From NCBI RefSeq assembly GCF_022814725.1, contig NZ_CP093442.1:62001-126000 (forward strand): DNA of 64,000 nucleotides, read 5' to 3'. The position numbers and the translations under genes were made by a program. Source of the DNA: Bdellovibrio reynosensis (lineage in GTDB: Bacteria; Bdellovibrionota; Bdellovibrionia; Bdellovibrionales; Bdellovibrionaceae). The notes beneath the pieces are model-generated. The model was not told the origin of the DNA. It saw nothing but the letters and a program-made list of their open reading frames with translations, and did no database searches. Shown piece after piece: positions 1 to 64,000 of the stretch. The stretch's first letter is position 1, and each line of letters begins with the position of its first letter.

Positions 1-719
1 CTGATACAGAAGGTTACCAAAAACCAGCAGGTGCGACTGCTCAAGTAGCGGTAAGCCCGACTTCAGATCGTTTGCAGCTTCTTTCTCCATTTACTAAATG
101 GGACGGTAAAGACTACGTTGATAATTTGGTTCTTGCGAAAGCAAAAGGCAAATGTACAACGGATCATATCTCTCCGGGTGGTAAATGGTTGAACTACCGT
201 GGTCACTTGGACAACATTTCTAACAACATGTTGTTGGGTGCAGATAACGCGTTTACTGGTGAAATCGGTAAAGGTAAAAATCACTTAACTAGTGAAACTG
301 GTATTGAGTTCGCACAAATCGCCCGTAACTATCAAAAACAAGGGCGTGGCTGGGTTATCATCGGTGATGAAAACTACGGTGAAGGTTCTTCTCGTGAACA
401 CGCAGCGATGTCGCCAAGATTCTTGGGCGGTACAGCTGTAATCACGAAGTCTTTTGCGCGTATCCATGAAACAAACTTGAAAAAACAAGGTGTGTTGGCT
501 TTGACGTTCGCTAATCCAAAAGATTACGACAAAATCCAAGAACAAGACCTTGTGAGCTTAGTTGATCTAAAAGATCTAGCTCCAGGTAAGAACGTAACTA
601 TGGTGATCAAACATCAGGACGGTACTTCTGAAAAAATCGAGTTGAAACACACCTACAACGCTGAACAGTTGAAATGGTTCCGCGCGGGTAGTGCACTAAA
701 CTTGATTCGTGGTTTGTAG
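1..719 (+). CDS. acn: Aconitate hydratase, C-terminal part (cut by window start)
   Basis: The reading frame is open from base 3 and ends with TAG at 717-719; the 5' part lies outside the window. The visible 239 residues are the C-terminal swivel domain of aconitase, which isomerises citrate to isocitrate through cis-aconitate in the TCA cycle, in the cytoplasm. Recognisable motifs are [26 protein letters not shown] (substrate-binding loop) and the closing ALNLIRGL. The [15 protein letters not shown] form and the asparagine-rich [10 protein letters not shown] stretch are typical of the mitochondrial-type aconitase rather than AcnB. The catalytic Fe-S domains cannot be seen. A strong terminator follows 36 bases after the stop. 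Confidence 0.95.
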
Positions 720-755
720 TCTGATCTTTAGCTGAAAAGCTGATGAGAAAATTAT

Positions 756-795
756 GAAATAAAAAAAGCGGAGGAGACTCCGCTTTTTTTATTTC
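756..795. terminator. Bidirectional intrinsic terminator
   Basis: An 18-bp perfect inverted repeat (756-773 with 778-795) encloses a GAGA loop. The inner GCGGAG/CTCCGC stem is flanked by A-run and T-run, so it can stop transcription both from aconitase and from the convergent small gene on the minus strand. Confidence 0.9.
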
Positions 796-811
796 ATATG
801 TTCGTGCGAAA

Positions 812-1093
812 TTATTTTTTAGATTTTTGAGTCAAACACTTGTCATAACAACGTTCAAAAACGGATTCATCGTTGTATTTATCTAAAGCTGGTTCACAAG
901 TGTGGTAACAAGCCATTTTAGTGTCGATTCTTTTAGTTTCACACTTATTGAAGCAGGCTTGATATTCTTCCTCAGTGCCACCCATGTAAATGATAATTCC
1001 GCAGTCTTCTTGGCAGCTAAGTGCTGCAAATGCAGAACTTGTTACAGTTGTTGTCGCTAAGAATGCGAATGCCAGTAAAATAGATTTGATCAT
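812..1093 (-). CDS. Small secreted protein with two twin-CX3C modules
   Basis: 93 residues. ATG at 1093 is chosen because AAGGAG lies just upstream and it gives a clean signal peptide (MIKSILLAFAFLATTTV..., cleavage near AFA/A at about residue 23). The mature part is almost only two tandem units CX3C-X15-CX3C: C27/C31 with C47/C51, and C62/C66 with C82/C86. This spacing is what is seen in disulfide-stapled helical hairpins (alpha-hairpinin, small-Tim-like folds), so two stapled hairpins are inferred. The first unit closely resembles the N-terminal module of the large proteins upstream. Function unknown. The ribosome binding site sits in a hairpin (1099-1121). Confidence 0.75.
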   Translation of the reverse strand: MIKSILLAFAFLATTTVTSSAFAALSCQEDCGIIIYMGGTEEEYQACFNKCETKRIDTKMACYHTCEPALDKYNDESVFERCYDKCLTQKSKK

Positions 1094-1098
1094 TGAAT

Positions 1099-1121
1099 GC
1101 TCCTTTTTTTTCGAAAGGAGC
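1099..1121 (-). promoter_or_regulatory. Hairpin that contains the Shine-Dalgarno of the small Cys-rich gene
   Basis: On the minus-strand transcript an 8-bp perfect stem, GCTCCTTT with AAAGGAGC, encloses a 7-base CGAAAAA-type loop. The AAGGAG ribosome binding site of the gene starting at 1093 lies in the 3' arm, so folding should hide it. A translational control element is inferred; a chance repeat from purine-rich sequence cannot be excluded. Confidence 0.45.
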
Positions 1122-1167
1122 GGTATATGCAATTAAGGGGTGGGTGACAACTATAAACACCATCATG

Positions 1168-1196
1168 ATTATAGTCTCAAAGAACTGTAATGAAAT
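1168..1196 (-). promoter_or_regulatory. Possible sigma70-type promoter for the small Cys-rich gene
   Basis: On the minus strand a perfect TATAAT (1168-1173) lies about 75 bases before the ATG at 1093. The -35 hexamer at 17-base spacing (ATTTCA) is weak, so this is tentative. Confidence 0.3.
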
Positions 1197-1207
1197 TCAT
1201 CGAGATT

Positions 1208-2743
1208 CTATGGAAGAAGCGTGGTTTTTACAGCTTCGTAGCGGTTTTTTACTTTTGCCCAGATATCACTATGCGGCCCTGTGATACCGTCTTCACCAAT
1301 CTGATTTCCGCTTCCAGCGATTCCGCGCTGAGGAGCCAATGAATTTCCCGGCAAAAACCTTTCAAGGTCTTTCGTACTTATGCTGGAAGAATCATCTTCG
1401 TCGACAGAAGCAGGACCGCGCCCTGATTTCTTTTCTACCGTAGCGGCCTCAGTCGGACCTGCTTGCGCCTGTTGAGTTGAACCACTGCCACCGTAAAATC
1501 CGCCCAGCACACTTCGATCGCTGATATTCTTTTTACCTTTGCTGCGTTTGTCAGGGGCCGCAGAAAGTGGACGGGCATTTAAAGAAACTTGATTGCCTTG
1601 ACGGCCATCAATACTTTCACCAGGTCCACCTTCAGGACGGGGAGCTTGCTGCAATTTATTTAGATCACTCAAGTCAAGGCCACCGGTTGTTTTCTTATTC
1701 TTTAAACGACTGTCCAATACGACTCCAGCGGTCTGGCCAGGAGCATCTGAAGCATTTCTGCACATGGAATGCATGGGATTGGCGCGACATACGCAAACTT
1801 TATCATTAGCCATTTTAGGATTGTTACAATCCATTTTTTCTTCAGCCCCGCAGCCGGGATAATCAGGATTTGATAAGCATAGTTCTGTTGGGCCATCGCC
1901 GGCACCGGTAGTTAATGAAGCGCAATCTTTGGCATTCATCTCAATGGTCGCGTAATTTTGTGCGGCTGCAGCGGCATCTTCCATCTTTCCAGAAAAGCCA
2001 GCGCATTGTGATCGATATTGATTCATGACCCTGCGAGCGGCATTCATGGCATTAGTGCTTTTAGCAGAGTTATCTGGACATCGAGGGTACAAAGTTTGGG
2101 AACAGGATGTATTGCAAGTTGCTATGGCTCTTTGGCAGTAAAGCCGGTAAGCAATCAAGCCTGCGCTGACACCTTTTGAAAGTTTCGCCATTTTAGAGCA
2201 GCTCTCTGCAACACTAGATGCAGATTTTGAAGAGATATACCTTGAAGCTTGGGAAACAAGATTTGAAACGTTACTTAAGGTCGTGCTATTTTCATCGCAG
2301 GCATCACCTGCGGCTAGACTGTCTCGTTCACAAGCCGCGATTTCGGCAGAAAAGTCTTCTTCGCAAGGGGCAGCTTTCTGATCGTTGCCTCCTGTGCTTT
2401 TGTTTTTATTGTCATCTTCATTCTCAGTGTCTTCATTATTAGGATCATTCGCTGATTTGCAAATTCCTTTTTCAAAATCTTCTTTTTTGCAATCTGCATT
2501 TTTTTTATCGCCTAAGCCATTAACAGGGCCATTACCACCAGTTCCATCACCAATAATGCCCTGTATACCATTAGCTTTTTGGACGCATCTATTAATGCAG
2601 CTTTGATAGGTATTATCGTTGGCTCCGTAGTAAAGAACGATTTCGCAGTCTTCGGCACATGCTTTCTGAACATCTACTTCAGCAATAGAATATTGAGATA
2701 TCAAAAATGTGAAAGTAACCAAAACGATCCTAAAATAGCTCAT
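1208..2743 (-). CDS. Large Cys-rich secreted protein, paralogue A
   Basis: 511 residues, no family recognised. Signal peptide at 1-21 (SIA/EV). Then a CX3C-X15-CX3C module (C29/C33, C49/C53), a Gly/Asn/Asp-rich linker to about residue 125, a conserved core starting PCEEDFSAEIAACE with many paired cysteines (LSNVSNLVSQAS, SCSKM, LCLSNPDYPGCG, EEKMDCNNPKM, KVCVC), a variable polar region, and a conserved C-terminus with ISDRSVLGGFYGG, FLPGN..APQRGIAG and a final NRYEAVKTTLLP. The same architecture occurs in the two paralogues upstream. Exported and disulfide-rich is a safe inference; surface or extracellular location is a guess. A leader shared with paralogue B precedes the start. Confidence 0.85.
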   Translation of the reverse strand: MSYFRIVLVTFTFLISQYSIAEVDVQKACAEDCEIVLYYGANDNTYQSCINRCVQKANGIQGIIGDGTGGNGPVNGLGDKKNADCKKEDFEKGICKSANDPNNEDTENEDDNKNKSTGGNDQKAAPCEEDFSAEIAACERDSLAAGDACDENSTTLSNVSNLVSQASRYISSKSASSVAESCSKMAKLSKGVSAGLIAYRLYCQRAIATCNTSCSQTLYPRCPDNSAKSTNAMNAARRVMNQYRSQCAGFSGKMEDAAAAAQNYATIEMNAKDCASLTTGAGDGPTELCLSNPDYPGCGAEEKMDCNNPKMANDKVCVCRANPMHSMCRNASDAPGQTAGVVLDSRLKNKKTTGGLDLSDLNKLQQAPRPEGGPGESIDGRQGNQVSLNARPLSAAPDKRSKGKKNISDRSVLGGFYGGSGSTQQAQAGPTEAATVEKKSGRGPASVDEDDSSSISTKDLERFLPGNSLAPQRGIAGSGNQIGEDGITGPHSDIWAKVKNRYEAVKTTLLP

Positions 2744-2822
2744 ACCTATTTTTCGGTTTAAGAAGGTCCCGGCTGAAACAGAATTCAGTTTGTAGATTGA
2801 GGTCTGACACGATTGTAATTGA
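2744..2822 (-). promoter_or_regulatory. 5' leader of paralogue A, shared with paralogue B
   Basis: Reading towards the gene, the region carries GTGTCAGA about 60 bases before ATG, TGTTTCAG 30 bases before ATG, and ACCGAAAAATAGGTATG across the ribosome binding site and start. All three blocks recur at the same or nearly the same distances before paralogue B (5305-5385) with different sequence between. A retained promoter or regulatory leader is inferred. Confidence 0.45.
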
Positions 2823-2969
2823 CGAAAATTTAGTGTGTTTCAAAACGAGATAAATAGATGAATATTTTCCTCAACTTGACGGTTTTGCGAGGAATTTTTT
2901 TCCTAACAAGTAATATCTTGGCCTATAAACAAAAGTTATTGTATATCGCCTTACCCGGTGGAGGTTTAT

Positions 2970-3788
2970 ATGGTTCGCGCTGTAATAATGATTGTTTTGT
3001 TTTTGATTGGGTGTGCAGATTCTGAGTTCAATAGCCTTAGAAATTTCGAGAAATCTGAAACAGTCGGAATTATCGGTGGGAAAAAAATCTACGCTGATTC
3101 ACCGATATCTACCTTTACGGTTTACGTTGATATCAAAAAGTATCATCAGGGAAGTCTTGTTAGTAGGACTGGTTGTTCTGGTGTTGTAATTGCCCCCACT
3201 GTAGTTTTAACATCCGCCCACTGCTATAATGATCACGATTCTATTGCTTTCGATACTGTGGATACGCTGGTGGTCTTTGACGTTTCTTCTAAAGACCCCT
3301 TATCGTCGCGCTCATTGAAGGTAAAAAATGTTGTTTTTAATCCGAAATATGTCCCAGCAAAAAACAATTGGAGTGAGGATATCGCTATTCTGAATTTACC
3401 TAAAGAAGTTCCAGCACCCTATGAGCCAGTTTCAATTCTTAATGATTTTTCTGTGATACAAAAGGGCACTAAAATAGTTCTAGCGGGCTACGGAATCTCA
3501 TCTGAAGTTCCTAAGATCCAATCTGACCATCTCAAATCTTTAGAGACGCAAATAGATGAAGTTCTTAAATACGCATTCGCATCACTTTCATCCGATGAAA
3601 ACTCTTCGTGCTATGGTGATTCTGGGGGCCCTGCTTTAATTTTCAAAGATGGACGTTATCAGCTATTTGGAACTGTCACTGCAGGCGGCGGAGTAGTAGA
3701 CAGTGGAAAAGATTGTAATTTCTTTAATATGTATACACGACTAGATCATTTAAGCGAATTTTTAGCACCTTACTTAAAAAAACAATAA
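2970..3788 (+). CDS. Trypsin-like serine protease, lipoprotein
   Basis: 272 residues. ATG at 2970 is preferred over the in-frame GTG at 2958 because GGTGGAGG lies 7 bases before it. The N-terminus has a lipobox (FLIGC/ADS), so the enzyme is likely lipid-anchored in the envelope. It is an S1-family (chymotrypsin fold) protease: zymogen-like GIIGGKK start, TSAHC (H84), DIAIL (D137) and CYGDSGGPA (S218) form the complete triad. It stands alone on the plus strand between paralogues A and B, which are on the minus strand; a role in processing these neighbours is possible but is only suggested by position. Confidence 0.93.
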   Translation: MVRAVIMIVLFLIGCADSEFNSLRNFEKSETVGIIGGKKIYADSPISTFTVYVDIKKYHQGSLVSRTGCSGVVIAPTVVLTSAHCYNDHDSIAFDTVDTLVVFDVSSKDPLSSRSLKVKNVVFNPKYVPAKNNWSEDIAILNLPKEVPAPYEPVSILNDFSVIQKGTKIVLAGYGISSEVPKIQSDHLKSLETQIDEVLKYAFASLSSDENSSCYGDSGGPALIFKDGRYQLFGTVTAGGGVVDSGKDCNFFNMYTRLDHLSEFLAPYLKKQ

Positions 3789-3831
3789 TAAGCGAAACTC
3801 AAGTACGCTTGACGTAGCTTACTTGGATCAA

Positions 3832-5304
3832 TCACGGTAATAGCGTAGCTTTTACCGCCTCATAACGGTTTTTGACCTTACCCCAGATATCACTATGGGG
3901 ACCCGTGACGCCATCGGTTCCAACGCGTTCAGAGGTGCCAGCGATACCCCTTGCTGGCGCCATCGCGTTACCTGGCAAGAATTTTTCAAGGTCACTGGCA
4001 GCAAAGTTTCTTTCTTCGCTTTCTTTCTCATCGTCATTTGTTGGCTTAACAGCTTTTTTCTCTGACACCAGCAGAGGGTTAGCCACATTGCCTTCTAACT
4101 TTTTGCCGCCCGCACTTCCATAAAATCCACCAAGAACACTGCGATCGCTAATGTTCTTTTTAGTCTTGCCACGTTTTTCAGGTATAGACCTGTGGGAAGC
4201 CGAATGAAGATGGATGTCGCTGCCTTGCCGTCCGTCAATACTTTCACCCTCGTCCCCTTCAGGGCGTTCGCCATGAGATAATTTTTCCTGCTGGGCAGAA
4301 TCAAAACCGGTTGATTTTTTATTCTGCAGACGAGTGTCTAAAGATAAACTTGCTGATTCCTTAGTGTCCGTTGAATTGCGGCACATAGAGTGATTAGGAT
4401 TTCCGCTGCAAACACAAACTTTAGTATTCGCCATTTTTGGGTTGCTGCAATCCATTTTTTCTTCCGTGCGGCAGCCAGGATAATCTGGATTCGTTAAGCA
4501 CAATTCAGTAGGAGCGCTTCCGGCACCAGCGGTCAGCGACGCACAATCTTTTGCATTCATCGTAATCCCAGCATAATTTTGCGCGGCCGCCGCAGCTTCT
4601 TCCATGCGTCTAGTGAAAGCCATGCATTGGGATTTGTTTTGGTTCATCACTTTGCGTGCAGCACTCACTGCCAAATCACTTTTGACCCTGTTTGCAGTGC
4701 AACGGGGGATAAGGGTCTGAGAACAAGTCGAACTGCAACTATCAATACCTTTCTTACAGTACAATCGATAAGCCATTAACCCGGCACTAACGCCTTTAGA
4801 AAGAGTGGCCATTTTCGAACAGCTTTCAGTGATGCTCGAAGCTGATTTATTTGCAATATAAAGTGAAGCTTGGGAAACAAGATTAGAAACATTAGATAAT
4901 GAAGAACTATTTTCATCACACGCATCACCAGCGCGAAGGCTTTCTTGTTCACAAGCGGCGATCTGTGCATCAAAGTTTTCTTCGCAAGGCAAAGCGGCAG
5001 ACGCGCTTTCTTCAGCTACATTTTCAGTTGTTTTACTTTCAGAGAGTTTGCCTTCAGACGCCTGATTGGTTTTATTCTCTTCTTGGCTGGGCTTGTTTTT
5101 TTGACTCCACAAGCCTGCTTCGTCTGTTTTTTCTTTCTGTTCATCTAAGCATTGGTAATAACACTCTTGGTACAAATCATCGTCGCGATCTACTTCTTGA
5201 TGGTGAACGCATTTAACGGCGCAGTGGGCATCTGTCCCCGCGAATGTATATGACGAAGCAAAGATACTTACGAATGTAAGCAGCACAACCTGAAACGTCC
5301 CCAT
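3832..5304 (-). CDS. Large Cys-rich secreted protein, paralogue B
   Basis: 490 residues, same plan as paralogue A. Signal peptide to about residue 22 (YTFA/GT); CX3C-X15-CX3C at C28/C32 and C48/C52; a Glu/Lys/Ser/Asn-rich linker; conserved core beginning LPCEENFDAQIAACE with the same SNVSNLVSQAS, SCSKM, NPDYPGC, EEKMDCSNPKM, KVCVC landmarks; C-terminal ISDRSVLGGFYGS, FLPGN, APARGIAG and NRYEAVKATLLP. The core and tail are close to A while the linkers differ, the pattern expected when structured parts are under selection and linkers drift. Function unknown; exported to periplasm or beyond. Confidence 0.85.
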   Translation of the reverse strand: MGTFQVVLLTFVSIFASSYTFAGTDAHCAVKCVHHQEVDRDDDLYQECYYQCLDEQKEKTDEAGLWSQKNKPSQEENKTNQASEGKLSESKTTENVAEESASAALPCEENFDAQIAACEQESLRAGDACDENSSSLSNVSNLVSQASLYIANKSASSITESCSKMATLSKGVSAGLMAYRLYCKKGIDSCSSTCSQTLIPRCTANRVKSDLAVSAARKVMNQNKSQCMAFTRRMEEAAAAAQNYAGITMNAKDCASLTAGAGSAPTELCLTNPDYPGCRTEEKMDCSNPKMANTKVCVCSGNPNHSMCRNSTDTKESASLSLDTRLQNKKSTGFDSAQQEKLSHGERPEGDEGESIDGRQGSDIHLHSASHRSIPEKRGKTKKNISDRSVLGGFYGSAGGKKLEGNVANPLLVSEKKAVKPTNDDEKESEERNFAASDLEKFLPGNAMAPARGIAGTSERVGTDGVTGPHSDIWGKVKNRYEAVKATLLP

Positions 5305-5385
5305 ACCTTTTTTTCGGTCTGTGACCGCGACTACTGAAACAAAAGGTGGTTTATTCTAATCATCTGACACAAGTGTAATAGGTGC
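5305..5385 (-). promoter_or_regulatory. 5' leader of paralogue B, shared with paralogue A
   Basis: Towards the gene: TTGTGTCAGA about 58 bases, TGTTTCAG exactly 30 bases, and ACCGAAAAAAAGGTATG across the start. These match the blocks before paralogue A at equal spacing. See 2744-2822. Confidence 0.45.
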
Positions 5386-5425
5386 AGGAAAATTTTGATT
5401 TAATTTGAGACAGAAATGGATTGTA

Positions 5426-6931
5426 TTAGGGCAGAAGTGTTCCCTTGACCGCTTCGTAGCGATTCTTCACTTTACCCCAAATATTGCTATGAGGCCCAGT
5501 GATACCGTCTTCACCCACACGGTCTGAGCTTCCAGCGATTCCCCTTTGCGGAGCCATAGGATTGCCTGGTAAAAAACGTTTTAAGTCTTCAGCTGAAATA
5601 CTGAGTTGTTCTTCTTCGTCGTCAGTTGAGGCTGGTCCTCGTGATGGTTCTTTTTCGATGATCGCCAAAGGTTCAGCTTCGTTTTTAATTGCAGCTTTGC
5701 CTGCGCCACCATAAAATCCGCCAAGGACACTACGGTCACTGATAGACTTTTTCCCTTTAATACGTGTACCAGCAGCCACAGCAAGAGCAGGGGAGCCAAG
5801 ATTAAGATGTCCCTGTTTACCATCAATGCTGGTATCAGCAGACGTCGGCAATCTTTCTGCCTGTTCTAATTTTTCCTGTTTACTTAGATCTTTAAAATCA
5901 GACTTTTCATTTTTTTTGCGATTAGCAATTTCAACATTCGCCGTTTGATTAAATGACGAAGCTGAATTCATGCACATCGCATCCTGAGGATTGTTTTTAC
6001 AAACACACACCTTGGTGCCTGACATTTTCGGGTTGTCACAATCCATTTTTTCTTCAGAAGCTCCACCGCAGCCAGGATAGTTTGGATTTTTTATACAAAG
6101 CTCAGTAGGGCCGTTACTGACAGCGGAAGTTAATGAGGCGCAGTCCTGGGCATTTAAAGATATAGCAGCATAGTTTTCAGCCGCTGCCGCGGCTTGATCC
6201 ATTTTTCTGGTAAAGGTTTGGCAGGAGCTTTTTAAATTTCGCAAATTTTTTTGGGCCGCCATAACCTGCATATTCGATTTTGCATTGGCAGGACATTTCG
6301 GTATTAAATTCGCTGAACAAACCGCTGAACAAGAGTTGATCGCATTTTTGCAGTACAAGCGATATCCCATGAGGCCGGCACTAATGCCTTTACCGAAGGT
6401 GGCCATTTTGGAACAGCTCTCTGTAATGCTAGAAGCTGATTTCTGTCCAACATAGACGGTGGCTTGGGAAATAAGATTAGAAACATTGCTCAAGGCTGAG
6501 CTATTTTCATCGCAAGCATCAGACGCACTTGCAAGCTCGCGCTCGCACGAAGCGATTTCGGCTGAAAAGTCTTCGTTGCAGGGCACTTCGAAATCTTCTG
6601 CTACATTGGGGTTCGTCGAACGAGGTGTGGAGTTAGTTGTAGATCCCGTAGTTGAGCCCGTAGCTCCCGTTTTATTTTCGGAACCTGCGGCAGTGTTAGA
6701 GTTTGCGCCATTATTTAAACTTGCGCCGGGTTTATAATCAATATTCCAAATATCCCGCTCAACAGTGATGCATTCATTAATGCAAGTCGCTTGATCATAT
6801 TCGTCAGAGTAAAAAGTTGCAGGGCATTGGCTTTCGCACTTTAACATGTGGGGGTCATAGGCTAGCGTCGCTGTTGAATAAATCAAAGACCCAACGCTGA
6901 CCAAACTTAGAAAGAACAAGTGCTTAAACAT
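5426..6931 (-). CDS. Large Cys-rich secreted protein, paralogue C
   Basis: 501 residues. Signal peptide to about residue 24 (ATLA/YD); N-terminal CX3C-X13-CX3C (C32/C36, C50/C54), two residues shorter than in A and B; Asn/Thr/Gly/Ser-rich linker; conserved core from VPCNEDFSAEIASCE onward with SNVSNLISQAT, SCSKM, NPNYPGCG, EEKMDCDNPKM and KVCVC; C-terminal ISDRSVLGGFYGG, FLPGNPMAPQRGIAG and NRYEAVKGTLLP. ATG at 6931 follows CTAAGAATC; the upstream sequence keeps only the ACCGAAAA block of the A/B leader. Most divergent of the three. Function unknown. Confidence 0.85.
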   Translation of the reverse strand: MFKHLFFLSLVSVGSLIYSTATLAYDPHMLKCESQCPATFYSDEYDQATCINECITVERDIWNIDYKPGASLNNGANSNTAAGSENKTGATGSTTGSTTNSTPRSTNPNVAEDFEVPCNEDFSAEIASCERELASASDACDENSSALSNVSNLISQATVYVGQKSASSITESCSKMATFGKGISAGLMGYRLYCKNAINSCSAVCSANLIPKCPANAKSNMQVMAAQKNLRNLKSSCQTFTRKMDQAAAAAENYAAISLNAQDCASLTSAVSNGPTELCIKNPNYPGCGGASEEKMDCDNPKMSGTKVCVCKNNPQDAMCMNSASSFNQTANVEIANRKKNEKSDFKDLSKQEKLEQAERLPTSADTSIDGKQGHLNLGSPALAVAAGTRIKGKKSISDRSVLGGFYGGAGKAAIKNEAEPLAIIEKEPSRGPASTDDEEEQLSISAEDLKRFLPGNPMAPQRGIAGSSDRVGEDGITGPHSNIWGKVKNRYEAVKGTLLP

Positions 6932-7052
6932 GATTCTTAGTTTTCGGTTTAGTGGGCTAAGGTCTTAACGATTATCTTCGGAAACGAAAGTTTCTTGGGT
7001 AATTGATCTAAATTGGTTCGGGGTTAAATAAAATATCAATTTGATACAATAA

Positions 7053-7075
7053 AGGGCGATAGAAGCCATCGCCCT
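7053..7075 (-). terminator. Intrinsic terminator of the small Cys-rich gene at 7085
   Basis: AGGGCGAT (7053-7060) pairs with ATCGCCCT (7068-7075), loop of 7; on the minus strand it is followed by TTATTG. It closes the transcript of the gene ending at 7085. Confidence 0.7.
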
Positions 7076-7084
7076 GCAAAGCAC

Positions 7085-7369
7085 TTATTGGCAGCCAGCA
7101 TCGGTCATTTGGTCGACGGCTAGGCACTGATGAAAGCATTTGTTAGCTTCTACTTCATCCCAGCCAAAGAATTCTGGATCGCACTTGGTCGCGCACACCA
7201 TCTGTTCATCAATTGAAGAACTTTCTTCAAGGCATTTTCCATATTCAGCTTGGCGCCATTGGTCTGTCGTTTCCGGAATCGAAAGAATCAGTTCGCAATC
7301 AGCCTTATTCAACGGAGCAGCAAACGAAAGTGAAGAAGAAAGAAGTAGCGTCACTATAAGTGTTTTCAT
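7085..7369 (-). CDS. Small secreted Cys-rich protein
   Basis: 94 residues with AAGGAT before the ATG. Signal peptide MKTLIVTLLLSSSLSFA, cleavage near residue 17-18. The mature part has a single-cysteine pair C25-X20-C46 and then a CX3C-X14-CX3C module (C59/C63, C78/C82) plus C93. The second module resembles those in the neighbouring paralogues and in the small protein at 812-1093, so the cluster is flanked on both sides by small module-only proteins. Unknown function; periplasmic or secreted. Confidence 0.75.
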   Translation of the reverse strand: MKTLIVTLLLSSSLSFAAPLNKADCELILSIPETTDQWRQAEYGKCLEESSSIDEQMVCATKCDPEFFGWDEVEANKCFHQCLAVDQMTDAGCQ

Positions 7370-7510
7370 ATTTATCCTTTATGAGTGTTGAAGTGCGGAT
7401 GACTTAGAGGTTTTTTGCGTAGGGAGCAAATAAAAACATATTTACCCACATCGCTTTCTGATTACTTTTAGGCAATAAAAGGTCTAGGATTTTTTTCTTG
7501 AATCACTTTG

Positions 7511-7524
7511 TCGGTTTTTACCGA
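7511..7524 (+). promoter_or_regulatory. Short palindrome before the STAS-like gene
   Basis: TCGGT-TTTT-ACCGA, a perfect 5-bp hairpin or operator-like dyad 26 bases upstream of the ATG at 7551. Too short to be decisive. Confidence 0.2.
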
Positions 7525-7550
7525 TAAGCTCGAGTAATTAGAGGAACTCC

Positions 7551-8036
7551 ATGGCACTTCAACTTGCATTCAGTGTACAAGACAAATGCACAACTATTCA
7601 GCTTAAGGGCAGCTTGAATGAATATTCGTCTATGTTAGACGGGGTTGAGGTTAATCCTTCTTTTGATCTGCATATTGAGCTTAAAGATCTTCAAGCCATC
7701 AATTCTTTGGGCATTCGCAATTTTCATAATTGGATCAAAAAGATTAAATGCCAACGCTTAAGACTTTTCTATTGTCCTAGAGCTTTCGTGAATCAGATGA
7801 ATTTGGTCGAGGGTTTTCTTCCTGAAAAAGCAGAAATCGAAAGCTTTTTTGTGCCTTATTTTTCAGAAACCACGGGTGAAGATAAGATGGTTCTTTTCAC
7901 CAAATTTTTAGAATACAAAAAAGAAAACGATAAATTGATTTTAAAAATTCCAGAATTCTACGATAACGATAATAACAAAATGGAATTGGATGTCTTTAAA
8001 GACCAGTACTTCCGTTTTCTTGAAAAGTACTACTAA
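7551..8036 (+). CDS. STAS-domain-like protein
   Basis: 161 residues, cytoplasmic, AGAGGAAC before ATG. The first 100 residues look like a STAS fold: an opening beta hairpin (LAFSVQDKCTTIQLKGSLNE), then IELKDLQAINSLGIRNFHNWIKKI, where strand-loop-helix with NSLGI corresponds to the STAS phosphorylation-loop region. STAS domains act as anti-anti-sigma or regulatory adaptor modules. The Ser after Asn in NSLGI could be a phosphosite, but this is unproven. The C-terminal 60 residues are charged and unassigned. It ends tail-to-tail with the next gene, sharing 4 bases. Confidence 0.55.
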   Translation: MALQLAFSVQDKCTTIQLKGSLNEYSSMLDGVEVNPSFDLHIELKDLQAINSLGIRNFHNWIKKIKCQRLRLFYCPRAFVNQMNLVEGFLPEKAEIESFFVPYFSETTGEDKMVLFTKFLEYKKENDKLILKIPEFYDNDNNKMELDVFKDQYFRFLEKYY

Positions 8037-8794
8037 TTCATATGCAAGTGATTTGCTGGTTGCAGTTGATACTTCGCACTTAATTCAGATAAAAATTTAG
8101 TTCTTTTAAGCTTCCTTATTTCATCTGCAAAGTTTTTCGTTCTAAGTGCATGGGTGCGTTTTTTAGAAAAAGCAATGAAGTAAGAAATGTCTTCGCCCAT
8201 AGTAGGAATTTCTTTTAAAGTGCTGCGATTCTTTTTTATCCACGTCATCGCTACATCACGATTCATATAAACCAAAGAATAAATTTTACTATCGGCTTTT
8301 CTTAAAACGGCATCGGCCTTTTCTTCAGCAACTATTTTAAAAGGGGTCCGATCTTGAAACTTTATTAGTGATTCGTGGGAAGCAGAGCGATTCATGACCC
8401 CTACGGTTTGGCCTTTTATATCTTTATAGTCGTGATAGCGAGATAGATTTTCTTCTAAGGTGAAAAAGGAATATCTGCTTTCAAAAATACTTTCAGTGAA
8501 TTCTAAAACAGTTTCGCGATAGGGAGTCTTCGCAACAGGACACATAAGATCCACCTCGCCATTAACAACCATAGAAACGACTTGGTTTTGTGATGCGATT
8601 TTAAACTTACAATTTTCATTTTGTGATTTGCAGATCGTGCTTAAAAAATCAAAACAAGCGCCTTGAATACCTTCAGAACCCGAGTTGTAATAGAAGGGAT
8701 TAAAGTCATAACCAATAACAGTCATGGCCCGCGCTTTAAAAGCGAACGCAGATAAGAGCACGGCTAACAGAAGTCTAAAAAGAAATCGATCCAT
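8033..8794 (-). CDS. Periplasmic substrate-binding protein (SBP family 3-like)
   Basis: 253 residues with a signal peptide (MDRFLFRLLLAVLLSAFAFKARA). The mature part follows the type-2 periplasmic binding fold of amino-acid binding proteins: VIGYDFNPFYY at the start, GACFDFLSTIC, NGEVDLMCPVAKTPYRE (ligand loop), ESRYSFFTL, and DIKGQTVGVMNRSASHE. No transporter permease or ATPase lies nearby, so it may be a stand-alone sensor or scavenging protein. Its 3' end overlaps the STAS-like gene by 4 bases. Confidence 0.7.
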   Translation of the reverse strand: MDRFLFRLLLAVLLSAFAFKARAMTVIGYDFNPFYYNSGSEGIQGACFDFLSTICKSQNENCKFKIASQNQVVSMVVNGEVDLMCPVAKTPYRETVLEFTESIFESRYSFFTLEENLSRYHDYKDIKGQTVGVMNRSASHESLIKFQDRTPFKIVAEEKADAVLRKADSKIYSLVYMNRDVAMTWIKKNRSTLKEIPTMGEDISYFIAFSKKRTHALRTKNFADEIRKLKRTKFLSELSAKYQLQPANHLHMN

Positions 8795-8856
8795 GCAGCC
8801 AAGCTTAAACTAAATTTTAGTTTGTCCTAGCTGCCTTGAGAAAATACACGGGCGGT

Positions 8857-9339
8857 TTATTTAAATATGAATTTTGGTCCGATCGTTAACCAAAAGAAAA
8901 AGGCGACGGAATTAAATACGATAGCTAGCAGAAGTTTGTTGCGACTGTATTTGCTTAAAGGCACTTCTTGCTTCAAAACTCTGTATCCCATAGACATCGA
9001 CATCAGATTGCACAAGATAGGTACTAGGACACAGCCTAGAACTGCATTTAAAAGCGATCGTTTTGCAATCGCTTGAGTTTCTTCTAACGGGGTTGTTGAA
9101 ACTAATTTAAGCGACGGTCGTTCTTTACTTTCTAAAGCTAAAGAAGCATCCATGTACTCATGTTCAGGTATTTCTAAAGTTAATTTTCCTAAGACCTGTC
9201 CCAAGTGCGGAGCAACCCCGCGAGTCTGTTCATCACGAACTCGTGGATGAAGACCATGGGATAAAAGAAAAGACTTTATAACTTGAGCTTCAGCGAAGTC
9301 CGCACAGTCCATTAAAAAGACGTATTCATTAGAGTTCAT
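8857..9339 (-). CDS. DUF2007-like protein with two C-terminal membrane segments
   Basis: 160 residues from the ATG at 9339; a TTG two codons earlier is also possible and neither has a clear ribosome binding site. The first 75 residues resemble the DUF2007 'putative signal transducing' domain (FLMDCADFAEAQVIKSFLLSHGL, then EIPEHEYMDASLAL). Two hydrophobic segments follow (NAVLGCVLVPILCNLM and LLLAIVFNSVAFFFWLTI), placing the domain at the inner membrane facing the cytoplasm. Precise role unknown. Confidence 0.6.
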   Translation of the reverse strand: MNSNEYVFLMDCADFAEAQVIKSFLLSHGLHPRVRDEQTRGVAPHLGQVLGKLTLEIPEHEYMDASLALESKERPSLKLVSTTPLEETQAIAKRSLLNAVLGCVLVPILCNLMSMSMGYRVLKQEVPLSKYSRNKLLLAIVFNSVAFFFWLTIGPKFIFK

Positions 9340-9392
9340 AGACAAATCTTAGCTATCTATGAACCCATTTGTATAGACTTTTATGAGGGAGA

Positions 9393-11015
9393 CTATTTAA
9401 CCGCAGCGATGGCCTGACAAGCCTCGATGGCTGCTTGCAATCCAGCCTCAAAGCACGGAGTCATCCAGTTATCTTGGTTAGCAAAGTGAATGCGTTGACC
9501 AATCGGCGCTGCCGCTTTTTTCGCCGAACCGCTGCTGATAAGTCCTTTTTGAGAAAGTGGAACCGCATGACCCCAACGAGTTAAACGGATGCCGTGGATA
9601 TCTTGCGCAGTTAAATTCAAAGAAGCTAAAACTGGACCGACATCAGCGAGGTACTTGTTTTTATATTTATCATGGCTGTTTGGATTAAACAGGAACTGGC
9701 GGGCGCCATCGTATGGAATGCCGTGATACAAAGTTAATACGCCATGCTCGGTTTTATCTTGCTGAGCCCATGAGCCAAAACAAACGTCAGAAAAATTACG
9801 ATCACCACGTTTCATCGGTGTCGGTGCTGGCGGCACATTGCCTTGTAAGCAATAAAGCTCAAAGCTAGGACTTTGAATTGGTTTTTTAGTTAAAACGTTG
9901 CCAACTAGGTAAGCGCGGTACGGAAGGAACTTAGCCGCTGTGGATTGATCGTCACTCATTTCAGGAAGTAGGCGTCTAGCCACAAACTTAGGACAGGCCA
10001 TGATCGCGTGTTTCGCACGGATCTTTTTCAGAACGTTCATCTCGTCAACATAAAGAACCGTCACAGAATCCTTATCTGTTTGCACGCGTAAAACCATGCA
10101 GCCCGTGCGCAGGGAATTTTCGCCGGCTTCTTTGCGAGTTTGCTGCGCCATTTTGTGAGCGATATAGGAGTTGCCACCTGGGAACGCTAATATTGCGCCG
10201 GTTTCAGCACTTAAAAAACCAAGGTATTGGAAAGCAGAAAGTTCTTCAGTTGAACCGCAGAAAGAACTCCAACCATAAAGCTGCATGTATTCTTTCAAAT
10301 GCGGGTGAAGATCACCGAATTCTTTTGCGACCCATTCATCAACCGTCAGTTGGTCATATTCTTTGGCAAAATCACCTTCAAAGCTAAAGTCCGCTTCGTT
10401 ATAAATTTCAACTAAGCGCTTATGAAGTTTTTTAAAGTCAGCCTCTGCGCCTGGCGCTGTAGCGCCTTGCCAGAATGGGGACTTGATCGCATTTTTAAAG
10501 AACACCGAAGTTTCTTCACTAGTTTCTCTGCGAGCTTTATCAGCGATGCCTAGTTCGTTTAATAAGCCAGCTAGCGGAGCTTCTTGCGCAGGTTCACAGA
10601 TGTAAGCAGCACCAATGGAATAACAAGCGTCTTTGTAAAGCTCGCCCTTAGAGTTTCCACCCAAACGAGTGTCTTGCTCTAAAAGAACCATTTTTTTATT
10701 TCTTAAGTAATAAGCAGCGCTAAGACCAGAAATACCGCCACCTATAACAGCCACTTCAAACTCTTCAGTCACTGAAGGTTCGCCACCTTGTTTTTCGATA
10801 TAGCCGTCAATGTTCCAAAGAATATCGTGGGGACGATCGATATTATCGCCATTAAAATCTAAGCTGTTGTTTTGGCCAGCGTCTACTTTTGCGATCGGCA
10901 AATCATCAGTTAGTTTTTTTGAAACCCAGGAAGAACCCTGAGCGATGCCTCTTGTAGGCAGTGAAGAGATGGCGGCAATAGAAAGGCTGCTTTTGATAAA
11001 ATCACGTCTTTGCAT
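9393..11015 (-). CDS. Tat-exported FAD-dependent amine oxidase
   Basis: 540 residues. ATG at 11015 is chosen (upstream AAAGGG); a TTG at 11045 would put ten residues before the Tat motif. The N-terminus is a twin-arginine signal, MQRRDFIKSSLSIAAISSL, so the folded flavoprotein is exported to the periplasm. A Rossmann FAD motif, VIGGGISGLSAAYYL with the following LLEQDTRLGGNSKG, marks the flavin monoamine-oxidase superfamily, and GQRIHFANQDNW with the GLQAAIEA end is the C-terminal FAD-binding part. Substrate unknown (amine, polyamine or amino acid). Single gene transcript. Confidence 0.8.
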   Translation of the reverse strand: MQRRDFIKSSLSIAAISSLPTRGIAQGSSWVSKKLTDDLPIAKVDAGQNNSLDFNGDNIDRPHDILWNIDGYIEKQGGEPSVTEEFEVAVIGGGISGLSAAYYLRNKKMVLLEQDTRLGGNSKGELYKDACYSIGAAYICEPAQEAPLAGLLNELGIADKARRETSEETSVFFKNAIKSPFWQGATAPGAEADFKKLHKRLVEIYNEADFSFEGDFAKEYDQLTVDEWVAKEFGDLHPHLKEYMQLYGWSSFCGSTEELSAFQYLGFLSAETGAILAFPGGNSYIAHKMAQQTRKEAGENSLRTGCMVLRVQTDKDSVTVLYVDEMNVLKKIRAKHAIMACPKFVARRLLPEMSDDQSTAAKFLPYRAYLVGNVLTKKPIQSPSFELYCLQGNVPPAPTPMKRGDRNFSDVCFGSWAQQDKTEHGVLTLYHGIPYDGARQFLFNPNSHDKYKNKYLADVGPVLASLNLTAQDIHGIRLTRWGHAVPLSQKGLISSGSAKKAAAPIGQRIHFANQDNWMTPCFEAGLQAAIEACQAIAAVK

Positions 11016-11095
11016 AGGCCCTTTAAATAAAGAAGCCTGATGCAAAGAACAAGGGGAGGTTGAGGGGCCTCCCCTTATTGAGAACTTATTGAAAT

Positions 11096-11593
11096 TTAGT
11101 GAGGGTAAACGCCACCATCGCAGTCAGGAACCGTGTAAGATTTTCTGAATAAAAGTTCTTCACGTTCAGCGTTGCGGTTAGAGATGCGTTTAACAACTGG
11201 GATCGTCACTGTCATTGGGTATGAGCCATAAACTGTGTGGGTTTTGCAGTCAAAGTCATGGTTGCTGTTTGAGCGGCATGATTCAACTTTGTGAGCGTAA
11301 TCAATTGGAGTTGAAAGATACTCTCTGCCTACAACAACGATTTCTGTGCGACCACCTTCGCGACCACCGTGGAAACGAGTTTCAGTGATATCGACGGGTT
11401 TTTGTGTGCGCAAGTTATCACCATCGCGGCAAACGAAAGTGTAATCAATCGCGCGACCCATATAAACTGTCGGAGCCTTCACTTGGACATAGCGGTCTGC
11501 CATGATTTCTTCCCAAGAAGAGTTTTGATTAACCATTGCGTGAGCCGATGCTGAAACCAGAAGGCCTAAAATAAGAGCTGTTAGTTTTTTCAT
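11096..11593 (-). CDS. Exported protein of unknown function
   Basis: 165 residues with a strong AAAGGAGA ribosome binding site and a signal peptide MKKLTALILGLLVSASAHA (cleaved near residue 19). Mature part is predicted mostly beta, with four cysteines (TFVCRDGD, ESCRSN, DFDCKTH, VPDCDGG), suggesting two disulfides. No family recognised. It lies upstream of the amine oxidase on the same strand with a gap of 80 bases and may be co-transcribed. Confidence 0.7.
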   Translation of the reverse strand: MKKLTALILGLLVSASAHAMVNQNSSWEEIMADRYVQVKAPTVYMGRAIDYTFVCRDGDNLRTQKPVDITETRFHGGREGGRTEIVVVGREYLSTPIDYAHKVESCRSNSNHDFDCKTHTVYGSYPMTVTIPVVKRISNRNAEREELLFRKSYTVPDCDGGVYPH

Positions 11594-11777
11594 GGAAATC
11601 TCCTTTTTTGTTTTGTGTGTGCGAAAACTTTGTTCTGACGAAGCACAAGTCTCAAGTTACCTGCCCGTAAGAACGCGTGTTTAAACAAATTGTTGTTCCA
11701 GGAAAATTCGCGCTAACGCCTTGTTTCACGTCGATTTCCAATGCAAGTTACCAGACGCTCATGTAAGCGTTTCTTCC

Positions 11778-12353
11778 ATGAATAATTTAGAATTTCCCGA
11801 GCTGACAGAGAAACTAAATAAGCCAGAAGTGATTGAACGTTCATGGGTCATCACTCTTTCAGGATCCCGTTTTAATATTCTAAAACCAGACCCTGCTGCC
11901 GTAAGATTAGAAGACATCGCGTGCGCATTAGCGCGCCAGGCCCGCTTCAATGGTCACACTCGATTTTTCTATAGCGTTGGACAGCACTCGTGCCTTGGCG
12001 CTGAAGTGTCGCCAACCAAAGACATCGCAAAACAAATGCTGTTCCATGATGCCACTGAAGCCTATGTTGGTGACTTGGTATCTCCAGTAAAAGCACTTCT
12101 TCCTGATTTTGAAATTATTGAGTCGCGCATTCACTGGGCCATCGCGCAAAAGTTCGGTTTGGAATTCCCACTGCCAAAAGTAGTAAAACAAATCGACCGC
12201 CGCTTGTTAGCAACAGAAGTCCGCGATCTTATCACTAAAGACCTAGCATCCTGGAACATCGGCAAGGATGAACCTTTTGATTTCCCTATCATTCCGTGGC
12301 CACCAGAAGTAACCGAAGCCAGATTCCTAGAAATAGCAAAAAACCTATTATAA
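11778..12353 (+). CDS. HD-superfamily hydrolase (YfbR-like)
   Basis: 191 residues from the ATG at 11778; a TTG at 11721 would add 19 residues, and no ribosome binding site is clear for either. Metal-binding HD-domain motifs are visible: FYSVGQHSCLG (first His), LFHDATEAYVGDLVSPVK (HD pair plus downstream Asp), typical of COG1896/YfbR-type phosphohydrolases that act on deoxynucleotides. Cytoplasmic. Substrate is not inferable from sequence. A terminator follows directly. Confidence 0.75.
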   Translation: MNNLEFPELTEKLNKPEVIERSWVITLSGSRFNILKPDPAAVRLEDIACALARQARFNGHTRFFYSVGQHSCLGAEVSPTKDIAKQMLFHDATEAYVGDLVSPVKALLPDFEIIESRIHWAIAQKFGLEFPLPKVVKQIDRRLLATEVRDLITKDLASWNIGKDEPFDFPIIPWPPEVTEARFLEIAKNLL

Positions 12354-12354
12354 A

Positions 12355-12383
12355 AAAAAGCCCCAGCAATGCCGGGGCTTTTT
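12355..12383. terminator. Bidirectional intrinsic terminator
   Basis: AAAAAGCCCC (12355-12364) pairs with GGGGCTTTTT (12374-12383), with inner GC/GC pairs. Lies between convergent genes and works in both directions. Confidence 0.85.
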
Positions 12384-12418
12384 AGTTTTAAAATCTATTT
12401 TCTAGATCTAAGAAGGCA

Positions 12419-13066
12419 TTAGCCTTCTTTAGGTACTTTGGATTCGTCAACAGTCACTTCGATTTCAACGCGACGGTTTTTAGAACGAGCTTCTTTAGTT
12501 TTTGCTGGATCAACTGGATCCGCGGCACCCATACCGATTGAAGACATTGTGTTTGCAGGCATTCCTGAAGCAATCAATTGCTCACGAACAGCTTCAGCAC
12601 GTTGCTTTGAAAGTGGGTTGTTCACAACTGTAGTACCAGTATCGTCAGTGTATCCTTTGATAGTTAGGATATTTTCTGGATACTTTTTCATGATGCTAGC
12701 AAGTTGATTGATGTTTGATTTAGCCGCTGGTTTTAACTCTGCTTTACCAGTGTCAAAGAGGATATCACTTTTAAGTTTCGTGATAAGACCTTGCTCTGTT
12801 CTTTTTGTTTCAGCGATTTTTTCAAGCTCTTTAGCTTGTTTATCCATACGCTTACCAACCACTCCACCTAGTGAACCACCGATAGCTGCTCCGATAAGGG
12901 CGCCTTCGTTACGTTTACCAGTTTGGTGACCGATGATCGCACCCACCGCAGCGCCAAGACCTGCACCGATGCCGGCACCTTTAGCTGTGTTTGGGTTTTC
13001 TTTCATAGAAGCGCAACCCGTAGCAAAAATGCTGACTGCAGCTGCAAGTAAAATAAGTCTTTTCAT
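12419..13066 (-). CDS. OmpA-family lipoprotein with glycine-zipper domain
   Basis: 215 residues, AAGGAG before ATG. Lipobox FATGC/ASM at residue 19, so anchored in the outer membrane. A glycine-zipper segment (GAGIGAGLGAAVGAIIG and GALIGAAIGGSLGG, about 29-70) is followed by a short helix and a C-terminal OmpA peptidoglycan-binding domain (about 95-210) with SDILFDTGKAELKP, TIKGYTDDTG, LSKQRAEAVREQL and RSKNRRVEIEV. It tethers outer membrane and peptidoglycan. Family well known (YiaD/Pal-like). Confidence 0.92.
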   Translation of the reverse strand: MKRLILLAAAVSIFATGCASMKENPNTAKGAGIGAGLGAAVGAIIGHQTGKRNEGALIGAAIGGSLGGVVGKRMDKQAKELEKIAETKRTEQGLITKLKSDILFDTGKAELKPAAKSNINQLASIMKKYPENILTIKGYTDDTGTTVVNNPLSKQRAEAVREQLIASGMPANTMSSIGMGAADPVDPAKTKEARSKNRRVEIEVTVDESKVPKEG

Positions 13067-13284
13067 GATGTCTCCTTGTTAAAGATCCATTTCAAAAGAA
13101 GAAAGGGGAAAGCGCAATATTAGAATCAGCGCGTCCATGTACATAGTGCGGTCCAAAAAAGGGGTTGTGCTTTAGCAGCTCCATTGGATGCCAAAGAAAC
13201 CCATTAAAAAAGACACAAAATGAATTCCCTAATTCTTGGCTAATCTTTATGCTTTTTTAAAGGATTATAAGAAAGAGGATGTGC

Positions 13285-13995
13285 ATGAATAAGCTTCTAA
13301 TCGCCGCGCTGACTGTCAGTTTCCTAGTTGTAGGACAAGCCCAAGCCGAAGACCGATTTATTGTTGTGAACGGGGTTGCAGAAAAAAGTCTGGATCCAAA
13401 TATGGTCACTATGACTGTTGAAGTGTGGAGTAAGGCTGTTACAGCCAAACAAGCCCAACAGATGGCGGCCCAGCAATTCAAGCTTATTAAAAAATCTTTT
13501 GAGGATTTTAAAATCAGAAAAGAAGACATCCAAACTGAAAACTACAGTTTAAATCCAGAAATGGTCTGGGATGATAAGTCGCGCACCAACAAAATGACCG
13601 GTTTCAGAGTCAGCCAAGCCCTTTCGGTGACGGTAAGAAAAATCGAAGACACGGGGAACTTTATCGATAGTTTGGTGGCTGATAAAGGCACTAAAGATGC
13701 GGGCGTGAACATTAACAACATTTTTTGGGATTCAGATAAAAGACAAGAGGCAGAGACTTTGGCTTTAGCAGATGCCGTGCAGGCCGCAAAAACCAAAGCC
13801 CAGGAAATAGCCAAAGCCGCAGGTGTAAAGATCAAAGGTGTTTCTAAGATCAGTCATTCCACAGCGCCAGTACAACCCATTCAACCATTTAGAGGCATGA
13901 TGAAGGCTTCTTATGATGCAGCTTCAACCTCTACAGAAATGTCTGCTGGACAAATCAAAGTGAAGGTTGAAGTCACATCGGAGTACGAGATCTAA
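13285..13995 (+). CDS. SIMPL-domain (DUF541) periplasmic protein
   Basis: 236 residues from ATG 13285, which has AGAGG six bases before it; the in-frame ATG at 13279 abuts that site. Signal peptide MNKLLIAALTVSFLVVGQAQA. Mature protein is a SIMPL/DUF541 (YggE-like) domain: IVVNGVAEKSLDPNMVTMTV at the start, SLNPEMVWDD, TGFRVSQALSVTVR, and the closing GQIKVKVEVTSEYEI. YggE-like proteins are periplasmic and linked to oxidative-stress tolerance; mechanism unknown. Confidence 0.88.
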   Translation: MNKLLIAALTVSFLVVGQAQAEDRFIVVNGVAEKSLDPNMVTMTVEVWSKAVTAKQAQQMAAQQFKLIKKSFEDFKIRKEDIQTENYSLNPEMVWDDKSRTNKMTGFRVSQALSVTVRKIEDTGNFIDSLVADKGTKDAGVNINNIFWDSDKRQEAETLALADAVQAAKTKAQEIAKAAGVKIKGVSKISHSTAPVQPIQPFRGMMKASYDAASTSTEMSAGQIKVKVEVTSEYEI

Positions 13996-14008
13996 AGCTG
14001 CTCCAGTC

Positions 14009-14047
14009 TCCGCGCCGGCGGCGCTCCGACACTGCCGGCGTCCGCCG
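14009..14047. other. GC-rich intergenic block with short palindromes
   Basis: About 39 bases, nearly all G and C, between convergent genes, including GCGCC-GGC-GGCGC and a second GCCGGCG. Its composition differs sharply from the surroundings. No T-run follows, so it is not a typical terminator; it could be a remnant of a repeated extragenic element. Confidence 0.35.
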
Positions 14048-14584
14048 CTACTGAACCGGGAAAAGGTAAGTGGTGGTCATCGCATTCTTTTCAGTGATGG
14101 AATGGATCTCATAGATTTCCACCACAGAACCCGTTTGTTTTAGATTTTGTTTTAACAAGTAATCATTCACACGCGGGTACACTTTCATAGGCCCGATGCC
14201 TGGGCTGCCAGTGAAAGTGGCAACGACATATTGGCGGCCAGGGATTTCACCCGTTTTGAATTCTTCTGTAAGTCCTTCTGGAACTTTGGCAACGATGCAG
14301 CCTACTTTAGAACGAAGGCGAGCTTCTTCCACTTGACGAGGATCATCTAAGTATTCACCGAAAGTACGGCCACACTCTGTATTTTTAGCCTTCATTTCTT
14401 TTTCAACTTTTTCGATCACCTTATTTACTTTGTGATAAGGCCCCACATGCTCTAGATAAACTGTCGTGAACGGTCCTTGATTAGCGGTTGTGATATCCAC
14501 ACCTTTGAAAGCTCCTAGATAGTTCGAAAGAAACAAGCCAAAAGAAACCAGTGCGACAGCTACGAAAACTAAGATGTATCTCAT
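14048..14584 (-). CDS. GyrI-like small-molecule-binding domain protein
   Basis: 178 residues, one N-terminal membrane segment (ILVFVAVALVSFGLFLSNYLGAF), then a GyrI-like/AraC effector-binding domain: TVYLEHVGPYHKV, GEYLDDPRQV, RQYVVATFTGSPGIGPMKVYPRVNDYL, and VEIYEIHS. These domains bind small ligands or hydrolyse cyclopropanoid toxins in some relatives. Probably membrane-anchored in the periplasm. Starts 7 bases after the upstream gene, so it belongs to the nadC-birA-thioredoxin operon. Confidence 0.7.
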   Translation of the reverse strand: MRYILVFVAVALVSFGLFLSNYLGAFKGVDITTANQGPFTTVYLEHVGPYHKVNKVIEKVEKEMKAKNTECGRTFGEYLDDPRQVEEARLRSKVGCIVAKVPEGLTEEFKTGEIPGRQYVVATFTGSPGIGPMKVYPRVNDYLLKQNLKQTGSVVEIYEIHSITEKNAMTTTYLFPVQ

Positions 14585-14591
14585 AAATTAT

Positions 14592-15140
14592 TTATACCCA
14601 TTTAATAGAGCAGCCCATTGAGGCTACTTGTTCATCAGTTGCTTTTTTATCTTTTAATAAGTCTTGAACGGCGTCGTAAAGTTCGCGCTTGGTTACTTTA
14701 GAAGCATCTTTCCATGAATCATCAAGGCGACCCCGGTAAGCAAGCTTGTGGTTTTTATCGTAAACAAAATAATCCGGCGTGCACACGGCACCAAACTTGT
14801 GAGCCACTTCTTGAGTTTCATCGTGCAGGTACACAAAAGAATAATTCTTTTCCTGCGCACGAGCTTTTAGATTTTCAAAAGAATCTTCCGGATGCGATTT
14901 TGCATCGTTAGAGCAAATAGCGACGACCGAAACATTTTGTTTTTTTAAGTCATTTCCCAAAGTAATCAAACGATCTTCAATCGCTTGCACATAAGGGCAG
15001 TGGTTACAGATAAACATCACAACTAAAGGGTTTCCTTTCGGGAAATCTTTAAGTGAATAAGTTTTTCCATCCACCGCAGGCAAGGTAAAATCAGGGCAGT
15101 CGTTTCCTAACTCTGCAAAAGGCGTAAATGTTAATGCCAC
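14592..15140 (-). CDS. Thioredoxin-like (AhpC/TSA-type) protein
   Basis: 182 residues from a GTG with AGGAGG eight bases upstream. Thioredoxin fold of the alkyl-hydroperoxide-reductase type: DFTLPAVDGKTYSL at the start, active-site region VMFICNHCPYVQAIEDRL with a CXXC (CNHC), KFGAVCTPDYFVYD, and LAYRGRLDDS. This 'thioredoxin family protein with CNHCPYV' group occurs widely; it is cytoplasmic with no signal peptide and probably reduces peroxides or disulfides. Second to last gene of the operon starting with nadC. Confidence 0.85.
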   Translation of the reverse strand: MALTFTPFAELGNDCPDFTLPAVDGKTYSLKDFPKGNPLVVMFICNHCPYVQAIEDRLITLGNDLKKQNVSVVAICSNDAKSHPEDSFENLKARAQEKNYSFVYLHDETQEVAHKFGAVCTPDYFVYDKNHKLAYRGRLDDSWKDASKVTKRELYDAVQDLLKDKKATDEQVASMGCSIKWV

Positions 15141-15150
15141 GAAGGACCTC

Positions 15151-15900
15151 CTACAGACTTGTCCAGCTGATTTTTCTATCGTTAATCAGTAAGCTGCCAT
15201 CAGCCTCCATACCAGTGTATTTTTCTTTTAACAAAGGATGATGGTTTAAAGCAGTCAGCAAAGACAACTGATCACTGGTCGTAAGTTGTTCTTCGCAGTG
15301 GGAAACGGCATCAGTCAGTTCAAATAACAAACGATCTAAGAATGCCGTATAGTCCTGACCCAAAAGTGGAGCCCCTGGTGGCAAGGATTCTAAAATGCTT
15401 GTCGCAGTTTCAACCTCAGCAGGGGAGGAAGTAATATTAAAACCAATCCCGATGATCAAACGAACTTCGTCAGCCTGGCTGACATTTTCTAACAAAATAC
15501 CGCAGACTTTTTTATCGCCAATATAAATGTCATTCGGCGCTTTTAAGTTCCACTCTAAGAATGGCCAAGTTGAAACACAAGCACGGTAAACCGCAAGTCC
15601 CACCAGGCAAGACGTTGTCGGTTGAGGTTTCACACCCAAAAGATAAGACCATGAACTTAATAAGCAGCTTCCGGGTTGAGCATCAATCCAAGAGTTTTTT
15701 CCGCGGCCGCGACCCGAAGTTTGATGATCGGTAAGATAAAGGCATAAAGATTCTTCTAAAAGATTTTCTTCAAAAGCCTCTTCCTTCGCCAAATTATTTG
15801 TGCTGTCTTGTTGTGATTTATATGAAACATAAAGGTGATTGTTTTCAGCCCAGTGCGAAGTCACCTGTCCAATACGAATATCTGCTAAAGGTGTATCCAC
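15151..15900 (-). CDS. birA: Biotin--[acetyl-CoA-carboxylase] ligase
   Basis: 249 residues. GTG start with GGGAGGA upstream; the GTG shares a base with the nadC stop (TAGTG), indicating translational coupling. Catalytic-domain motifs of biotin protein ligase: TSGRGRGKNSW (biotinyl-AMP loop GRGR), WNLKAPNDIYIGDKKVCGILLE and IIGIGFNI. The usual N-terminal DNA-binding domain of E. coli BirA is missing, so it is a ligase without repressor function. It attaches biotin to carboxylase carrier proteins in the cytoplasm. Confidence 0.9.
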   Translation of the reverse strand: MDTPLADIRIGQVTSHWAENNHLYVSYKSQQDSTNNLAKEEAFEENLLEESLCLYLTDHQTSGRGRGKNSWIDAQPGSCLLSSWSYLLGVKPQPTTSCLVGLAVYRACVSTWPFLEWNLKAPNDIYIGDKKVCGILLENVSQADEVRLIIGIGFNITSSPAEVETATSILESLPPGAPLLGQDYTAFLDRLLFELTDAVSHCEEQLTTSDQLSLLTALNHHPLLKEKYTGMEADGSLLINDRKISWTSL

Positions 15901-16724
15901 TAGTCCTCCCAGTTAAAGACAAGGCTGACGTCAGCGCAAGGAGCAGAGTGAGTTAAAGCGCCGACAGAAATATAGTTCACACCAATTTCAGCCACTGACT
16001 GAATGCGCTCTAGATTCATATTGCCGCTAGCCTCAGTTTCGATTTCAGAAGGAATCATGGATAAGGCTTTTTTAAGCATTTCATTATCCATGTTATCTAA
16101 AAGAATGCGGTGAACTTTCATATCAACCGCTTCTTTGATTTCTTCTAAAGTTCTAGCTTCAACTTCGATATGAAGCTGGCTGTGTTCGCGCACGCGATTC
16201 ACGGCATTCTTAATTCCGCCCATAACAGAAATATGATTGTCTTTAATCATGATAGCGTCGCTTAAGTTCATACGGTGATTCATGCCGCCGCCATGGACAA
16301 CCGCGCGCTTTTCAAGTTCGCGAAAGCCCGGGGTCGTTTTGCGGGTATCTAAGATTTTAGTTTTAGTACCAGCCACTTTTTTAACAAAACGGCGAGTGTG
16401 GGTCGCAATCCCTGAAAGGTGACCTAAAAAGTTTAAGGCCACACGTTCTGCTTTAAGAACTTGAACCAAGTCGCCTTCGATAGTGCAGATGATTTGATTT
16501 TTTAAAATCTCATCACCTTCTTCGAAGTGCCATTTGATACGAACATTGGGTTCTAGGGCTTGCATGGATTGTTCAAAAGCTGAAGCGCCCGATAAAACGA
16601 TGTCTTCCTTGGCTTTTAATTTGGCTCTGCCAATGCGCGGTTTAAGGGCTAAAGATTCAGTGGTAACATCCCCTTGGGGCATGTCTTCTTTGATGGCAGC
16701 GCGGATCAGCTCCAGCAATGTCAT
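15900..16724 (-). CDS. nadC: Nicotinate-nucleotide pyrophosphorylase (carboxylating)
   Basis: 274 residues, the usual length. QPRTase converts quinolinate and PRPP to nicotinate mononucleotide, CO2 and PPi in de novo NAD synthesis. Motifs: EDMPQGDVTTE near the N-terminus, VALNFLGHLSGIATHTRRFV, KILDTRKTTPGFRELEKRAVVHGGGMNHR (substrate binding), IMIKDNH, EVEARTLEE, ILLDNM and EASGNMN near the end. AGAGGT lies nine bases before the ATG. First gene of the operon with birA, the thioredoxin-like gene and the GyrI-like gene. nadA and nadB are not in the window. Confidence 0.95.
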   Translation of the reverse strand: MTLLELIRAAIKEDMPQGDVTTESLALKPRIGRAKLKAKEDIVLSGASAFEQSMQALEPNVRIKWHFEEGDEILKNQIICTIEGDLVQVLKAERVALNFLGHLSGIATHTRRFVKKVAGTKTKILDTRKTTPGFRELEKRAVVHGGGMNHRMNLSDAIMIKDNHISVMGGIKNAVNRVREHSQLHIEVEARTLEEIKEAVDMKVHRILLDNMDNEMLKKALSMIPSEIETEASGNMNLERIQSVAEIGVNYISVGALTHSAPCADVSLVFNWED

Positions 16725-16772
16725 AACAGCAGACCTCTTTTAACAAGCAGGTCCGTATTAATTTAAACCTGC

Positions 16773-17858
16773 TTAAATTGATTTCTCGGTATCTTTGAGG
16801 ATTTTATTGATCTCATCACGCACGATGCGTTCAGCGATCTCTGGAAGGATTTTCCAGCAAATGGATTCAATCACTTCGCGAGCTTCCTCACGAATAACCT
16901 TTTCCATCATATTGCTGTTTAAGTCACCCTTGGATTGGGCATTCTGCGCTGCTGCCTGAGGAGCTTCAGCACGTTTTGGCGCCGCCTTTTGTAGCGTTTC
17001 CATCATTTGGTCTTTAACGGACTTTTCTACTTTAGAAACAAAGGATTCAGTTGTTGGTTTAGGAGCTGTTTTAGTGGCACCTGGCTTAACAAAGCTGATC
17101 TCTTCAAAATCGCCATCCATTTCAATGTGAGCCGATGAAAGTTCGTCATCCTGAGGAATCACAAACTTCGATGCAAAGTCACCGGTTTCAGTTTCTGGAA
17201 GATTGATTTTAAACTTAGTTAAATCTTGATGAGCCCAACCACCTTCATCATGCTCTTCCGCCATTTTAGGATTGGTCAAAGGCACTGCCGAAAATTCTTC
17301 GTCAGAAACTTCTAAAGGATTGGCATCTGCATCACTTATTTCAGGAATATCAAGAAACGCTTCATCTTGGGCTTCTGGCACAGCATAAATTTCGTTACTT
17401 GCTTCCTGGTGAATAGCTTCATCAACTGGAGCTTCTTCAAAGTCGGGCATGCTTGGGAAAGTTAAAAAATTACTTACAGGATTGGATGTCGTTTTTTGAA
17501 CTAAATCATTCACAATCGAGCGTAAGTGGTCGGCATCGAAAGGTTTTTCTAAACGACGGTCGGCTTTACATTCACTTGCTTTGGTTTCATCGATTTCCAT
17601 GAAACCACTCCACATCAACACCACCGGGATGTGAGCTGTTTCAGCGTCATTTTTTAAATCCGCACAAACTTCATAACCTGAGCGCTTCGTTAAAAGCACA
17701 TCCGCAAATACAATGTCAGGTTTAAAAGTTTTGGTCACTGACAGGACATCAAGCCCCACCGGAACTGCCTTCACTTCAACAGCGAAGTCAGACAATGCAA
17801 GTTGCATTACTTTTTTGATTGTGGAACTCTCATCTGCAAGTAAGACGCGTAAAGCCAT
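16773..17858 (-). CDS. Response-regulator receiver protein with long acidic linker and C-terminal helix domain
   Basis: 361 residues from ATG 17858, where the receiver domain begins directly (MALRVLLADESSTIKKVM). Receiver at about 1-120, with phospho-acceptor Asp in KPDIVFADVLLTKRSGYEV and conserved Lys in RRLEKPFDADHL. Then an acidic, low-complexity linker (about 125-290) and a conserved-looking C-terminal helix, EKVIREEAREVIESICWKIL...IVRDEINKIL. No DNA-binding output domain or histidine kinase is adjacent. This layout resembles deltaproteobacterial-type regulators that act through protein contacts in polarity or motility, but that is inference. Transcribed divergently from lptF/G. Confidence 0.75.
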   Translation of the reverse strand: MALRVLLADESSTIKKVMQLALSDFAVEVKAVPVGLDVLSVTKTFKPDIVFADVLLTKRSGYEVCADLKNDAETAHIPVVLMWSGFMEIDETKASECKADRRLEKPFDADHLRSIVNDLVQKTTSNPVSNFLTFPSMPDFEEAPVDEAIHQEASNEIYAVPEAQDEAFLDIPEISDADANPLEVSDEEFSAVPLTNPKMAEEHDEGGWAHQDLTKFKINLPETETGDFASKFVIPQDDELSSAHIEMDGDFEEISFVKPGATKTAPKPTTESFVSKVEKSVKDQMMETLQKAAPKRAEAPQAAAQNAQSKGDLNSNMMEKVIREEAREVIESICWKILPEIAERIVRDEINKILKDTEKSI

Positions 17859-17907
17859 ACTAAAAGTAAAATAGGAATTTGCAACTGAGTCAAGGATAAT
17901 AGACTTC

Positions 17908-18987
17908 ATGAACCGCATCGATCGATATACATCTTGGCTATTTTGGGGCTACTTCATCGGTGGCTTGCTCGTTTTCTTGACCGTATTCACTGCGGTGGAT
18001 GCGATGTCTACTATGGTAACTTACCCTGGTGTTGCTCCGTCAGCTTTAATCAAATACTACCTTTATTCATTCCCAGAGATTGTTTCAAAACTTCTTCCGG
18101 TCGCCTGTTTGTTAGGCACAATTTTGACTTTATCTAGTTTGAATAAAGCAAATGAACTCGTTGCGTTATTCGCAGCGGGCATGAGTTTAATCCGTATTTG
18201 CTTTCCGATTCTGCTGTGGGTGCTATTAATTTCAGCAATCGGTTACATGGCGACGGATCGTTTGCTTCCGCAAGCGACGAAACAAAAGAACTATATTCTG
18301 TATTATGATCTGAAAAAAGAGCCGCACCGTTTTTCAACGATCAAGACGGATAAGATTTGGTACCGCTCGAAAAACTCGATCTTTAATATTCAAACCTTGA
18401 ATGCAAAAGGGGACAAAGCCCAAGGGTTAACCATGTACTTCTTTAATGAGGCATGGGACTTGGTCCAAATGATCACGGCTCGCCAAGTAAATATCGAAGG
18501 GGCCCAGTGGGTTTTAGAAGAGGGGGCGGTTACGATCTTTTCAAAAGATTCAAGCTTCCCGCTAACTAGCCAGTTTAAACGAAAAAGTATTGTGATGGCC
18601 GAAGACTCTAAGGACTTACAAAGTGCCGGGGCCACTGCCAATATGATGTCGCAAAAGGAACTGGATCACTTCATTAACAAAAATAAGGCAGCCGGTTTAG
18701 ATACGGTGGCCTATGAAGTCGACTATCACGCTAAAATCAGCTTTGCTTTTGCAGGCCTTGTAATGTGTTTATTAGGTATCCCTTTTAGTGTGGGTAAGGC
18801 TCGCTCTGGGGGTACGATGCTGAATGTGGGGATCTGTTTAGCCCTAGTTTTTGCCTATTATGTATTTTATTCCTCAGGGATCACTTTAGGGCAGCACGGG
18901 ACAGTACCTCCGGTGGTGGCCGCTTGGACGCCTAATATTCTCATGACGATGGTGGCCTTGGTCCTTCTCAAAAGGCTGAAACGCTGA
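17908..18987 (+). CDS. LptF/LptG-family permease of the LPS export system
   Basis: 359 residues, YjgP/YjgQ family. N-terminal membrane segments (LFWGYFIGGLLVFLTVFTAV; SKLLPVACLLGTILTL; LIRICFPILLWVLLISAIGYMATDRLLPQA) and three C-terminal ones (ISFAFAGLVMCLLGIPFSV; ICLALVFAYYVFYSSGI; WTPNILMTMVALVLL) surround a periplasmic beta-jellyroll region. With LptB and LptC it extracts LPS from the inner membrane. Only one permease gene is here, so the partner is elsewhere; F or G cannot be told apart safely. Confidence 0.88.
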   Translation: MNRIDRYTSWLFWGYFIGGLLVFLTVFTAVDAMSTMVTYPGVAPSALIKYYLYSFPEIVSKLLPVACLLGTILTLSSLNKANELVALFAAGMSLIRICFPILLWVLLISAIGYMATDRLLPQATKQKNYILYYDLKKEPHRFSTIKTDKIWYRSKNSIFNIQTLNAKGDKAQGLTMYFFNEAWDLVQMITARQVNIEGAQWVLEEGAVTIFSKDSSFPLTSQFKRKSIVMAEDSKDLQSAGATANMMSQKELDHFINKNKAAGLDTVAYEVDYHAKISFAFAGLVMCLLGIPFSVGKARSGGTMLNVGICLALVFAYYVFYSSGITLGQHGTVPPVVAAWTPNILMTMVALVLLKRLKR

Positions 18988-19014
18988 TATAATGAGGCCC
19001 TCCCGGAGGCCCTT

Positions 19015-19629
19015 ATGATCATGAAAATCCTCACTTTCCCTGACCCAAAACTGCGTGAAGTTTCTAAGCCTGTAGAGGCATTTGGACCAGAAATCAAAAA
19101 GCTTTCAGAGGATATGATCGAAACTATGTACGATGCGAACGGCATCGGTTTAGCAGCCCCTCAAGTCGGCGAGCTTGTTCGTATGGTCGTTATCGACACT
19201 CGCCCTAAGGATGAAAAAGGTCGCCGCTACAAGTACGAAGAAATGACTGAACTTGAAGCCGCAGTTAAGCAGCCTTTGATTTTAATCAATCCTGAAATCG
19301 TTAAAGGCGAAGGTAAAACAACTTTTGATGAAGGCTGTTTGTCTATTCCTGGTTACTACGAAACGGTTCAACGTTTTAACTATATAGAAATGAAAGCTTT
19401 TGATTTGAACGGTAAAGAATTTATCGTGAAAACTGATGGCTTACTTGCGATCTGCATGCAGCACGAACTTGATCATCTTGAAGGCACATTGTTCGTAGAT
19501 CATTTAAGCTTTATCAAAGGCAACAAGATCAAAAATCAGATCAAGAAATTCGGTTATCCTGTAAAAGAGGAAAAAGAAAAAGCCAAAGCCGGATCAAAAA
19601 CAGCTGACGAAGAAAAGATCGAAGTGTGA
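19015..19629 (+). CDS. def: Peptide deformylase
   Basis: 204 residues; removes the N-formyl group from nascent proteins, metal enzyme in the cytoplasm. All three motifs present: GIGLAAPQVG, EGCLSIPG and QHELDHLEG (HEXXH variant, H150/E151/H154, with the Cys of EGCLS as third ligand). GGAGG five bases before the first ATG decides the start. A TATAAT overlaps the stop of the previous gene (18988-18993) and may be a promoter -10. The C-terminal 25 residues are Lys/Glu-rich. Forms an operon with fmt and rpe. Confidence 0.96.
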   Translation: MIMKILTFPDPKLREVSKPVEAFGPEIKKLSEDMIETMYDANGIGLAAPQVGELVRMVVIDTRPKDEKGRRYKYEEMTELEAAVKQPLILINPEIVKGEGKTTFDEGCLSIPGYYETVQRFNYIEMKAFDLNGKEFIVKTDGLLAICMQHELDHLEGTLFVDHLSFIKGNKIKNQIKKFGYPVKEEKEKAKAGSKTADEEKIEV

Positions 19630-20573
19630 GTAAGGTCCGAGTTTGTTTCCTAGGGACTCCAGAATTTGCAGTCACCTCTTTAAAAGCTCTTTTAGAAGAT
19701 GCACATTTTGAAGTTGTCGGCGTGGTGACCCAACCTGATCGCCCCGCTGGCCGGAAACTTCAACTGACACCCAGTCCTGTTAAAGTTTTAGCCCAAGATC
19801 ATGGGCTCAAAGTTATTTCTCCTGAATCCTTAAAAAATGATAACGCTGCTAACGAAGAAATCAAAAGCTGGGGCGCTGAAGTTGGCGTTGTTGTGGCTTT
19901 TGGTCAAATTCTTACGCAAGCTTTCTTGGATTCATTCCGTTTTGGTTGCGTGAACGTGCATGGTTCGATTTTACCGCGCTGGCGTGGTGCTGCTCCGATT
20001 CAACGTGCGATTGAAGCCGGTGATGAAGAGACAGGCGTGACTTTGCAGAAAATGGTAAAGAAACTAGATGCCGGCGACATCATTGGCATTCGCCGCGTGA
20101 AGATCACTCAAGAAATGCACGCCCTGCAGTTGCATGATGAGTTGGCCTTATTAGGAGCTGACTTATTGCGTGTGGAGTTAATGGACTATGTGCGCGGGAA
20201 TTTAGCGCCAGTTCCGCAGGATGAAGCGCAAGTGACCATTGCTAAGAAAATCGATAAAACCGAGTCCTTAGTTGACTGGAATCTTTCGGCAAAAAATATT
20301 GACGGAAAAATCCGAGGCTTTGTTTACGGGCCGGGTACGTATACAATTCTTCAAGGTAAAAAATTAAAACTTCATAAAGCCGTGCCTTTGCCTGCTTCTA
20401 ATAATTCAGAGCCGGGCCAAGTGCTTGAAGTGGGTGCTGATTTTGTTAGTGTTGCCACTGGTGACGGAGTTTTAAAACTTTTAGAAGTTCAGCCCGAATC
20501 CCGCAATCGCATGCTGGTGGCAGACTTTTTAAAAGGCACGGCCTTAAAAATAGGAGATAAATTCGGTGTCTAA
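19626..20573 (+). CDS. fmt: Methionyl-tRNA formyltransferase
   Basis: 315 residues. GTG start overlaps the def stop (GTGA), giving coupled translation of formylation and deformylation enzymes. Formyl-transferase N-domain with FLGTPEFAVTSL, VGVVTQPDRPAGR, VNVHGSILPRWRGAAPIQRAI (catalytic Asn-His region) and GVTLQKMVKKLDAGDI; C-terminal OB-like tRNA-binding domain from about 210 (LVDWNLSAKNI, KIRGFVYGPGTYT). Transfers formyl from 10-formyl-THF to initiator Met-tRNA. Confidence 0.96.
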   Translation: MSKVRVCFLGTPEFAVTSLKALLEDAHFEVVGVVTQPDRPAGRKLQLTPSPVKVLAQDHGLKVISPESLKNDNAANEEIKSWGAEVGVVVAFGQILTQAFLDSFRFGCVNVHGSILPRWRGAAPIQRAIEAGDEETGVTLQKMVKKLDAGDIIGIRRVKITQEMHALQLHDELALLGADLLRVELMDYVRGNLAPVPQDEAQVTIAKKIDKTESLVDWNLSAKNIDGKIRGFVYGPGTYTILQGKKLKLHKAVPLPASNNSEPGQVLEVGADFVSVATGDGVLKLLEVQPESRNRMLVADFLKGTALKIGDKFGV

Positions 20574-21207
20574 AATGGTAGCCCCATCAATTTTGTCAGC
20601 GGACTTTGCAAATCTTGAAAAAGAAATCAAGGCTGTGGCTGCAGCGGGGGCCGATTGGATTCACGTGGATGTGATGGACGGACGATTTGTTCCTAACATC
20701 ACGATCGGTATTCCAGTTGTTAAATCATTAAAAAAAGTTTCACCGATTCCTTTAGATGTTCACTTGATGATCGAAGAGCCTGAAAAATACGTTGCTGAAT
20801 TTATCAAAGCGGGCAGTGATTATTTAACAATCCACGTTGAAGCGACGAAAGACCCTGCAGCGGTTTTAAAACAAATCCGCGAGCTGGGCGCAAAACCTGG
20901 AATCACTCTTCGTCCGCGCACTTCTTTGGATGAAGTTCTTCCTTTGCTGCCACTTTGTGATTTGGTTTTAGTCATGACGGTAGAGCCTGGCTTTGGTGGT
21001 CAGTCTTTTATGGACGATCAAATCCAAAAAATCTCGCGCTTACGTTCTGAAATTCAAAATAAAAAATTGAATTGTCTTATTGAAGTGGATGGCGGCATCA
21101 ACGAAGAAACTGCGAAGCGCTGTCATGAGGCGGATGTTTTCGTAGCCGGTAGTTATGTCTTTGGCCGGGATTATAGCTCGGCTATCGCCTCTTTGAAGAA
21201 ACCATAA
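20566..21207 (+). CDS. rpe: Ribulose-phosphate 3-epimerase
   Basis: 213 residues; interconverts ribulose-5-P and xylulose-5-P in the pentose phosphate pathway, TIM-barrel metal enzyme. Motifs: PSILSADFANLEKE, WIHVDVMDGRFVPNITIG, DVHLMIEEPEKY, VMTVEPGFGGQSFM and EVDGGINEETA. GTG at 20566 fits TAGGAGATA ten bases upstream and overlaps the fmt stop by 8 bases; the next ATG (20575) would be 19 bases from that site. The 3' end overlaps the convergent NUDIX gene by 37 bases. Confidence 0.96.
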   Translation: MSKMVAPSILSADFANLEKEIKAVAAAGADWIHVDVMDGRFVPNITIGIPVVKSLKKVSPIPLDVHLMIEEPEKYVAEFIKAGSDYLTIHVEATKDPAAVLKQIRELGAKPGITLRPRTSLDEVLPLLPLCDLVLVMTVEPGFGGQSFMDDQIQKISRLRSEIQNKKLNCLIEVDGGINEETAKRCHEADVFVAGSYVFGRDYSSAIASLKKP

Positions 21208-21692
21208 ATCGGTTTTCCGTTTTCTAAGTAAACAGCCCCTTTTTTGGGATCTAAGGATTCAAGACTGTTTGCCATTCTTAAGGCAACGGGTTCAGTTAAA
21301 AGCTCTGCAGCTTTTTCTAAACTGACGAAATTAAAGTCTCTGAGTTCGTAAGCTTGCAGTTTTATTTTATGTACTTGTTCTTCAGTTAATTCTTTGGCGG
21401 CAAAAAGAAATTGGATGTATTCACCCTTCACATCGCGATTAGAAATATAGTCCACTGATAAAAGATGAGTCGGTTCAATTTCAATGGAAAGTTCCTCTTT
21501 CACTTCTCGGTGCAAACCTTCAAGGGGGGATTCTTCGCCTTCAACTGTACCGCCAGGAAGAATCCATCCCGGGTTGTAGGTAGGCTGAACAATAAGTAAT
21601 GATCTTCTATAAAACAACAATGCGCCGGTGCCGATTCTTTTCTTAGGCAGAGAAGAGTAAAACTCTTTATCGTCTTTGAAAGTTCGTAACAT
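21171..21692 (-). CDS. NUDIX hydrolase
   Basis: 173 residues, AAGGAGC before ATG. NUDIX box visible from GGTVEGEESPLEGL through REVKEELSIEIEP (GX5EX7REUXEEXGU with a small deviation, Ser-Ile in place of Gly-Ile). Preceded by NPGWILPGG. Members cleave nucleoside-diphosphate-linked compounds such as oxidised or non-canonical nucleotides; the sequence resembles GDP-mannose mannosyl hydrolase-like enzymes (FYSSLPKKRIGTGALLFYR), but substrate is not certain. Its last 12 codons are antisense to the end of rpe. Confidence 0.85.
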   Translation of the reverse strand: MLRTFKDDKEFYSSLPKKRIGTGALLFYRRSLLIVQPTYNPGWILPGGTVEGEESPLEGLHREVKEELSIEIEPTHLLSVDYISNRDVKGEYIQFLFAAKELTEEQVHKIKLQAYELRDFNFVSLEKAAELLTEPVALRMANSLESLDPKKGAVYLENGKPIYGFFKEAIAEL

Positions 21693-21815
21693 AAGCTCCT
21701 TCCGGACTAGGCTCAGGTCATGTGATTGATTGTAGTTTATTGACCAGCATCAGGAGTCTCTTCAAAATTTTAGACGAATCCATAATTTTTTGGGTTACAA
21801 AAGGAGAAGACTCTT

Positions 21816-22343
21816 ATGAAAAAGGTCATGGCGGTATTTGCTTTGGTACTTGGCTTTACAAGTGTATCCCAAGCGGGTTTGTTACTTGAACCGTATTTAT
21901 CGTATGAAATGGGCACTATGTCTGGTGCGCAAGATGGTAAAACAAGTGGTACAGGCTTAGGTGCACGTATCGGTTGGACGGCGCCTGTTATGTTCTGGGC
22001 CGCTCTTGATGGTTCGACTGGCACAGTGACTTCAAAACCAGATGTCGGTGCTGATGATGATGGTAAAAGAACATCTCTTTACGCAACAGTGGGCGTAGAC
22101 TTTCCAATCCTAGTTCGTGGTTGGTTGGGATATGGTCTAATGAACGAAGTGAGCTTCGATACGGCTGGTAAAGTAAAAGGTAAAGCTACTAAAATCGGTA
22201 TCGGTTTCACAGGTCTTCCATTCGTTTCTTTAAACGTAGAAATGATCAAAGAAACTTTCGACGATGCTGATGGCGCGACAATGGATCCAACTTTGGATAA
22301 CAGCGCGACGGTTTTGTCTGTATCACTTCCTTTAGATTTATAA
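21816..22343 (+). CDS. Small outer-membrane beta-barrel-like protein
   Basis: 175 residues with AAAGGAGAA before the ATG and a signal peptide MKKVMAVFALVLGFTSVSQA. The mature part alternates hydrophobic and polar residues in short strands separated by Gly/Asp turns (LLLEPYLSYEMGTM, GTGLGARIGWT, SLYATVGVDFPIL, KIGIGFTGLPFVSLNVEMI) and ends in VLSVSLPLDL, as in small porin-like barrels. No closer family is recognised. Single gene with its own terminator. Confidence 0.75.
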   Translation: MKKVMAVFALVLGFTSVSQAGLLLEPYLSYEMGTMSGAQDGKTSGTGLGARIGWTAPVMFWAALDGSTGTVTSKPDVGADDDGKRTSLYATVGVDFPILVRGWLGYGLMNEVSFDTAGKVKGKATKIGIGFTGLPFVSLNVEMIKETFDDADGATMDPTLDNSATVLSVSLPLDL

Positions 22344-22375
22344 TTTATAAATTTAAATTAATGAGTTTAAGAAGA

Positions 22376-22397
22376 GGGGCTATGAGCCCCTTTTTTT
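22376..22397 (+). terminator. Intrinsic terminator
   Basis: GGGGCT-ATG-AGCCCC followed by seven T. Ends the outer-membrane protein transcript. Confidence 0.85.
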
Positions 22398-22499
22398 ATG
22401 TCTTTGCACTATATGCTGCGCCGCACTCCATGTCTAGAAAGTACCTAATTTAGAGCCTTTGCGCTAGGATGCAACCCTCTTTCGAGGAAGGCATCGATC

Positions 22500-24035
22500 A
22501 TGCAAATTACTGGTGAAAATATCACTCTTGAAAACCTATACGAAATTGCGACAAAACCGCACATTAAAGCTGAGCTATCAGCCATCGGCCGCGCGAATAT
22601 GCAAAAATCCAGAGACTACATCGAAGGGCGTATTTCTAAAGGCGAAGTGATGTATGGCGTGAACACAGGCTTTGGTGCGTTTTCTTCTGTTCGTATCTCT
22701 GATTCTGAAATCGAGCAGCTGCAAAGAAATCTTATCCGTTCTCACTCAGTGGGTGTCGGTACTCCGTTCACTAAAACTGAAACAAGAGCAATGATGGTTT
22801 TGCGCGCTAATGCTTTGGCAAAAGGTCACAGCGGTATTCGTCCTGTTGTTGTTGATAAGATTTTAGAATTTCTAAATAACGACATCATTCCGGTTGTTCC
22901 TTCGCAAGGTTCGGTGGGTGCTTCTGGTGACTTGGCTCCGCTATCTCACTTGGCTTTAACGATTATTGGTGAAGGTGAAGCGTGGGGGCCAAATGGAACT
23001 CCCGTTCACGTGCAAGACTTGTTAAAAACGAAAGGCATTCAAGCTTTAGAACTTAAAGCCAAAGAAGGTCTTTCAATGATCAATGGCTGCCAAGTTATGA
23101 CCGCTGTTGGTTTGTTGTCTTTATGGCAAGCTCGTCGTTTGTTGTTCCTTGCAGACCTTGCTGGTGCGATGTCGCTTGAAGGTTTGCGTGGTTCTAGAAA
23201 ACCATTTGATCCATTGATCTCGGCAACTCGTCCTCATCCAGGGGAAGCGAAAACGGCGCGCAACTTGATTAAGCTTATGGGTGTGACTTCTGAAATCGCT
23301 GACAGCCATGCGGTGAATGATCCGCGCGTGCAAGATGCTTATTCATTGCGTTGTATGCCAGCGGTTCATGGTGCAGCGAAAGATGCACTAAGATACGTGG
23401 TTAAAGTATTAGAAACGGAAGCGAATTCTTCAACCGATAATCCGCTTGTATTTGCTGATGATAACAAGGTTCTTTCTTGCGGTAACTTCCACGGGATGCC
23501 GGTCGCGCACGCGATGGATTTTGCGGCGATTGCTTTGTCTTCACAAGCAAGTATCAGCGAATGCCGTATTTCTAAAATGATTTCAACACAGATGAGTGAA
23601 TTGCCTGCGTTCCTAACTCCAAACGGTGGTTTGAATTCAGGTCACATGATTGTGCAAGTAGCAGCGGCTTCTTTGGTGAGTGAAAATAAAGTTCTAGCTC
23701 ATCCTGCCAGCGTGGATTCTATCCCAACGTCAGCGGAAAAAGAAGACCACGTTTCAATGGGAACGATTGCGGCTCGTAAGTTTAATTCAATTTTAAAAAA
23801 TGCTGAAAATGTGGTGGCGATGGAATTCCTGTCGGCAACTCAAGCTTTGGATATGCTGGCTCCGCTAAAACCTAATGCGGCGGTGAAGGCGGTTCGTGAT
23901 CACATTCGCACTAAAGTTCCTTATGCAGCAGAAGATAGAATCTTTAATAAAGATATTGAGGCTATTAAAGCCATGATGCTTTCAGATGAATTGACTGACG
24001 TTATTAAAAAAACTGTCGGCGACCTAGAGTGGTAA
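22500..24035 (+). CDS. hutH: Histidine ammonia-lyase
   Basis: 511 residues; converts histidine to urocanate and ammonia, first step of histidine degradation. The self-made MIO cofactor triad Ala-Ser-Gly is at residues 141-143 in [16 protein letters not shown]. Other family motifs: [81 protein letters not shown] precedes the ATG. hutU follows 11 bases later, so the two form an operon. Confidence 0.97.
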
Positions 24036-24046
24036 GAGAGGGAAAT

Positions 24047-25693
24047 ATGTCTCGCGTAGTTAAAGCTCCAACTGGAAATAAAATGGTTTGTAAGGGCTGG
24101 CTTCAAGAAGCAGCCTACCGCATGATTCAAAACAACCTTGATCCTCAGGTGGCAGAGCGCCCCGAAGATCTAGTGGTCTATGGTGGTATCGGAAAAGCAG
24201 CCCGTAACTGGGAATCTTTCGACAAAATTTTAGAAGCCTTAAAAAATCTAGAAAACGATGAAACACTTTTGGTGCAATCAGGAAAACCGATTGGTGTTCT
24301 TAAAACCCACGAAGATGCTCCTCGCGTTTTGCTAGCAAATTCAAACCTTGTGCCGAAGTGGTCTACTTGGGAACACTTTAACGAACTAGATAAAAAAGGT
24401 TTGATGATGTACGGCCAAATGACGGCGGGTTCTTGGATTTATATCGGAACTCAAGGCATCATCCAAGGTACCTACGAATCATTCGTCGAAGCCGGCCGCC
24501 AATATTTTAACGGTGATCTTAAAGGTCGCGTAATTTTGACAGCGGGCCTAGGTGGAATGGGCGGGGCTCAACCTCTTGCCGGCGTATTTGCTGGTGCCAC
24601 AGTTTTGGCAGTGGAAATTGATCCGACTCGTATTCAAAAACGTCTTGAAACTAAATACGTTGATGAAGTTGCCACAGATCTTGATGATGCCATTGCAAGA
24701 GTCAAAAAATACACAGCAGCCGGTGAAGCAAAATCAATTGCGCTTCTTGGTAACATGGCAACAGTGATTCATCAGATGATCGAAAAAGGTTTTACTCCTG
24801 ATCTTTTGACGGACCAAACTTCGGCCCATGACCCGTTGGTGGGGTATATCCCAGAAGGTTACACAGTCGAGACAGCAAAAGAATTCCGTGAGCGCGATCA
24901 GAAAGCCTATTTGAAAGCGGCTTATGATGCCATGGCAAAACACGTTCGCGGCATGCTTATCATGAAAGATAAGGGCGCAGTGACTTTTGATTATGGTAAC
25001 AATCTTCGTGCACGCGCTTACGAAGCGGGTGTTGAAAACGCATTTGATTACCCGGGATTCGTTCCTGCGTTTATCAGACCTTTATTCTGTAAAGGTAGCG
25101 GTCCATTCCGTTGGGTGGCTTTATCAGGCGATCCAGCCGATATTAAAGTGACTGACGATGCGATGAGAAAGTTATTCCCACACAAGAAAGATCTTCTTCG
25201 TTGGTTGGACATGGCTGAAGAGCGTATCGCATTCCAAGGCTTGCCAGCGCGTATCTGCTGGCTTGAATACGGTGAAAGAGCAAAAGCGGGTGCCATGCTA
25301 AATCAGCTTGTGGCTGAAGGAAAAGTAAAAGCTCCGATCGTAATCGGTCGTGATCACTTGGATTGTGGATCTGTTGCAAGTCCAAACCGTGAAACTGAAG
25401 CGATGAAAGACGGTTCGGATGCAGTCAGTGACTGGGCGCTATTAAATGCTCTAGTAAACACAGCTTGCGGTGCTACTTGGGTGAGTCTTCACCACGGAGG
25501 TGGCGTTGGCATGGGTTACAGCCAACACGCAGGCCAAGTTATCGTTGCTGACGGAACTGAGAAAGCAGCGCGCAGATTAGAGCGCGTATTAACTGCGGAC
25601 CCAGCAATGGGTGTCTTCCGTCATTTAGATGCTGGCTATGAGCTTGCTAAGGAAGTCGCGATCGAACGTGGTGTGAAAAGCTGTTGGATCTAG
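24047..25693 (+). CDS. hutU: Urocanate hydratase
   Basis: 548 residues from ATG 24047, which has AGAGAGGG upstream; the in-frame GTG at 24029 overlaps hutH and lacks a site. Adds water to urocanate giving imidazolone propionate, with tightly bound NAD. Motifs: [75 protein letters not shown] (NAD loop), [40 protein letters not shown] and [18 protein letters not shown] terminator follows. The next pathway enzyme, HutI, is encoded at 50984. Confidence 0.97.
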
Positions 25694-25725
25694 GCCGTCA
25701 AGCCGGAGCAGCTTTTAAAGTTTAA

Positions 25726-25761
25726 AAATAAAAAAGCCTTCGCAAGAAGGCTTTTTTATTT
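25726..25761. terminator. Bidirectional intrinsic terminator
   Basis: A 16-bp perfect stem (25726-25741 with 25746-25761) with GCAA tetraloop and A/T runs on both sides; serves hutU and the convergent histone-like gene. Confidence 0.9.
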
Positions 25762-25784
25762 CATACCATAAACAAATCAAGAAA

Positions 25785-26171
25785 CTACTTACGTGAACTT
25801 GGGCTGATACTCGTTGGCTGTGCGTTCTGACGATCTTTGAAAGATCCCACTTTTTTATTAACTCTTGCGCCCATGCCCTTGCCGCTAGTTTGGCGAGTGT
25901 TACGACCACTCATCGCGTGTTGTTCTGCGAATTCAGAGCGCGGTTCCACGCTTCTTTCGATATCTGACTTGGCTGATTTAGCTTTACCAGAAACTTTACT
26001 TTTCGCTTTCGCCGCGACACTGCGGGCTTTGCTTGTAAGTTTAGATAAAACCGATTTTTTTCCTGAGCTCGCACTTTGGGATTTTGTTTTGGTGCCAGTG
26101 GAAGAGGCTCTTTTAGTTGGTGCTTTTGAAGTGGATCTTTTTGTTGTCGGTGTAGTTGCCGTTCTAGCCAT
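25785..26171 (-). CDS. Histone H1-like lysine-rich DNA-binding protein
   Basis: 128 residues, AAGGAGT before ATG. Very rich in Lys, Ser, Thr, Ala and Arg with no hydrophobic core: TPTTKRSTSKAPTKRASST, KARSVAAKAKSKVSGKAKSA. This composition is that of bacterial H1/HC1-like proteins and of the basic tails of nucleoid proteins, so nonspecific DNA binding and chromosome compaction are inferred. The C-terminal third (SGRNTRQTSGKGMGARVNKK) is Gly/Arg/Asn-rich rather than KA-rich. Low complexity limits confidence in homology. Confidence 0.65.
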   Translation of the reverse strand: MARTATTPTTKRSTSKAPTKRASSTGTKTKSQSASSGKKSVLSKLTSKARSVAAKAKSKVSGKAKSAKSDIERSVEPRSEFAEQHAMSGRNTRQTSGKGMGARVNKKVGSFKDRQNAQPTSISPSSRK

Positions 26172-26371
26172 TGAAGTGACTCCTTCCTAGAGTTTTCTAG
26201 TGTCATTTTCTTCATTATAGACATGAAAGGCTTAAGTATTTGCGCATTAAGATGAGTCTTTGTTAGAGCGCATCCAATCGCCGAAAAATTCACAGATTTT
26301 GTTGTCATAAGACTTATTGCGAGTCGATGTAAAGGGGAGTTCCATGGGGCTGGAAGATATGGAGGCCGTTT

Positions 26372-26551
26372 ATGCAACAAGCGAGACAACGTCAATCCCT
26401 ATTGATTCTTAGCTTTTTCTTTCTTTTAATTTTATCGATCTTAAACTTCGACGCCAGGGCCGAAAGAAAGGACTTAATCTTTGCTGAGGTTTCTTGTTGT
26501 GACATTGCCCCTAGAGATCTGCTGAAACTTCAAAAAACTTTGGGCCAATAA
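26372..26551 (+). CDS. Small secreted protein, 59 residues, antisense overlap
   Basis: ATG at 26372 follows a consensus GGAGG at 26361-26365 with six bases between. The product starts MQQARQRQSLLILSFFFLLI, a basic then strongly hydrophobic signal peptide with an Ala-Arg-Ala cleavage site near residue 30, leaving about 29 residues (ERKDLIFAEVSCCDIAPR...) with an adjacent Cys-Cys. The last 78 bases are antisense to the end of the membrane-protein gene at 26474-26887. A second frame starting at ATG 26344 (22 codons, GGGGAG upstream) overlaps its start. No homologue known to me; the good start and signal peptide support it. Confidence 0.5.
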   Translation: MQQARQRQSLLILSFFFLLILSILNFDARAERKDLIFAEVSCCDIAPRDLLKLQKTLGQ

Positions 26552-26887
26552 GAAACCTAAAAGTGAAAAGGCACAGCCCAAGGCAAATGTAGTCACCGTA
26601 GAAACAAGCCCCATCTTAGCAAAAGCCAATAACGAAGGGGCTTCGCTGTAACTAAGTTTTAACGAGTTACGGATGAAAAGTGGCAAGATATAACCTAAAG
26701 TCAGCAGACCGGCATTTTCAAGAATATGGCGAGAGCGTTTTGCGAAGAACCCATTAATCACAAATAACAGGCATAAGAAATTAACTGAATCGCCAACCAT
26801 GGAAAGTCCAAGAGCTTGATAAACTAAAACCAGGCTGCCAGAAAAAAACACCGTGTAGTGAGCTAAAAGACGTCGCGATTTTTTCAT
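26474..26887 (-). CDS. Integral membrane protein, four segments, unknown
   Basis: 137 residues with GAGGAAG before ATG. Four hydrophobic segments: HYTVFFSGSLVLVYQALGL, SVNFLCLLFVINGFF, NAGLLTLGYILPLFI and LVSTVTTFALGCAFSLLGFLLA, with short basic loops, so it is an inner-membrane protein. No family recognised. The 3' end overlaps the small plus-strand gene at 26372-26551. Confidence 0.65.
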   Translation of the reverse strand: MKKSRRLLAHYTVFFSGSLVLVYQALGLSMVGDSVNFLCLLFVINGFFAKRSRHILENAGLLTLGYILPLFIRNSLKLSYSEAPSLLAFAKMGLVSTVTTFALGCAFSLLGFLLAQSFLKFQQISRGNVTTRNLSKD

Positions 26888-26957
26888 TAAAACTTCCTCG
26901 ACAGTCTTAATTCTAATCGCGATGGTTGCTAAATGAAACTAGACCTAGCTCTAGACC

Positions 26958-27659
26958 TTAAGGGCAGCGACACTCGCTAAAACGGCAAGAAAGCACTTTG
27001 CCTTGATTGTTGTATTGAAATTCAAAGACCTTCTGATCATGTTGTTCAAGATTTAAGATTGAATTGTCCTTAAGGAAAAGCTGTGAGCGAACTTCATGGC
27101 GAGTCGTAGTGCCTAAAGCTAACAGCGACTCTAAAGTCTCATCTCCCTTTAATGGAAGTCGCTCCGGATACCCTTCAGCATCGACGGCAAAAAAACGCAG
27201 TTCCGTTTTATCAGCACTGTTGCTTTGATCAGAAGTCACCATATGGATACGACGTTTGGTGCCGTCAGGTAAAGTGATATGATAGTTCTCTAACGACACG
27301 ACTTCGTTTTGAATCCCCACACTTTTACGAAGGTATTCGATAAAAGCTTCAGGTGTTGCAATAGCTTGAGCAGCTACTTCTGGTGCACACTTCTGTAAGG
27401 ACTCTAAGAAATTGTTAACGCCGCTTTCTTTGTTTTCAAAATTGGAATCAGTAGAAATAAATGAATTATCAGCGACTTTGTGACCATTGCCATTAGTGCT
27501 GTTCGTATTTGCTTCACCACTGATGACTGCTTCATCCGTTAAACCTGGTGGCGTCTTTTGCTTAAATAAAAAATGGAAAAAATAAAGGTCCGCTAAAAGG
27601 CCCAAGACAAAAAGTACCAAGGCCCACATGATCCAGGTTCTAATCTTTATTGGTTCCAT
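26958..27659 (-). CDS. Membrane-anchored periplasmic protein, unknown
   Basis: 233 residues, AAGGAT before ATG. One N-terminal membrane segment (WIMWALVLFVLGLLADLYFFHFLF), a Ser/Asn/Thr/Gly-rich linker to about residue 75, then a soluble domain with CAPEVAAQA, YHITLPDGTKRRIHMVTSD, LRFFAVDAEGYPERLPL and a Cys-rich end LSCRFSECRCP. No family recognised. It starts 11 bases after the upstream exported-protein gene, so the two are co-transcribed. Confidence 0.7.
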   Translation of the reverse strand: MEPIKIRTWIMWALVLFVLGLLADLYFFHFLFKQKTPPGLTDEAVISGEANTNSTNGNGHKVADNSFISTDSNFENKESGVNNFLESLQKCAPEVAAQAIATPEAFIEYLRKSVGIQNEVVSLENYHITLPDGTKRRIHMVTSDQSNSADKTELRFFAVDAEGYPERLPLKGDETLESLLALGTTTRHEVRSQLFLKDNSILNLEQHDQKVFEFQYNNQGKVLSCRFSECRCP

Positions 27660-27670
27660 AAATCCTTATA

Positions 27671-28975
27671 TTAATCTTTTAAATCAGGAGCCCAATGGTC
27701 CCATGACTCACAAGATCTTGCACGCTGCGAGGGTCCACGGATCTCGCCCCAGCGAATAGATCCAGGGTCGTGTGGATTGTTAGAAATCAAACCAGCAAAC
27801 ATGCGACGTTTCCATTCTGCAAGGTCCATAAGTTTACCTGGAAGGTATTCTGTTTCACAGACTGAAGCTGCAGTAATGCTTTGTGGTTGCATGATTGCTA
27901 CTTCAGACTTTGCTGACTGAGTGATCGCTGGGAAAATTTTGTTAAGCTGAGCAAGTATCGCCGGAGAAATCTGGTTGCCGCCATTGATTTGCAAAGTTTC
28001 GCGGTAAGCGCGACGAAGACCGATCAATTCATCATAAGCGCGTTGGTCACGACTTGGAGTAGAATAGTTGTCATAGTCTACGTACTTCATGCAGCGTGGA
28101 TTTTTGTTCAAATAAACCAAAGCCTCAGTGACTGCGCCCACGCGATCATTAAGTTCCGCACAAGCAGCCTTCATTAAACGTGTGAACATTTGATCATCGG
28201 TCTCTGTTCTGACTGCAAGACGGCTTTGTACGTAACGAACCCACTTGCTTAGTGGAATGCGATACTGTTCATCGCTGTATCCCGGAACTTCCCATACAGG
28301 ACGGTTTAAGGATGCAGCGGGTCTCCAGTATCTAAAGCCACCGTTACCGCCGACTGAAAAATCACCTTCAAACACCCAAGCAGGATTTGGCCAAGATTGA
28401 CGCTCTTTCAAACCCAATCCTGAATGCGCACCAACGACGGAGTTATAAACTAAGTAAGGAACACCGATAGGCAGAATTTCTTTCACCGTCCAAGAGTGAT
28501 GATTCGTTTTTGTTGTAAGAATCAAAGCACCTGAGCGGATATTGTCTCTTGATACAGCCACAGGGTAAGTGTCGTTAGGAAGCGAACGAGTGCTGCCAAC
28601 TTCATAAATAAAATATAAGAAGTTACGAACTTTTTGAATTTCGCTTTGGCCATCCCAACGCGACATTTTATTAGAGATCGTGCGACCTGAAGCCGTCGGA
28701 TCTTGAATCACAAATGGCAAACGATTTTCATAAGCAAAGATCAAACGCATTGAATAGACCGTGTCAGCACAGTCCACGCGAAGTCCATGGTAAGGATTTT
28801 TTTGCCCGTTAGATAATAACTTGCGAGAGAAAAAGTCAGTGCGCCACTCGGTGCGAACCCACTCACTAAAGCGCGCCTCAAAAGCAGGGGACCATTGGTT
28901 CGATTCAACCCACACTGCCGCTTGTGATGTCAGAGAGAAAAGCATTAAGAAAATTATTACCAAAAAACGAACCAT
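27671..28975 (-). CDS. Exported protein with possible Cys-His peptidase-like core
   Basis: 434 residues from ATG 28975 (GGAGG seven bases upstream), giving signal peptide MVRFLVIIFLMLFSLTSQAA. Family not recognised. A Cys in YHGLRVDCADTVYSMRLIFA and a His pair in TKTNHHSWTVKEILP are placed like the nucleophile and base of papain-like/NlpC-P60 or transglutaminase-like folds, a weak inference. The rest is rich in aromatic residues (WVESNQWSP, WPNPAWVFEGDF) and has Cys in the second half (MKAACAELNDR, ASVCETEYLPG, RARSCESW). Upstream partner of the 26958 gene. Transcribed divergently from 29101. Confidence 0.65.
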   Translation of the reverse strand: MVRFLVIIFLMLFSLTSQAAVWVESNQWSPAFEARFSEWVRTEWRTDFFSRKLLSNGQKNPYHGLRVDCADTVYSMRLIFAYENRLPFVIQDPTASGRTISNKMSRWDGQSEIQKVRNFLYFIYEVGSTRSLPNDTYPVAVSRDNIRSGALILTTKTNHHSWTVKEILPIGVPYLVYNSVVGAHSGLGLKERQSWPNPAWVFEGDFSVGGNGGFRYWRPAASLNRPVWEVPGYSDEQYRIPLSKWVRYVQSRLAVRTETDDQMFTRLMKAACAELNDRVGAVTEALVYLNKNPRCMKYVDYDNYSTPSRDQRAYDELIGLRRAYRETLQINGGNQISPAILAQLNKIFPAITQSAKSEVAIMQPQSITAASVCETEYLPGKLMDLAEWKRRMFAGLISNNPHDPGSIRWGEIRGPSQRARSCESWDHWAPDLKD

Positions 28976-29100
28976 GAAAGGCCTCCGCTCATTGCTGTTG
29001 GGACAGGTATATCTCATCGCTGTAATGATCAATGAAATCTTTTTAGTACCAGGTGACTCATGATGTATTTCTAATCGCATTGCGTTAGTCCGGTTTTCCT

Positions 29101-29832
29101 ATGACAGTTTTAGTAAGATTCTCGCTAATTGTGGCCATATTTTTTGTTGTTTCTTGCCAAAGCAAGGAAGAGCCGACCTCGAGAAAACACCAGCTTTCAA
29201 AGGGCTTTGTTCTTTTAGATCAAGGCCGGTACTCGGAAGCGATTTTATATTTTGAAAATCTTGCGAAAAAAGACCCGCACTTTCACGTGCGTTTGGCGCT
29301 TGCTTCGGCGTATTCAGCGCGTGCTCAGATTGACACAAAAAAGCTTATTTCCGTTGTCGCTTTAACTGAAATTTCTTTAGAGAAAGATTTTGCCAAAACC
29401 AATTTAGAACAATCTACGGTGCAAGTGCTGCAAGCTTTAGAAGAGTTTCACACCGCATGGTCGATGCTTCCTGTATTATCTGGTTCTGCACGGGATGATA
29501 TTCGTAAGGCGCTAGTGGTTTTAAAGGATGATCCTAAACCATCGGTGCGCTTGTATTCCGCAGCTTTGCGAATTCTGCAAATTAATGGAGTTATTGCAGA
29601 AGGCTTAGATCAGTTTACAGTTTTAAATACTAAAAAGACTTGTTCGAAAAACTTGAAGCCCTATTTTGATTGGTCCTTACGTATATTTGACGAGCTTATT
29701 ATATTAACTCACGACATCGAACTTGCTCGCCCTGAAAATCACAAAGCTTGTGCTGATGCACGCGCACGTTTGGCGTCGATAAAAAATGAAGCATTAAAAG
29801 TCTCTTGGCCCAAGGATAATCAATGCTTCTAA
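29101..29832 (+). CDS. TPR-like lipoprotein
   Basis: 243 residues. Lipobox FVVSC/QSK at Cys19, so lipid anchored. The N-terminal mature part reads as one or two tetratricopeptide-like helices (FVLLDQGRYSEAILYFENLAKKDPHFHVRLALASAYSARAQ without close repeats). The remainder is helical with late cysteines (KKTCSKN, HKACADA, NQCF). No ribosome binding site is evident before the ATG. First of three overlapping genes, which suggests an envelope complex. Confidence 0.7.
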   Translation: MTVLVRFSLIVAIFFVVSCQSKEEPTSRKHQLSKGFVLLDQGRYSEAILYFENLAKKDPHFHVRLALASAYSARAQIDTKKLISVVALTEISLEKDFAKTNLEQSTVQVLQALEEFHTAWSMLPVLSGSARDDIRKALVVLKDDPKPSVRLYSAALRILQINGVIAEGLDQFTVLNTKKTCSKNLKPYFDWSLRIFDELIILTHDIELARPENHKACADARARLASIKNEALKVSWPKDNQCF

Positions 29833-30827
29833 AAATAATCCTCCTAAGTCTATTTGCTTGTTCCGCTTATGCTTTGCCTGCGGCTTTGCGCGAAGGTAAC
29901 ACTCGCTTTTTAGCGAGATCTTTAGGGAGTGCTTGTTACACCATGGACAGCGTGCAAAGGGGGCTTCCGTGTAATCCCGCCGCAGCAGCGAAAGAAAAGA
30001 AAGCCCGCTTTGATGGCGACATTTTCTTAGGTAGTAACGTCGAGTATTTAAAAGAAGCAGAAAGTTTATTGTCTGATCAGGCAACTCCAGAAGCGCTGGC
30101 TAGCTTTCTATCCCGCCGGGAAACCGTCGAAGGGGAGCTTTCGATTGAAGCTTCCTTTCAGGCATCGACATGGGGAATTTCGTTTGAACCATATCGTTTA
30201 GTAGCAGTCACTACTTTTACCAATCCGTCTTTACCGATGATCGATTTAGTCATCGCTGAAGAACAAAGCGTGAAGGCGCAAATTGCAAGCTATGTGCACG
30301 ATAATTTTTATGCCGGCGTTCAAGCTCGCTACACCCATGTGAAATTTCTTGGCCAGTACTTTTCAATTGCTGAAGCATTTTCTGCGCAAAGTGATGAAAC
30401 GTTCGCTACGGAAACTCAAGAGCTCTTATATTTAGAACCTGGATTATTATTTTCTTGGGAAGAAAAACCGTGGCAACCGCAAATTTCTGCCGTGTTAGCT
30501 CAGTGGGGCGTCACTAGTCGTAAAACCGAAGAATATCCTATTCAGCCTGAAGGATTGTTAGGGGCCTCGATTAAACCGTTAGTGCCGTTGGGATTGTTAG
30601 AACTGGGTGTGCAATTGCAGATCAACTCTGAAACTGAGAATGCCCGCGATGCTTTTCGTCTGGGGTTAGCTTATCACCTGGGGATCTTGCAGACCGTTTT
30701 TAGTGCTTCAGAAAATGATCACACTGCCGCCTTTTTATTAACACTTGAACAATGCACAACGGGGCTTTCTTATTGGACCCAAGGATCTGATCGGGGAGTG
30801 TTTGTTCAGCTGGGTGTAACTTTATGA
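29823..30827 (+). CDS. Predicted outer-membrane beta-barrel protein
   Basis: 334 residues. Overlaps the upstream gene by 10 bases; AAGGA seven bases before ATG. Signal peptide MLLKIILLSLFACSAYA. Amphipathic strands follow, such as GELSIEASFQASTWGISFEPYRLVAV, FYAGVQARYTHVKFLG, LEPGLLFSWEEKPWQPQISAVLAQWG, and the last segment GVFVQLGVTL ends in a pattern typical for barrels, although not in Phe. Early cysteines (SACYTMDSVQRGLPC) may form a disulfide. No family recognised. Confidence 0.65.
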   Translation: MLLKIILLSLFACSAYALPAALREGNTRFLARSLGSACYTMDSVQRGLPCNPAAAAKEKKARFDGDIFLGSNVEYLKEAESLLSDQATPEALASFLSRRETVEGELSIEASFQASTWGISFEPYRLVAVTTFTNPSLPMIDLVIAEEQSVKAQIASYVHDNFYAGVQARYTHVKFLGQYFSIAEAFSAQSDETFATETQELLYLEPGLLFSWEEKPWQPQISAVLAQWGVTSRKTEEYPIQPEGLLGASIKPLVPLGLLELGVQLQINSETENARDAFRLGLAYHLGILQTVFSASENDHTAAFLLTLEQCTTGLSYWTQGSDRGVFVQLGVTL

Positions 30828-31369
30828 GGATTCTGCTCACTCTACTACTTTTTATAGGTATTCCCTTTTCGGCCTCTGCTGAAGAATCCTTTCCCGCGAA
30901 TTGGACAGAGTTTAAAGACTATGTTGAACAAGAAGAAGCAGAACATTCGCGCAAGGGTTTAGCGTACATGATTTCTGGAAGCTTAGCGGCCTTAGGAGGC
31001 TCGGTCGGCTATCAAGAGTCTGAGGAGATTCTAAGCCGCACTATTTTTGCTATCACATCTAATCTCGGTCTTACGGCAATTGGTATCGGAGCTACCTATT
31101 ATTTCACCGGCACCGAAGCGAATGCATTTTATTATTCCATTGAACAATCTTCTTTAAGTTTAAAACAAAAGAATGAAGTGCTTATGAGGTACTTAAAATA
31201 CCAAAAGGAAGAAAAAGAACGTCAGCGATGGATTCGTGTTGCTACCCATAGTCTGGTTGCGGTGGCGAATTTTTATAGTGGTAGTCGGGAAGACAACGCG
31301 CAGATTCGATCGATGTTTTATTTCTTGGGTGCTGCGAACACTTTATTGGCTCTAAGCTATAGTTTTTAA
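30824..31369 (+). CDS. Exported or membrane protein, unknown
   Basis: 181 residues. ATG overlaps the previous stop (ATGA). Signal peptide MRILLTLLLFIGIPFSASA. Two or three hydrophobic stretches (LAYMISGSLAALGGSVGY, TIFAITSNLGLTAIGIGATYYF, MFYFLGAANTLLALSYSF) alternate with a charged helix (YLKYQKEEKERQRW). Probably works with the two genes upstream. Its stop shares four bases (TTAA) with the stop of the convergent fibre gene. Confidence 0.65.
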   Translation: MRILLTLLLFIGIPFSASAEESFPANWTEFKDYVEQEEAEHSRKGLAYMISGSLAALGGSVGYQESEEILSRTIFAITSNLGLTAIGIGATYYFTGTEANAFYYSIEQSSLSLKQKNEVLMRYLKYQKEEKERQRWIRVATHSLVAVANFYSGSREDNAQIRSMFYFLGAANTLLALSYSF

Positions 31370-33387
31370 TAGTTCATTCGTTTGCAACAGTACACGTTTC
31401 TTGTGTTCGTTTGCAAAACGTCAGCTGTGTCTGGAGGACTGTTACAGAGTACGGTCGTTACGTACCCTCCACCGTAGGCTGAATTTGTCCAAGCAGAGTG
31501 ACCAGCGATCATCTTAGTGTCCCTGCACGCGTGAAAAAGTTGAGAAGGCTCACAAAGGTCTGCTTGAGCATCACCACAGGTGATGATGCTATCATTGAAG
31601 TTTTTTACTACGTTTTCATTTCGAATACAGAATGCGTTTCCCTTATTAACCTTCGTCCATCCGGATTCGCAACCTTTCTTAAGTTTCCACTTAAGGTTGG
31701 TGCCGTCATACACAAGAATATCACCATCAGAGAGGCCCGCTACATCAATGGGCTTCCCTTGAAGCTTTGTGATAGTAGGTGAAGGGTAGGAACCTGATAA
31801 ATCCCCGGTCGCGGACCCTGCGGGCGTACGCGCATCGCTAAATCGCGCATCATCACCAGCCGCCACAGTCCCAGCTGCAGTTCCGACATTAATGCTAATA
31901 ATAGGAGTGGTTGTGCCATTGGCAACGCTCACAAAGGAATTGCCTGGAGAAACGTTCGTTACAGTTCCAAATCCAGCGCTGTCAGTGCCGCACTCCCAAC
32001 GAGAGGTCGTACTATTCCACTTTAAGATCTGTCCGTCAGAACATGCGACGTTGTTAGGTTTATAGGTCAGGTATTTAGCAGCGGAATTGGTAATATCACC
32101 ATAATCCAGAACGACAGCCCCAGTTTTAGTAGCGACTGACGTTACTGGATAGGCGATAGCGGCATTAGCCGCCGCAGTCAATCGTCCTTGGGCATCAACA
32201 GTAAAAGTGCTGACTGACGTTGAAGAGCCAAACGAGCCTGCAGTGACTGCAGTATTCGCTAAAGAGATTGTCCCCGTTGCTGTGATCGGGCCCCCAGAAA
32301 GACCTGTTCCAGTGGCAACGGAAGTCACCGTTCCACCCGTATTTCCATCGGCGGCTGGCACCCATTTGGTGCCATCATATTTCAAAACTTTTCCGGAGGA
32401 TAAACCCGTCGTATCAATCGCGACACCTTTGATTTTGTCTACGGTTAACGCGGCCGTTGTTCCGCTCACGTCGCCAGCCACCAAAAGATTGATAGCCTGA
32501 CATTGAAAAGAGTTGGAAACAGAATTCCAATAAGCGGTTTGATGGGTTGCGCAATTTGCACTGGCAACAGCAGAATTAAAAGCTGCCGTCGTTTGATAGG
32601 TGGCGAGAGTTGAATTTAAATTAGCGACATCAGCGATAGCAATGGCGGAACTTTGCCAAGCACCTGCATTGTATTTCAAGAACTGACCATCTGTGCCGGC
32701 AGGTAAAGAGTTAGTTGGACTAGAACAAACGAAGTTCGTTCCATTCCAAGAAGCAAATTGTCCAGCAGAACACGTTGGCATATTAGAAGTTTTTAAATAT
32801 GCCGTTGAAGATCCGTCACCCAAACTTAAAAGAGCTGCGGCTTGCGCATTCGTAAGTGCAGGGATGTTTGATCCATCCACACGAAGTAAGTTTGCAGAAG
32901 AGTAGTTATCAAGCTTTGCAGCTACTTCAGCATTTTTACTTTCAGTAGCAAATGGAACTGCTTTTAATTTTTGACTAGAGAAATCAACCCATCCCGAACC
33001 GTCATGGAAAGAAATTTTCAAGTTTCTTTCATCACCAGAAGTCGGGGAGTAAGTAGCTCCGCCGGAACAAGGTAAGGAAGTTTTATTAGAAACTAGATGA
33101 TCTACGTTTGTAGCGCCACCGGCAGAATAAAGTTTTGTACCGCTACCTAAAACCAAATGGAATGCGCCATTGGATTGACTCATGTTCACGCCATCAATTT
33201 GTTCGCGGTATATAACACATGTATCGTCGGGGCTTGTGATGGTTAGGATGAAACTGACAGTAGAACTAGAAAAGGCTGTGCCATCAGGCTTAATGATTTT
33301 ACCTGATACGTTGTATCCCTCTGCAAAGACAGCGAGGGGATAAACTACATTCAAAATGAGTAGTCCAAGGCATTTAATAAGTTTCAT
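31366..33387 (-). CDS. Phage-tail-fibre-like secreted adhesin (MAT-like)
   Basis: 673 residues from ATG 33387 with AGGTGG upstream; a second in-frame start at 33423 has no site. Signal peptide MKLIKCLGLLILNVVYPLAVFA. N-terminal domain of about 150 residues with GKIIKPDGTAFSS, then a repetitive shaft of tail-fibre type units: AGDVSGTTAALTVDKIKGV, TGTGLSGGPITATGTISLA, GSATGDLSGSYPSPTITKLQ and 'GLSSGKVLKYDGTKWVP'. The final 110 residues are Cys-rich (GWTKVNKGNAFCIRN, DLCEPSQLFHACRD, VYCCKRMNY), a likely lectin-like tip. This mosaic matches the Bdellovibrio adhesive trimeric fibre class. Prey or surface recognition is inferred. Confidence 0.8.
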   Translation of the reverse strand: MKLIKCLGLLILNVVYPLAVFAEGYNVSGKIIKPDGTAFSSSTVSFILTITSPDDTCVIYREQIDGVNMSQSNGAFHLVLGSGTKLYSAGGATNVDHLVSNKTSLPCSGGATYSPTSGDERNLKISFHDGSGWVDFSSQKLKAVPFATESKNAEVAAKLDNYSSANLLRVDGSNIPALTNAQAAALLSLGDGSSTAYLKTSNMPTCSAGQFASWNGTNFVCSSPTNSLPAGTDGQFLKYNAGAWQSSAIAIADVANLNSTLATYQTTAAFNSAVASANCATHQTAYWNSVSNSFQCQAINLLVAGDVSGTTAALTVDKIKGVAIDTTGLSSGKVLKYDGTKWVPAADGNTGGTVTSVATGTGLSGGPITATGTISLANTAVTAGSFGSSTSVSTFTVDAQGRLTAAANAAIAYPVTSVATKTGAVVLDYGDITNSAAKYLTYKPNNVACSDGQILKWNSTTSRWECGTDSAGFGTVTNVSPGNSFVSVANGTTTPIISINVGTAAGTVAAGDDARFSDARTPAGSATGDLSGSYPSPTITKLQGKPIDVAGLSDGDILVYDGTNLKWKLKKGCESGWTKVNKGNAFCIRNENVVKNFNDSIITCGDAQADLCEPSQLFHACRDTKMIAGHSAWTNSAYGGGYVTTVLCNSPPDTADVLQTNTRNVYCCKRMNY

Positions 33388-33440
33388 TCCACCTATCTTT
33401 TCGGCCAGGGAAGTATAAATCATTAGTAATTTGAGGAAAA

Positions 33441-33719
33441 TTATTCGGCAGCAGAATCTAAAATCAATTTATAGCCGATAGATGAAGTTTTAACGGTGCT
33501 TCTGTCTTCTTTTGAAACGACAGCTTTCAATTTATATCCATTCACAGAAGTGGTTTCGATGTGACTGGCAAGCTCAACTTGGGCTTGCGGTTTATTACTG
33601 TTGGTATTGGTGTCTTCATCCGGGGTCAGTCCACGCAACATCATCACCTGGGGGACTACGTCCGCACAGCCGGTTAAGAGCAACGCAAAGATTACGCTTA
33701 GATTACCAATGAATCTCAT
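33441..33719 (-). CDS. Small lipoprotein next to the fibre gene
   Basis: 92 residues, lipobox LLTGC/ADV at Cys18, so lipid anchored. Mature part is short: MMLRGLTPDEDTNTNSN (polar), then a single beta-rich stretch VELASHIETTSVNGYKLKAVV and SIGYKLILDSAAE. No family recognised. It sits 53 bases upstream of the fibre start on the same strand, so it is probably co-transcribed and may anchor or chaperone the fibre; this is by position only. Confidence 0.65.
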   Translation of the reverse strand: MRFIGNLSVIFALLLTGCADVVPQVMMLRGLTPDEDTNTNSNKPQAQVELASHIETTSVNGYKLKAVVSKEDRSTVKTSSIGYKLILDSAAE

Positions 33720-33822
33720 GACGTAACTTATCGGACTTAAACCTTCTAGACTTTAGGTCATTCAGTTTTTAAGCAAATAAACAGATAAGTCACTGATCAC
33801 ATTTGTATATAGGGGAGATCTT

Positions 33823-35454
33823 GTGAAGTTATTTAGGACATCCTTTTGGGTTTATGCATTTTGCTTTTTGTCCTTTTCTTTATGGGGATATAGCCAGCTT
33901 CAATATTCGGGTAATACTTCTGGTACGACAGAGTTAGCTTCAAAAGGAACCTACGAATCACGCCAACAGTGTGGACCAGAACGTTTGTATTTGGAAAATG
34001 ATCTAGCGAAAATTTCTCCGGTATTTTTAAATACACGTAGGCAGCTGGATGCGAACCATCCCCCACAACAGTGCGTTTCTTTCATCATGCAAAACCTAGT
34101 GCCTTTAAGCGCGCGTTCAGGTCTATTTTCGCAATGTCGCGATGCGAATGGAGCGTCAATAGAATCACCAACGAAGGGCGCAGATGGCGGAGGTTACTAT
34201 CCTCCTTGTGTTACTGAGCCATACGTAAACAGCGTTTACAATGCGCTGATGGACGTAGGAGATTGCCTTAACATCCCAGTTAAAGAATTTCTTCCGAAGC
34301 TGTTTAACGAAAGTGGTCTCCACGTTAATGCTCTGGGTGGTGGTTTTGATGGCGGTGTAGGTCAGCTTACTAAAAGTGCTTTAGAAGCAGTTTATATGCA
34401 TCATGACGGTGAGCCAGAAAACAGTTCATCATTGAATTGGTATATTAATGAGATTTCAAAATCGACTAAGGATTCATGCAAAAGAATCGTCGCTGCAAAG
34501 ACGAGTTATGAAATCGAGTTTCCTGTAGATCCTAATACCAAGCAAAAGAAGGTCTTTTGTTTTCCGCGCGAAGATGCTGCAAATAATTGCCACAAACCAT
34601 GGTCGGCAGCGCATCGTTGCAGCGTAATGGCAATCCCTCAAAACCCGTTGAGAAACGTACTTTTCACAGGAGTTTTCTACAAGAGCATGTTGAGATCAGC
34701 AACAGGTATGGGATTCTCTAAGGGAGTCGACATCTTAAGTGGTAAACCATTTAAAGTTGGTGACGACTATAAGGGTTATATTGGTGATGGGAAGTACGTT
34801 GCCCGTTTCAGAACACTAGGTGCTTCCCGAGCAGACAATGAAGTTGTAAGGCAAATTATCGTTTCTTTGGGATTCAACGGTGGTATCAAAAGCGGAAAAA
34901 TCTTTTTAGATAATTACTTAAAACAGCGCGAAGCTAAAAAAATTGCGCTTAAGGATTCAGATATTGATTTCGTTAATACTGATACAGGTCGCTGGGCTAT
35001 CGTAACAAATATGCCAACTTTCTGGCGCGGACTTGGATCCCCTGATCCTGCAGCTTTAGATAATGCATTAAATTCTCTAAAAGCTGTTGGTGATCTAGGT
35101 GTTGATTATGCAAAGGCTCAAAAACATTACAAAGATCTTCGCCCTTATGTACAAAGAGAATTGAAAGCAATTGAAGCAATGCAAATTTCAAAAGCTGATA
35201 AGGATAAGAAGATTCTTGAAGTTAAGATTAAATACGACAAACATAGACATCCACTATTGGCTGCTGTATTCGCTAAGGCCGATCAATTAACTCTGCCTGA
35301 ATACATGCGCATTGCGCATGCGAATATGATCGTTACAGTTCCAGGAGCAGGTGGGGCACCTGGATATTTAAGTTTCATCGCCGCAAAATATGCACAACTC
35401 GAAAAAGAAATGGGGAAAGAAGTATGCACAGCAGAAAAATATTTACAGTTTTAA
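33823..35454 (+). CDS. Secreted lysozyme-fold-like protein (lytic transglycosylase candidate)
   Basis: 543 residues from GTG 33823 with AGGGGAG five bases upstream; signal peptide to about residue 23 (SLWGYS region). At 155-185 the sequence LPKLFNESGLHVNALGG is followed by GGVGQLTKSALEAVY; Glu163 in the ES pair and GxGQLT match the catalytic Glu and GLMQ motifs of the SLT lysozyme fold. Six Cys in the first 250 residues suggest disulfides. A long helical region follows. Cutting peptidoglycan glycan is inferred. The next gene overlaps its last 31 bases. Confidence 0.6.
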   Translation: MKLFRTSFWVYAFCFLSFSLWGYSQLQYSGNTSGTTELASKGTYESRQQCGPERLYLENDLAKISPVFLNTRRQLDANHPPQQCVSFIMQNLVPLSARSGLFSQCRDANGASIESPTKGADGGGYYPPCVTEPYVNSVYNALMDVGDCLNIPVKEFLPKLFNESGLHVNALGGGFDGGVGQLTKSALEAVYMHHDGEPENSSSLNWYINEISKSTKDSCKRIVAAKTSYEIEFPVDPNTKQKKVFCFPREDAANNCHKPWSAAHRCSVMAIPQNPLRNVLFTGVFYKSMLRSATGMGFSKGVDILSGKPFKVGDDYKGYIGDGKYVARFRTLGASRADNEVVRQIIVSLGFNGGIKSGKIFLDNYLKQREAKKIALKDSDIDFVNTDTGRWAIVTNMPTFWRGLGSPDPAALDNALNSLKAVGDLGVDYAKAQKHYKDLRPYVQRELKAIEAMQISKADKDKKILEVKIKYDKHRHPLLAAVFAKADQLTLPEYMRIAHANMIVTVPGAGGAPGYLSFIAAKYAQLEKEMGKEVCTAEKYLQF

Positions 35455-35888
35455 CAGTAGCATATGTTCTTCTTTTAGCTTCTGGGTTTACTTTTCATGA
35501 GCGTTCAGCTTTTGAACACGGAGGTTCGGGTTCTGAGGTGCTTGCTCACGATCCTGTAAAGGCTGTTGATGAAAAGTTGAATGCTTTAAAGGTCAAGGTA
35601 AAGCAACGTATGCCTGCATCTGAGAAGGTTGTCTTAATCAAAGAAGCTCTTTCTAGCATTGAAGAGATGCGCAAAAACAGCCCAGTTATGTCTGTAGATA
35701 AAGAAATCTATATGGATTATGCCACTGAATCACTTGAGCATGTTGCTAATGATAAAACATTCTCAGTAAAAAAATGCGGCTACTACAAGCATCGTATTGT
35801 GAATGATTTCGAGCCATATTCAGATGAAAAGCCATCTCATCCAGCGCTACTTCGTTCATTTAATATTGTTGAGGGTGTTTGTTCTTAA
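35424..35888 (+). CDS. Small exported protein, overlapping partner of the lysozyme-like gene
   Basis: 154 residues. ATG at 35424 lies inside the upstream gene, with GGGGAAAGAAG just before, so translation is coupled. N-terminal signal or anchor FTVLTVAYVLLLASGFTF, then a helical domain (KVKVKQRMPASEKVVLIKEAL) and a C-terminal motif with two Cys: KCGYYKHRIVNDFEPY and FNIVEGVCS. The protein at 38231 is a paralogue that keeps the same C-terminus (NQFEP, LQSLCS). Family unknown. Confidence 0.7.
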   Translation: MHSRKIFTVLTVAYVLLLASGFTFHERSAFEHGGSGSEVLAHDPVKAVDEKLNALKVKVKQRMPASEKVVLIKEALSSIEEMRKNSPVMSVDKEIYMDYATESLEHVANDKTFSVKKCGYYKHRIVNDFEPYSDEKPSHPALLRSFNIVEGVCS

Positions 35889-35903
35889 ATTGGACGGAAG
35901 GAA

Positions 35904-37007
35904 TCATTCTTCGTCGGTTCCTTCCGCTCTTTCTTCTGGCCTAAACATTAAAAAATAGTAGTCAACAGTCGAACAACCTGGCTCCATTCCAGATAGCCAA
36001 TCAATCACACAATTTTTTACAGTCTCGTCGCTAGTTAATCCAGATTCTAATGTTCGCACATCCGGCAGTTTTTTCCCCTCAATCTTATAGATTTGTTCTC
36101 TAGGTAAATTATTTAAACTATATTGATCGAAATTAAGGCTGAGCGGTAAATCTTCCTTGGGTAACAGTAGGCCAGGGCTTACCATGAGCGTCACGGTGTC
36201 ATCCTTAAAAAGAACATAATCTGACGTCCTAAAAAAGTATTTTTCGACTAAAAATAGGCTATTATAGGAGGTTGTTAACTTATAGAAAATTCTAAAAAGT
36301 GAAAATTCAAAAAGGTTCTGGCCAACATTGAATTTAAAGCTCTTTTTGCAGCTAACAGAAGTTAAATACTTATCAAGAAAAATATACTCGTCATCTGAAT
36401 TGATTTCCCGACTTTGAATAGCTTGAAGTGATAGCATTAACATTTGATCACATTCGATCGCTTTCTTGCGCTGAAATTCTCGTAAGCCGCTTTCATTAAA
36501 TGTAGCGATTAAATTGGAGACCGTTTCAATATCCTTTAAATACAGTGCTAGAAATGTATTTTTTGTGACTTCATCTTCAAGCTCGAAAGACATATCACGA
36601 AGTTCAGTAATTTTTTCTTTTTTTCGATATGACCGGTTTAAAAGTACTTTGTTAGAAAAATGGAGCCATTTTTCATGCTCAGAAGAAGAATATAATGAGA
36701 GTCCTCTCTCAAATAAAATAGTCAAAACTTCTTTATCACTTCGATTTAATGCTATTGATAATAAGCTATTTTTTTTGTCGAGATTGAAGTTTAAGTTGTG
36801 GGGATTCTTATCTAAAAAAGAAGCCAATTGCTTGGCATTTCCAAACTTAACCAAATCGACAATAGTTTTCTGTTCCTGGTTTAGTTTAAAAGGTGTGTGT
36901 TCATTCAAAGAGTCAGTCTTCACCTTGACGGCTTCATTCGTAGCTTTTTTGAAACTGCAGGAAGATACAAAGAGAATTAAAAAGAAAGGGAGTATTATTT
37001 TATACAC
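35904..37007 (-). CDS. Lipoprotein with ankyrin-like segment, copy 2
   Basis: 367 residues; GTG start at 37007 with AGAGGA upstream. Lipobox FVSSC/SFK at Cys17. Residues about 40-110 read as ankyrin-like helices (TIVDLVKFGNAKQLASFLDKN; SLLSIALNRSDKEVLTILFERG). The rest is helical and polar without recognisable family. It overlaps the upstream lipoprotein gene by 13 bases, and both share plan and cysteine pattern, so they look like diverged duplicates. Envelope location; binding partner unknown. Confidence 0.65.
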   Translation of the reverse strand: MYKIILPFFLILFVSSCSFKKATNEAVKVKTDSLNEHTPFKLNQEQKTIVDLVKFGNAKQLASFLDKNPHNLNFNLDKKNSLLSIALNRSDKEVLTILFERGLSLYSSSEHEKWLHFSNKVLLNRSYRKKEKITELRDMSFELEDEVTKNTFLALYLKDIETVSNLIATFNESGLREFQRKKAIECDQMLMLSLQAIQSREINSDDEYIFLDKYLTSVSCKKSFKFNVGQNLFEFSLFRIFYKLTTSYNSLFLVEKYFFRTSDYVLFKDDTVTLMVSPGLLLPKEDLPLSLNFDQYSLNNLPREQIYKIEGKKLPDVRTLESGLTSDETVKNCVIDWLSGMEPGCSTVDYYFLMFRPEERAEGTDEE

Positions 37008-37960
37008 TTTAAATCCTCTTCCTTTAAACCCATTTCCGACATGACTGTCGCACCGATAATTTTGTTTTCGTTTTTGCAGTGTTCGTCAACTTCATCGAGT
37101 GCACCGGCGTAGGTAAGCCCTATTTCGTGCGCGCATTCCTCGGTAGTTTTATATCGAGTCGGAATTGATTTAAATTCACGTCTTAGTATCTGTTTAAAAA
37201 AAGATTCCCAAATATTGAATTCACTGCGAGAAATACATCGAGCTTTCCATTTAAGGAAAATCAACGGATCAATTGACTTTATTTTAAAATTTTCTACTTG
37301 AGCATTTAGAGCTAAAGCTGAAAACAGAGGAAAATTAAAAAAATCATGTTTAAACTGAAACATAAATTCAGTGGAAAGAATTTGGTTTCTCTCTTGTTCA
37401 GTAATTGATTGCAGCGTTTCGCGACAAACCGGTGAATTTAGAAAGGTGATGATTTTCGTTACACTTGATTCTTCACTCTCTGTCCAGCGCTCTTGCATTA
37501 GTTTATCTATAATAGCTTTGCAGCCTCTTTGAGAAGCCTTGGTGATCTTATTATAGGCCAATGCATATTCTATATCTGAGGAAGTTTTTTTCTGAAGTTC
37601 ATCAATAATTTCTTTTTGAGGTCCGCTTAAGAATTGCACCGACGTTTCTAAAGAATACTCAAATGGCGAAAAGCCTTTGCTTTGAAGGTATCGTAGCAAG
37701 ACTAAATCTTTTCTTTCTGCTGCTAAATCGGTTAGGTTTGAATCCTTACCGCGTATCTGAACTTTAAAAAGGGATAGGTCGTTTTGGTCTTCCAGGAAAT
37801 TAAGAAGTTCTTCTGTTGACGAATTGATGAGGTCGAATTCAGCTGTATAACTCGTTGCCAAAACTTTGGACTCAATTCTCTTTGAATCCTTAGAAAAGGA
37901 ACAGCCCCCTGTCAGGCAGATGGAAAAAAATAATGTTAAAAGGATTAAAATCGGTCTCAT
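36995..37960 (-). CDS. Lipoprotein with ankyrin-like segment, copy 1
   Basis: 321 residues from ATG 37960 (MRPILILLTLFFSICL); an ATG at 37969 and a TTG at 37978 are alternatives and none has a clear ribosome binding site. Lipobox LTGGC/SFS at Cys20. ELLNFLEDQNDLSLFKVQ and DLAAERKDLVLLRYLQSKGF resemble ankyrin-type helix pairs, as in the downstream copy. Remaining part helical with Cys in QRGCKAIIDK, SPVCRETL and KARCISR. Function unknown. Confidence 0.65.
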   Translation of the reverse strand: MRPILILLTLFFSICLTGGCSFSKDSKRIESKVLATSYTAEFDLINSSTEELLNFLEDQNDLSLFKVQIRGKDSNLTDLAAERKDLVLLRYLQSKGFSPFEYSLETSVQFLSGPQKEIIDELQKKTSSDIEYALAYNKITKASQRGCKAIIDKLMQERWTESEESSVTKIITFLNSPVCRETLQSITEQERNQILSTEFMFQFKHDFFNFPLFSALALNAQVENFKIKSIDPLIFLKWKARCISRSEFNIWESFFKQILRREFKSIPTRYKTTEECAHEIGLTYAGALDEVDEHCKNENKIIGATVMSEMGLKEEDLKCIK

Positions 37961-38230
37961 AGGACTCATAAGGAGCAAAAATTATGCTTTAAAGGGAAGG
38001 AATTACTACGAAAAGAGATGTTTAAAGGCTGGACAGTGACAGATATAGGCACCACATGGACCTCTGACCTAATCCCTAGTTTCTGGCAAATTAAAAATCC
38101 AAAATGAATTTAAATGATTTGTAGGAATTCAAATTCTTCAATTAAAAGTTCATCAATATTCTATCCGACGCAAATCACCTTCTTGAAAAACCAAATGCCC
38201 CTTGAGTTAATTAATGCAAAAGAGGTGAGT

Positions 38231-38671
38231 ATGAAAAGGGCGGTCTTAGGTATAGCTATAAGTCTTTTTTTATCAACTGCGTTTGCAGCGATTCCACCTT
38301 ATCAAAGCGGCATGGATGTGCGCAGTCAGCGCAGTCTTCGTCAGCAAGTTGACAGTTATGTGAAGCTTCTAGAACAAGAAGTGACCACAGCGCAAAGCCA
38401 TAGTGAGCGCTTCAAATTTATAAACCAAGTGTTAACCCAAATTAAAACGCTCAGAGATAATGGAGCACCTCAGTCAGCCTTGGATGATACTCATATGGAT
38501 TTAGTAGTCACAGTACTAGAGTCCATTCCGAAAGAACGGGATTTTAAAAGAGGCCGTTGTCTGACCTATGAAAATGATCTTTTAAATCAATTTGAACCGA
38601 CAGCGGAAGATACTCCAACAGAGCCTGCGGTGAAGCCAGGATGGACTATACTGCAGTCATTATGCAGCTAA
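38231..38671 (+). CDS. Small exported protein, paralogue of the 35424 gene
   Basis: 146 residues from ATG 38231 with AGAGGTGAG directly before; upstream in-frame ATG codons would add a non-signal extension. Signal peptide MKRAVLGIAISLFLSTAFA. Helical mature domain (LRQQVDSYVKLLEQEV; FKFINQVLTQIKTLRD) and the same C-terminal signature as the gene at 35424: an early Cys (RGRCLTYENDLLNQFEP) and a final LQSLCS. Here it has no lysozyme-like gene in front of it. Unknown function. Confidence 0.75.
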   Translation: MKRAVLGIAISLFLSTAFAAIPPYQSGMDVRSQRSLRQQVDSYVKLLEQEVTTAQSHSERFKFINQVLTQIKTLRDNGAPQSALDDTHMDLVVTVLESIPKERDFKRGRCLTYENDLLNQFEPTAEDTPTEPAVKPGWTILQSLCS

Positions 38672-38677
38672 AAAATA

Positions 38678-38713
38678 AAAAAAGCTCAGGGTGATTAGCC
38701 TCTGAGCTTTTTT
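38678..38713. terminator. Bidirectional intrinsic terminator
   Basis: AAAAAAGCTCAG (38678-38689) pairs with CTGAGCTTTTTT (38702-38713), 12-bp perfect stem with T-run. Separates the small exported gene from convergent lpdA. Confidence 0.88.
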
Positions 38714-38736
38714 AATTTCATATTTCAGAAAGAAAA

Positions 38737-40146
38737 CTACATTTGACGTTGGCGTTTTTCAACGGCCAAAGCAGCTTCACGCACAACTTCAGATAAAGTC
38801 GGGTGAGCATGGAATGAGCGAGCCAAATCTTCACTGCTGCCGCCAAATTCCATACAAACGATCACTTCATGGATAAGCTCAGAAACGCTTGGTCCCACCA
38901 TGTGAGCGCCCAACAAGCGGTCTGTCTTTTTATCCGCGATCAATTTAACAAAACCTTCAGTGAAACCCTTCGCGCGCGCACGCCCATTGGCCATGAACGG
39001 GAATTTACCCACGTTGATTTCGATACCTTTTTCTTTAGCTTGCTCTTCTGTGATACCCACAGAAGCGATCTCTGGGTGAGTGTAAATCACGCCAGGAACT
39101 GTGTCGTAATTCACGTGACCATGACCAGTAGAAATCATCTCTGCAACCGCCACACCTTCTTCTTCCGCTTTATGCGCAAGCATTGGCCCAGCGATAACGT
39201 CACCAATAGCAAAGATGCCTGGGATGTTCGTTTGATAGTGTTTATCTACGACAATGCGACCTTGAGGATCTTTTTGGATTCCTACTTCTTCACAGCCTAA
39301 ACCACCAGTAAATGGTTTACGACCCGTTGAAACAAGAACTACGTCGGCTTTCATTGAACCCGCTTTGCCGTCAGCCAAAGCTTCGTAAGTGATCTCTACA
39401 CCGTCAGCAACGACTTTAGAGCCAGTTACTTTCGTAGACATTAAGAAAGCCATGCCTTCTTTAGTCAGATTCTTTTTAAGCACCGTCATGCACTCTTGAT
39501 CCATAGCGCCGCCTAAACGGTCCGCGTATTCGATCACAGTCACTTTTGCGCCCAAACGTTGCCATACAGAACCAAGCTCAAGACCAATAACACCGCCACC
39601 AACAACGATCATCGTGTTTGGAACTTTGTTAAGCGCAAGTGCCCCTGTATTAGAAACGATTTTTTGTTCGTCATATTTTAAGAATGGAAGTTCCACTGGA
39701 ACTGAACCGGTCGCGATCATGATGTTCTTAGTAGTAAGAACTTGCGTCAAACCATCAGCACCTTTCACTTCCACTTTACCTTGGCCAACGATTTTACCAA
39801 GGCCGTTAAATGGAGTGATTTTGTTTTTCTTAAATAAGAACGCTATACCTTCAGTGTTGGTTTTAACAACTTTGTCTTTTCTTGCCATCATCGTTGGAAG
39901 ATCTAATTCAACCTTCGCAACTTTCACACCGTGAAGAGCCAAATCGTGATGAGCCGCTTGAAAATGTTCAGAGCTTTCAAGAAGAGCTTTAGACGGGATA
40001 CAGCCTACGTTAAGGCATGTACCACCATAAGTTTTATCTTTTTCAATAACCGCAGTTTTAAGACCAAGTTGAGCGGCGCGGATCGCGCCAACATATCCAC
40101 CGGGACCAGAACCAATTACAATTAGATCAAATTGAGTATCAGACAT
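38737..40146 (-). CDS. lpdA: Dihydrolipoyl dehydrogenase (E3)
   Basis: 469 residues. Reoxidises the lipoyl group of the 2-oxoglutarate dehydrogenase complex with NAD+. FAD motif VIGSGPGGYVGAI, redox disulfide C44/C49 in GGTCLNVGCIPSK, NAD motif VVGGGVIGLELGSVW, second FAD motif GIFAIGDVIAGPMLAHKAEEEG and active-site His in HAHPTLSE. Third gene of odhA-odhB-lpdA; it starts two bases after odhB with AGAGGT inside the odhB end. Confidence 0.96.
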   Translation of the reverse strand: MSDTQFDLIVIGSGPGGYVGAIRAAQLGLKTAVIEKDKTYGGTCLNVGCIPSKALLESSEHFQAAHHDLALHGVKVAKVELDLPTMMARKDKVVKTNTEGIAFLFKKNKITPFNGLGKIVGQGKVEVKGADGLTQVLTTKNIMIATGSVPVELPFLKYDEQKIVSNTGALALNKVPNTMIVVGGGVIGLELGSVWQRLGAKVTVIEYADRLGGAMDQECMTVLKKNLTKEGMAFLMSTKVTGSKVVADGVEITYEALADGKAGSMKADVVLVSTGRKPFTGGLGCEEVGIQKDPQGRIVVDKHYQTNIPGIFAIGDVIAGPMLAHKAEEEGVAVAEMISTGHGHVNYDTVPGVIYTHPEIASVGITEEQAKEKGIEINVGKFPFMANGRARAKGFTEGFVKLIADKKTDRLLGAHMVGPSVSELIHEVIVCMEFGGSSEDLARSFHAHPTLSEVVREAALAVEKRQRQM

Positions 40147-40148
40147 TT

Positions 40149-41426
40149 TTATACCTCTAAAAGAAGACGTTCAGGATCTTCAACAAGTTCCTTGATCTTC
40201 ACTAGGAAGCTGACCGCTTCTTTACCATCGATGATTCTGTGGTCGTAAGTTAACGCCACATACATCATTGGACGGATTTCAACTTTACCATTAATAGCCA
40301 TTGGACGGTCTTGGATTTTATGAAGACCCATGATCGCAGACTGAGGGTAGTTTAAGATTGGAGTAGATAACAATGAACCAAACACACCACCGTTAGTGAT
40401 AGAGAAAGTTCCACCACTTAAATCATTCGGAGTAATTTTGCCATCACGACCTTTAAGCGCAAGATCACGAACAGCCATCTCAATACCAGCAAGTGATAAA
40501 GTATCAGCATCTTTTACTACTGGAACCATCAAGCCTTTTTCAGTAGATACGGCAATACCGATGTTAAAGTAGTTATGATATTCGATATCAGTTCCAGTGA
40601 TGTAAGCATTTACTGCTGGGAATGATTTCAAAGCTTCAACTGCAGCTTTAACAAAGAAACCGTTAAAACCAAGATTCAAGCCGTATTTTTCTTTGAATTT
40701 ATCTTTGTACTTCGCACGAAGCTCCATGACTTTACCCATGTCGACTTCGTTGAAAGTCGTTAAAAGAGCCGCCGTGTTTTGCGCTTCTTTTAATTTTTCA
40801 GCGATCTTCTTACGGATCGTTGTCATTGGAACAACTTTTTTCTCGCCTTGTTTAGAAGGACCGCGCGCGGCCATAACTTCCGCAGCATTCACTGTCGGCA
40901 CCGCAGCTGGTTTTGAAGAAGGTGCCGCTGCTTGTCCCGCCGTAGCTTTAGCGGAGGAGGAGGCATCAAGAACGTCACCTTTAGTTAAACGACCATCTTT
41001 ACCAGTACCTTGCATACCCGTTGTATCAAGACCTTTTTCACCAACAATTCTTTGAACTGCAGGGGATTGATGAGTTGAAGCACCACCAGCTTGCGGCGCT
41101 GCTTGAGTGGAAGCTTGGGTAGGAGTCGGGGAGGCTTGTCCGTCCGTAGCTTTAGCGGAGGCGGAAGCTGCAGCAGAAGCTTTTGCGTCTGTATCTAAAG
41201 TAGCAATCGTAGCACCAATTTTAACAACCGCGCCGTTTTCGCTACCAGGAAGAATTGTTAATACGCCGTCGTTTTCAGCGACAACTTCAACGCTAGCTTT
41301 GTCAGTTTCAAGAAGTAATAAAACTTCATTGCGCTTTACAAACTCGCCGGATTTTTTTGTCCAGCTACCGATGGTTGCTTCTGTGATGGATTCCCCAACT
41401 GCGGGAACTTTAATCTCTTGTTTCAT
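40149..41426 (-). CDS. odhB: Dihydrolipoyllysine succinyltransferase (E2 of 2-oxoglutarate dehydrogenase)
   Basis: 425 residues, AAGGAC before ATG. Lipoyl domain at about 1-76 with the lipoyl Lys in [11 protein letters not shown]; Ala/Ser/Thr/Gln-rich linker; E3-binding domain at about 122-155 ([28 protein letters not shown]); second linker; catalytic domain from about 195 with [12 protein letters not shown] and [14 protein letters not shown]. Both linkers contain an in-frame copy of a 32-base repeat (SAKATAGQA and SAKATDGQA), which is unusual. Makes succinyl-CoA. Confidence 0.95.
40930..40961. repeat. 32-base imperfect-palindrome repeat, copy 1, in odhB
   Basis: Core CCGTAGCTTTAGCGGAGG, 29 of 32 bases identical to copy 2 (41134-41165), exactly 204 bases apart and therefore in the same frame. 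It encodes SAKATAGQA in the linker after the E3-binding domain. An imperfect palindrome around GC-TTTA-GC. Confidence 0.75.
41134..41165. repeat. 32-base imperfect-palindrome repeat, copy 2, in odhB
   Basis: Second copy, encoding SAKATDGQA in the linker after the lipoyl domain. Differs from copy 1 at three positions. Stem pairs TCCG/CGGA and CC/GG around the loop. Confidence 0.75.
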
Positions 41427-41447
41427 TGCAACGTCCTTCTAAAGCGC

Positions 41448-44156
41448 CTAGGCGCCAAAAATTGATTTAATAATTTCAGCTTGCTCAAGCTTGTGGCGGT
41501 GAATAGAGCCCGTCGCTGGGGAAGATCTTTCCGGACGGCCTACATATTCAAAGCCCAACTTCATTCCCGCTTTTGCAACAACATCAGCGAACTTGAAGTA
41601 CACAGACTGGAACGCGCCCATATTGCGCGGCTCTTCTTGCGCCCAGATCAATGTTTTAGCTTTAGGGTAAGATTTCAAAACTTCAGTCACTTGTTTAGCA
41701 GGGAACGGATAAAGCTGTTCAATGCGCACAAGGGCGATGTTTTCTTTTTTCGATTTTTCTCTTTCTTCAAGAAGCTCGTAATAGAACTTACCTGAAACAA
41801 AGACCACAGTATCAACTTTGGATTTATCAACTGTATCCGCGATCACTTCTTGGAAAGAACCTTTAGCCATTTCTTCTAAAGAAGAAACAGCTTTAGGATG
41901 TCTTAACAAAGATTTCGGTGAAGCGATGATTAATGGCTTACGGAAATCACGGTGCATTTGACGGCGAAGCGCGTGGAAGATTTGCGCTGGAGTCGTCAAG
42001 TTGCACACTTGCATATTGTTTTGTGCACAAGATTGTAAGAAGCGCTCAATACGGCAAGAAGAGTGCTCTGGCCCTTGACCTTCATAACCGTGAGGTAAAA
42101 GCATCACAAGGTTGCACATTTGTTGCCACTTAGCTTCACCCGCGGCGATGTACTGATCGATCACGATCTGTGCACCGTTTACGAAGTCACCAAATTGCGC
42201 TTCCCACATAACAAGAGCGCGAGGGTTCTGAACAGAATAACCGTATTCAAAACCAACAACACCGTATTCAGACAGAATACTTTCAGCCACCAAAAGTTTT
42301 GCTTTTGGATTGATGTCCGCAAGCGGGAAGTAAGCTTGGTTTGTTTTAAAATCATACATACCTGCATGACGGTGGGTGAATGTACCACGCACACAGTCTT
42401 CACCAGTCAAACGAACATCCGTGCCTTCAGATAATAAAGAACCGTAAGCAAGAAGCTCAGCCGTTCCCCAGTCGATCATTTCTTTACCAGTGCCCATCGC
42501 TTTACGCGTTTCCAAAAGTTTGATCAATTTTGGATGAGGAGTGAATGACTCTGGGTAAGAGGCTAATTTTTCACCGACCTTTTTCAAAGTCGCTAAATCA
42601 AATGTCGTGTTCGTTGCTTTTTCAAAATCAGCATCAGTCCCTTTACGAAGACCTTTCCAAGCGCCTTCGAATTTAAAATTCTTAAGCTTCGGTGGATTTT
42701 GTTTTGTTTCATCAAAGATCTTTTGCAGACGGTCCCAAGCATCTTGGTAAACTTTGTCAGCCGTTGCTTGGTCAATGCTGTTTTCAGCCGTCAATTTTTT
42801 AACGTAAAGTTCACGCACCGTAGGATGAGTTTTAATAAGCTCATACATTTTTGGCTGAGTGAACGCAGGCTCGTCACCTTCGTTATGACCGTATTTTCTA
42901 AAACAGATCATATTGATCACAACGTCTTTACCGAACTCTTGGCGATAGCGAAGAGCGATGTCCATTGCTTTTAAGCCGCTTTCAACATCATCACCATTCA
43001 CATGAAGAACCGGTGTGAAAGTCATTTTCGCAGCATCAGAAGCGTAACGGGTAGAACGAGTGTCAAAACCGTTCGTCGTGAAACCAACTTGATTATCGAT
43101 GATAATGTGTAAAGTACCACCGACAGTGTGAGATTTCACGCCAGCAAGTTGTAACACCTCTTGCACGATACCTTGACCGGCAAACGCCGCATCACCGTGA
43201 ATCAAAACGGGAACCACATTTTTACGGAAAGCATCGCCACCCAGTTTGTCTTGGGCAGCTCTTGCCATACCCACAGTGATCGCATTCACAGTTTCTAAGT
43301 GTGAAGGATTGTACGCGATATTCACACGGCAAGTGCCGTTCGCTGTTTTCTTTTCAGAAGTGTAGCCTAAGTGATATTTTACGTCGCCGTCGAAGTCTTC
43401 AACGGGCTGCTCTAATGAAAGCGGACCGTTGAAATCACCGAACACATACTCTTCACCTTTACCAAAAAAGTTCACTAGCATGTTCACGCGACCACGGTGA
43501 GCCATACCTAAGAAAATTTCCTGAACTTTTTGGCCAGTGCCTTTTTCAACTAGATAATCCATCATCGGGATGATGGATTCACCACCTTCAACCGAGAAAC
43601 GTTTTGTACCAACATAACGTTGGTGAATGAATTTTTCTAAAGTCTCAGCTTTGGTAAGACCTTTAAGCGCATTTTTCTTTTCATCAACTGAAACAGCGGC
43701 AGCTTTACCTTCAAACTGTTCAGTCAACCATGCTTGCTCTTTCGGAGAAGCATCAGAAGCTTGTAGCGCCAAAGTTCCGCAATAAGTTTTGCGAAGGTGA
43801 GCAATGATGTCAGCAAGGCTTGCACCTTGTTTGCCGATCAAAGAGCCTACTTGAAATTTTGCATTTAAATCTTTATCGCTTAAACCAAAACGCTTTAAAG
43901 AAAGTTGTTCACTGGTTTGTGGCGAATAAAGCGGATTGATGTTTGCTTCAAGGTGTCCGTCAGCGCGATAGGCTTGGATAAGTTGAAATACGGAAAGTTC
44001 TTTATCAGACATTCCGAATTTTCCTTCTTGGGCGAATTCAACGCCTTCGAAAAAACTTCTCCACTCTGTAGCTAAAGATTCTGGATTGGATTTAAAATCG
44101 GTGTAGAGCTGTTCGATGTACTCTAAGTTCGCGCGATTGATGCCACTGTTGTTCAC
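41448..44156 (-). CDS. odhA: 2-oxoglutarate dehydrogenase E1 component
   Basis: 902 residues. GTG at 44156 is preferred because GTGAGG lies six bases upstream; the frame extends to a TTG at 44174. ThDP-dependent decarboxylase of the TCA cycle. Early LEYIEQLYTDFKSNPESLATEWRSFF, ThDP region GMAHRGRVNMLVNFFGK, HGDAAFAGQGIVQEVLQL, IDNQVGFTTN, VHVNGDD, and the C-terminal EEPRNMGAFQSVYFKF and RHKLEQAEIIKSIFG. Family length is usual. First gene of the operon. Confidence 0.96.
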   Translation of the reverse strand: MNNSGINRANLEYIEQLYTDFKSNPESLATEWRSFFEGVEFAQEGKFGMSDKELSVFQLIQAYRADGHLEANINPLYSPQTSEQLSLKRFGLSDKDLNAKFQVGSLIGKQGASLADIIAHLRKTYCGTLALQASDASPKEQAWLTEQFEGKAAAVSVDEKKNALKGLTKAETLEKFIHQRYVGTKRFSVEGGESIIPMMDYLVEKGTGQKVQEIFLGMAHRGRVNMLVNFFGKGEEYVFGDFNGPLSLEQPVEDFDGDVKYHLGYTSEKKTANGTCRVNIAYNPSHLETVNAITVGMARAAQDKLGGDAFRKNVVPVLIHGDAAFAGQGIVQEVLQLAGVKSHTVGGTLHIIIDNQVGFTTNGFDTRSTRYASDAAKMTFTPVLHVNGDDVESGLKAMDIALRYRQEFGKDVVINMICFRKYGHNEGDEPAFTQPKMYELIKTHPTVRELYVKKLTAENSIDQATADKVYQDAWDRLQKIFDETKQNPPKLKNFKFEGAWKGLRKGTDADFEKATNTTFDLATLKKVGEKLASYPESFTPHPKLIKLLETRKAMGTGKEMIDWGTAELLAYGSLLSEGTDVRLTGEDCVRGTFTHRHAGMYDFKTNQAYFPLADINPKAKLLVAESILSEYGVVGFEYGYSVQNPRALVMWEAQFGDFVNGAQIVIDQYIAAGEAKWQQMCNLVMLLPHGYEGQGPEHSSCRIERFLQSCAQNNMQVCNLTTPAQIFHALRRQMHRDFRKPLIIASPKSLLRHPKAVSSLEEMAKGSFQEVIADTVDKSKVDTVVFVSGKFYYELLEEREKSKKENIALVRIEQLYPFPAKQVTEVLKSYPKAKTLIWAQEEPRNMGAFQSVYFKFADVVAKAGMKLGFEYVGRPERSSPATGSIHRHKLEQAEIIKSIFGA

Positions 44157-44308
44157 GATGATCCTCACGTTCAATTTACGTCTTAATACGCGTGCTAATT
44201 TTTCAAAAACTGCGCTGTTTGTAACGCCTTAATGCGCAGCAAAAACACAAGCTTTTATAGCATGGTCATGATAGCTGTTTTTTATCTCGAAATGAAGGAG
44301 TTTAAGCT

Positions 44309-45055
44309 GTGTATAAGTTAGTACTGGTACGACACGGTGAGAGTGTGTGGAATCAAGAGAATCGCTTCACCGGTTGGGAAGACGTGGATCTTTCAGATAA
44401 AGGTCGAGCAGAGGCTCTAAAAGGTGGTAAAGCCCTCAAAGATAAAGGTTTTACCTTCGATATCGCTTATACAAGCTTATTGAAAAGAGCGATTAAGACT
44501 TTGAACTTTGTTTTAGATGAAACGGATCTAGTGTGGCTTCCAGTACACAAAGACTGGCGCTTAAACGAAAGACACTACGGTGGCCTTCAAGGTTTGAACA
44601 AAGCTGAAACTGCGGCTCGTCATGGCGAAGACCAAGTAAAAATCTGGCGTCGTAGTTACGATGTTCCGCCTCCAGCGATGGAAGCGACAGATCCTCGCCA
44701 TCCTTCTAAAGATCCGCGTTACAAAAATGTGGACCCTAAACTTTTGCCTAGCTGTGAAAGTTTAAAAGACACAGTCGCGCGTTTTTTACCTTTATGGAGT
44801 GAGACGATTGCTCCTGCTATAAAATCAGGCAAAAAAGTTTTGATCGTCGCCCACGGAAACAGTTTGCGCGCATTAATGCAACATCTTGAAGGTATGACTC
44901 CAGATGAAATTATGGGGGTCAATATGCCAACTGGGATCCCGATGATGTATGAGTTGGACGCAAACTTTAAGGTCCTTAAAAAAGAATTTATCGGTGATCC
45001 GGAAGAAGTAAAAGCGGCGATTGAAGCGGTCGCAAATCAGGGGAAAGCGAAATAA
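44309..45055 (+). CDS. gpmA: 2,3-bisphosphoglycerate-dependent phosphoglycerate mutase
   Basis: 248 residues from GTG with AAGGAG eight bases upstream. Interconverts 3- and 2-phosphoglycerate in glycolysis. Catalytic His9 in [13 protein letters not shown], then [29 protein letters not shown], and [16 protein letters not shown] with the second His. Cytoplasmic. A short GTCTCA-CTC-TGAGAC hairpin (45078-45092) follows and could be a weak terminator. Confidence 0.96.
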
Positions 45056-45117
45056 TTCGTTTTCACTGAAGGTGACTGTCTCACTCTGAGACTTTCCGGC
45101 CAACTGTCTTAAGTTTG

Positions 45118-45150
45118 ATCTCCCTTGTGTCGATACGACATTAGGGAGAT
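45118..45150 (+). promoter_or_regulatory. Hairpin or operator covering the ribosome binding site of the pseudopilin operon
   Basis: A 33-base dyad directly before the first ATG: ATCTCCCT (45118-45125) with AGGGAGAT (45143-45150), and inner TGTCG/CGACA around an ATA loop; 13 Watson-Crick pairs plus one G-U, with a single U-U mismatch. The AGGGAG Shine-Dalgarno lies wholly in the 3' arm. No T-run follows, so it is not a terminator. RNA-level control or a palindromic protein-binding site is inferred. Confidence 0.6.
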
Positions 45151-45156
45151 ATGACT

Positions 45157-47919
45157 ATGAAACCACTCAATAATAAAGGTAGTGCCTTTGTTCAGGCCCT
45201 CGTTGCCGTCGGTATTGTCGGTACGATGCTTTATTTTTTATCTCCAGAAGTTCTTAAGCATCGTCAACAAGTTCAAAAAACAGCTTCGATCATCACAGCC
45301 CGTTTAGCTTTGCATTCTATGGTGGATTTTACGTTGTTTGGTGTCAAACAGCGCTGGTGTTTTTCTAAAGATTGGATGCCAGAACCTTGCGGAGAAAGCT
45401 ATCCGCCAACAATGGCGCAAATTCTAAATCATAAAAGATCTGTTGAAAGACTTTTGATGAAAAATGAAACCGTTGCATTCTTGCGCGGTATGGGTGTTGC
45501 GAACCCTGAATCTGTACCTCTTGATGTTATCGACGAACGAATCAATATTTCTTCTTTCAGTGCCTTGCATCCGGTTTATAAAATCATCGCAGATCTAAAA
45601 GGTTATAAAGTCGAAGCAATCCATGTGCGCATTGAAAAAGACCGACGCCAAATTATTCCAGAATACGGTCGTGAAGTTTATTTAAAAATCACAGTCAGCT
45701 TGTTAGACAGACAAGGTAAGCCTATTGAAATTGGCGCAAGCAAACTGCGCACGATTTCTTATGTCGGAGTTTATCCACGCGAAGTGGGAAGCTTTGCTTT
45801 GATGGTTGCTAATGACCTTCACTTAAATGAAACCGCGGGCAGCAGTGCGGGGGATGCGAATTTAAAACAATTTGGTTCAAGAAATGTGGCTGCAAAATGG
45901 AAGGGCCTAGTATTTGAAAGCCCTGTGTACGTCAACGGGGATGTTCATTTACCAAAAGCGCCAGACATCAAAGTTGATAAATCCAACGGCGACACAGTTT
46001 ATACGCCAGTGACATTTAAAGAAAAATTAATTCTTGGTGGTGGCCAAGTCATGCGTAACGGGAAGGAATTTAAGCCTCGTTCTTCAGGAGCAGAGCTGGA
46101 TCAATTCTGGGCCCATGTTCGTCAATTTGGTGGGTTCCAAAAAGGTGTTGAAGTCGACGGCGATCGTGATGAGGGTCTTGATTACCTGTCTGGTTATAAA
46201 ACCGCTTCAGGGGCGGAAGATCCGCGCCTAATGGAAAAATGTATCTCGTACAATCTAGCTAAATATAATCTTAATAAAACAACAGATGCTGAGCTTACTG
46301 GTGAGCTTTTAAAGAACACCGGTTCAAAGGTTCAATACCGCATGGGTATGTCTGACAAGAACCGTTTCAATCCTCAGACGGGTGAAGTTGTTCGTCCTTC
46401 ATTGCAGCAAGCCGGTTGGTTTGGTGAAATCTTAAAGGACTGGAGTTTAAATAAAAAAGACGGTGCGATTGCGCGCTATCAAATGAATTTCGGCAGAATG
46501 AAAGTCGTCGGGGAAATTCCAGATGACGGAACTGTGACCTTAGCGCCAGAAATTAATTTAAAGCAGTTAAAAGAGAGATTGGATCGACAAATCACGGATG
46601 CTGAGTCGAATTTGTTATTCCAAAAAAGTCAGGTTGATCAATTAGAAAAACAAATCCGCCGTACTGAAGATGATATCTCTGATATGCAAAGGGAACTTCG
46701 GGATGAGCAGAATGATAAAGTTCCAAACGTAGGCAAGATTGCACGTTTACGTTACGAAATTGATAATGCTGAATATCGCGTGCGCAATATGCGCAACCAA
46801 CTAACGAAGCAAAAAAATGACGTGTATGAAGCAGAAACGAAACTATCGAATCTGCAAAGAACCCGTCGTGATGTTGCTAGTAAAGAAAATGTTCAGCCCA
46901 AAGTTCATATCACAATCAAAAAGCCGTTGGATCCAACCAAGCCAGGCAACAAAATGTCCAATCCATCTTTCCGTGATATGGAAGTGACATTTGAACATCC
47001 AGAAATGTTATTAAATTCTAACGGTGAGCCTTTAGATGTGTCATTGGCGTTTGAGGCTTATGACGTTTCATACTTCCAAGGTTCCTCTTTAAGAACTTGG
47101 TCGCAACAACAGTTGGGTAAAAACAAGGGTTGGTTGTTCTTTAGTCGTAACGGTGATGGCATGGCCGTATCACCTCGCTTAAGTACGGCTTTTGGTCAAT
47201 CCAAGGGCAATCTTCCTGATGATGAAGATCCGTTTATTGATTATGACATTGCCTGTGCTCAGTTAGGATCAGGAAGTTCCTCTGCTTTCGGTGGAACGGA
47301 TTGGTCTAAATCTTTTGCATCCAGTTCAAGACATTCTTGGTCGTTCACAAATAAATATGGTGAAGTGGATACGTTAGTATTTGACCATAACAATGCTTAC
47401 CGCGCACCAAATGGTGGTGGTACGGCGGTGTTCACGGTGAAATCGATTGCGAAGAACTGCGTAATTAAAGACAGTGCCAACTTCGTTTCAGGATTCTTAA
47501 ACTGTGAGCGTTTGGTGATTCAATCGCGCGCGACACCGCTAAGAATTATTGCTTCAATTATCGTGACCAAAGGGATCACCATTGCTGATGACGCGTACCA
47601 AGCGGGTATCACGTGGAGCACGATTTATCATCCCCAAGCGACTTTTGAACTTCGTCAGGCCAATGTTTTAAAAGGTCTAAATAACCAAGACTGTGCGACG
47701 ATCAATCGTTATCCCGTATGGCATCCATATCCATCGATGTCAGATGTGGCGAACCTTTATCGTTGTAATTCTATTTCGTTACGTTCAAAAGCCGATCCAT
47801 TCCGTTGGACTTCTGTTGATCCGGATTGTGGTTTGATGAACAACAGCAACTCGACAATGTGTAAAAACCGTTTGGTTCGCTTCTATGTTCTGGAAGTTTC
47901 AAGGGAGTCCGGCATATGA
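45157..47919 (+). CDS. Giant pilin-like protein with coiled coil
   Basis: 920 residues from ATG 45157, eight bases after AGGGAG; ATG 45151 is too close. Starts MKPLNNKGSAFVQALVAVGI, a prepilin-like leader: short basic part, Gly8 cleavage site, then a hydrophobic helix; position +5 is Gln, not the usual Glu. A coiled coil runs from about 470 to 575 (ERLDRQITDAES, DQLEKQIRRTEDDISDMQRE, RVRNMRNQLTKQKNDVYEAE). Several late cysteines. Far larger than usual pseudopilins (about 150-300 residues). Downstream genes overlap or adjoin it, forming an operon. Confidence 0.7.
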   Translation: MKPLNNKGSAFVQALVAVGIVGTMLYFLSPEVLKHRQQVQKTASIITARLALHSMVDFTLFGVKQRWCFSKDWMPEPCGESYPPTMAQILNHKRSVERLLMKNETVAFLRGMGVANPESVPLDVIDERINISSFSALHPVYKIIADLKGYKVEAIHVRIEKDRRQIIPEYGREVYLKITVSLLDRQGKPIEIGASKLRTISYVGVYPREVGSFALMVANDLHLNETAGSSAGDANLKQFGSRNVAAKWKGLVFESPVYVNGDVHLPKAPDIKVDKSNGDTVYTPVTFKEKLILGGGQVMRNGKEFKPRSSGAELDQFWAHVRQFGGFQKGVEVDGDRDEGLDYLSGYKTASGAEDPRLMEKCISYNLAKYNLNKTTDAELTGELLKNTGSKVQYRMGMSDKNRFNPQTGEVVRPSLQQAGWFGEILKDWSLNKKDGAIARYQMNFGRMKVVGEIPDDGTVTLAPEINLKQLKERLDRQITDAESNLLFQKSQVDQLEKQIRRTEDDISDMQRELRDEQNDKVPNVGKIARLRYEIDNAEYRVRNMRNQLTKQKNDVYEAETKLSNLQRTRRDVASKENVQPKVHITIKKPLDPTKPGNKMSNPSFRDMEVTFEHPEMLLNSNGEPLDVSLAFEAYDVSYFQGSSLRTWSQQQLGKNKGWLFFSRNGDGMAVSPRLSTAFGQSKGNLPDDEDPFIDYDIACAQLGSGSSSAFGGTDWSKSFASSSRHSWSFTNKYGEVDTLVFDHNNAYRAPNGGGTAVFTVKSIAKNCVIKDSANFVSGFLNCERLVIQSRATPLRIIASIIVTKGITIADDAYQAGITWSTIYHPQATFELRQANVLKGLNNQDCATINRYPVWHPYPSMSDVANLYRCNSISLRSKADPFRWTSVDPDCGLMNNSNSTMCKNRLVRFYVLEVSRESGI

Positions 47920-48392
47920 AGTCCATCATCAAGAATCAAAAAGGTATTTCGGTGCTAGAATCCCTGTTGGGATTAGCGATGATTACTTTGGTTGGCTCTT
48001 TCTTTATTTCAGGAACACTGTCGTTAAAGAAAGTAGCGAAAGAGAGTAAGACTAAAAATTCCCTTTACAAGCAAATCAACGACGTTATTGAAAGTATTCG
48101 TCCTAACGTGCGCATGTACCAGATCAACTATTTTAGTTCCGATCAAGAGCGCAACACCGCTTTAGCGTTAGAAGCCTTGCCGATGGCGTGGGGAAATGGG
48201 CTTATCAGCACAGCAGAAAAATGCAGTGGTTGTCCGGGACGCTTTGGATATGTCATTCAGACTTATCCAGGAATGAAAGGACTTTACCTAGTGACGGTGC
48301 GCTTAAGTCATCGTGACTGGGGCACACCGCCAGTAAACGGTCCTGCGGCTTACGGTTTCGTTGACTATCAATTTGTGGTGAATTCGCAATGA
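47916..48392 (+). CDS. Pseudopilin-like protein (type IV pilin/type II secretion minor pilin)
   Basis: 158 residues. ATG overlaps the upstream stop (ATGA). Prepilin leader MKSIIKNQKG, cleaved before ISVLESLLGLAMITL: Glu at +5 and a hydrophobic helix, the standard N-methylation site. Then a polar globular part with one CXXC (KCSGCPGRFG). Family level: GspI/PilV-like minor pilin; not assignable more closely. Confidence 0.8.
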   Translation: MKSIIKNQKGISVLESLLGLAMITLVGSFFISGTLSLKKVAKESKTKNSLYKQINDVIESIRPNVRMYQINYFSSDQERNTALALEALPMAWGNGLISTAEKCSGCPGRFGYVIQTYPGMKGLYLVTVRLSHRDWGTPPVNGPAAYGFVDYQFVVNSQ

Positions 48393-49360
48393 GGAATCAA
48401 AAAGGTTTTACTTTAGCAGAAATGGTTGTTGGTATCGCCCTCATGGGAATCATGGGGATGGTGGCGGCATCATTCTTTGTCTTTACGGCGAAAACAAAAA
48501 ACGAAATCACCAACGACATTGAAGATTCAGTGGATAACATTATCGCTGAACGTATGCTGTTAAAGGATTTAAAGAATTCAGAGCCATCTTTTAACAACTT
48601 ACTGACACTAGACGATCATGGTAATCGCTTCTTTGACTATGTTTCTGATCGCACAGATAAGAACGTAGATAACAGCGAACGCGTCTTTACTTTGACTGCA
48701 GCAGGCAAGAGTGAATTCATTTTCATTGCAACGTCAGATAAGATGGGTCCGGCCGTGATGTATACTCCGTCTATGGCGTATGATGTCGGGGCACCTTCTG
48801 GAAATCCCATGGTCGCATCAAATTTAAATTTCCGTTCACTTAATAAGAACGGAGCCTTAAATGTGACCGATCCCGATGAGCCTACAAGAAGACTTTGGAC
48901 GCCAGGAAGAATTTTAATGTTAGATTCGCCAGCGCTAGTCAGAGAGATGACAGCAACGGGCCCCAACTACAGTCGTCCGGCGCGATCACCGATTTTTCTT
49001 GGTGTGATTCCGTCAGAAGGCGAAGTGCGCTTGGCGCCAGTTATTTTAGGAAACATTTTAGATAGATCAAATCCGATGTATCCAAATGAGACGATTACTG
49101 ATGAAGATAAGTTCTTAAGAGATATACCGCCAATGGGCGGAGCTGCGCCGATTGTGCGCTTGAAACCTGTGATGATCATCAAGTATTATTTAGCTAGGGA
49201 TAAAATGGGGAAAGTCAATCTTATGCGATCCACTTTCAATGGGCAGCAGTTCATGGATGCTCAATTGTTTGCCGCAGATATTGAAAGCGTCGTATTTAGT
49301 CGTCGGGATGCACACGATTCGTTAATTTATTATCGAATTGTTCGTTCCGCGAAGAAATAA
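48389..49360 (+). CDS. Pseudopilin-like protein (GspJ/PilW-like)
   Basis: 323 residues. Start overlaps the previous gene stop (ATGA). Classical leader MRNQKG followed by FTLAEMVVGIALMGIMGM, with Phe+1 and Glu+5. Longer globular domain, without Cys, similar in size to PilW/GspJ minor pilins. Third gene of the operon. Confidence 0.85.
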   Translation: MRNQKGFTLAEMVVGIALMGIMGMVAASFFVFTAKTKNEITNDIEDSVDNIIAERMLLKDLKNSEPSFNNLLTLDDHGNRFFDYVSDRTDKNVDNSERVFTLTAAGKSEFIFIATSDKMGPAVMYTPSMAYDVGAPSGNPMVASNLNFRSLNKNGALNVTDPDEPTRRLWTPGRILMLDSPALVREMTATGPNYSRPARSPIFLGVIPSEGEVRLAPVILGNILDRSNPMYPNETITDEDKFLRDIPPMGGAAPIVRLKPVMIIKYYLARDKMGKVNLMRSTFNGQQFMDAQLFAADIESVVFSRRDAHDSLIYYRIVRSAKK

Positions 49361-49379
49361 GTGCCAGAGGGGGCCTTGT

Positions 49380-50543
49380 ATGTTTGGGAAAAAAATCTTT
49401 TTCATTCCGATGATCGCAGCGGTGGTAAGCCCAGCTTATGCCGAACAAGAACCTGCTTCTGTTAATTCCGGTGCCGGCGCAACGGCAGGCTTTCAAGGGG
49501 TTGTCCTTTCTGGACAAGCTTCAAGAGCAGGCGAAAGCGGTATTTCAATTAATATCTCTAATAGTTGTTTTGGAACGAACTTGCGTCACGTTTCAAATCC
49601 GATTGCTCCAACATCTGATGTCGTATTTTATCTTACGTTGAATGATAAAGGCACACTTCGCCAATACACGGTGAAATACCCAGCGCGGGTTGTGTCGATG
49701 GCAGGCAATGAATCTGTGATGGCAATTCCAGGAGGCGATGTTTCTGGGGGCGCAACAGCATCTTATGCCGGTAATAATGTGCGCATTAATATTCCAATTA
49801 ATTTCACTACCAAAGTGGATGAAGCAGGTAACATCAGTGATGACTTTGATGTCAAACTTCAAAGCGTTCGCTTTAAACAAGAGTTTGCTCCGGGCCAAGG
49901 GGCTCGTGGTGAGTACATGGGTTATAACGGGGACCTTTCAGGTAACGTTTATACTAGCAACTCTAAAGATGGTAAGAACTATTCTGTATCTGCTTTTTTC
50001 CCAGGTGAAAATGGGTTCTGTGGTGGTTACTTCTCGCCATTGATGGTTTTCTTTGATGATAAAAGACCGCAATTTTCTGCGACAGTGGATTTCCCTTTGA
50101 ATCCTTCCGGTCAAACTATGTGGCCTGAAAAAGGTTCACCGGGTGCGTTCATTGCCCTAGATCGCGATGGGAATAAAAAGATCACTAAAGCAGAAGAGCT
50201 TTTTGGTAACCAAGGTGATAAGTTCGCCAACGGTTTTGAAGTTCTTAAAGAGCTAGATTCAAACAAAGACTCTGTGATTGATGCTAAAGATGCCGATTTT
50301 GCGAAGTTATTGTTATGGTCTGATAACGGTGACGGGGTTTCAGCAGCCAAAGAATTGGTGCCACTAAAATCAAAAGTGAAATCGATCTCATTAAAATATG
50401 AAGCTGGAACAGTGAATGCCCTTGGTGATCGCGCTGAAGTGCGCGAGCGCAGTACCTTTGTCTTTGTAGAAAAAGGCAAAGAAAAGCAAGGCGTAGTTCT
50501 AGATATGTGGTTTGCTCCACGCGTGAAACAAGCTCAGAAATAA
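49380..50543 (+). CDS. Secreted EF-hand calcium-binding protein
   Basis: 387 residues from ATG 49380 with AGAGGGGG upstream. Signal peptide MFGKKIFFIPMIAAVVSPAYA. N-terminal 230 residues are beta-rich with two Cys (SNSCFGTN, NGFCGGYF). Then calcium-binding loops: LDRDGNKKITKAEE, LDSNKDSVIDAKD and SDNGDGVSAAKE, spaced as EF-hands. Last gene of the pseudopilin operon and followed by a strong terminator. Calcium-stabilised pilus tip or secreted effector is inferred. Confidence 0.75.
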   Translation: MFGKKIFFIPMIAAVVSPAYAEQEPASVNSGAGATAGFQGVVLSGQASRAGESGISINISNSCFGTNLRHVSNPIAPTSDVVFYLTLNDKGTLRQYTVKYPARVVSMAGNESVMAIPGGDVSGGATASYAGNNVRINIPINFTTKVDEAGNISDDFDVKLQSVRFKQEFAPGQGARGEYMGYNGDLSGNVYTSNSKDGKNYSVSAFFPGENGFCGGYFSPLMVFFDDKRPQFSATVDFPLNPSGQTMWPEKGSPGAFIALDRDGNKKITKAEELFGNQGDKFANGFEVLKELDSNKDSVIDAKDADFAKLLLWSDNGDGVSAAKELVPLKSKVKSISLKYEAGTVNALGDRAEVRERSTFVFVEKGKEKQGVVLDMWFAPRVKQAQK

Positions 50544-50566
50544 TCTTGAATAAAATGATATCTAAT

Positions 50567-50593
50567 AAAAGCGGAGCCAAAAGCTCCGCTTTT
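50567..50593. terminator. Intrinsic terminator of the pseudopilin operon
   Basis: AAAAGCGGAGC (50567-50577) pairs with GCTCCGCTTTT (50583-50593), followed by T-run. Perfect 11-bp stem. Confidence 0.88.
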
Positions 50594-50669
50594 TTCATTT
50601 AACATAGGACCTTTGCTTGTTGGCGGTATTATAAGCCTTGCTTCATAATTAGGGGGATAGGAGGCTGTT

Positions 50670-50951
50670 ATGGCTGCTCCCCTGATGGATTCCCCCAAGC
50701 AACCCCATGTGGGTCGTCCAAGCCAATTTGAAGAATACATAAATGAATTTGAAAAAGATGAAGGCCCGGCGATCAAAGATGAATTCATGGAGCCTGTCAT
50801 CCCTGTAGATCTTAAACACGTCAAAGAGGGTTTTTTAATCACCGTTCAACTGCCAGAAGCCGTTGATAGCGGCCATATTAAGATGAACGTGGAAGAAGGC
50901 ATTTTAACGATTCTTTTGCCAAAATCAGAAGAAACACAAAGTCATTCCTAG
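50670..50951 (+). CDS. Short Hsp20/alpha-crystallin-like protein
   Basis: 93 residues with GGAGG before ATG. The C-terminal half (VPVDLKHVKEGFLITVQLPEAV, EEGILTILLPKSEE) has the beta-strand pattern and the EGxLTI(L)xPK motif seen at the end of small heat-shock alpha-crystallin domains. At 93 residues it lacks the first strands and the C-terminal IXI tail, so it is a shortened family member or only a look-alike. Chaperone function is not certain. hutI follows 32 bases later. Confidence 0.5.
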   Translation: MAAPLMDSPKQPHVGRPSQFEEYINEFEKDEGPAIKDEFMEPVIPVDLKHVKEGFLITVQLPEAVDSGHIKMNVEEGILTILLPKSEETQSHS

Positions 50952-50983
50952 AATCCCCCCGTGCCCTATGTTTGAATGCATTC

Positions 50984-52222
50984 ATGGGCACACTCTTAAA
51001 AAATATCTCGACACTTTTGACTCTTGCTCCCGCTGCTGCCAAAGGCGGGCGTGGAGTTAAAGAAGCTGATTTAGGCATCCTATCAAACGCAAGTCTTCTT
51101 ATTGAAAAAGATAAGATCGCATGGGTGGGGACGGATAAAAAACTTCCTAAAGAGTTCGCTAAAAAAAATCACAAAGAAATAAACATGAAGGGCCGCACAG
51201 TGCTGCCTGGATTTGTAGAGTGCCACACCCATTTGATTTTTGCGGGCAATCGCGCGGCTGAATTTGAAATGCGCAATCAAGGGGCGTCTTATCAAGAAAT
51301 TGCAGCTAAAGGCGGCGGTATTTTGTCGACAATGAAAAACACCCGCAGTGCTTCTTTGAATGATCTAGTCAAAACCGGGCAGCAGCGGGCTGATCATTTT
51401 ATATCTCAAGGTGTAACAACTTTAGAAATTAAATCAGGGTATGCGCTGAATTTGAAAGATGAACTAAAGTGTTTACAAGCAGGGCAAAAAATTTCTGGTC
51501 TGCGCACAGTGAATACGTTCTTAGGCGCCCATGCTTTGCCGCCGGAATATAAAACCTACGAAGAATATTTAAGCTTTCTGGCTGATGAGGTTTTACCTGT
51601 TGTCGCGAAAAAGAAATTGGCGCGCCGGGTGGATGTTTTCGTTGAAAAGGGATTCTTCCCTGTTGAAGCCTCTGAAAAATACCTGCGTAAAGCGCAAAGC
51701 TTAGGTTTTGATCTCTTAGTGCATGCCGATCAGCTTTCATTAAGTGGGGGAAGTGATCTTGCCGTGAAGTTAGGGGCCTTGTCAGGGGATCACCTGTTGC
51801 AAGTCACAGAAAAAGAAATTTCATCTTTAGCTAAATCAGAAGTAACAGCAGTTCTTTTGCCGGCTGCGGATCTGTATATGAAAGTGAAATACCCAGCCGC
51901 TCGACAGATGATCGATGCGCGGGCTCGAGTTGCTTTAGCAACAGATTTTAATCCCGGCACCTCACCAACTCAGGATTTAAATTTAGTGGGTTTACTTGCG
52001 CGCTTAGAAATGAAAATGACTTTGCCAGAAGTGATCACTGCCTACACAGTGGGGGCTGCTCACGCTCTTAATTTACAAGGGGAAGTTGGATCTTTAGAGG
52101 TCGGAAAGTCTGCTGATATTTTGTGCATTGAACAAGATTGGAAGACTTTATTTTACAGCGTTGGTGAGTCGTCAAAGAAGCTTGTTTTTCAGAGTGGAAA
52201 AAAGGTTTTCACCAATCTTTAA
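50984..52222 (+). CDS. hutI: Imidazolonepropionase
   Basis: 412 residues from ATG 50984; a TTG at 50972 is in frame and no ribosome binding site is clear. Amidohydrolase that opens imidazolone propionate to formiminoglutamate, third step of histidine degradation. Metal-binding HXH in LPGFVECHTHLIFAGNRA, then QGASYQEIAAKGGGILSTM, EIKSGYALNL, LGAHALPPEY, VHADQLS and ATDFNPGT with a metal Asp. Located 25 kb from hutH-hutU; no hutG or hutF in the window. Confidence 0.95.
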   Translation: MGTLLKNISTLLTLAPAAAKGGRGVKEADLGILSNASLLIEKDKIAWVGTDKKLPKEFAKKNHKEINMKGRTVLPGFVECHTHLIFAGNRAAEFEMRNQGASYQEIAAKGGGILSTMKNTRSASLNDLVKTGQQRADHFISQGVTTLEIKSGYALNLKDELKCLQAGQKISGLRTVNTFLGAHALPPEYKTYEEYLSFLADEVLPVVAKKKLARRVDVFVEKGFFPVEASEKYLRKAQSLGFDLLVHADQLSLSGGSDLAVKLGALSGDHLLQVTEKEISSLAKSEVTAVLLPAADLYMKVKYPAARQMIDARARVALATDFNPGTSPTQDLNLVGLLARLEMKMTLPEVITAYTVGAAHALNLQGEVGSLEVGKSADILCIEQDWKTLFYSVGESSKKLVFQSGKKVFTNL

Positions 52223-52340
52223 TAGCTGTTCGCGTCACAAAATTGTCACAAAATTTAAGAATCTTAAAATTTCCTTTGAATAATGACCCCTTTTCTTCCT
52301 AGTCTTGGGGAAAGGGCGGATCTGTTTGGGGGGAAGAAGC

Positions 52341-52772
52341 ATGAGATCGTCATACACCACATTGATGCAGTCGAAGTATTTTAATCCTGCGTTTAATAGT
52401 GCCATCTTTGATGGACCACTTCGCATATACTTTGCTCAGTTTCATGAGGCTCTTGCTTTAAAAATTTATTTTCTAGTTCAGCAGAAATTGACTGATGAAG
52501 TAGTCAAAGCCAAGGAAGCCTCAAAAGCTTCAGGCGCAAACATCTTAGTGATGATTTATCCAACCACAGATGCTTTCGGATTGTCCTTTGAGTCGGCGAC
52601 ACATCCTCCGGGACCATTGATGGTTGAAAAGTGGCGCGAAGATGTGGTTGTGGGACTAAAAGGGCCTATTGAAGACGAGAACCTAGACCTTTTAATTGAT
52701 ACGCTTCGTCTTACAATGATCAACTGGCGTCCAGCCCCTCTAGAGGCGACTTCCGCTCCTGCGGAACTGTGA
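52341..52772 (+). CDS. Conserved-looking cytoplasmic protein, unknown
   Basis: 143 residues from ATG 52341 with GGGGGAAGAAG upstream. No signal peptide or membrane segment. Regions that look structured are KYFNPAFNSAIFDGPLRIYF, HEALALKIYFLVQQKL, ILVMIYPTTDAFGLSFE and the Pro-rich end INWRPAPLEATSAPAEL. No family recognised. It lies 12 bases before the tiny pilin-like gene and may be its partner. Confidence 0.65.
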   Translation: MRSSYTTLMQSKYFNPAFNSAIFDGPLRIYFAQFHEALALKIYFLVQQKLTDEVVKAKEASKASGANILVMIYPTTDAFGLSFESATHPPGPLMVEKWREDVVVGLKGPIEDENLDLLIDTLRLTMINWRPAPLEATSAPAEL

Positions 52773-52784
52773 TAGACTGCATAA

Positions 52785-52976
52785 ATGAAGAAAAACAATA
52801 AAGGTCAAATCGTGGTGGAGTACGTACTCCTCCTCGTTGTAGCAACAGGGGTTGCAGCCTTCCTGATAAGCCAGCTGGTCAGCAGAAATCCTGATGAGCC
52901 TGGTATTCTTGTAGCTAAATGGCACGGCATTTTGAAAGTCGTTGCGGACGATAAACCTGACGCTAGAAAAAAATAA
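52785..52976 (+). CDS. Tiny Flp-like pilin (class III signal)
   Basis: 63 residues: MKKNNKG followed by QIVVEYVLLLVVATGVAAFLI. Basic leader ending in Gly7, +1 Gln, Glu+5 followed by Tyr and a single long hydrophobic helix; this is the class III/Flp-type pattern of Tad pilins and of archaeal-like pilins. The short C-terminus (SRNPDEPGILVAKWHGILKV) is polar. No Tad machinery gene is in the window; processing by the enzymes of another pilus system is possible. Confidence 0.65.
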   Translation: MKKNNKGQIVVEYVLLLVVATGVAAFLISQLVSRNPDEPGILVAKWHGILKVVADDKPDARKK

Positions 52977-52995
52977 AAGAAGCAGGCACCCTCAA

Positions 52996-53766
52996 TTACA
53001 AAAAGGGATTGCCACGTTTTGTTAGTTCTTCTTCGATAGCTTGCTGCATTTTATCCTGAATATTTTCTGCTATCTCGTGCACTAACTCAGAATCGTTCAC
53101 TGCATTTGGTTTGTAAGGTAGGTGAATCGGTTCTAAGAATCTGATTCTCCATTTTGCTGGCAGGGGAATAATGTTTAATGGTAACGGGATCACTGTTCCT
53201 TTTAAGAACTTTGTGAATTTTAACTGCTTTAGATTGATATGTGTTTCTTCTGCACCTAAAACTACCACTGGAACAATCGGGCTTTGGGTTTCAAGCGCCA
53301 TTCTAACAAAACCGCGCTTAAATTCTTGAAGTTGATAGCGTTTGGAAGTGGGTTTGAAGTTTCCTTGTTCGCCCTCAGGGAATAAAACGATGGCATTGCC
53401 TTTTTTCAGAGCGTTTATTCCGTTTTCATAAGTAGCTTCAGTAAAACCCATTTTGTGAGCGGGGATCGCAGTGGTTTCAGTTAAAAACCAAAAGTGATGA
53501 GTTAAAACTCTTGGCACGCGCTTGGCTTCTTGCTGAACGATGTGTCCTAATAAGAAAGCATCAAAGCCGGAAAAACCAGAGTGATTCGGCGCAATGATGA
53601 CAGCACCCTTGCGGGGAATGTTCTCAATGCCAGAAATCTCCATGCGAAAATATTTGCGCAGAATTTCTAACAGAAAACGTGGCAACACGCGAAATATCAA
53701 AGTATCTCGATCGAGGTTGCGAAGTCCGAAGATTTTTTCGTTGGGTTTCTGCAAGAAATTCTTCAT
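52996..53766 (-). CDS. 1-acyl-sn-glycerol-3-phosphate acyltransferase-like protein
   Basis: 256 residues. PlsC-type domain: IIAPNHSGFSGFDAFLLG in the position of the catalytic HX4D motif but with two extra residues between His and Asp; LFPEGEQGNFKP in place of the EGTR motif; VPVVVLGAEETH. Adds acyl chains to a lysophospholipid or similar acceptor on the inner membrane. The altered motif spacing means the exact substrate is uncertain. Transcribed away from glpK. Confidence 0.8.
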   Translation of the reverse strand: MKNFLQKPNEKIFGLRNLDRDTLIFRVLPRFLLEILRKYFRMEISGIENIPRKGAVIIAPNHSGFSGFDAFLLGHIVQQEAKRVPRVLTHHFWFLTETTAIPAHKMGFTEATYENGINALKKGNAIVLFPEGEQGNFKPTSKRYQLQEFKRGFVRMALETQSPIVPVVVLGAEETHINLKQLKFTKFLKGTVIPLPLNIIPLPAKWRIRFLEPIHLPYKPNAVNDSELVHEIAENIQDKMQQAIEEELTKRGNPFL

Positions 53767-53798
53767 TATTATAGTTATTGTTTATGTGAGGAATACCT

Positions 53799-55280
53799 AT
53801 GTCTAGATTTATCATGGCAATCGATCAAGGGACAACCAGCTCTCGAACTTGCATTATCAATCAAGCCGGAGGTCTTGTCGCCGAAGCCCGCGAAACCTTC
53901 AAACAGATTTTTCCAAAGCCGGGATGGGTAGAGCATGACCCTGAGGACATCTGGTACTCCACACAACGTTCAATGCGTTTGGCCTTAGAAAAAGCCAAAA
54001 TCAAAGGTTCGCAAATTCACGCCATCGGCATCACCAATCAACGTGAAACGGTGATGTTGTGGGATAAAAAATCAGGGAAAGCCATTCATAATGCCATCGT
54101 CTGGCAATGCCGTCGCACCCAAGATCTTTGTGAGAAACTTAAGAAAAATAAAAAAGAAAAAATGATCACAGCGAAAACGGGTTTGGTGTTGGACCCATAT
54201 TTTTCTGGAACAAAAATTCAATGGCTTTTAAAGAATGTTCCCCAGGCCGCTGCGAAAGCCAAAAGTGGAGAGACCGTTGCTGGCACCGTAGATACTTTCT
54301 TATTATGGAAGCTGACCAACGGAAAGTCCCATAAAACCGATGTAAGTAATGCTTCGCGCACAATGCTAATGAACATTCACACGGGCTGGTGGGATGAAGA
54401 ATTATTAAAGCTTCTGCAAGTGCCTGAATCGATTCTGCCTGAAATCTGTCCTTCCAACGCAGATTTTGGTGTGACCCAAGGACTTGGATTTTTGCCTGAT
54501 GGGGTTCCAATAACAGGAATCGTCGGGGATCAGCAGGCGGCGTTGTTCGGTCAAGCTTGTTATGATTTAGGTGAAGCAAAATGTACTTTCGGTACCGGAA
54601 GCTTCTTACTTTTAAACACTGGCAAAAAAGCGGTGAAATCTAAAAACAAACTTCTTACAACGATTGCTTGGAAATTAAAAAATCAAGAAATGACCTACGC
54701 CCTTGAAGGGGGCGCCTTCGTTTGCGGAGCAGCGGTGCAGTGGCTGCGCGATGGCTTAGGGCTATTTCAAGCAAGTTCTGATATTGAAGCTTTAGCTAAA
54801 ACGGTGGAAGACACTCAAGGAGTCGAGTTCGTACCGGCCTTAACTGGTTTAGGTGCTCCACATTGGCAGCCAGAAGCCCGCGGGGTGATCAGTGGTTTAA
54901 CTCGGGGAAGCACTAAAGCCCACATTGCGCGGGCCACTCTTGAGGCCATGGCTTTGCAGAATGTCGACATCCTTGTGACCATGCAAAAAGACCTAGGCAA
55001 AAAGTTGAAAGGCGTGAAGGTTGACGGAGGCGCTGCTGCGAATGATCTTTTAATGCAGCTTCAAGCTGATTATTGCGGCGTTAATGTGGTTAGACCTAAA
55101 AACTTAGAAACAACGGCGTTAGGTGCTGCGTTTATGGCAGGCCTTGGTTCTGGCCTATGGAAAGACATCAAAGAAATCAAAAAAGTGTGGGCCATCGATA
55201 AAGAATTCAAAGTGAAAATGAACAGTAAAGATCGCAAGGCGCGCATGCAACGCTGGGAAACGGCGCTTAAGAAAGTATAA
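53799..55280 (+). CDS. glpK: Glycerol kinase
   Basis: 493 residues, usual length. Phosphorylates glycerol to sn-glycerol-3-phosphate. FGGY family motifs: MAIDQGTTSSRTCIINQAG, WVEHDPEDIW, GITNQRETVMLWDK, DPYFSGTKIQWLL, GTVDTFLLWKLTNGK, GDQQAALFGQACY, FGTGSFLLLNTG and VDGGAAANDLLMQLQAD. GAGG eight bases before the ATG. No glpF, glpD or regulator is adjacent. Confidence 0.96.
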   Translation: MSRFIMAIDQGTTSSRTCIINQAGGLVAEARETFKQIFPKPGWVEHDPEDIWYSTQRSMRLALEKAKIKGSQIHAIGITNQRETVMLWDKKSGKAIHNAIVWQCRRTQDLCEKLKKNKKEKMITAKTGLVLDPYFSGTKIQWLLKNVPQAAAKAKSGETVAGTVDTFLLWKLTNGKSHKTDVSNASRTMLMNIHTGWWDEELLKLLQVPESILPEICPSNADFGVTQGLGFLPDGVPITGIVGDQQAALFGQACYDLGEAKCTFGTGSFLLLNTGKKAVKSKNKLLTTIAWKLKNQEMTYALEGGAFVCGAAVQWLRDGLGLFQASSDIEALAKTVEDTQGVEFVPALTGLGAPHWQPEARGVISGLTRGSTKAHIARATLEAMALQNVDILVTMQKDLGKKLKGVKVDGGAAANDLLMQLQADYCGVNVVRPKNLETTALGAAFMAGLGSGLWKDIKEIKKVWAIDKEFKVKMNSKDRKARMQRWETALKKV

Positions 55281-55286
55281 GATTAA

Positions 55287-55985
55287 ATGAATTCTGATAA
55301 CGGCCAGACGATTTTTAAGAAAATTTCTATCTCGGAAAAGAAAATGATTTTTCGCGAGGTCGCCCATGACAAAGTTCAGGTGGTCGTGAAGGGGAAAGAT
55401 CGTATTTTTCATTTGATTGCTGTACAAAGCGAAAAAGATGAAGCTTTGATGTGCCACCATACGGCGGATTCCAAGGACATTAAGGAAAATCAAGAAGTTC
55501 TGGTGAACTTTGCTTTTAAAACAGAACGTTACTTTATTCAGACGGAACTTTATTTTGAAGCAGGATGGGCGGTTTTAAAAATTGACAAGGAACTATTTCA
55601 ACTGCAAAGGCGCGCAAATTTCCGCGTCGATATTCCGGCAAAGTACGATGCTATTTTTAACTTTACCGAACATCAGGGTAAAAAATATTTCTTTGATTGC
55701 AAAGTGAAGGATGTCAGTGCCGGCGGTTTTAAAATGGAACTAGGTGGCGATCCCGTTTTAAAGATCGGCGATAAAGTCAAAGGCCACTTAAGAATCGGCA
55801 ACCGCAGGCCCTTAGAATTTGAAGTGGAAGTGCGGTTTAGCTCGATGAAGGAAGCTGAAGATAAAAAACAACAGATCGCTGGCGTTCAGTTCTTAAATGT
55901 TGAAAAAATCACCGAATCAAAACTGATGACCGTGATTACAGATTTACAGCGCGAGATCTTTTTAAAGTATCCTAAAAAGAATTAA
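55287..55985 (+). CDS. PilZ-domain protein (c-di-GMP binding)
   Basis: 232 residues, six bases after glpK. N-terminal 110 residues form a YcgR-N-like beta domain (KMIFREVAHDKVQVVVKGK). PilZ domain from about 112: FQLQRRANFRVDIPAKYDAI contains the RXXXR ligand motif, followed by VKDVSAGGFKMEL (D/NxSxxG motif). Ends with FLNVEKITESKLMTVITDL. c-di-GMP receptor linking second messenger to motility or surface behaviour; target unknown. Tail-to-tail with the next gene, sharing TTAA. Confidence 0.85.
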   Translation: MNSDNGQTIFKKISISEKKMIFREVAHDKVQVVVKGKDRIFHLIAVQSEKDEALMCHHTADSKDIKENQEVLVNFAFKTERYFIQTELYFEAGWAVLKIDKELFQLQRRANFRVDIPAKYDAIFNFTEHQGKKYFFDCKVKDVSAGGFKMELGGDPVLKIGDKVKGHLRIGNRRPLEFEVEVRFSSMKEAEDKKQQIAGVQFLNVEKITESKLMTVITDLQREIFLKYPKKN

Positions 55986-56362
55986 TCGCGACGCTTAAAT
56001 TGTTCAAGCTCGCGCACTTTTTCAGTCATATTTTGCAAGCGATCGACAAAAGTCTTCATCATGCATTCAGCCCATGTAGGAAGCTCTGACATCAGCTGCT
56101 GAAATCCATCTTCAGAAACTTTAACTAAGACCACATCCGTCACCGCTTGGGCCGTCGCCGAACGGGGAGATTTTGAAATAAGCGCAAACTCGCCAAAAGA
56201 TTCTCCGTCGACGACCTCGCAAATAGGAATTCTTGCGCCGGTACTGTCTTTAGTGAAAATTTGAATGACACCACTTTCTACGATATAGAAATGATTTTCG
56301 ATATCGCCTTCAAAGAAAATATAGTCACCGGGCTTATAAGACTCTTTTAAAATAGCATCCAT
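55982..56362 (-). CDS. Cyclic-nucleotide-binding domain protein
   Basis: 126 residues from ATG 56362, with GGAG five bases upstream; a TTG at 56416 would add 18 non-domain residues. Single cNMP-binding domain: SYKPGDYIFFEGDIENHFYIVESGVIQIF, then VDGESFGEFALISKSPRSATAQAVTD (phosphate-binding cassette with Glu and Arg) and a short C-terminal helix. No HTH, so a regulator acting by protein contact or a signal-binding subunit. Ligand (cAMP, cGMP or other) is not inferable. Confidence 0.85.
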   Translation of the reverse strand: MDAILKESYKPGDYIFFEGDIENHFYIVESGVIQIFTKDSTGARIPICEVVDGESFGEFALISKSPRSATAQAVTDVVLVKVSEDGFQQLMSELPTWAECMMKTFVDRLQNMTEKVRELEQFKRRD

Positions 56363-56457
56363 GTTGCTCCGATCGGTCGCCGAGTCCTCGCCTTGCGCTT
56401 GGACCTTTCTCGCCAACCTTCGTCAGTGAGAGTATTTAGGTTATAATAATCTGCTAG

Positions 56458-56486
56458 GATCTTTCACGTTTTTTGTGAAAGAGATC
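56458..56486. promoter_or_regulatory. Imperfect inverted repeat upstream of the transglycosylase gene
   Basis: GATCTTTCAC-(7)-GTGAAAGAGATC, two-base bulge, lies 170 bases before the slt start and downstream of a TATAAT at 56442-56447. Could be an operator or a leader hairpin of either divergent gene. The rest of the 56363-56653 interval shows nothing else I can support. Confidence 0.35.
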
Positions 56487-56653
56487 TTATCGAAGGCACC
56501 AAATTTATTTTCCTCTGTGCGTTGGTCTAGAGAAACTCCTTCCCACTTTGGTCTTTGAGAGTCACAATTTTTACAGGTATAGGTCGTTTAGTTTTCGATT
56601 TTGCCAGGGATATTCGGTATCATTATTAGATACGCGTTACAAGGATTGTACAC

Positions 56654-59047
56654 ATGAAGAATGCGCTCGCTGGTTTGCACTCTGGCTTTGCCAAAGTAGT
56701 TTTAGTTTTTTCTCTATCAATAAGCTCCACAGTTGGAGCACAGTTACCAGCTCTTCCAGCTCCTAAAAATGATCTGGAGGCTTTTAAAAAGGCTTTAGAA
56801 CAATACAAAACGGCTAAATACGACGAAGCGATTCCAGCTTTCGAAAATATCTTAAAAGAGAAAATCACTCTTGAAGAATACGCGCGCTTTTACTTGGCGC
56901 AGTCGTACATGAAAAAAGCCCAATGGGATCAGGCTGAAGCTGAATTCAAAAAAGTTTTGGATCTATCGCCAAACGTTAAAATGTCTATTGAGACAAACAA
57001 TCTTTTAGGCCAAGTCGCTTTAGAAAAGAAAAACTTTAAATTAGCTAGTAACTATTTTCTTAAACTAGAAAAGCGCACTCGTTCAACCGAAGAATATCCC
57101 GACGTGATTTACAATTTAGCTGTGACTGAAAAAGGTTTGCAGCGCCACGGTCAGATGTGTAAATGGCTTACAAAGCTTTATGAAAAGTATCCTGCTTACC
57201 ACAAAGTGGCTAACTGGAGCGTGGATTTAGCTGCCAATGAATTTGAAGGAAAGCCATCGGATTGCAACGTCACGACGGAGGACTTCCGCACGCGCGTTCG
57301 TCATATGCTTTTTGCGGGTCTTGACCAAAAAGCCCAAGCTGAAATCAATCTGATGAAAGCAAAGCTTGCGAAGACTGATAAATATCTTGCCGATAAACTG
57401 CAGGCGCAATTTTTCTTACAAGAAGGTGAGTTGGTTAAGGCCGTTGATCTTTTAAAGCCTTATTATGAATCTAATAAAAAGAACTTCGACTACTTGATTC
57501 TGTTTGGATCAGCCACAGCTCGCGCCGGTGAAGTGCAGTTGGCAGTAGGTTCTTATTATACTGCTTATAAATTAAGCCCACGTTCTAAAACAGGCCGTCA
57601 GGCTTTGTACCAATCGGCCTTCTTAAGTTACCAGTTCCAAGATTACGATGGCGCAGCTCGCAGGTTCCAAGAGTTTATGAAGGCTTATCCTAAATCAGGA
57701 TTAAACCGCGATGCTCAGTGGCACTTAGCGTGGCTTAAGTATCTTAAGGGCGACTACCAAGGTTCCTTCAAAGCTTTTGCGAACATGACTGCGCGAAAAG
57801 GCAAAAAGTCTATACCGCAAGACAGAGTGAATTATTGGATGGCGATGAGTCTTTACCGCCAAGGTAAGGTAGAACCAGCAAAAGTGATGTTAGAAAACTT
57901 AGCGAAAGATCCTTTGATGGGGTACTACTCTATCGCGGCTTCTTCACGCTTAAAGAAAATGGGTGAAATCCAGATTCCGAAAGTTATTCTTTCTTCTAAT
58001 TTACCAACGACCCCACGTATGATTTCTCGCTTTTCAGCAAGCGAGTTTTTAATGCCATCCATGCCTGATGATTATCGTGGTGATGAATCTGAATCGGAAG
58101 AAAACCTAATTCTAACTCAGTATTCAGCTGATGACGAAAAAGGTGACGATGATGAAGGTGAAACTCCAGACAATGCCGACTTAAAAGCAGTTGGCGTGGC
58201 TGAAGAAAATAGCGTTGAAGCCACTGAAAACGTAACGACCTTCAGTAATCCTGCATTGATGAAACGTTTTGAGCGTGCTCGTGACATGATGATCCTTGGT
58301 GAATACGAATGGGCTCGTTGGGACTTATTTGATATTGAAAAGAAAACATCAAATCGCGATTACCTTCGTACCTTGATGACAGAATACAACACTGCGGGGC
58401 ACTTCAACCGTTCTTCTTACATTGCGCAAATCAACTTTGCTGGGCAACGAGCAGCCCATGGTTTAGGCGGTATTCGATATCTTTGGGAACTGGCGTACCC
58501 ACGCGCTTATTCAGAGCAAGTTGAAAAATACACAAAGAAGTTCTCAGTTCCTGAAGAACTTGTTTGGGGTATCATGCGCGCTGAAACGAATTACCGTAAA
58601 GATGCAATCTCTCCAGTAGGGGCGTTGGGCCTAATGCAGGTCATGCCATTCACTGGTTATAAAGTTGCAAGCCTTTTAGGTGAAAAAGAATTTAAAGTTC
58701 CAATGCTTCTGCAACCTGAAACTTCTGTGAAAGTGGGATCCCGTTATTTAAAACGTCTGATGGATCGTTTTGAAAACACAATTCCTCTAGTAGCTGCTGG
58801 TTACAATGCTGGCCCTCACAGAGTAAAAAACTGGTTAGTAGGTTTTGGTAACCTTGAAACGGATGAGTTCATTGAACACATTCCGTTTTTAGAGACTCGC
58901 AATTACGTGAAGCGCGTGGTTTCTAATGCTCATATTTATTCTCAACTTTACGGCAACAAAAAAGATCTTTTCCCTTACATGGCAGGCGCTGTACCTGTGA
59001 AAGTGAATACTGAAATCGTAGGGAAGGAAAACTGGGATGACATTTGA
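56654..59047 (+). CDS. Soluble-type lytic murein transglycosylase with TPR-like repeats
   Basis: 797 residues, AAGGA nine bases before ATG. Signal peptide to about residue 27 (ISSTVGA/Q). Tetratricopeptide-like helices from about 40 to 420 (KTAKYDEAIPAFENIL, AQWDQAEAEFKKVLDLSP, FQDYDGAARRFQEFMKAYP) form the superhelical body, an acidic linker (DDEKGDDDEGETPDN) follows, and the SLT domain is at about 630-760: catalytic Glu644 in IMRAETNYRKDAISP, then GLMQVMP and AAGYNAGP. Cleaves peptidoglycan strands in the periplasm. Translationally coupled to the OppB-like gene (TTGA). Confidence 0.92.
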   Translation: MKNALAGLHSGFAKVVLVFSLSISSTVGAQLPALPAPKNDLEAFKKALEQYKTAKYDEAIPAFENILKEKITLEEYARFYLAQSYMKKAQWDQAEAEFKKVLDLSPNVKMSIETNNLLGQVALEKKNFKLASNYFLKLEKRTRSTEEYPDVIYNLAVTEKGLQRHGQMCKWLTKLYEKYPAYHKVANWSVDLAANEFEGKPSDCNVTTEDFRTRVRHMLFAGLDQKAQAEINLMKAKLAKTDKYLADKLQAQFFLQEGELVKAVDLLKPYYESNKKNFDYLILFGSATARAGEVQLAVGSYYTAYKLSPRSKTGRQALYQSAFLSYQFQDYDGAARRFQEFMKAYPKSGLNRDAQWHLAWLKYLKGDYQGSFKAFANMTARKGKKSIPQDRVNYWMAMSLYRQGKVEPAKVMLENLAKDPLMGYYSIAASSRLKKMGEIQIPKVILSSNLPTTPRMISRFSASEFLMPSMPDDYRGDESESEENLILTQYSADDEKGDDDEGETPDNADLKAVGVAEENSVEATENVTTFSNPALMKRFERARDMMILGEYEWARWDLFDIEKKTSNRDYLRTLMTEYNTAGHFNRSSYIAQINFAGQRAAHGLGGIRYLWELAYPRAYSEQVEKYTKKFSVPEELVWGIMRAETNYRKDAISPVGALGLMQVMPFTGYKVASLLGEKEFKVPMLLQPETSVKVGSRYLKRLMDRFENTIPLVAAGYNAGPHRVKNWLVGFGNLETDEFIEHIPFLETRNYVKRVVSNAHIYSQLYGNKKDLFPYMAGAVPVKVNTEIVGKENWDDI

Positions 59048-59976
59048 GTGTTAATGTAGTTCGTTTTGTTTTTAAAAAGTCGATCGAACTTATAGCGTCG
59101 CTAGCCTTGCTAGGGACGCTTACCTTTTTTATGCTTAAAGCCCTTCCGGGCGGTCCCTTTGATGAAGATTTCGCGCTTAATCCTTTAGTAAAAGAAAAAT
59201 TGATGCAACACTGGAAGGTCGAAGCCTCTGGTGGTGCGCAGTTTATTTCCTACATTAGTGGTTTAGTGAAAGGCGATCTTGGCGTATCTATGGCGCGCCC
59301 TGATCGCACAGTGGTAGAGATTATTTCCCAAGGTGTGCAGAATACGCTGTTTTTAAATTGCTTTGCTTTGCTGTTTATTTTGGTTGGTGCTTTTTTAATT
59401 TCATTATTAGCCATTCGTTTTCAAGGGAAAGTCCTAGAGCAAGTGATCGATCAAGGGGTGATCGCCTTTTTATCGCTACCAAGTCTGTTTTGGGGTCCTC
59501 TTTTAATTTATCTTTTTGGATTTTACTTTAATCTCTTACCGGTGGCTTTCTTAACGACACCTCAGCATTATATTTTACCGATTCTAACTTTAAGCCTTCG
59601 TCCCTTGGCTTCGCTTGTGCGCTTACTTAAAAATTCCCTGACTGATAATTTTGGTCACGATTACGTCAGAACGGCGCGGGCTAAAGGGGTGGGGACGTGG
59701 CAGATATTGTTCTTTCACGTTTTAAAGAATTCCATGATTCCTTTTTTAAGTTACGTCGGGCCGTTGATTGTAGGCCTGCTTTCTGGTTCGTTCTTAGTGG
59801 AACTGCTGTTTGCGGTGCCCGGATTAGGCAGTGAGTTCGTCAGTGCACTCAATGACCGCGATTATACTTTGATCATGGGATTAACATTGTTTTACGGAAC
59901 TTTATTAATTTTAGTAAACATCTTCGTCGACGTATTATTAAAGTTCGTAGACCCACGGTTAAGGGAGGAAGTGTGA
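59044..59976 (+). CDS. Peptide ABC transporter permease, OppB/DppB-like
   Basis: 310 residues. TTG start overlaps the slt stop. Six membrane segments and the family signature: N-terminal FFMLKALPGGPFDEDF (opening LPGGPF), then EAA loop RTARAKGVGTWQILFFHVLKNSMIPFLSYVGP. Binding-protein-dependent transport inner-membrane component; takes up oligopeptides. Immediately downstream of a lytic transglycosylase, so cell-wall (murein) peptides are a plausible substrate; that is inference. Confidence 0.88.
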   Translation: MSVNVVRFVFKKSIELIASLALLGTLTFFMLKALPGGPFDEDFALNPLVKEKLMQHWKVEASGGAQFISYISGLVKGDLGVSMARPDRTVVEIISQGVQNTLFLNCFALLFILVGAFLISLLAIRFQGKVLEQVIDQGVIAFLSLPSLFWGPLLIYLFGFYFNLLPVAFLTTPQHYILPILTLSLRPLASLVRLLKNSLTDNFGHDYVRTARAKGVGTWQILFFHVLKNSMIPFLSYVGPLIVGLLSGSFLVELLFAVPGLGSEFVSALNDRDYTLIMGLTLFYGTLLILVNIFVDVLLKFVDPRLREEV

Positions 59977-60797
59977 AAAAAGTCTTCCTGACCTTTGCGA
60001 TCTTATTCCTATCTTTACTGGGTCTATTGATAGTTTTCGCGCCATTATTGGGAATGGGTACAGGCTTAGAACAAGATGTAGAAAACATCTTAGTCAGTGC
60101 CAATAAAAATCATTGGTTTGGAACAGACTCGTTAGGGCGTGATGTTTTCAGTAGAGTCGTGCTTGGCGGAAGAATTTCACTTTTAGTAGGTTTACTTTGT
60201 TCATTCCTCTCATTTTTAATCGGCTTTACCTACGGAGCCGTTGCCGGCTGGTTTGAAGGAATTGTCGACCGCGTACTGATGCGCTTCTGCGATATCCTGA
60301 TGGCCATCCCAAGTTTTATTTTAGTTTCCATCTTGTGTATGACTTTGCAAATTGTTCTTCCAGTGGAAGATAACTTCACTAAAGCTTTATTAAGTCTATG
60401 CGTGGGGATTTCAGCAACTCACTGGATGGGCTTAGCCCGCGTGACCAGAGGAATGGTTTTAGAAATCAGACGAAAGCCCTTCGTTGAAGCAGCAGTGGCT
60501 TTAGGTGGTACAAGACTGCACATCATGCTTCGTCATATCCTGCCGAACATGTTTGGCACTTTGTTGTTATTAATTGCCATGCAAATTCCAACGAACATCC
60601 TGTATGAAAGCTTCATGAGTTTTGTGGGATTAGGAATTCACCCGCCATACACAAGCTGGGGAATTTTAGTAAAAGAGGGATGGAAAACTCTTTCAAGCTT
60701 TCCACATCTGATCCTTTTCCCATCGATGGTTTTATTTCTAACGGTATGGAGCTTTCACATTATTTTAGATCATGTGAAAGCGAAGTTAAGATTGTAA
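59973..60797 (+). CDS. Peptide ABC transporter permease, OppC/DppC-like
   Basis: 274 residues, GTG start overlaps the OppB-like stop (GTGA). N-terminal GTGLEQDVENIL, HWFGTDSLGRDVFSRVVLGGRISLLVG (family signature), EAA loop VEAAVALGGTRLHIMLRHILPNMFG and last segment ILVKEGWKTLSS. Forms the membrane channel with the OppB-like protein. No ATPase or binding-protein gene is next to them, so those are encoded elsewhere. Confidence 0.9.
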   Translation: MKKVFLTFAILFLSLLGLLIVFAPLLGMGTGLEQDVENILVSANKNHWFGTDSLGRDVFSRVVLGGRISLLVGLLCSFLSFLIGFTYGAVAGWFEGIVDRVLMRFCDILMAIPSFILVSILCMTLQIVLPVEDNFTKALLSLCVGISATHWMGLARVTRGMVLEIRRKPFVEAAVALGGTRLHIMLRHILPNMFGTLLLLIAMQIPTNILYESFMSFVGLGIHPPYTSWGILVKEGWKTLSSFPHLILFPSMVLFLTVWSFHIILDHVKAKLRL

Positions 60798-60811
60798 ACG
60801 TCGACCAAGTA

Positions 60812-63800
60812 TTAATAACTAAGCCATTTTTGAATATAAACTGGAGCGGTGACTGTTAAGACATTGCTGATATAGGTTTGATTTGGATCAACCATCCCGA
60901 AAACACCGCCCGCACCTTTTCCGGCGCAGCGATATAACCCCCCTGGAGTCAACCCGCACAAACTTGATCCACTTAAATAGATTTTTGAATAAGCAATTTG
61001 CGATTCATAATCTATAAGAATATTATATTGTGCTGCTGATCCACTCTCACTCGGTAAAGAAACACCTGTGTTAGCGCCCCAACATTTTGTCGAACCATTT
61101 GTTTTAATTGCACAAGCGACTGAGTTATTAACCGTGACACTTGAATAGTCACTGGCGCTATCTATAACATGCGGTGTTTTAGGGTCTCCAGCACCATTAT
61201 CGCCAAGAAGTCCATTTCCCCAGCACTTAAGCTTGTTGGCCATAGTAATTCCGCAGGTTCGGTCCAATCCTACGCTAATAGAGCGATATGACTCGCTTGG
61301 ATCAGTATCAATCGGAGTATAAGAATTATTTAAATTTCCTGTCCCTAGTTGGCCATATGTATTCGTGCCCCAGCATCTAACTTTATTAGAGGTCGTGAGG
61401 CCACACGAGAATGCAGTTCCAATTCCAATCTGTTTATAAGAAACTCCGCTGTCTATCGTCGTGAAATTAGTGATGTGGGTCGTAGTTCCATCACCAAGCT
61501 TCGCAAAGTTGTTGTTCCCGGCGCATCTTAGGGCCCCCGTGGTGGTGATGCCGCAAGCTGCTCCAAGTCTTAGAAAGATTTGTGAATAAGAGGTGGTCGG
61601 ATCTGCCACTTTTGGAGTAAAAATATTAGTTCCAATATTTCCAGCCGATCCAAGCTCGCCATAATTATTTCTGCCCCAACATTTTAATGTTCCTGTAGAG
61701 GTGATAGCGCAGTTATTACTTGAATCATGCATCTCGCTTACTTGAGAATAGTTATTTTGAGCATCAAGGATTACCGGTGCAGGACGACGATAAGTTAAAC
61801 CGTCACCAAAATAACTCGTTTCGCCCCAGCAGTAAAGTTTATTGCCTGTTATACCACAAGTTTGGGAAGATGTATCTGCCGCCGAATCTGGCATGCCAAT
61901 AGTCTTAAAATTATAATCTGATAAAGCAAAAAAGGATCCCCCATAGGCGCCTAAATAGGTGCCATAACCAAAGCCATAAAGATCGGAATTCCGTCCTGTC
62001 GTGTTGTCTTTATAAAGATTTCCCCAGCACTTAACTGCGCCGGCTGTGGTGATGCCGCAGGCTTTTTGCGACACAGCGTAAACTCGAGAGTAACTTTCGC
62101 CTGAATCGGCAATAGTAGGGATTTTTCGATTCGTAGTGGTGCCGTCGGCTAATTGTTTCCCTGCATTATTTCCCCAGCAGTGCAGTACGCCGCCATCAGT
62201 AATTCCGCAGCTAAAGCCACGATTGGTATCCGTGGTCGTGTCATCATTTACAGTAACCCAGGAGTATTTAACGGCAGAATTTATGACAGTCGGGGAAGTT
62301 TTTGTGACAAGTGTGTTATCGCCAAGTTGTCCCTGACTATTATTTCCCCAGCATTTTAGGGTTCCGTCAGAAATAATTCCGCACGAGTGCCCCGATCCTA
62401 CAGCCACCATTAAATATGTGTTTGAAGAATCGATGGCCGTTGGTACTTGTTTCACTATTAGAGTGCCATCTCCTACAGTACCCGTCGCATTTCTACCCCA
62501 ACAAAAAAGTTTATCATTTGTATCTATGGCACAGGTTGTTTTTGAATTTGCAGAAACAAATTTAAAATCCGCCGAGGTAACTTGAGTCGGAGTTTGCGCA
62601 CTGGAAGTAGTATTTAAGCCGGTTTGGTAAGAATCTGCACTTCCCCAGCATTTTAACTTTTGTTCAGTAGTAATGCCACAAGTGTGAGCCTGGCCGGAGC
62701 TAATAGAAGTATAGGTCGTGCTACTATCTATCAAAACTGGAGTGGTTCTTCTTGCTGTAGTTCCATCGCCTATCTGATTGCTCAAGTTTTCACCCCAGCA
62801 ATAAACATATCCAGATGTAGTAAGTGCACAAGTGTGGTCGCGTCCCGCAGTAACACTTTTAAATGAAATCCCAGGCGCCACTGTTTTGGCGGTGTCAGCA
62901 AACCCGACGGTATTACCTAAACCTAAACGGCTTAGGTTAACGCCACTATGGCCCCAACATCTCAATGAATTATCATCGAGAACGGCGCAGGCATGGTAAA
63001 AGTTAATAGCTAAGGATATAGTGGTCAGATCCTTTTGTGAGTCCCTAATAAAATACTGCGCCTGATATTTCGGATCTAATAGAACTGCAGGTGAATCTGT
63101 GTGAGTTAGGTGAACATTCATTAACGTCTCACCAGTTGTAGCGGCATTAACTAGGAAATTGACTGGAAGATTTGCAGTCGTGCTGCCTGCAGGGATGGTG
63201 ATTGAACCGCTTGTCAGATTATGTTCAGTGGAAGTCGCATCGCCGGTTATTTTAAAATAAGCTGTCACGTCAAAAGTTTTTGATCCAGACATCGAAAAGG
63301 TAATTGTTTTTGTATCGCCTTCACTGACTCTATTAACAGCAGCAGAAGAGATGTTCAGCGTGACTATTGAATCTTTGATCCATGAAGTTTCAGTGGCTAC
63401 CGAAACTTCCTGCCAATTATTTGAGGCATCGCCGCCTATAACACACACTTTTACTGGACCATTTGGTAAGGCAGAAATGTTGTCAGTAATATTAGAGCCG
63501 ACAGCCACGGGCCCGACGAAGCTCGCTGTCGCACAACCGCCGGTTGAAATGATTGCATATTTATATTGGGTAACATTGGTTCCAGCTACTGAAATATTCA
63601 AAGCTGTAGTTGTAACCACGCCTGTTGGTGCGCCTGATAGTGTCGATTTAATGGCATCGCGGGTCCATGAAGCGGTAGTAGCTGCTGTCGACCAGTTGTC
63701 ATGATCATCAATACCGACGACACACAAAGTATAATTTCCCGTCTCAGTTAAAAGATCTGTAATTGGTGTCGACACTGGATATTTCGTTCCGATGTAAGCT

Positions 63801-64000
63801 GAAGATATCGCACAAGATCCGGTGCCTCCAGGTGGAATTAAGAAGTATTTGTAAAATGAAGCTGTTGCGCTTGAGACCGTAACATTTAAACCTGTAGAAT
63901 TGTTAGTTCCGGAGGGCGCACCGCTGATTGATACAGCAGATGGAAGTGTCGCATCCATATAATAATATGAAGTGGTATTGACCGAATTTCCGTTTGCAGC
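60812..64000 (-). CDS. Giant RCC1-repeat surface protein, N-terminus outside the window
   Basis: The frame is open from 60812 to the window end, at least 1060 residues; the first part is missing. Order: Ig-like repeats ending in DATLPSAVSISGAPSGT and DAIKSTLSGAPTGVV; a Calx-beta-like domain (NRVSEGDTKTITFSMSG, GSITIPAGSTTANLPVNF); then 14 RCC1-type units of the form CGITTxGxLKCWGxN, each with a paired C-X8-9-C, for example CALTTSGYVYCWGEN. Units have G(Q/K)LGDGT-like ends. RCC1 units build a beta-propeller; secreted disulfide-stapled propellers are inferred. Signal peptide not visible. Confidence 0.85.
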   Translation of the reverse strand, partial: AANGNSVNTTSYYYMDATLPSAVSISGAPSGTNNSTGLNVTVSSATASFYKYFLIPPGGTGSCAISSAYIGTKYPVSTPITDLLTETGNYTLCVVGIDDHDNWSTAATTASWTRDAIKSTLSGAPTGVVTTTALNISVAGTNVTQYKYAIISTGGCATASFVGPVAVGSNITDNISALPNGPVKVCVIGGDASNNWQEVSVATETSWIKDSIVTLNISSAAVNRVSEGDTKTITFSMSGSKTFDVTAYFKITGDATSTEHNLTSGSITIPAGSTTANLPVNFLVNAATTGETLMNVHLTHTDSPAVLLDPKYQAQYFIRDSQKDLTTISLAINFYHACAVLDDNSLRCWGHSGVNLSRLGLGNTVGFADTAKTVAPGISFKSVTAGRDHTCALTTSGYVYCWGENLSNQIGDGTTARRTTPVLIDSSTTYTSISSGQAHTCGITTEQKLKCWGSADSYQTGLNTTSSAQTPTQVTSADFKFVSANSKTTCAIDTNDKLFCWGRNATGTVGDGTLIVKQVPTAIDSSNTYLMVAVGSGHSCGIISDGTLKCWGNNSQGQLGDNTLVTKTSPTVINSAVKYSWVTVNDDTTTDTNRGFSCGITDGGVLHCWGNNAGKQLADGTTTNRKIPTIADSGESYSRVYAVSQKACGITTAGAVKCWGNLYKDNTTGRNSDLYGFGYGTYLGAYGGSFFALSDYNFKTIGMPDSAADTSSQTCGITGNKLYCWGETSYFGDGLTYRRPAPVILDAQNNYSQVSEMHDSSNNCAITSTGTLKCWGRNNYGELGSAGNIGTNIFTPKVADPTTSYSQIFLRLGAACGITTTGALRCAGNNNFAKLGDGTTTHITNFTTIDSGVSYKQIGIGTAFSCGLTTSNKVRCWGTNTYGQLGTGNLNNSYTPIDTDPSESYRSISVGLDRTCGITMANKLKCWGNGLLGDNGAGDPKTPHVIDSASDYSSVTVNNSVACAIKTNGSTKCWGANTGVSLPSESGSAAQYNILIDYESQIAYSKIYLSGSSLCGLTPGGLYRCAGKGAGGVFGMVDPNQTYISNVLTVTAPVYIQKWLSY

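Follow-up and report, generated by a model that had tools for sequence, protein, structure and literature searches.

We found that a gene for a 92-residue lipoprotein in Bdellovibrio reynosensis is paired with the gene for a mosaic adhesive trimer (MAT) fibre, and that this lipoprotein belongs to a family whose members accompany MAT genes in related genomes. We refer to the family as MAL, a working name for MAT-associated lipoprotein. The partnership between MAL and fibre is well supported, and there is strong support for MALs in general being genetic partners of MATs. As far as could be checked, this partnership is previously undescribed. The main text of the MAT paper (PMC10769870) mentions no lipoprotein, and a mention elsewhere may have gone unnoticed. 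The upstream lipoprotein genes were not named under their likely Bd numbers in a literature search, and the paper examined on MATs together with lipoproteins deals with prey lipoproteins. The window, meaning the whole stretch of 64,000 nucleotides that was analysed, contains the following features of the pair:

31366..33387, minus strand: MAT fibre gene, 673 residues, stop codon included, orthologue of HD100 Bd2740
33322..33387, minus strand: fibre signal peptide, residues 1–22, cleavage predicted by eye after VFA
32908..33321, minus strand: MAT N-terminal domain, about residues 23–160 (NF053851.1 Bdello_MAT_N, E 2.3e-50, residues 20–170)
31684..32907, minus strand: fibre shaft, about residues 161–568, with G[QKD]xL[KV][YW][ND]...W repeats, from sequence comparison
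31771..31806, minus strand: GDLSGSYPSPTI motif, single copy, residues 528–539, from sequence
31369..31674, minus strand: Cys-rich tip, residues 572–673, C-type-lectin fold by homology to 8OKS
33441..33719, minus strand: MAL-family small lipoprotein, 92 residues
33669..33719, minus strand: lipoprotein signal peptide, residues 1–17, lipobox LTGC, lipid Cys18, from sequence
33513..33551, minus strand: MAL repeat 1 (TSVNGYKLKAVVS), from family alignment, a strand in the low-confidence model
33453..33488, minus strand: MAL repeat 2 (TSSIGYKLILDS), from family alignment, a strand in the low-confidence model

The fibre and its relation to Bd2740

An earlier note on this DNA had described a 673-residue product with a signal peptide and a Cys-rich tip, and the open reading frame on the minus strand agrees with that description. 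The signal peptide reads MKLIKCLGLLILNVVYPLAVFA. We place the start at the ATG at 33387 because an AGGTGG ribosome-binding site lies ahead of it at 33389–33394; the program-made list of open reading frames begins the protein 12 codons earlier. The kinship that the note proposed with the chimeric fibre proteins of Bdellovibrio was borne out. Members of the MAT superfamily carry a conserved, β-rich N-domain of ~130 residues directly after the signal peptide and, beyond a fibre shaft, a variable C-terminal tip or an S74 domain. The fibre has such an N-domain, for which the curated mosaic adhesive trimer model NF053851.1 gives 170.6 bits (cut-off 60) over residues 20–170, and it ends in a tip of this kind. 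A Pfam search with the fibre protein gave no acceptable match and none to the S74 domain, which assigns it to the NS74 type.

The tip contains 8 Cys within ~102 residues. Comparison with known fibre adhesins showed it to be homologous to the C-type-lectin tip of Bd2740, a MAT fibre of B. bacteriovorus HD100 whose tip has been crystallised: a single-sequence phmmer search matched one solved structure in the PDB, 8OKS (E 2.2e-5), and a profile built without Bd2740 led to the same structure (E 5.2e-18). The fibre tip in the HD100 genome is identical to the 8OKS chain. Gene order around HD100 Bd2740 is the same as around the window fibre, and on this synteny we regard the two as orthologues. The single-sequence AlphaFold2 model of the tip (pLDDT 42) was too poor for a fold search. 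Given the N-domain match, the homology to 8OKS and the synteny with Bd2740, the fibre is almost certainly a new member of the known MAT family. This genome encodes 20 MAT N-domains and HD100 encodes 21, the latter being the count given by Caulton et al. 2024 (PMC10769870).

The N-domains of Bd2740 and the window fibre are 59% identical, their shafts are alike in style, and Bd2740 also has an upstream 92-residue lipoprotein, with the same spacing as in the window pair. Their tips are homologous C-type lectins with conserved Cys, yet only 26% identical, so the ligand of the window fibre may differ. Across orthologues, identity to the window fibre ranges from 34 to 59% in the N-domain and from 25 to 43% in the tip. 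Positive selection on the tip found no support, with dN/dS of the fibre at 0.09–0.15, highest in the tip, and dS near saturation. Deletion of Bd2740 slightly slows predation on E. coli, and the only known protein sharing its trimeric lectin-fold arrangement is Mtd of a Bordetella phage (Caulton et al. 2024, PMC10769870). Mtd is a trimeric C-type-lectin receptor binder, but a phage protein, and no sequence match between it and the window fibre was found. Elsewhere in this genome, two MATs (L060:5148-6665 and L066:3552-5621) have tips that resemble each other closely (SCGAF.FHN.KDGGSY...) but differ in N-domain and in lipoprotein, a clear case of tip exchange.

The low-complexity shaft had been credited in the earlier note with repeats of GDLSGSYPSPTI. 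The shaft is indeed repetitive, but in another motif: GDLSGSYPSPTI occurs once, and G[QKD]x[LA][KVS][YW][ND]...W occurs four times, at residues 234, 332, 452 and 555. None of 20,000 shuffles of the shaft reached even two copies, a result to be read in the knowledge that the motif was defined after the sequence had been seen. Tandem Repeats Finder reported no DNA repeat at the fibre locus, and a search of genome contigs returned distant shaft matches only. Between MAT loci of the same genome, stretches of shaft are up to 74–76% identical. Residues 547–574 match PHROG 13853, and other tail-protein PHROGs match nearby, all of them weakly.

The MAL family and its pairing with MAT genes

The lipoprotein gene was found where the earlier note had placed it, directly upstream of the fibre gene on the same strand. 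Its product carries the lipobox LTGC, 53 bp separate it from the fibre start, and no terminator-like site was found between the two genes on the minus strand. MALs are laid out as a lipobox with its Cys, a CSxEAxIxxL or CSDVTPQVxxL motif, a variable linker of ~25–35 residues and a C-terminus with two copies of TxxGYxVxxxV. These two repeats are the only strands in the single-sequence AlphaFold2 model of the window lipoprotein (pLDDT 54). The family has no acceptable match in Pfam, NCBIfam or the PDB. In E. coli, a +2 residue other than Asp predicts an outer-membrane location under the Lol rule. The window lipoprotein reads LTGC-A, and across the family the residue after the lipid Cys is Ser in 77 of 90 MALs and Asp in none of the 90; by this rule MALs are predicted to reside in the outer membrane.

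Extended MALs of 187, 198 and 212 residues keep both ends and have a domain inserted between them. They share the N-terminal motif and the C-terminal repeats with the window lipoprotein and differ by the insertion, which in one case is Big_1-like, below the cut-off. Their genes lie directly upstream of Bd3182-type MATs (4-bp overlap) or divergently near Bd2872-type MATs. Separately, three related species encode lipoproteins of ~1,330–1,430 residues in which the lipid Cys leads into a MAL-like motif (L049:9432-13715, also L048 and L104); in the one that was scanned, an Ig-like domain and RCC1 repeats come next.

At this locus, lipoprotein and fibre are gained or lost as a unit: the two genes occur together in eight species, are both absent from seven and never occur singly. 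The pair sits between the same neighbours in the eight species, with fewer neighbours kept in G013, and in the seven species with empty sites both neighbours are intact, 82–154 bp apart. A search of 60 relatives gave clear lipoprotein homologues in seven genomes, always just upstream of the fibre, and these are the seven genomes with a fibre-tip homologue. Two other lipoprotein matches, both weak (E 0.009), lie within lipoproteins that are large and unrelated, and a weak tip match in G016 (E 0.007) comes without the lipoprotein.

The question raised in the earlier note, whether the lipoprotein accompanies fibre genes elsewhere, is answered strongly in the affirmative by profile searches, which were genome-wide although the profile seeds came from beside MATs. 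A profile built from the clear homologues and their paralogues identified four MALs in this genome and six in HD100, all of which adjoin MAT genes. The HD100 partners include Bd2740, Bd2734 and a MAT whose size and position match Bd2439; apart from Bd2740, the Bd numbers were assigned from size and order. A wider profile of 30 sequences found MALs in 49 of 66 genomes of the family and in 51 of 141 genomes of the order, 50 of these 51 also having MATs; among the 41 genomes without a MAT match, the one MAL match is a 35-residue fragment. Of the 91 distinct members whose surroundings were read, 71 are immediate neighbours of a MAT gene: 59 have a MAT after them on the same strand, 14 have one before them and 20 have neither, two being counted twice. 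The commonest spacing is a 4-bp stop/start overlap (12/59). Adjacency by chance would be ~1%, since MATs make up ~20 of roughly 3,500 genes, and p-values for adjacency are only indicative because the genomes are related.

Two other gene groups in the window drew attention. The genes at 29101–31369, convergent with the fibre, encode a TPR lipoprotein with a weak Slam TPR match, a 334-residue protein and a small membrane protein. The 334-residue protein has a barrel-like C-terminal strand; 20 of 24 genomes in the genus encode it, irrespective of whether they have the fibre pair. We considered these genes as a dedicated MAT exporter and dropped the idea, since there are genomes that have them but not the pair, and one that has the pair but lacks them. 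At 35904–37978 lie two adjacent genes for lipoproteins of 367 and 327 residues. Their sequence is ankyrin-like, Pfam gave no acceptable match for them, and the two recur at the same locus in G019 (L223).

MAL type and fibre N-domain class

MAL type tracks the type of the fibre N-domain. Across 48 complete pairs, distances between MALs correlate with those between N-domains (rho 0.60) and hardly with those between tips (0.09); the values are 0.62 and 0.05 in 29 non-redundant pairs. The correlation falls smoothly along the fibre gene (0.60, 0.44, 0.27, 0.10), so linkage alone could contribute to it, and it is mainly for this reason that we do not claim binding. In a tree of 41 N-domains, the presence of an upstream MAL clusters, with 4 changes against 8.2 when shuffled (0 of 500 shuffles as low). 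In this genome and HD100 together, every non-classical N-domain (13/13, counting L060, whose long branch makes its tree position unsure) has a nearby MAL or extended MAL, and no classical N-domain (0/28) has a MAL directly upstream. The idea that MALs accompany non-S74 MATs only was dropped, because HD100 MALs also accompany MATs with S74-type coiled-coil ends.

In many relatives a further MAL, of GLVSGSTQ type, stands beside classical MAT arrays or, at a conserved site, by itself. It is encoded directly downstream of such arrays at L099:732-4196 and at L157, L158, L159, L164 and others. This type may be a shared partner of classical MATs, which may have a single MAL in common, encoded at a site of its own. 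It seems to have been lost from this genome, which speaks against its being essential. Also in this genome, pyrimidine-rich, low-complexity DNA lies next to a tandem MAT array (L050:920-3400; G000:C1:3168920-3171400), with a truncated 506-residue MAT ending in NQSINQSIKQAS repeats and a 352-residue gene; in relatives this site is occupied by a solo GLVSGSTQ-type lipoprotein. The site looks like decay or repeat expansion of the array.

How MAL may act on the fibre

MAT fibres are exposed at the surface, their C-terminus facing outward (PMC10769870). Given that they have a Sec signal only and are nevertheless surface-displayed, an outer-membrane lipoprotein specific for the N-domain would be the simplest holder. 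The two genes form a unit, and we lean, by a little, towards MAL being dedicated to the MAT N-domain, either as its anchor in the outer membrane or as its partner in assembly. The larger gene encodes a MAT fibre, secreted and presumably trimeric, whose C-type-lectin tip would face outward to contact a putative prey-surface epitope while its conserved N-domain would remain at the predator surface. The smaller gene would supply the lipoprotein cognate to it, destined for the outer membrane and produced shortly ahead of the fibre. MAL would be set in that membrane by its lipid, a flexible linker would follow, and the two short β repeats may bind the fibre N-domain and so keep the fibre at the surface or assemble it there. 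Anchoring as such is plausible, with the balance about even. The broader picture, in which MAL is the surface element that holds MAT fibres, each non-classical N-domain forms a swappable unit with its cognate MAL and tips are exchanged freely, is tentative and slightly the less probable side of an even call.

Several observations count against the anchor or partner reading. The smooth decay along the fibre gene is what linkage with recombination at the 3′ end would also give; classical MATs, the majority, are without an upstream MAL of their own; some 20 of the 91 MALs lack an adjoining detectable MAT; and the lipoprotein model, built from a single sequence, is of low quality (pLDDT 54). The chief rival to anchoring is a role in export or trimer assembly, with MAL a dedicated N-domain partner in periplasmic export, folding or trimerisation and not the final anchor. 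We consider this unlikely, though with an appreciable chance of being right. It fits the N-domain correlation equally well, an upstream, overlapping MAL gene would have the partner made first, and MATs, with no barrel of their own beyond a Sec signal, would need an export factor. However, MAL is small, mostly linker and two short repeats, unlike known periplasmic chaperones, and the predicted lipid anchor in the outer membrane suits tethering at least as well.

It is improbable that the two are simply co-regulated surface proteins without direct contact, their N-domain correlation arising from DNA adjacency. Solo MALs and the gradual decay with distance would be expected on that account, but the pairing persists when paralogues duplicate and when the genes move, across genera, to sites whose flanks are unrelated, the pairs come and go as units, and MAL is tied to the N-domain class. 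A prophage origin, with the fibre a tail-fibre remnant and the lipoprotein a moron or spanin, has next to no chance. Phage tail fibres with GDLSG-type shafts share the shaft motif and the weak PHROG tail matches with the window fibre. Unlike them, the window fibre is cell-secreted, has a MAT N-domain and is co-encoded with a lipoprotein. The spanin or Rz-like matches of the lipoprotein fall below the cut-off (16.7 bits against 80; PHROG E 0.16), and that assignment was rejected. Both proteins have signal peptides, no phage genes lie nearby among the open reading frames read, and the curated N-domain has ~20 paralogues; the N-domain and the conserved chromosomal synteny already refute this origin.

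The reading of MAL as an anchor or assembly partner bears on how the predator holds its MAT fibres, which are thought to serve Bdellovibrio in prey recognition and handling. According to Caulton et al. (PMC10769870), identification of the surface element for the MAT N-domain awaits further study. Candidates in HD100 are the genes that immediately precede Bd2740, Bd2734, Bd2439 and Bd3182. These four are among the six MATs whose tip structures have been solved; Bd2439 and Bd3182 were matched by size and position only. An order-wide lipoprotein family tied to MAT genes and to their N-domain, not their tip, offers a concrete, testable candidate for this surface element.
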